NCBI GenBank assembly: GCA_014380825.1
Contig: JACMJD010000771.1
Span: 1 to 10,598 of the forward strand
DNA length: 10,598 bases
Direction of reading: 5' to 3'
Origin: Phycisphaerae bacterium
Lineage (GTDB): Bacteria > Planctomycetota > Phycisphaerae > Tepidisphaerales > Tepidisphaeraceae
The first letter of the stretch is position 1. Each line of letters starts with the position of its first letter. The notes under the pieces are model-generated. The model saw nothing but the letters and a program-made list of their open reading frames with translations, was not told the origin of the DNA and ran no database searches. The translations under genes were made by a program, and so were the position numbers. Shown here one piece after another: positions 1 to 10,598 of this stretch.

Positions 1-522
1 AAGGGCAAAAAGAAAATGTCGCTCACGCCGATGACATTTTCGCTGTTGCACGCGACCGATTTCGCGCATCGATTGACGTACAACATCCTGCCGCCGCTGA
101 AGGCGGGCATGATCGTGTTGGCGGATCGGTATGCGTACACCGCGTTTGCGCGCGATGTCGTGCGCGGCTGCGACCCGGCGTGGGTGCGGCGAGTTTATCA
201 ATTCGCGCCGCGACCGGATCGCGCGTTTTACTTCAATGTGCCGATCGATATCAGCGTGAATCGCATTCTGTCCGGCCGGGCGAAGCTGAAGGATTACGAA
301 GCGGGAATGGATCTGAATCTTTCGCCGGACCCGGTGTCGAGCTTCAAGATTTTCCAGGGACGAATCTTGCTGGAGTACGCGAAGATCGCGAACGAATACG
401 GGCTCACCGAAATCGACGCGACGCAAAGCATCGGCGAACAGCAGTCGATCGTGCGCCGACTGGTCGATGAAACGTTGGCCGATTACGTGCCGCAGCCGCA
501 CGAAGAGGAGAGTGCGGTATGA
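1..522 (+). CDS. Thymidylate kinase-like protein, first copy (5'-truncated by window)
   Basis: This is the C-terminal part of a P-loop nucleotide kinase of the thymidylate kinase (Tmk) family, which phosphorylates dTMP to dTDP in the cytoplasm. The frame is open to base 1, so the true start and the Walker A loop lie outside the window. The ATG at 16 is internal by alignment with the next gene. Visible Tmk features are a helix with HATDFAHR, the segment IVLADRYAYTAFAR containing the DRY motif, and a LID-like region ending in DYEAGMDLN. The protein aligns along its whole visible length with the gene at 519-1241 (shared ADRY, GMD and DATQ blocks), so the two are tandem paralogues. Its TGA stop overlaps the next ATG (ATGA), which suggests translational coupling. 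Family membership is clear. Whether the substrate is dTMP cannot be judged without the N-terminus. Confidence 0.82.
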   Translation, partial: KGKKKMSLTPMTFSLLHATDFAHRLTYNILPPLKAGMIVLADRYAYTAFARDVVRGCDPAWVRRVYQFAPRPDRAFYFNVPIDISVNRILSGRAKLKDYEAGMDLNLSPDPVSSFKIFQGRILLEYAKIANEYGLTEIDATQSIGEQQSIVRRLVDETLADYVPQPHEEESAV

Positions 523-1241
523 GCGAGTTCAAATATCTCGGCCACGCAATGCCGTATCTCCCGCGCGAAGGCCGCACGGGAAAATTGATCGTCGTCGAAG
601 GCACCGACGGTGTGGGCCGCTCGACGCAGGCGTTTATGCTGAAAACGTGGCTCGAGGTGCAGGGCTACGGCGTGATGGACACCGGCTGGACGCGGTCGAA
701 ACTTATCGGCCAGGCCATCACCGAAGCCAAGGCCGGGCATTCGATGAACCGGCTGACATACTGCCTGATGTACGCGACGGACTTGGCCGATCGCATGGAG
801 TATCAGATCATCCCGGCGCTGCGCAGCGGGTTCATCGTGCTGGCGGATCGATACGTGTCGACCGCGATCGCGCGCGGCATCGCTCGCGGCGCCGACAAGA
901 ACTGGCTGCGCGATCTGTACGGCTTCGCCGTCGCTCCGGATCTGAATTTCTATCTCCAGATCGGCGTGCACGATCTCGTCCCGCGCGTGCTCGCCGCCGG
1001 TAAGATGAATTACTGGGAAAGCGGCATGGATATGAACTACGGCGACGATCTGTTCGACAGCTTCGTCGCGTATCAAAGCGAGATCATCGAGCAGTTCAAT
1101 ATCATGGCCAGCGAGCAAGGCTTCCACACGCTGGATGCGACGCAGGATGAACAGGATATTCAGCAACAGCTCCGCCAGGCTGTGGGGGATTATCTGGCGT
1201 CGACGAATGGTGTGACGAATATGTCCGCGTCGCGTTCGTGA
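519..1241 (+). CDS. Thymidylate kinase-like protein, second copy, with altered Walker A loop
   Basis: This 240-residue protein has Tmk-family architecture. There is an N-terminal extension of about 20 residues, then beta-1 and a P-loop EGTDGVGRSTQ (residues 27-37), the helix block YATDLADRMEYQIIPAL, VLADRYVSTAIAR with D110-R111-Y112, and a LID-like segment ending in ESGMDMN. The invariant Walker A lysine is arginine here (R34; codon CGC in GGC CGC TCG ACG). The usual T-R-E-P-G-G stretch after the P-loop is also absent and is replaced by DTGWTRSKLIG. The start is supported by GAGGAG at 505-510, eight bases upstream, and by the ATGA overlap with the preceding paralogue. The two proteins may act as a pair, perhaps as a heterodimer (inference). 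Activity could be weakened or changed by R34, so calling it a true dTMP kinase would be premature. Confidence 0.85.
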   Translation: MSEFKYLGHAMPYLPREGRTGKLIVVEGTDGVGRSTQAFMLKTWLEVQGYGVMDTGWTRSKLIGQAITEAKAGHSMNRLTYCLMYATDLADRMEYQIIPALRSGFIVLADRYVSTAIARGIARGADKNWLRDLYGFAVAPDLNFYLQIGVHDLVPRVLAAGKMNYWESGMDMNYGDDLFDSFVAYQSEIIEQFNIMASEQGFHTLDATQDEQDIQQQLRQAVGDYLASTNGVTNMSASRS

Positions 1242-1261
1242 TATCATGCGAAGATGGATTG

Positions 1262-1340
1262 GCCACAGAGGCACAGAGGGCACAGAGAAGAAATCAAAGA
1301 ATGCATTTGTATTTCTCTGTGTGCTCTGTGCCTCTGTGGC
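1262..1340. repeat. Palindromic element with arms of 8-9 nt tandem repeats
   Basis: The arms 1262-1289 and 1313-1340 pair at 26 of 28 positions around a 23-base spacer. Each arm is a run of a CACAGAGG-like unit (period 8-9); the right arm carries the complementary CTCTGTG units. It fills most of the gap between the second kinase-like gene and dapA and ends 30 bases before the dapA ATG. No T-run follows, so it is not a canonical terminator. Similar-looking CACAGAGG palindromes are, from general knowledge, scattered in many environmental bacterial genomes. Confidence 0.85.
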
Positions 1341-1370
1341 TAAACAGCATTTTGCTTTAGCGAGGATTTC

Positions 1371-2255
1371 ATGTTCAGTGGCGCGATTACCGCGATGATC
1401 ACACCGTTCCGCGAAGGACGCGTGGACGAAGGTCGCCTGCGCGATCAGATCGATCTGCAAATCAAGGGCGGGATCGACGCGCTCGTGCCGATGGGCACCA
1501 CCGGTGAATCGCCGACGCTCAGCATCGAGGAGCATCAGCGCTTCATCGAGCAAACGATCAAGCACGTGGCTGGACGCGTGCCGGTGATTGCGGGCGTGGG
1601 CGCGAATTCGACTGCCGAGGCGATGGAGTTGCACGCGTTCGCGAAGAAAGTTGGTGCCACTGCGGGCTTGTCCGTCAATCCGTACTACAACAAGCCCAGC
1701 CAGGAAGGTTTGTATCGGCACTTCATGGCGATCGCGGAAAAAATCGATCTGCCGATCGTGCTGTACAACGTGCCCTCGCGCTCGGCGATCACCATGCAGC
1801 CATCGACGGTCGCGCGATTGCGCCGGGCCAACCCGCAGCGCTTCGTCGCGATCAAGGAAGCGACCGGCTCGCTCGATCTCGCCAGCGAGATCATGAGCCT
1901 GTGCGATATCACCGTGATCAGCGGCGACGATTCGCTCACCCTGCCGCTGATGTCGATCGGCGCCCGCGGCGTGATCAGCGTGCTGTCGAACTTGCTGCCC
2001 GCGCCAGTCAAACAACTCACCAAACTCGCGCTGGCCGGCAATTTCTCGGATGCTCGGGCGATTCATCATCGCCTGTTCCCGCTGACCAAAGCGATCTTCG
2101 CCGACGGCAACCCCGCGGGCGTCAAACACGCGATGAAGCTGGCCGGCATCGACGGCGGCGAGATGCGCCTGCCGCTGGTCGACGCGAACGACGCGACGAA
2201 GTCTGCGATCGCGGAACAGATGAAGAAGCTCGATCTGCCGACCAAATCGACGTGA
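1371..2255 (+). CDS. dapA: 4-hydroxy-tetrahydrodipicolinate synthase
   Basis: DapA condenses pyruvate with aspartate semialdehyde in the first committed step of lysine and diaminopimelate synthesis. It is a cytoplasmic TIM-barrel lyase. The 294-residue length is normal for the family. The hallmarks are all present: the GTTGE loop (residues 42-46, with T43 and T44), NPYYNKP (residues 103-109), LYNVPSR with Y132 and the carboxylate-binding R137, and the Schiff-base lysine K162 in IKEATG. ISGDDSLTLP near 183-192 is also typical. The start is ATG 1371 with GAGG at 1362-1365, five bases upstream. The stop overlaps the next start as GTGA, so aroDE is probably translationally coupled to it. A 79-base palindrome lies just upstream of the ribosome binding site and may influence expression (inference). 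Confidence 0.96.
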   Translation: MFSGAITAMITPFREGRVDEGRLRDQIDLQIKGGIDALVPMGTTGESPTLSIEEHQRFIEQTIKHVAGRVPVIAGVGANSTAEAMELHAFAKKVGATAGLSVNPYYNKPSQEGLYRHFMAIAEKIDLPIVLYNVPSRSAITMQPSTVARLRRANPQRFVAIKEATGSLDLASEIMSLCDITVISGDDSLTLPLMSIGARGVISVLSNLLPAPVKQLTKLALAGNFSDARAIHHRLFPLTKAIFADGNPAGVKHAMKLAGIDGGEMRLPLVDANDATKSAIAEQMKKLDLPTKST

Positions 2256-3820
2256 CGCAGTTGTGCGTGCCCATCTTCGTCGAAGGTATCGAACAAGCGA
2301 AACGCAACGTAGCCGCCGCGATCGAAGCGGGAGCGGACATCGTCGAGCTTCGGCTCGACCTGGTTGCAAATTACGCAGACGTGAACGTCATTCGTGCCGG
2401 CCTGTCCGTGCCGATGATCCTCACGTGTCGATCGGTCGCTGAAGGCGGCGACGACGAGCGCAGCGACGAAGAGCGCATCGCGTTTCTCGAAAAGGCTTCG
2501 GCTTCAGGCACACCGTACGTCGACGTCGAGCTGCAAATGTACCAGCGCGTTCCTGCGATCGAAGCGGACATTCCGCGCCAACTGATCATCAGCGTACATG
2601 ACTTCAAGGGCCGGCCGTCGCGGCTCTACAGCTTGATCGACGAGATGAACCGCTCTCGCGCCAGTGTAAACAAGATCGCGTGGCAAGCCCGATCGATCCG
2701 CGACAACATTGATGCGTTCGAACTGCTGCAATCCCGACAGAAGTCCACGATCGCGCTGTGCATGGGCGAAGCCGGATTGATGAGCCGCGTGCTGGCGAAG
2801 AAGTTCGGCGCATTTCTCACGTTCGCATCGCTCCGCCCAACCGAAGCCACGGCGCCTGGCCAACCCACGATCGAAGAGATCAAGTGCCTGTACCGCTGGG
2901 ACGCGATCAACGAGAAGACAAAAGTCTTCGGCGTCGTCGGATCGCCCATCGGGCATTCGATGTCACCCGCCATTCACAACGCGGCGTTCGACTCAACCGG
3001 CTTCGACGGCGTGTATCTGCCGATGCTCGTGGAACCGAGCTACGAGAGCTTCAAGGCGTTCATGGAGAGTTTCCTCGCGTTCCCGTCCCTGGATCTCGCC
3101 GGGCTCTCGATCACGATCCCGCACAAAGAGAACGCGCTGCGATACCTGCAATCGAAGGGGGCGGCGATCGATCCGCTCGCGCAGAAAATCGGCGCGGTCA
3201 ACACGATCGTGATCACGCCAGCAGTTAGCGTCGGAGCGCAGCTCCGCGGATTCAACACGGATTACAATGCCATCCTCGATTGCATCACCGACAAGCTAAA
3301 CATCTCCCGCGACCAACTCTCCGACTATCGCGTCGCAATCATCGGCGCCGGCGGCACCGCGCGAACTGCGGTCGCGGCGCTCGCGGAATATGGCGCAACC
3401 GTCGTCATCTATAACCGGACCCGCGACAAATCGGATGCGTTAGCGAATGAGTTCAACAACAGATCCGGTCGCGTTGTCGCGGCGCGAATGGAAAAGCTCT
3501 GCGACAGTTGCTGTCACATCTTCATCAACGCGACACCCGTCGGCATGTCTCCGAACGTCGACGCCTCGCCGCTCGATGGGCAAACGGTGCATTTCACGCC
3601 GGACACGCTGGTGTTCGACACGATTTACAACCCCGCCGAGACGAAGCTGCTGCGTCAGGCGCGCGAACAAGGCGCAAAGACGATCGGCGGCAGCGAGATG
3701 TTCATCCGTCAGGCGGCTGAACAATTCCGCATTTGGACCGGCGTTGACGCGCCGGTTCAAGTCATGCGACAGGCGTTGCAGACACGTCTCGCCCAGCTTG
3801 CTGGTTCAACGTCCGAATAA
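2252..3820 (+). CDS. aroDE: Bifunctional 3-dehydroquinate dehydratase / shikimate dehydrogenase
   Basis: This fusion of 522 residues catalyses two consecutive shikimate-pathway steps: dehydroquinate to dehydroshikimate, then NADPH-dependent reduction to shikimate. Residues 1 to about 215 are a type I dehydroquinase, with ELRLD (32-36), TCRSVAEGG (58-66), catalytic H116 in ISVHDF, Schiff-base K141 in NKIAWQ, and MGEAGLMSR (171-179) followed by an APGQPT loop. Residues about 225-518 are shikimate dehydrogenase, with GSPIGHSMSPAIHN (230-243), ITIPHK with K292, GAVNT with N317, FNTD with D337, the dinucleotide loop GAGGTA (365-370), the NADP-type NRT (388-390), and the C-terminal QAAEQFRIWTG. The GTG start at 2252 overlaps the dapA stop. 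No Shine-Dalgarno is visible, so coupling is likely. An open frame extends upstream to 1901 but lies inside dapA. AroDE fusions are known from plants and chlamydiae. Confidence 0.95.
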   Translation: MTQLCVPIFVEGIEQAKRNVAAAIEAGADIVELRLDLVANYADVNVIRAGLSVPMILTCRSVAEGGDDERSDEERIAFLEKASASGTPYVDVELQMYQRVPAIEADIPRQLIISVHDFKGRPSRLYSLIDEMNRSRASVNKIAWQARSIRDNIDAFELLQSRQKSTIALCMGEAGLMSRVLAKKFGAFLTFASLRPTEATAPGQPTIEEIKCLYRWDAINEKTKVFGVVGSPIGHSMSPAIHNAAFDSTGFDGVYLPMLVEPSYESFKAFMESFLAFPSLDLAGLSITIPHKENALRYLQSKGAAIDPLAQKIGAVNTIVITPAVSVGAQLRGFNTDYNAILDCITDKLNISRDQLSDYRVAIIGAGGTARTAVAALAEYGATVVIYNRTRDKSDALANEFNNRSGRVVAARMEKLCDSCCHIFINATPVGMSPNVDASPLDGQTVHFTPDTLVFDTIYNPAETKLLRQAREQGAKTIGGSEMFIRQAAEQFRIWTGVDAPVQVMRQALQTRLAQLAGSTSE

Positions 3821-3854
3821 CTTTGGCAAGCGGTGCGCTATACAACACACGCGG

Positions 3855-3876
3855 CTGTTTCTGGTCGATGAAACAG
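3855..3876 (+). other. Short perfect hairpin between aroDE and the HD-GYP gene
   Basis: CTGTTTC (3855-3861) pairs perfectly with GAAACAG (3870-3876) around an 8-base loop. It lies 34 bases after the aroDE stop and about 20 bases before the GTG of the next gene. A GGAG (3879-3882) follows immediately, so the stem could mask or present that ribosome binding site. No T-run follows, which argues against a terminator. The function is an inference from position only. Confidence 0.35.
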
Positions 3877-3895
3877 GCGGAGTGGAAACACAACT

Positions 3896-5053
3896 GTGCT
3901 AATTTTAAGTCCCGATGAAGCCAAGGCGGGGATGAAGCTGGCGGCCGCGGTTCAACACCCGGATCAGCCGGATCAGGAACTGCTGCGCCCGGGTTATGAG
4001 CTGGAAGATGAAGTCATCCAGCGTCTGCGCCGGCTTGGCGTGGCGTTTATCTTTGTCGAATACCCCGCGCTGGACGATCTGGATCGCCACCTCGCGGCGT
4101 TCCTGAGCCCGGCGCGGCAAAAGCTGTATTCGCAGATGAAGCTGACGATCGAGACCAGCCAGCGCCGCACCAGCCCGGCCGTGTCGTATAACGAATATTA
4201 TTCCGCCACGCGCGAGCTGATGACCACGCTGCTCAGCCAGGGCCAGCATCCGATCTTCCTTGATCAGATGGCGCGGCTTGGCAACGACGGCGTCGGCCAT
4301 GCCATGGCGGTAGCGCACCTGTCGCTGCTGCTGGGCATCAAGCTGGAAAATTATCTGATCGAAGAACGAAGACGCCTGCCGTGCAGCCGCGCGAAAGACG
4401 TCGTCAACCTGGGCGTGGCGGGGATGCTGCACGATATCGGCAAATATCAATTGCCCGAAGCGCTGTGGAACCTCGATCAGATCGCCCCGCCAACCGATCC
4501 GGATGCGCTGGAACAATGGCAGGGCCATCCGCGCTTGAGCTACGAGCAGATTCGCGAAGCGGTCGAACCGACCGCAGCGTCGGCGGTGCTTCAGCATCAT
4601 CAGCGCTTCGACGGCAGCGGATTCCCGTCGATCTCCGCCGACGGCGCCGAGGCCAAGCGACTATCCGAACGCCGCATCCACATCTTCGCCCGAATCCTGC
4701 TGGCTGCCGATCTGTACGACCGATTAGCCACCGGGCATCCGCGACGTAAATCGAATGTCGAAGTCCTGCATCTGCTGCGGACGAAGTATGCCAGTTGGAT
4801 CGATCCGGTCGTGCTTCGCGGGTTGTGCGCCGTCGCGCCGCCGTTTCCACCCGGTTGCCGTTTGCGCCTGAGCGACGGCACGAGCGCGATTGTGCTGCGC
4901 GTAGACGAGATCGACCCGTACTCACCGGTCGTCCGTCGCATCGCCGAAGAGGACTGGCAGATGGCGGGCGAGCAGATCGATCTCTCGCTCCCCGGCACAC
5001 CGCAGATCTTGAGCGTCGGTGAGACGAAAGTTAAAGGATTGGTCCCCGCGTAG
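3896..5053 (+). CDS. HD-GYP domain protein, putative cyclic-di-GMP phosphodiesterase
   Basis: This 385-residue protein is of HD-GYP type, a family whose characterised members hydrolyse cyclic di-GMP at a binuclear or trinuclear metal site. Residues 1 to about 55 form the short N-terminal domain often seen before HD-GYP (GMKLAAAV, then LLRPGYELEDEVIQRLRRLGV). The catalytic domain spans about 130-310, with H135, H179-D180 in GMLHDIGK (K183), H211, H234-H235, DGSGFP (239-244) and D272 in AADLYDRLA. GYP itself reads GFP. The stretch between HDIGK and H211 is longer than usual. Residues about 320-378 form a small beta-rich tail. No membrane segment or receiver domain is seen, so it is probably cytosolic. 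The start is GTG 3896; there is no in-frame ATG between it and the upstream stop at 3869, and GGAG lies 13 bases upstream. Confidence 0.88.
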   Translation: MLILSPDEAKAGMKLAAAVQHPDQPDQELLRPGYELEDEVIQRLRRLGVAFIFVEYPALDDLDRHLAAFLSPARQKLYSQMKLTIETSQRRTSPAVSYNEYYSATRELMTTLLSQGQHPIFLDQMARLGNDGVGHAMAVAHLSLLLGIKLENYLIEERRRLPCSRAKDVVNLGVAGMLHDIGKYQLPEALWNLDQIAPPTDPDALEQWQGHPRLSYEQIREAVEPTAASAVLQHHQRFDGSGFPSISADGAEAKRLSERRIHIFARILLAADLYDRLATGHPRRKSNVEVLHLLRTKYASWIDPVVLRGLCAVAPPFPPGCRLRLSDGTSAIVLRVDEIDPYSPVVRRIAEEDWQMAGEQIDLSLPGTPQILSVGETKVKGLVPA

Positions 5054-5073
5054 GCAACACCAGCGGATGAAAG

Positions 5074-5757
5074 TCAGCCGGTGCGCGCACTCTTGGGGAC
5101 GACGACGATGCTCTTCGGTGATGTTGGACATTCGAACTGACACACGCCGCAGCCGATGCAGCCGGATTCCTTGACGACGATCTGATTAGCTAGCAATTCG
5201 ATCGCGAATGATCCGATCGGGCATTTGTCGACGCACAGGGAACAACTGCGATCGCTTTCCGAAGTCTCTATCGCGCGCGTTCGCAGGCATGTATCCGAAT
5301 GCCACACCGCAGTACCCATATCGATCTCGGCGACGACCGTCAGCACCAGCGCGCCGGTCGGGCAGACCTGCATGCAGTGCAAACCATCGCACACGACGCA
5401 GGGCATGTCGTTGGCGTCGATATACGGCGCGCCGTTTCCACGCACGCCGGTCGGATCGATCTTGATGCACTGGGCTGGGCAGACGCGCACGCATTCGCCG
5501 CCGCGGGAGCAGGTCTGACGAAACGCCTGCTCATCCAGCGCGCCAGGCGGACGCAATGCGATGTTCAAGGGTATCTGCCTGGGATGCGATGAAGCAGATC
5601 CGCTCGGCGTGCCCAGCGCTTCCATCTGCTCGAGCTGTCGCGCGGCCTCGTGCAGCGGCTCGATCGCATTGGCCAACGGCTTGAGCAGCTCGCGCAGACC
5701 TTCGCGAAAGAATCGCCGGCGATTGACTGGCTTGTCGCTGTCCAACATCGTGTTCAC
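5074..5757 (-). CDS. Four-cluster 4Fe-4S ferredoxin-type protein (MauM/NapG-like)
   Basis: This 227-residue electron carrier has sixteen cysteines, enough for four [4Fe-4S] clusters. The cysteine groups are C83/C89/C93/C97, C120/C123/C128/C132, C157/C172/C175/C179 and C200/C203/C206/C210, most ending in CP. The layout RPPGAL, PC..C....C...CPTGAL and MGTAVW resembles MauM/NapG polyferredoxins. The N-terminus has NRRRFFREG (12-20), a twin-arginine-like motif, but no hydrophobic stretch follows. Export by Tat is therefore doubtful, and a cytoplasmic location is as likely. In the first group the expected second cysteine is G86, with an extra C97 downstream. The start is GTG 5757 or ATG 5748 (residue 4); neither has a clear Shine-Dalgarno. 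It is convergent with the HD-GYP gene across 20 bases. No oxidoreductase partner is in the window, so the electron donor and acceptor are unknown. Confidence 0.87.
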   Translation of the reverse strand: MNTMLDSDKPVNRRRFFREGLRELLKPLANAIEPLHEAARQLEQMEALGTPSGSASSHPRQIPLNIALRPPGALDEQAFRQTCSRGGECVRVCPAQCIKIDPTGVRGNGAPYIDANDMPCVVCDGLHCMQVCPTGALVLTVVAEIDMGTAVWHSDTCLRTRAIETSESDRSCSLCVDKCPIGSFAIELLANQIVVKESGCIGCGVCQFECPTSPKSIVVVPKSARTG

Positions 5758-5850
5758 TGAAACGAAGATGATTCGCGCGCTCGCCGCTCGTTATTTCATC
5801 GCTTGCCCTTGCGGGGTGTTCGGACGATCATACGCGCCACCAACGCACCA

Positions 5851-6009
5851 ATGCTCGCTCGCCTGTGCCAATCTCTGCTGATCTGCCTCGCGGCGATGTG
5901 CGTCGCGCCGGGTTGTCAGCCGAAGTCTGAGAATCGCGATTCGCGCGGGAACCGATTGCCCGACAACCCGCCTCCGCACACGCCCCCACCACGGCAGCCG
6001 TCGAACTAG
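5851..6009 (+). CDS. Small putative lipoprotein with proline-rich tail
   Basis: This predicted 52-residue peptide starts at ATG 5851. It has a short charged start (R4), a hydrophobic stretch LLICLAAMCV and a lipobox-like APGC with C22 as the candidate lipidated residue. The mature part would be only about 31 residues, polar and then proline-rich (PPPHTPPPRQP). The frame is open back to an ATG at 5803, but starting at 5851 puts the signal peptide at the N-terminus as expected. There is no obvious Shine-Dalgarno. It diverges from the ferredoxin-like gene and ends 15 bases from the convergent lipoprotein gene. No homologue is recognised. The call rests on the signal-peptide pattern alone, and it could be a chance frame in high-GC DNA. 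Confidence 0.45.
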   Translation: MLARLCQSLLICLAAMCVAPGCQPKSENRDSRGNRLPDNPPPHTPPPRQPSN

Positions 6010-6024
6010 ATAACGGATTATAGA

Positions 6025-6702
6025 TTACGGGTCGACATTCACCGCCGGATGCGTTGCGGACGTCGGCGCGAGCGTCAGCTTCACGACCCTTTGCGCTTCC
6101 AGGCGGCGTTGCGTCAGCTCGTCGATGAACGTCACTTTCAACGTCAACATCTCGTGACGCGGGATCGTCTTCAGCGGAAGCGGCAGGACATATTCGTACA
6201 GCAGCGCGTGGCCGTACCAATGCTTTCGCGCCTCGTCGGTGCTGAATTCCCACCGGGCAACCAGCGGGGAATTGGGCGCGTTCAGATCAAAGGCTTCGAC
6301 GATAAACGACCCGGCCGCCTTCACGTCGTCGCCGGTTTCGTCGGTGGGAACGACGTAGACCTTCAGCGCGTCATCCGATTTCGAATCCGCCTTCAGCCGC
6401 GCCCCGCCGGTCAATCGGCCGATCTTCAGATCGTTCGCCGCGAAGAGCTTGGCGAGGCGATCATGAGGCAGCGTTTGCAGGGTGCCTTTGGATTCTTCCG
6501 CCGCGCGGAGCGCGTTCGTGTCGGTTTTGCGCGCGAGCTCAAGCTGCTCGATGCGCGACTGAAGCTCCTGGTTTTCTTTTCGGAGCGTGATGTTCGCCGC
6601 GTTGGGTTTGCTGCAGCCGGGGAGGAATAGAACCGCAGATGAACATAGATGAACACAGATGAGAGAAAAGACGAATGCGCCAATTCTCTTATCTGTGTTC
6701 AT
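6025..6702 (-). CDS. Putative lipoprotein with coiled coil and beta-rich domain; signal peptide from a repeat
   Basis: This 225-residue predicted lipoprotein has a charged start (K5, R6), a hydrophobic run over about residues 7-27 and the lipobox LPGC with C30. A coiled-coil-like segment follows (about 38-72, LRKENQELQSRIEQLELAR), then a domain (about 90-212) with LKIGRLTGG, VYVVPTDETGDDVKAAGS and the hydrophobic strand patterns of a beta-sandwich. I associate this layout with planctomycete surface proteins but cannot name a function. Residues 1-24 are encoded entirely by the palindromic repeat at 6631-6720, while L25-F26-L27-P28-G29-C30 lie just outside it. The ATG is 23 bases after the upstream clpP stop and has no Shine-Dalgarno; a stop codon lies three codons upstream in frame. 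Either the repeat supplied a new signal peptide, or the gene is now damaged at its 5' end. Confidence 0.75.
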   Translation of the reverse strand: MNTDKRIGAFVFSLICVHLCSSAVLFLPGCSKPNAANITLRKENQELQSRIEQLELARKTDTNALRAAEESKGTLQTLPHDRLAKLFAANDLKIGRLTGGARLKADSKSDDALKVYVVPTDETGDDVKAAGSFIVEAFDLNAPNSPLVARWEFSTDEARKHWYGHALLYEYVLPLPLKTIPRHEMLTLKVTFIDELTQRRLEAQRVVKLTLAPTSATHPAVNVDP

Positions 6703-6720
6703 CTGTGTTCATCTGTGGTT
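6631..6720. repeat. Palindromic element with arms of 10 nt tandem repeats
   Basis: The arms 6631-6665 and 6686-6720 pair at 32 of 35 positions. The right arm is three units of ATCTGTGTTC-like sequence (period 10) and the left arm carries the complementary GATGAACACA-like units. The three mismatches are all transitions that would be G-U wobbles in plus-strand RNA but A-C mismatches in the minus-strand transcript. The element joins the clpP stop region to the lipoprotein gene and encodes that protein's first 24 residues. Related ATGAACACAG palindromes are, from general knowledge, common in environmental bacterial genomes. Confidence 0.88.
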
Positions 6721-6725
6721 GAAAA

Positions 6726-7376
6726 TTATTTTTCGTCGTCGCCGCCGTCGTCATCGCGATTCTTCGCGACGGCGATGTCCGGGGCGCGATCGAGGATGCG
6801 ATCGGCACAGCCGTACGCGACGGCTTCTTCGGCGAACAGCCACTTGTTGCGATCGAAGTCGCGATGGATCTGCTCCGCCGGCTTCCCGGTCCAGTCGGCC
6901 ATCAGCTTGTACATGCGATCGCGCAAGCGAAGCATGTGTTGCGCTTCGATGCCCAGATCGGTGGCCGGGCCTTGCAGCACGCCGCCGATCAGCGGCTGGT
7001 GCAGCATGACCTGGCTGTTCTGAAGGACCGATCGCTTGCCCTTGGTGCCCGCCGCCAGCAGGATCGCGCCCATGCTCGCGGCCATGCCGATGCACGTGGT
7101 CGCGACGTCGCACCGCAGAAACTTCATCGTGTCGATGATACCAAAGCCCGAGCTTACGCTTCCGCCGGGCGAGTTGATGTAAAACTGAATGTCGCTCTTA
7201 GGATCTTCGTTCGACAGGAACAGAAGCTGAGCAATGATGACGTTCGCCGAGTCGTCCGTCACCGGCCCGCCGAGCACGATCACGCGGTCCTTGAGCAGGC
7301 GCGAGTAGATGTCATACGCGCGCTCGCCGCGTCCGGACTTTTCGATGACCATCGGAATCAAGGTATTGGATGCCAT
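6726..7376 (-). CDS. clpP: ATP-dependent Clp protease proteolytic subunit (second clpP of the pair)
   Basis: ClpP is the serine peptidase that forms the tetradecameric chamber of the Clp protease, fed by an AAA+ unfoldase (ClpX, ClpA or ClpC, none in this window). At 216 residues the length is typical. It has the standard N-terminus ([20 protein letters not shown]), the oxyanion strand SPGGSV (69-74), catalytic S101 in GMAASMGA, H126 in MLHQP and D173 in HRDFDR. The C-terminus is an Asp-rich tail. This is the more canonical of the two ClpPs. The ATG at 7376 has no clear Shine-Dalgarno and sits 12 bases after a palindrome; it is 79 bases downstream of the first clpP stop. The proteins probably form a mixed complex, as tandem ClpP1/ClpP2 do elsewhere (inference). 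Confidence 0.95.
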
Positions 7377-7388
7377 GAGTATCGTTCG

Positions 7389-7449
7389 TAATCACGTGAT
7401 TACGTGATGACGTGAAGCATTCTCACGTCATCACGTAATCACGTAATCA
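7389..7449. repeat. Palindromic element with arms of 8 nt tandem repeats between the clpP genes
   Basis: The arms 7389-7415 and 7423-7449 pair at 25 of 27 positions around a 7-base loop. The right arm is a clean 8-base tandem repeat (TCACGTCA, TCACGTAA, TCACGTAA, TCA). It fills most of the 79-base gap between the clpP genes: six bases from the upstream stop and 12 bases from the downstream ATG. The two mismatches would be G-U wobbles in the minus-strand transcript, so the mRNA could fold the full stem. No T-run is present. Confidence 0.88.
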
Positions 7450-7455
7450 AGTCCT

Positions 7456-8199
7456 CTATTTCGGTTTCGTTCCATCCGCCGCCGCTACTGCGGCTTTGCT
7501 GTCGGGTTCCAGGCCGATCACTTCGTCGCAGATGCCGTATTCGACGGCCTGCTGCGCGCCGAAGAATCGGTCGCGTTCGCTGTCTTCGCGAATCTTGTCC
7601 GGCGTCTGGCCGGTGCAGCGCGCCATCACGTTGACCAGCGACTCTTTGGTCTTGAGAATTTCTTCCGCCTGGATTTCGATATCCGCCGCTTGTCCGTACA
7701 CGCCGCCGAACGGTTGGTGGATCATGACTTTGGCATTGGGCAGGATAAAGCGTTTGCCTTTTTTGCCCGCCATGAACACGACTGCCCCGCCGCTCTCCGC
7801 GCGCCCGATGCAGTACGTTGCGACATCGCAGCTCAGGAATTTCATCACGTCGTAAATCGCCAGCGTGTCGTCGACGACCCCGCCTGGCGAATTGATGTAC
7901 AGGTTGATGTCCGAATCGCGCTTCTGGCTTTGCAGGTAAAGCATCTGCATATAAACGCGCGCCGCCGACACGTGATTGATCTCGCCGACGAGGAAGATCA
8001 CGCGATTTTCGAGGAGCATTTCCTCGAGCGTCATCTCGCGATATCGGTTGTACATGCTGCCCGGCCCGCCGGGCCCTGGCATCGCAACCGGCATGGCCAC
8101 CGGACCGCGCCCGGGGATAAATTGCAGGCCCGGAGTTCCTTGCTGGGCCGCGTGCGCGATCAGGCGCGGGTCGATATTTTTCGGGTCAAGATTCACCAT
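7456..8199 (-). CDS. clpP: ATP-dependent Clp protease proteolytic subunit, N-terminally extended (first clpP of the pair)
   Basis: This 247-residue ClpP paralogue carries an unusual N-terminal region of about 50 residues, rich in Pro, Gly and Met (PGRGPVAMPVAMPGPGGPG), before the normal fold begins near MTLEEMLLENRVIFLVG. The conserved parts are SPGGVV (104-109), catalytic S136, H161 in MIHQP and D206 in REDSERDRFF. The nucleophile context reads GRAESGGA instead of the usual G-x-A-A-S-M-G-A, so the serine is kept but its neighbours differ. The start at ATG 8199 is chosen because GAGGAG (8204-8209, minus strand) lies four bases upstream and a promoter lies at 8261-8289. The open frame continues to 8544 but would cross that promoter. 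It is first in the order clpP, clpP, lipoprotein. Divergence from its partner suggests distinct roles in one chamber (inference). Confidence 0.93.
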   Translation of the reverse strand: MVNLDPKNIDPRLIAHAAQQGTPGLQFIPGRGPVAMPVAMPGPGGPGSMYNRYREMTLEEMLLENRVIFLVGEINHVSAARVYMQMLYLQSQKRDSDINLYINSPGGVVDDTLAIYDVMKFLSCDVATYCIGRAESGGAVVFMAGKKGKRFILPNAKVMIHQPFGGVYGQAADIEIQAEEILKTKESLVNVMARCTGQTPDKIREDSERDRFFGAQQAVEYGICDEVIGLEPDSKAAVAAADGTKPK

Positions 8200-8260
8200 T
8201 CGGCTCCTCGCGTTCGCTCCGTCATTTTCGTCAGTTTGCTGCCCAACAACAGCGTGGCGG

Positions 8261-8289
8261 ATACTACGCGCGCTAATCGGCAGCGTCAA
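8261..8289 (-). promoter_or_regulatory. Sigma-70-type promoter for the clpP cluster
   Basis: On the minus strand a -35 TTGACG (8284-8289) is followed after exactly 17 bases by a -10 TAGTAT (8261-8266). The -35 matches five of six consensus bases and the -10 four of six. Transcription would begin near 8254 and give a leader of about 55 bases before the ATG at 8199, with GAGGAG in the expected place. No CIRCE-like inverted repeat was seen. Confidence 0.6.
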
Positions 8290-8333
8290 TGAAATGGGAG
8301 CGCGAACGTGCCGCCGATAATCGAGAGAAATGC

Positions 8334-8370
8334 GGGACGCGAAGGGACGAAGGAGCGAAGGATCGCGAAG
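8334..8370 (+). repeat. Degenerate GA-rich tandem repeat, period about 8
   Basis: The unit GACGAAGG recurs with variation (GACGCGAAGG, GACGAAGG, AGCGAAGG, ATCGCGAAG) across 37 bases in the divergent intergenic region between clpP and the nucleotidyltransferase gene. Unlike the three palindromes, I see no complementary arm nearby. It lies directly upstream of the extended -10 at 8381-8389 and takes the place of any recognisable -35. Confidence 0.5.
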
Positions 8371-8380
8371 ACTGAGATGG

Positions 8381-8389
8381 TGGTATAAT
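8381..8389 (+). promoter_or_regulatory. Extended -10 promoter at the nucleotidyltransferase start codon
   Basis: TGGTATAAT contains a perfect TATAAT (8384-8389) preceded by the TGn of an extended -10, which explains why no -35 is recognisable 17 bases upstream (GATCGC). The expected transcription start is at 8396-8397, exactly at the GTG start codon. This predicts a leaderless mRNA, or a 40-base leader if the ATG at 8436 is used. Confidence 0.55.
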
Positions 8390-8396
8390 CTGTATC

Positions 8397-8987
8397 GTGA
8401 CGCCGATTTCTTCCAATCAGACCTTGCTCGATCGGATGGTGCAAGCGGTGGAACGAGTACGTCAACGATTACTCCGCGCCGCAGCGGCGTTGGAAGCGGC
8501 GCAGATTCCTTACGCAGTTGTCGGCGGAAACGCTGTCGCCGCATGGGTCGCTACGGTTGATCCGTCCGCCGTACGAAACACGCAGGACGTGGACATCCTG
8601 CTCCGGCGCGCCGACTTGGAAGCAGCGAAAGTCGCGATGCAAGCCGCCGGATTCATCCACCGCCACGTCGCGGCAATGGACATTTTCCTGGATGGTCCCA
8701 ATGCGCGAGCGCGCGATGCCGTACACGTTGTGCTCGCTGGCGAGAAAGTACGCACAGAATACGCCGCGGCCGCGCCGGACGTGACCGACGCAGAAAAGCC
8801 GGATCAGTTCCGAGTGTTGACGTTAGAGTCACTCGTGAAGATGAAGCTAACGAGCTTTCGTCGCAAGGCCCAGGTTCACCTACAAGACATGCTTGAGGTC
8901 GGCTTGATCGATCAATCCTGGGTGAGCAGATTCCCTCGAGAACTGGGTTCCCGACTCCAACAGTTAATAGACACGCCCGAAGGTTAG
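8397..8987 (+). CDS. Solitary nucleotidyltransferase-fold protein (AbiEii/MNT-like)
   Basis: This 196-residue protein has the start of a polymerase-beta-like nucleotidyltransferase fold: AVVGGNAVAAW (40-50, GG43-44) and TQDVDILL with the D64-x-D66 acidic pair. It continues with VHVVLAGEKVR (109-119), where H110 sits at the position where a third carboxylate is common, and a helical C-terminus with LVKMKLTSFRRKAQVHLQDM and VGLID. Solitary proteins of this type are widespread; some relatives are AbiEii-type toxins, others have no known role. No AbiEi-like antitoxin partner is adjacent, so a toxin role is not supported. The start is GTG 8397, directly at the predicted transcription start; the alternative is ATG 8436 (residue 14). 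There is no clear Shine-Dalgarno for either. It ends seven bases from the convergent glycosyltransferase gene. Family is fairly sure, function unknown. Confidence 0.78.
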   Translation: MTPISSNQTLLDRMVQAVERVRQRLLRAAAALEAAQIPYAVVGGNAVAAWVATVDPSAVRNTQDVDILLRRADLEAAKVAMQAAGFIHRHVAAMDIFLDGPNARARDAVHVVLAGEKVRTEYAAAAPDVTDAEKPDQFRVLTLESLVKMKLTSFRRKAQVHLQDMLEVGLIDQSWVSRFPRELGSRLQQLIDTPEG

Positions 8988-8994
8988 GTTGGTC

Positions 8995-10404
8995 TTAGCG
9001 AACCGCCGGGCTTGCCGCTTCAGCGGCAAGCGGGCTGAACAATTCCAAGTCTGACTCCCGGTGTGCGACATGCCCGCGAGTCACGACTGCCGGTTGCATC
9101 GCGCGCCGTTGCAGCAGGTTCAACTGATACACCCCCAACGCCAGCAACGCGATCGTGAAAGGCTGCACGCCATAGTCGCGGGCAATCAAGCCGGAGAACC
9201 ACGGCAGAACCCACAGCGCCAGCAGCAGGCAGCGCAGTCGCAACGGGAGATTCCGGCCTGTGTCGTTCGCGCGGCGTAGGAGCGCGCCGCAGGTGAGGAC
9301 GACCGCCGGGATCACCAAGACCGAATCGTACACGCCAACGTACACGTTCAGCACGAGCGTCCACGTGATCGCGGCAGCCCAGGCGATGGGGAGCAGGCGC
9401 TGTGCCGATTCGTTGTCCTTCGGGCGCCCGAGCCAGACGGAGCGCAGGACCATCGCGCCGACGCAGGCGAGCATTGCCCACGCGATCATGCTCGGGATGC
9501 CGATCAGCTTCAGGAACGAGTTCAGGTCGATGAACTTGTGCGTCTGAAATCCCCCGCCGCCGGCAGCGGTGCTTTTGCCGACGTAGCCGGCGAGCATGCG
9601 CAAATAGTCGATGCATGCGTTCGGACCGACGGCGACGAGCGAGACCAGCGCGAGCAGCGCGGTACCGATCGCGAACCCGCCCAGCGTGCGCCACTGGCGC
9701 ATGATCAACAGCATCGGCAGAATCAGCGGCAACAGCGTGGGCTTATAAACACAGACCGACAGCGCCAAACCGGCCGCCCACTGTCGGCCAAGCTTGCCGT
9801 AATAGATCGCGAGTGAAATCCAGATCAGTCCGAACGCCGAGATCTGCCCGCCGTGCAGGCACTCGATGAGGAACGGTTCGAACGACAGCGCGACGAGCAG
9901 GCCGAACGTTCGATGCTTCTCGGGCAGTCCCGAAGTCTTCCACACCAGCACAAACGCCCCTGCGAACAGCAGCAGTGAGAGCGAAGTCCACGTCGCGTAA
10001 GACCACGCGTACGACAGCAGCGCCAACGGCCGCAACATCGCGGCGAAGAAAGGCGCGTTCGCGTACGGTAGGCTCGCGTGCTCCGGCTCGCCGGGCAGGT
10101 GCGCGTGATACAACTGCGATTGCAGATTCAGATCGTACAGACGATCCAGGCCGTGCTGATTGAGGATCGTGCCGGCGTCGTAGAACGCCAGATAATCCGA
10201 GCCAAGCCCGCGTCCGTTGGCGGTGCGATTATTGGATGTGGTGGCAAACGACAGGGCCAGCAGCAAGCTCGCCACGACGATCGTGGAGGCCGCTGTGAAG
10301 CGTAGCCGCGAACGGGTGAGTCGATCGCCGATGAACAGCCACAAACGGCTGGGCTTGCGCCGCACCGCGATGGCCGCGTCGAGTTGGAACGCCTGCGCCT
10401 GCAT
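8995..10404 (-). CDS. GT87/DUF2029-type integral membrane glycosyltransferase
   Basis: This 469-residue multi-pass membrane protein is of GT-C type. The family transfers sugars, typically mannose from polyprenol-phosphate-mannose, on the outer face of the cytoplasmic membrane. The first helix (about 37-53) is followed by a periplasmic loop with GSDYLAFYDAG, where D70 is the likely catalytic acid, then RLYDL and YANAPFFAAMLRPLALL. Further features are HGGQISAFG (184-192), VYKPTLLPL (219-227) and about ten hydrophobic segments in all. Residues 435-469 are a polar cytoplasmic tail. The ATG at 10404 is preceded by AGGGAAGG (10411-10418, minus strand) with a six-base spacing. The acceptor and sugar cannot be told from sequence. 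The last codons include a perfect hairpin at 9010-9031. Confidence 0.88.
   Translation of the reverse strand: MQAQAFQLDAAIAVRRKPSRLWLFIGDRLTRSRLRFTAASTIVVASLLLALSFATTSNNRTANGRGLGSDYLAFYDAGTILNQHGLDRLYDLNLQSQLYHAHLPGEPEHASLPYANAPFFAAMLRPLALLSYAWSYATWTSLSLLLFAGAFVLVWKTSGLPEKHRTFGLLVALSFEPFLIECLHGGQISAFGLIWISLAIYYGKLGRQWAAGLALSVCVYKPTLLPLILPMLLIMRQWRTLGGFAIGTALLALVSLVAVGPNACIDYLRMLAGYVGKSTAAGGGGFQTHKFIDLNSFLKLIGIPSMIAWAMLACVGAMVLRSVWLGRPKDNESAQRLLPIAWAAAITWTLVLNVYVGVYDSVLVIPAVVLTCGALLRRANDTGRNLPLRLRCLLLALWVLPWFSGLIARDYGVQPFTIALLALGVYQLNLLQRRAMQPAVVTRGHVAHRESDLELFSPLAAEAASPAVR
9010..9031. other. Perfect hairpin at the 3' end of the glycosyltransferase gene
   Basis: GCTTGCCGC and GCGGCAAGC form a 9-base-pair GC-rich stem with a 4-base loop. 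It lies inside the last codons of the minus-strand gene (encoding PLAAEAASP) and 22 bases beyond the stop of the convergent nucleotidyltransferase gene. It could end or stabilise transcripts from both sides, but no T-run follows on either strand. It may also be a copy of a dispersed palindrome. Confidence 0.5.
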
Positions 10405-10513
10405 TCTCCGCCTTCCCTCTTGGCAAGGAAAGCTTCGAATACAGATCGAGGCGCGGCAAATGGATTTCGCGCGAAAGCGGCGCGCGAGTTATCGGACTGG
10501 CCGAACCGGCAAT

Positions 10514-10597
10514 TCACCGCCGGCTCGACAGCGAAGGCAAACTGTAGTCCGCGCGAATCCGCGCCGCCTCCGCCCAGACCGTGTGCTCGGCTTGCAG
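10514..10597 (-). CDS. Possible C-terminus of a minus-strand gene (cut by window edge)
   Basis: On the minus strand a frame enters from the right edge and reads 27 codons (QAEHTVWAEAARIRADYSLP, then SLSSRR) before TGA at 10516-10514. The composition looks like a helical protein C-terminus, and it would place another gene upstream of the glycosyltransferase in the same direction, 109 bases away. A second minus-strand frame is also open here and runs into the glycosyltransferase gene, so the choice of frame is uncertain. Too little is visible to assign a family. Confidence 0.3.
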   Translation of the reverse strand: MQAEHTVWAEAARIRADYSLPSLSSRR

Positions 10598-10598
10598 G

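What the first reader, a model, noticed from the sequence alone, without database searches (positions are those of the whole stretch)
6625..6728. A palindromic repeat encodes the signal peptide of a lipoprotein
Codons 1-24 of the lipoprotein (6702 back to 6631) lie wholly inside the palindrome 6631-6720. The real protein becomes recognisable only at LFLPGC (residues 25-30), directly after the repeat ends. The repeat-derived peptide happens to have the right parts for a signal peptide (K5, R6, then a hydrophobic run IGAFVFSLICVHLC). This looks like a repeat that inserted at the 5' end of a gene and was used as a replacement signal sequence. Nothing else in frame between the repeat and the lipobox can start translation.
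Basis: partly seen in the sequence, partly recalled or inferred. Interest (0 to 1): 0.75.

Follow-up and report, generated by a model that had tools for sequence, protein, structure and literature searches.

The report
Palindromic repeats recycled as signal peptides
In a group of soil planctomycete bacteria, short repetitive DNA palindromes appear to have repeatedly replaced the export signal at the front of the same surface lipoprotein, suggesting that genomic 'junk' repeats can serve as ready-made address labels for proteins.

Summary
In detail: a 90-nt palindrome (6631-6720) encodes residues 1-24 of a lipoprotein-like ORF (6702-6025, minus), and the conserved protein begins right after it. 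It is not a one-strain accident. The gene lies behind clpP in 21 of 25 related genome loci. Of 187 listed homologues with a leader long enough to judge, 36 carry this repeat's peptide (MNTDK...ICVHLCSSVV), 28 carry leaders that I read as other repeats, and 123 look ordinary. Where DNA was available, donor elements are multicopy at home (58, 41, 38, 13 matches). On a tree of the mature protein, repeat versus ordinary leader needs 32 changes, at least 14 forced by well-supported branches; gains and losses are not separated. The same repeat also forms apparent export signals of unrelated proteins (an efflux lipoprotein, a DUF2961 lipoprotein, a secreted protein). Repeat arms stay 71-76% identical however far the proteins have diverged, while loops differ like unrelated leaders. 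A likely reason: the outgoing arm is built of 10-nt units, so all frames read hydrophobic. Precedent: a few predicted Yersinia fusions (YPO1552; Delihas 2007); serial, multi-repeat replacement at one gene appears new. Export was not tested.

The parts
6631..6720 (-). Palindromic repeat (my name: T1), arms 6684-6720 and 6631-6667 of 10-nt units, 16-nt loop
   Evidence: the repeat finder; fold; arm period 10 nt; homologous multicopy family in related genomes
6025..6702 (-). ORF of the clpP-linked lipoprotein, 225 aa
   Evidence: 301 homologues at E<=0.001; 22 invariant columns in 29 rows; no Pfam family above cut-off
6631..6702 (-). Residues 1-24 (MNTDKRIGAFVFSLICVHLCSSAV), encoded wholly by the repeat: start codon, charged n-region (K5 R6), hydrophobic region
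   Evidence: same leader type in 36 of 187 homologues with a leader long enough to judge
6613..6630 (-). LFLPGC, residual non-repeat end of the signal peptide with lipobox-like LPGC; Cys30 is the expected first mature residue
   Evidence: C30 invariant in 29 of 29 aligned homologues. P at -2 does not fit PS51257 (pattern recalled); 27 of 36 T1 leaders fit
6025..6615 (-). Mature lipoprotein: coiled coil (residues 35-71) and beta-strand domain (91-208)
   Evidence: AlphaFold2 model (mean pLDDT 81.4; residues 1-9 and 18-29 under 50); only weak Ig/beta-sandwich-like matches, none at E<=0.001
6726..7376 (-). clpP, gene directly upstream; stop codon 23 nt before the lipoprotein ATG
   Evidence: PF00574 8.8e-69; clpP found upstream in 21 of 25 relatives

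Best explanation
A member of a multicopy palindromic repeat family came to lie between clpP and a lipoprotein gene and took over the role of its signal peptide. The first arm supplies the start codon and a polar, positively charged n-region (MNTDKR). The second arm supplies the hydrophobic core (SLICVHLCSSAV). The last few codons of the old signal peptide (LFLPGC) supply the lipobox. Repeats of several families have done this repeatedly at this one gene, because repeats land in the short clpP-lipoprotein gap, because a signal peptide needs little more than charge plus hydrophobicity, and because the outgoing arm of this repeat reads as hydrophobic in all frames. Shown: the repeat encodes the only N-terminus this frame allows with a usual start codon; orthologues have other leaders; the leader type changes repeatedly on the tree. 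Inferred: translation (probably by ribosomes finishing clpP and restarting 23 nt on, which would also open the hairpin), export through Sec, and lipid attachment at Cys30.
For: Observation. Same leader in 36 of 187 listed homologues with a leader long enough to judge, and leaders read as other repeats in 28. DNA of the junction: 8 of 22 junctions (21 relatives plus window) hold a palindrome scoring above every shuffle (two-base blocks, 40 or 100 shuffles each), and a ninth, L034, holds a multicopy repeat. In 5 (window, L023, L021, L018, L034) the repeat encodes part or all of the apparent leader, and in L027 a palindrome lies inside it. Donor elements are multicopy in their own genomes (13, 41, 38, 58 matches, own locus included, both strands of a copy may count). 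Tree: 32 changes repeat/ordinary, >=14 forced. Arm identity is 0.71-0.76 in all bins of protein identity (rho -0.06, 378 pairs of 28 carriers), loop identity 11%, mature 52%. Loops of lipoprotein copies are net positive in 29 of 29 against 17 of 23 open genome copies (Fisher p 0.005). T1 arms with random loops score signal-peptide-like, by a criterion of my own, in 16030 of 20000 against 1902 of 20000 for base-shuffled arms. Unrelated exported proteins use T1 too: L138 OEP, L145 DUF2961, L186, P0121/P0122.
Against: No export or proteomic data; no SignalP-type predictor was available. The start codon lies in a -57 kcal/mol hairpin and I see no Shine-Dalgarno. LPGC has Pro at -2, which the strict lipobox pattern excludes (3 of 36 T1, 3 of 123 ordinary leaders). 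19 of 206 homologues, including the closest (P0002, 86%), are annotated with leaders too short to work (e.g. VVLISGC, starting about where the repeat would end), so in some the repeat frame may be broken; their DNA was out of reach. In L018 and L034 the leader frame shows no ATG in the 60 residues printed, so a GTG/TTG start would be needed. 40 T1-peptide hits fetched from 10 of 12 searched genomes were, by eye, nearly all chance ORFs or lay before a gene's own start. Labels other than T1 and the DNA-checked ones are my reading of peptide motifs; searches supported FVIRHS well, PAACC and KWKVEN only weakly, and the rest were not searched in whole genomes.
Confidence: 0.82

Rival explanations
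1. The repeat merely sits 5' of a gene whose signal peptide it has destroyed; the ORF through it is a chance reading and the gene is decaying.
For: Hairpin over the start codon; 19 of 206 homologues with very short annotated leaders; T1 frames elsewhere in genomes looked mostly meaningless.
Against: Mature protein conserved among T1 carriers (mean pairwise identity 52%) and 22 invariant columns over 29 homologues of both kinds; T1 loops of the parsed leaders all net positive (29 of 29); T1 in frame with the gene in divergent homologues (though only in-frame cases can be listed as proteins).
Confidence: 0.1
2. One ancestral repeat insertion was inherited vertically in the T1 carriers and its sequence is kept by selection on the peptide or hairpin; no repeated recruitment of T1.
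For: T1 carriers cluster on the tree more than shuffled labels (14 changes against 33.4 shuffled mean); close relatives share loops (10 pairs, all with mature identity >=0.68).
Against: At least 5 T1 changes are forced by starred branches, though these may be losses; arm identity does not fall with divergence while ordinary leaders share only 12%; other repeats occupy the same place, which this does not explain.
Confidence: 0.2
3. The palindrome is kept as a transcription terminator or mRNA-stabilising hairpin of clpP, and the coding use is a by-product.
For: Palindromes also occur in the spacer where an ordinary leader follows (L014, L022, L033).
Against: 13 of 22 junctions have no palindrome exceeding shuffles and no repeat that I recognised; a terminator there would cut off the lipoprotein; spacer palindromes of L022 and L033 score 0 as leaders (L014 was not scored).
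Confidence: 0.12

Closest known systems
YPAL/RU-2 mobile element forming part of the predicted signal peptide of YPO1552 (Delihas 2007, PMC2759123; passages read)
   Same: Small palindromic multicopy element fused at the N-terminus, predicted signal peptide; similar proteins in other genera have unrelated signal peptides. The passages also name YPO2495 and YE2643 as element fusions with a predicted signal sequence
   Different: A few predicted cases in Yersinia; here many leader changes at one orthologous gene, several repeat families, several unrelated exported proteins
Rickettsia palindromic elements (RPE; described in PMC2229807, passages read; Ogata 2000 itself not seen)
   Same: Palindromic repeats inserted in frame in protein genes
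   Different: RPE give tolerated inserts inside proteins; here the element becomes a leader and replaces the old one
REP and MITE-type intergenic palindromes (PMC3733652, search listing only)
   Same: Short palindromes in many copies
   Different: Arms made of 10-nt tandem units with variable loop; no REP tag or RAYT was looked for

Membership tests
Bacterial lipoprotein (signal peptidase II substrate) | Cys preceded by small residue, [AGS]C | tested here: met
   G29 C30; 36 of 36 T1 leaders have [AGS]C; C30 invariant in 29 rows
Bacterial lipoprotein (signal peptidase II substrate) | Strict PS51257-type lipobox (pattern recalled) | tested here: not met
   Window has P at -2; 27 of 36 T1 leaders do fit
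Bacterial lipoprotein (signal peptidase II substrate) | K/R in the first seven residues and a hydrophobic core | tested here: met
   K5 R6; 35 of 36 T1 leaders have K/R there; window element passes my signal-peptide-like criterion
Bacterial lipoprotein (signal peptidase II substrate) | Lipidation and membrane location | not testable with these tools
   Needs globomycin/palmitate labelling or proteomics
MITE/small mobile palindrome with coding frame (Delihas type) | Multicopy palindrome in the genome | tested here: met
   Met in relatives: 58 matches in G015; T1 unit in 48 of 397 class genomes. Not testable in the window's own genome, which is not held
MITE/small mobile palindrome with coding frame (Delihas type) | Target site duplication / terminal TA | not tested
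   No close pair with and without the element was at hand
REP/BIME with RAYT transposase | GTAG/CGTC tag and associated RAYT | not tested
   Not searched
Known RNA families (Rfam 15) | Match at gathering score | tested here: not met
   0 matches in the window

The most novel reading that the evidence does not exclude
Palindromic repeats form a standing reservoir of ready-made signal peptides in this planctomycete order: polar first arm plus hydrophobic second arm made of tandem units whose length (10, 7, 8 nt) is not a multiple of three, so the export signal works in nearly any frame. Leaders of exposed genes are serially swapped for new repeats, so signal peptides turn over by mobile-element replacement rather than by point mutation.
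Probability: 0.45. Interest if true: 0.85.

Novelty: new variant of a known kind. Interest (0 to 1): 0.7.

Why it matters
Where new signal peptides come from is, to my knowledge, poorly documented. Here one orthologous gene shows at least 14 well-supported changes between repeat and ordinary leaders, with identifiable repeats, so the source, the tolerance of the export machinery and the fate of the old leader can be compared directly. It also gives a concrete use that intergenic palindromes can acquire, and warns annotators that repeat-coded N-termini of lipoproteins can be real.

Tried and rejected
General claim that any palindrome makes a signal peptide: rejected; random palindromes were only 1.1-1.2 times as signal-peptide-like as random DNA (1.3 with an ATG fixed in the arm). 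The tandem-unit argument holds by simulation for T1 of the window (0.81 against 0.10 shuffled), T1 of G015 (0.33 / 0.09) and the G024 element (0.22 / 0.05), not for the FVIRHS (0.051 / 0.047), PAACC (0.030 / 0.045), L116 (0.001 / 0.004) or window 1259 (0.041 / 0.053) arms.

Genome-wide recruitment of T1: of 40 hits fetched and read by eye (chosen mainly for long open frames, no homology search), only L092 (ABC permease-like, possible start inside the repeat) looked like a possible real fusion; L071, L093 and L100 have their own start behind the repeat. L189 likewise. So recruitment looks rare outside this gene.

The protein search with residues 1-40 of P0020 gave 5 proteins from 13 candidates, too insensitive to survey the repeat peptide. 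A tblastn of 21 leader peptides plus 6 controls against the 164 loci then held was mostly inconclusive. Rfam gave nothing. Fold search gave no match at E<=0.001. Strings of the repeat and its peptide were found in 0 papers of the held open-licence library; in the listings I saw no description of this process beyond Delihas.

Circularity noted: A2 and A4 contain the G015 leader (P0088), so its top rank is built in; many loci used had been chosen by peptide, so open frames are over-represented there. Proteins from searches are listed only if their frame is open, so broken T1 leaders would be missed. Rows dropped: P0121 and P0122 (other family), P0017 and P0105 (no Cys) before the tree, 19 short leaders before counts, and P0015 did not parse (nor).

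Full report
OBSERVATION. The palindrome 6631-6720 is real: 37-nt arms, 92% complementary, 16-nt loop. Its fold is far below shuffles (z -13.65, 0 of 200). On the minus strand the ORF 6702-6025 (225 aa) starts inside it, and codons 1-24 are entirely repeat. The stretch after it, CTA TTC CTC CCC GGC TGC, has no usual start codon, and an in-frame TGA lies just before the ATG. So the conserved protein can be made in this frame only with the repeat-coded N-terminus.

THE GENE. The protein has 301 homologues at E<=0.001 and 871 at E<=1e-5 by profile; each search lists 120. Sources that name the organism say Tepidisphaeraceae, Phycisphaerales, Fontivita pretiosa or soil metagenome. It has no Pfam family above cut-off. 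The model shows a coiled coil and a beta-strand domain with no confident structural match. In the held genomes of the order of G001, 25 of 26 have the gene (miss G023). In 21 of the 25 loci clpP lies upstream, as in the window; in L016, L017, L028 and L030 no clpP was found in the stretch held. In L012, L032 and L035 the clpP stop overlaps the lipoprotein start (read), which suggests translational coupling as the original state.

LEADERS. Of 120 homologues listed first and 88 new ones from the profile search, 206 had a recognisable lipobox Cys. Without 19 whose leader is too short to judge, 187 remain: 123 ordinary-looking, 36 with the window's repeat peptide (T1), 28 with leaders that I assign to 11 other repeat types by peptide motif. 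Examples are MTNDESSSNDE...FVIRHSNLIRHSTFVIR, QRAAGNRQP...LPAACCLL and KVENGKWKM...FHFPFSIF. Two T1 leaders have what looks like a second repeat in the loop (P0026, P0155). These assignments are by eye. The FVIRHS type was confirmed as multicopy (38 matches in G026, 16 in G001; 13 of 26 genomes at E<=0.1). PAACC (10 of 26 genomes, 1-5 matches each) and KWKVEN (4 of 26) had weak support. The other types were not searched in whole genomes.

DNA OF THE JUNCTION. Between clpP stop and lipobox Cys, 8 of 22 junctions (21 relatives plus window) hold a palindrome above all shuffles (two-base-block shuffles, 40 or 100 each). In the window and G015 (L023) it is T1. In G024 (L021) another palindrome gives MENSGWTMRQPALPSSILYLLSSLFFLPGC. 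In G018 (L018) nested repeats, and in G007 (L034) a multicopy repeat, code for the hydrophobic part; there no ATG appears in the printed frame, so the start codon is unclear. In L027 a palindrome lies inside the leader. In L014, L022 and L033 palindromes lie in the spacer before an ordinary leader. The donor elements are multicopy at home: G024 13, G018 41, G007 38, G015 58 matches (own locus included, both strands of one copy may count). Subtracting the 90-nt repeat leaves 20 nt (window) or 23 nt (G015) between stop and Cys, less than in any of the 13 junctions without a recognised repeat (44-136 nt), so most of the old leader is gone.

HISTORY. On a tree of the mature part (206 rows, quick method, 65 of 203 inner branches starred) repeat against ordinary leader needs 32 changes, 14 forced by starred branches; T1 needs 14, 5 forced; all 13 states need 37. 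Changes cannot tell gain from loss. Labels are clustered (shuffled means 53.4 and 33.4), so vertical inheritance is also present. Among 28 T1 carriers with parsed MN-starting leaders (378 pairs), the first arm is 85% identical, the second 70%, the mature protein 52%, the loop 11%, against 12% for pairs of ordinary leaders. Arm identity is flat against protein identity (0.71-0.76 in all bins, rho -0.06), and similar loops occur only in 10 pairs, all with mature identity of 0.68 or more. I infer renewal from the genomic repeat pool, by new insertion or conversion, on top of inheritance among close relatives. Constraint on the arms themselves is not excluded.

WHY IT WORKS. T1 arms are built of 10-nt units (period match 0.74 and 0.67). 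Ten is not a multiple of three, so the frames of the outgoing arm spell shifted versions of one hydrophobic cycle (ICVHLCSSVF), while the incoming arm gives ATG and polar residues. With random loops the window's arms gave signal-peptide-like ORFs (my own criterion) in 16030 of 20000 trials against 1902 of 20000 for shuffled arms. T1 of G015 and the G024 element also beat shuffles, but FVIRHS, PAACC, L116 and window 1259 arms do not, and random palindromes hardly differ from random DNA. So the property belongs to particular elements. The spacer palindromes of L022 and L033 score 0. Loops of leaders are net positive in 29 of 29, in open genome copies 17 of 23, which hints at selection for charge. 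Of 118 genome readings with both arms, 47 were in frame and 23 open (sample enriched for open frames).

OTHER GENES. T1 also forms apparent leaders of unrelated exported proteins: an outer-membrane efflux lipoprotein in G025 (L138, PF02321, 5.2e-55), a DUF2961 lipoprotein in G019 (L145, PF11175, 3.7e-93; with a second repeat), a protein in G548 (L186, leader ending VVPSHAA) and two sequences of another small lipoprotein family without Pfam match (P0121, P0122). These are candidates read from sequence. A T1 leader profile matched 41 of 392 phylum genomes. In a general look nearly all T1 reading frames seemed meaningless.

TRANSLATION. The start codon is inside a strong hairpin. The clpP stop 23 nt upstream makes restart by the same ribosome plausible and would open the outer stem. 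This is inference.

KNOWN WORK. [quoted passage not shown] his review (PMC2229807, passages read) covers RPE. The repeat and its peptide appear in no paper of the held open-licence library (0 papers; most subscription papers are not held). So the kind is known from a few predicted cases. The serial, multi-family replacement at one gene and the frame-independent arm are, as far as the listings show, not described.

Noticed in passing
window 1259-1343: A second palindrome of another repeat type (CCACAGAGGCACAGAGGGCACAGAG...) just upstream of dapA; outgoing arm hydrophobic in all three frames (one ends in a stop), not fused to a gene in the window.
   Followed up: partly
window 7391-7452: Palindrome of 8-nt tandem units (ACGTAATC type) between the two clpP genes; not hydrophobic.
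   Followed up: partly
window 16-522 and 519-1241: Two adjacent thymidylate-kinase-like genes overlapping by 4 nt (PF02223).
   Followed up: no
window 2258-3820: Fused type I dehydroquinase and shikimate dehydrogenase domains in one frame.
   Followed up: no
L138 (G025), minus strand: Outer membrane efflux lipoprotein (PF02321) whose apparent signal peptide comes from a T1 palindrome.
   Followed up: yes
L092 (G012): ABC transporter permease-like ORF whose possible start lies in the second T1 arm (MSPICAHLCSSVATFL); identity of the protein is my reading.
   Followed up: partly
P0026, P0155, L018: What look like repeats nested inside another repeat within a signal-peptide region.
   Followed up: partly
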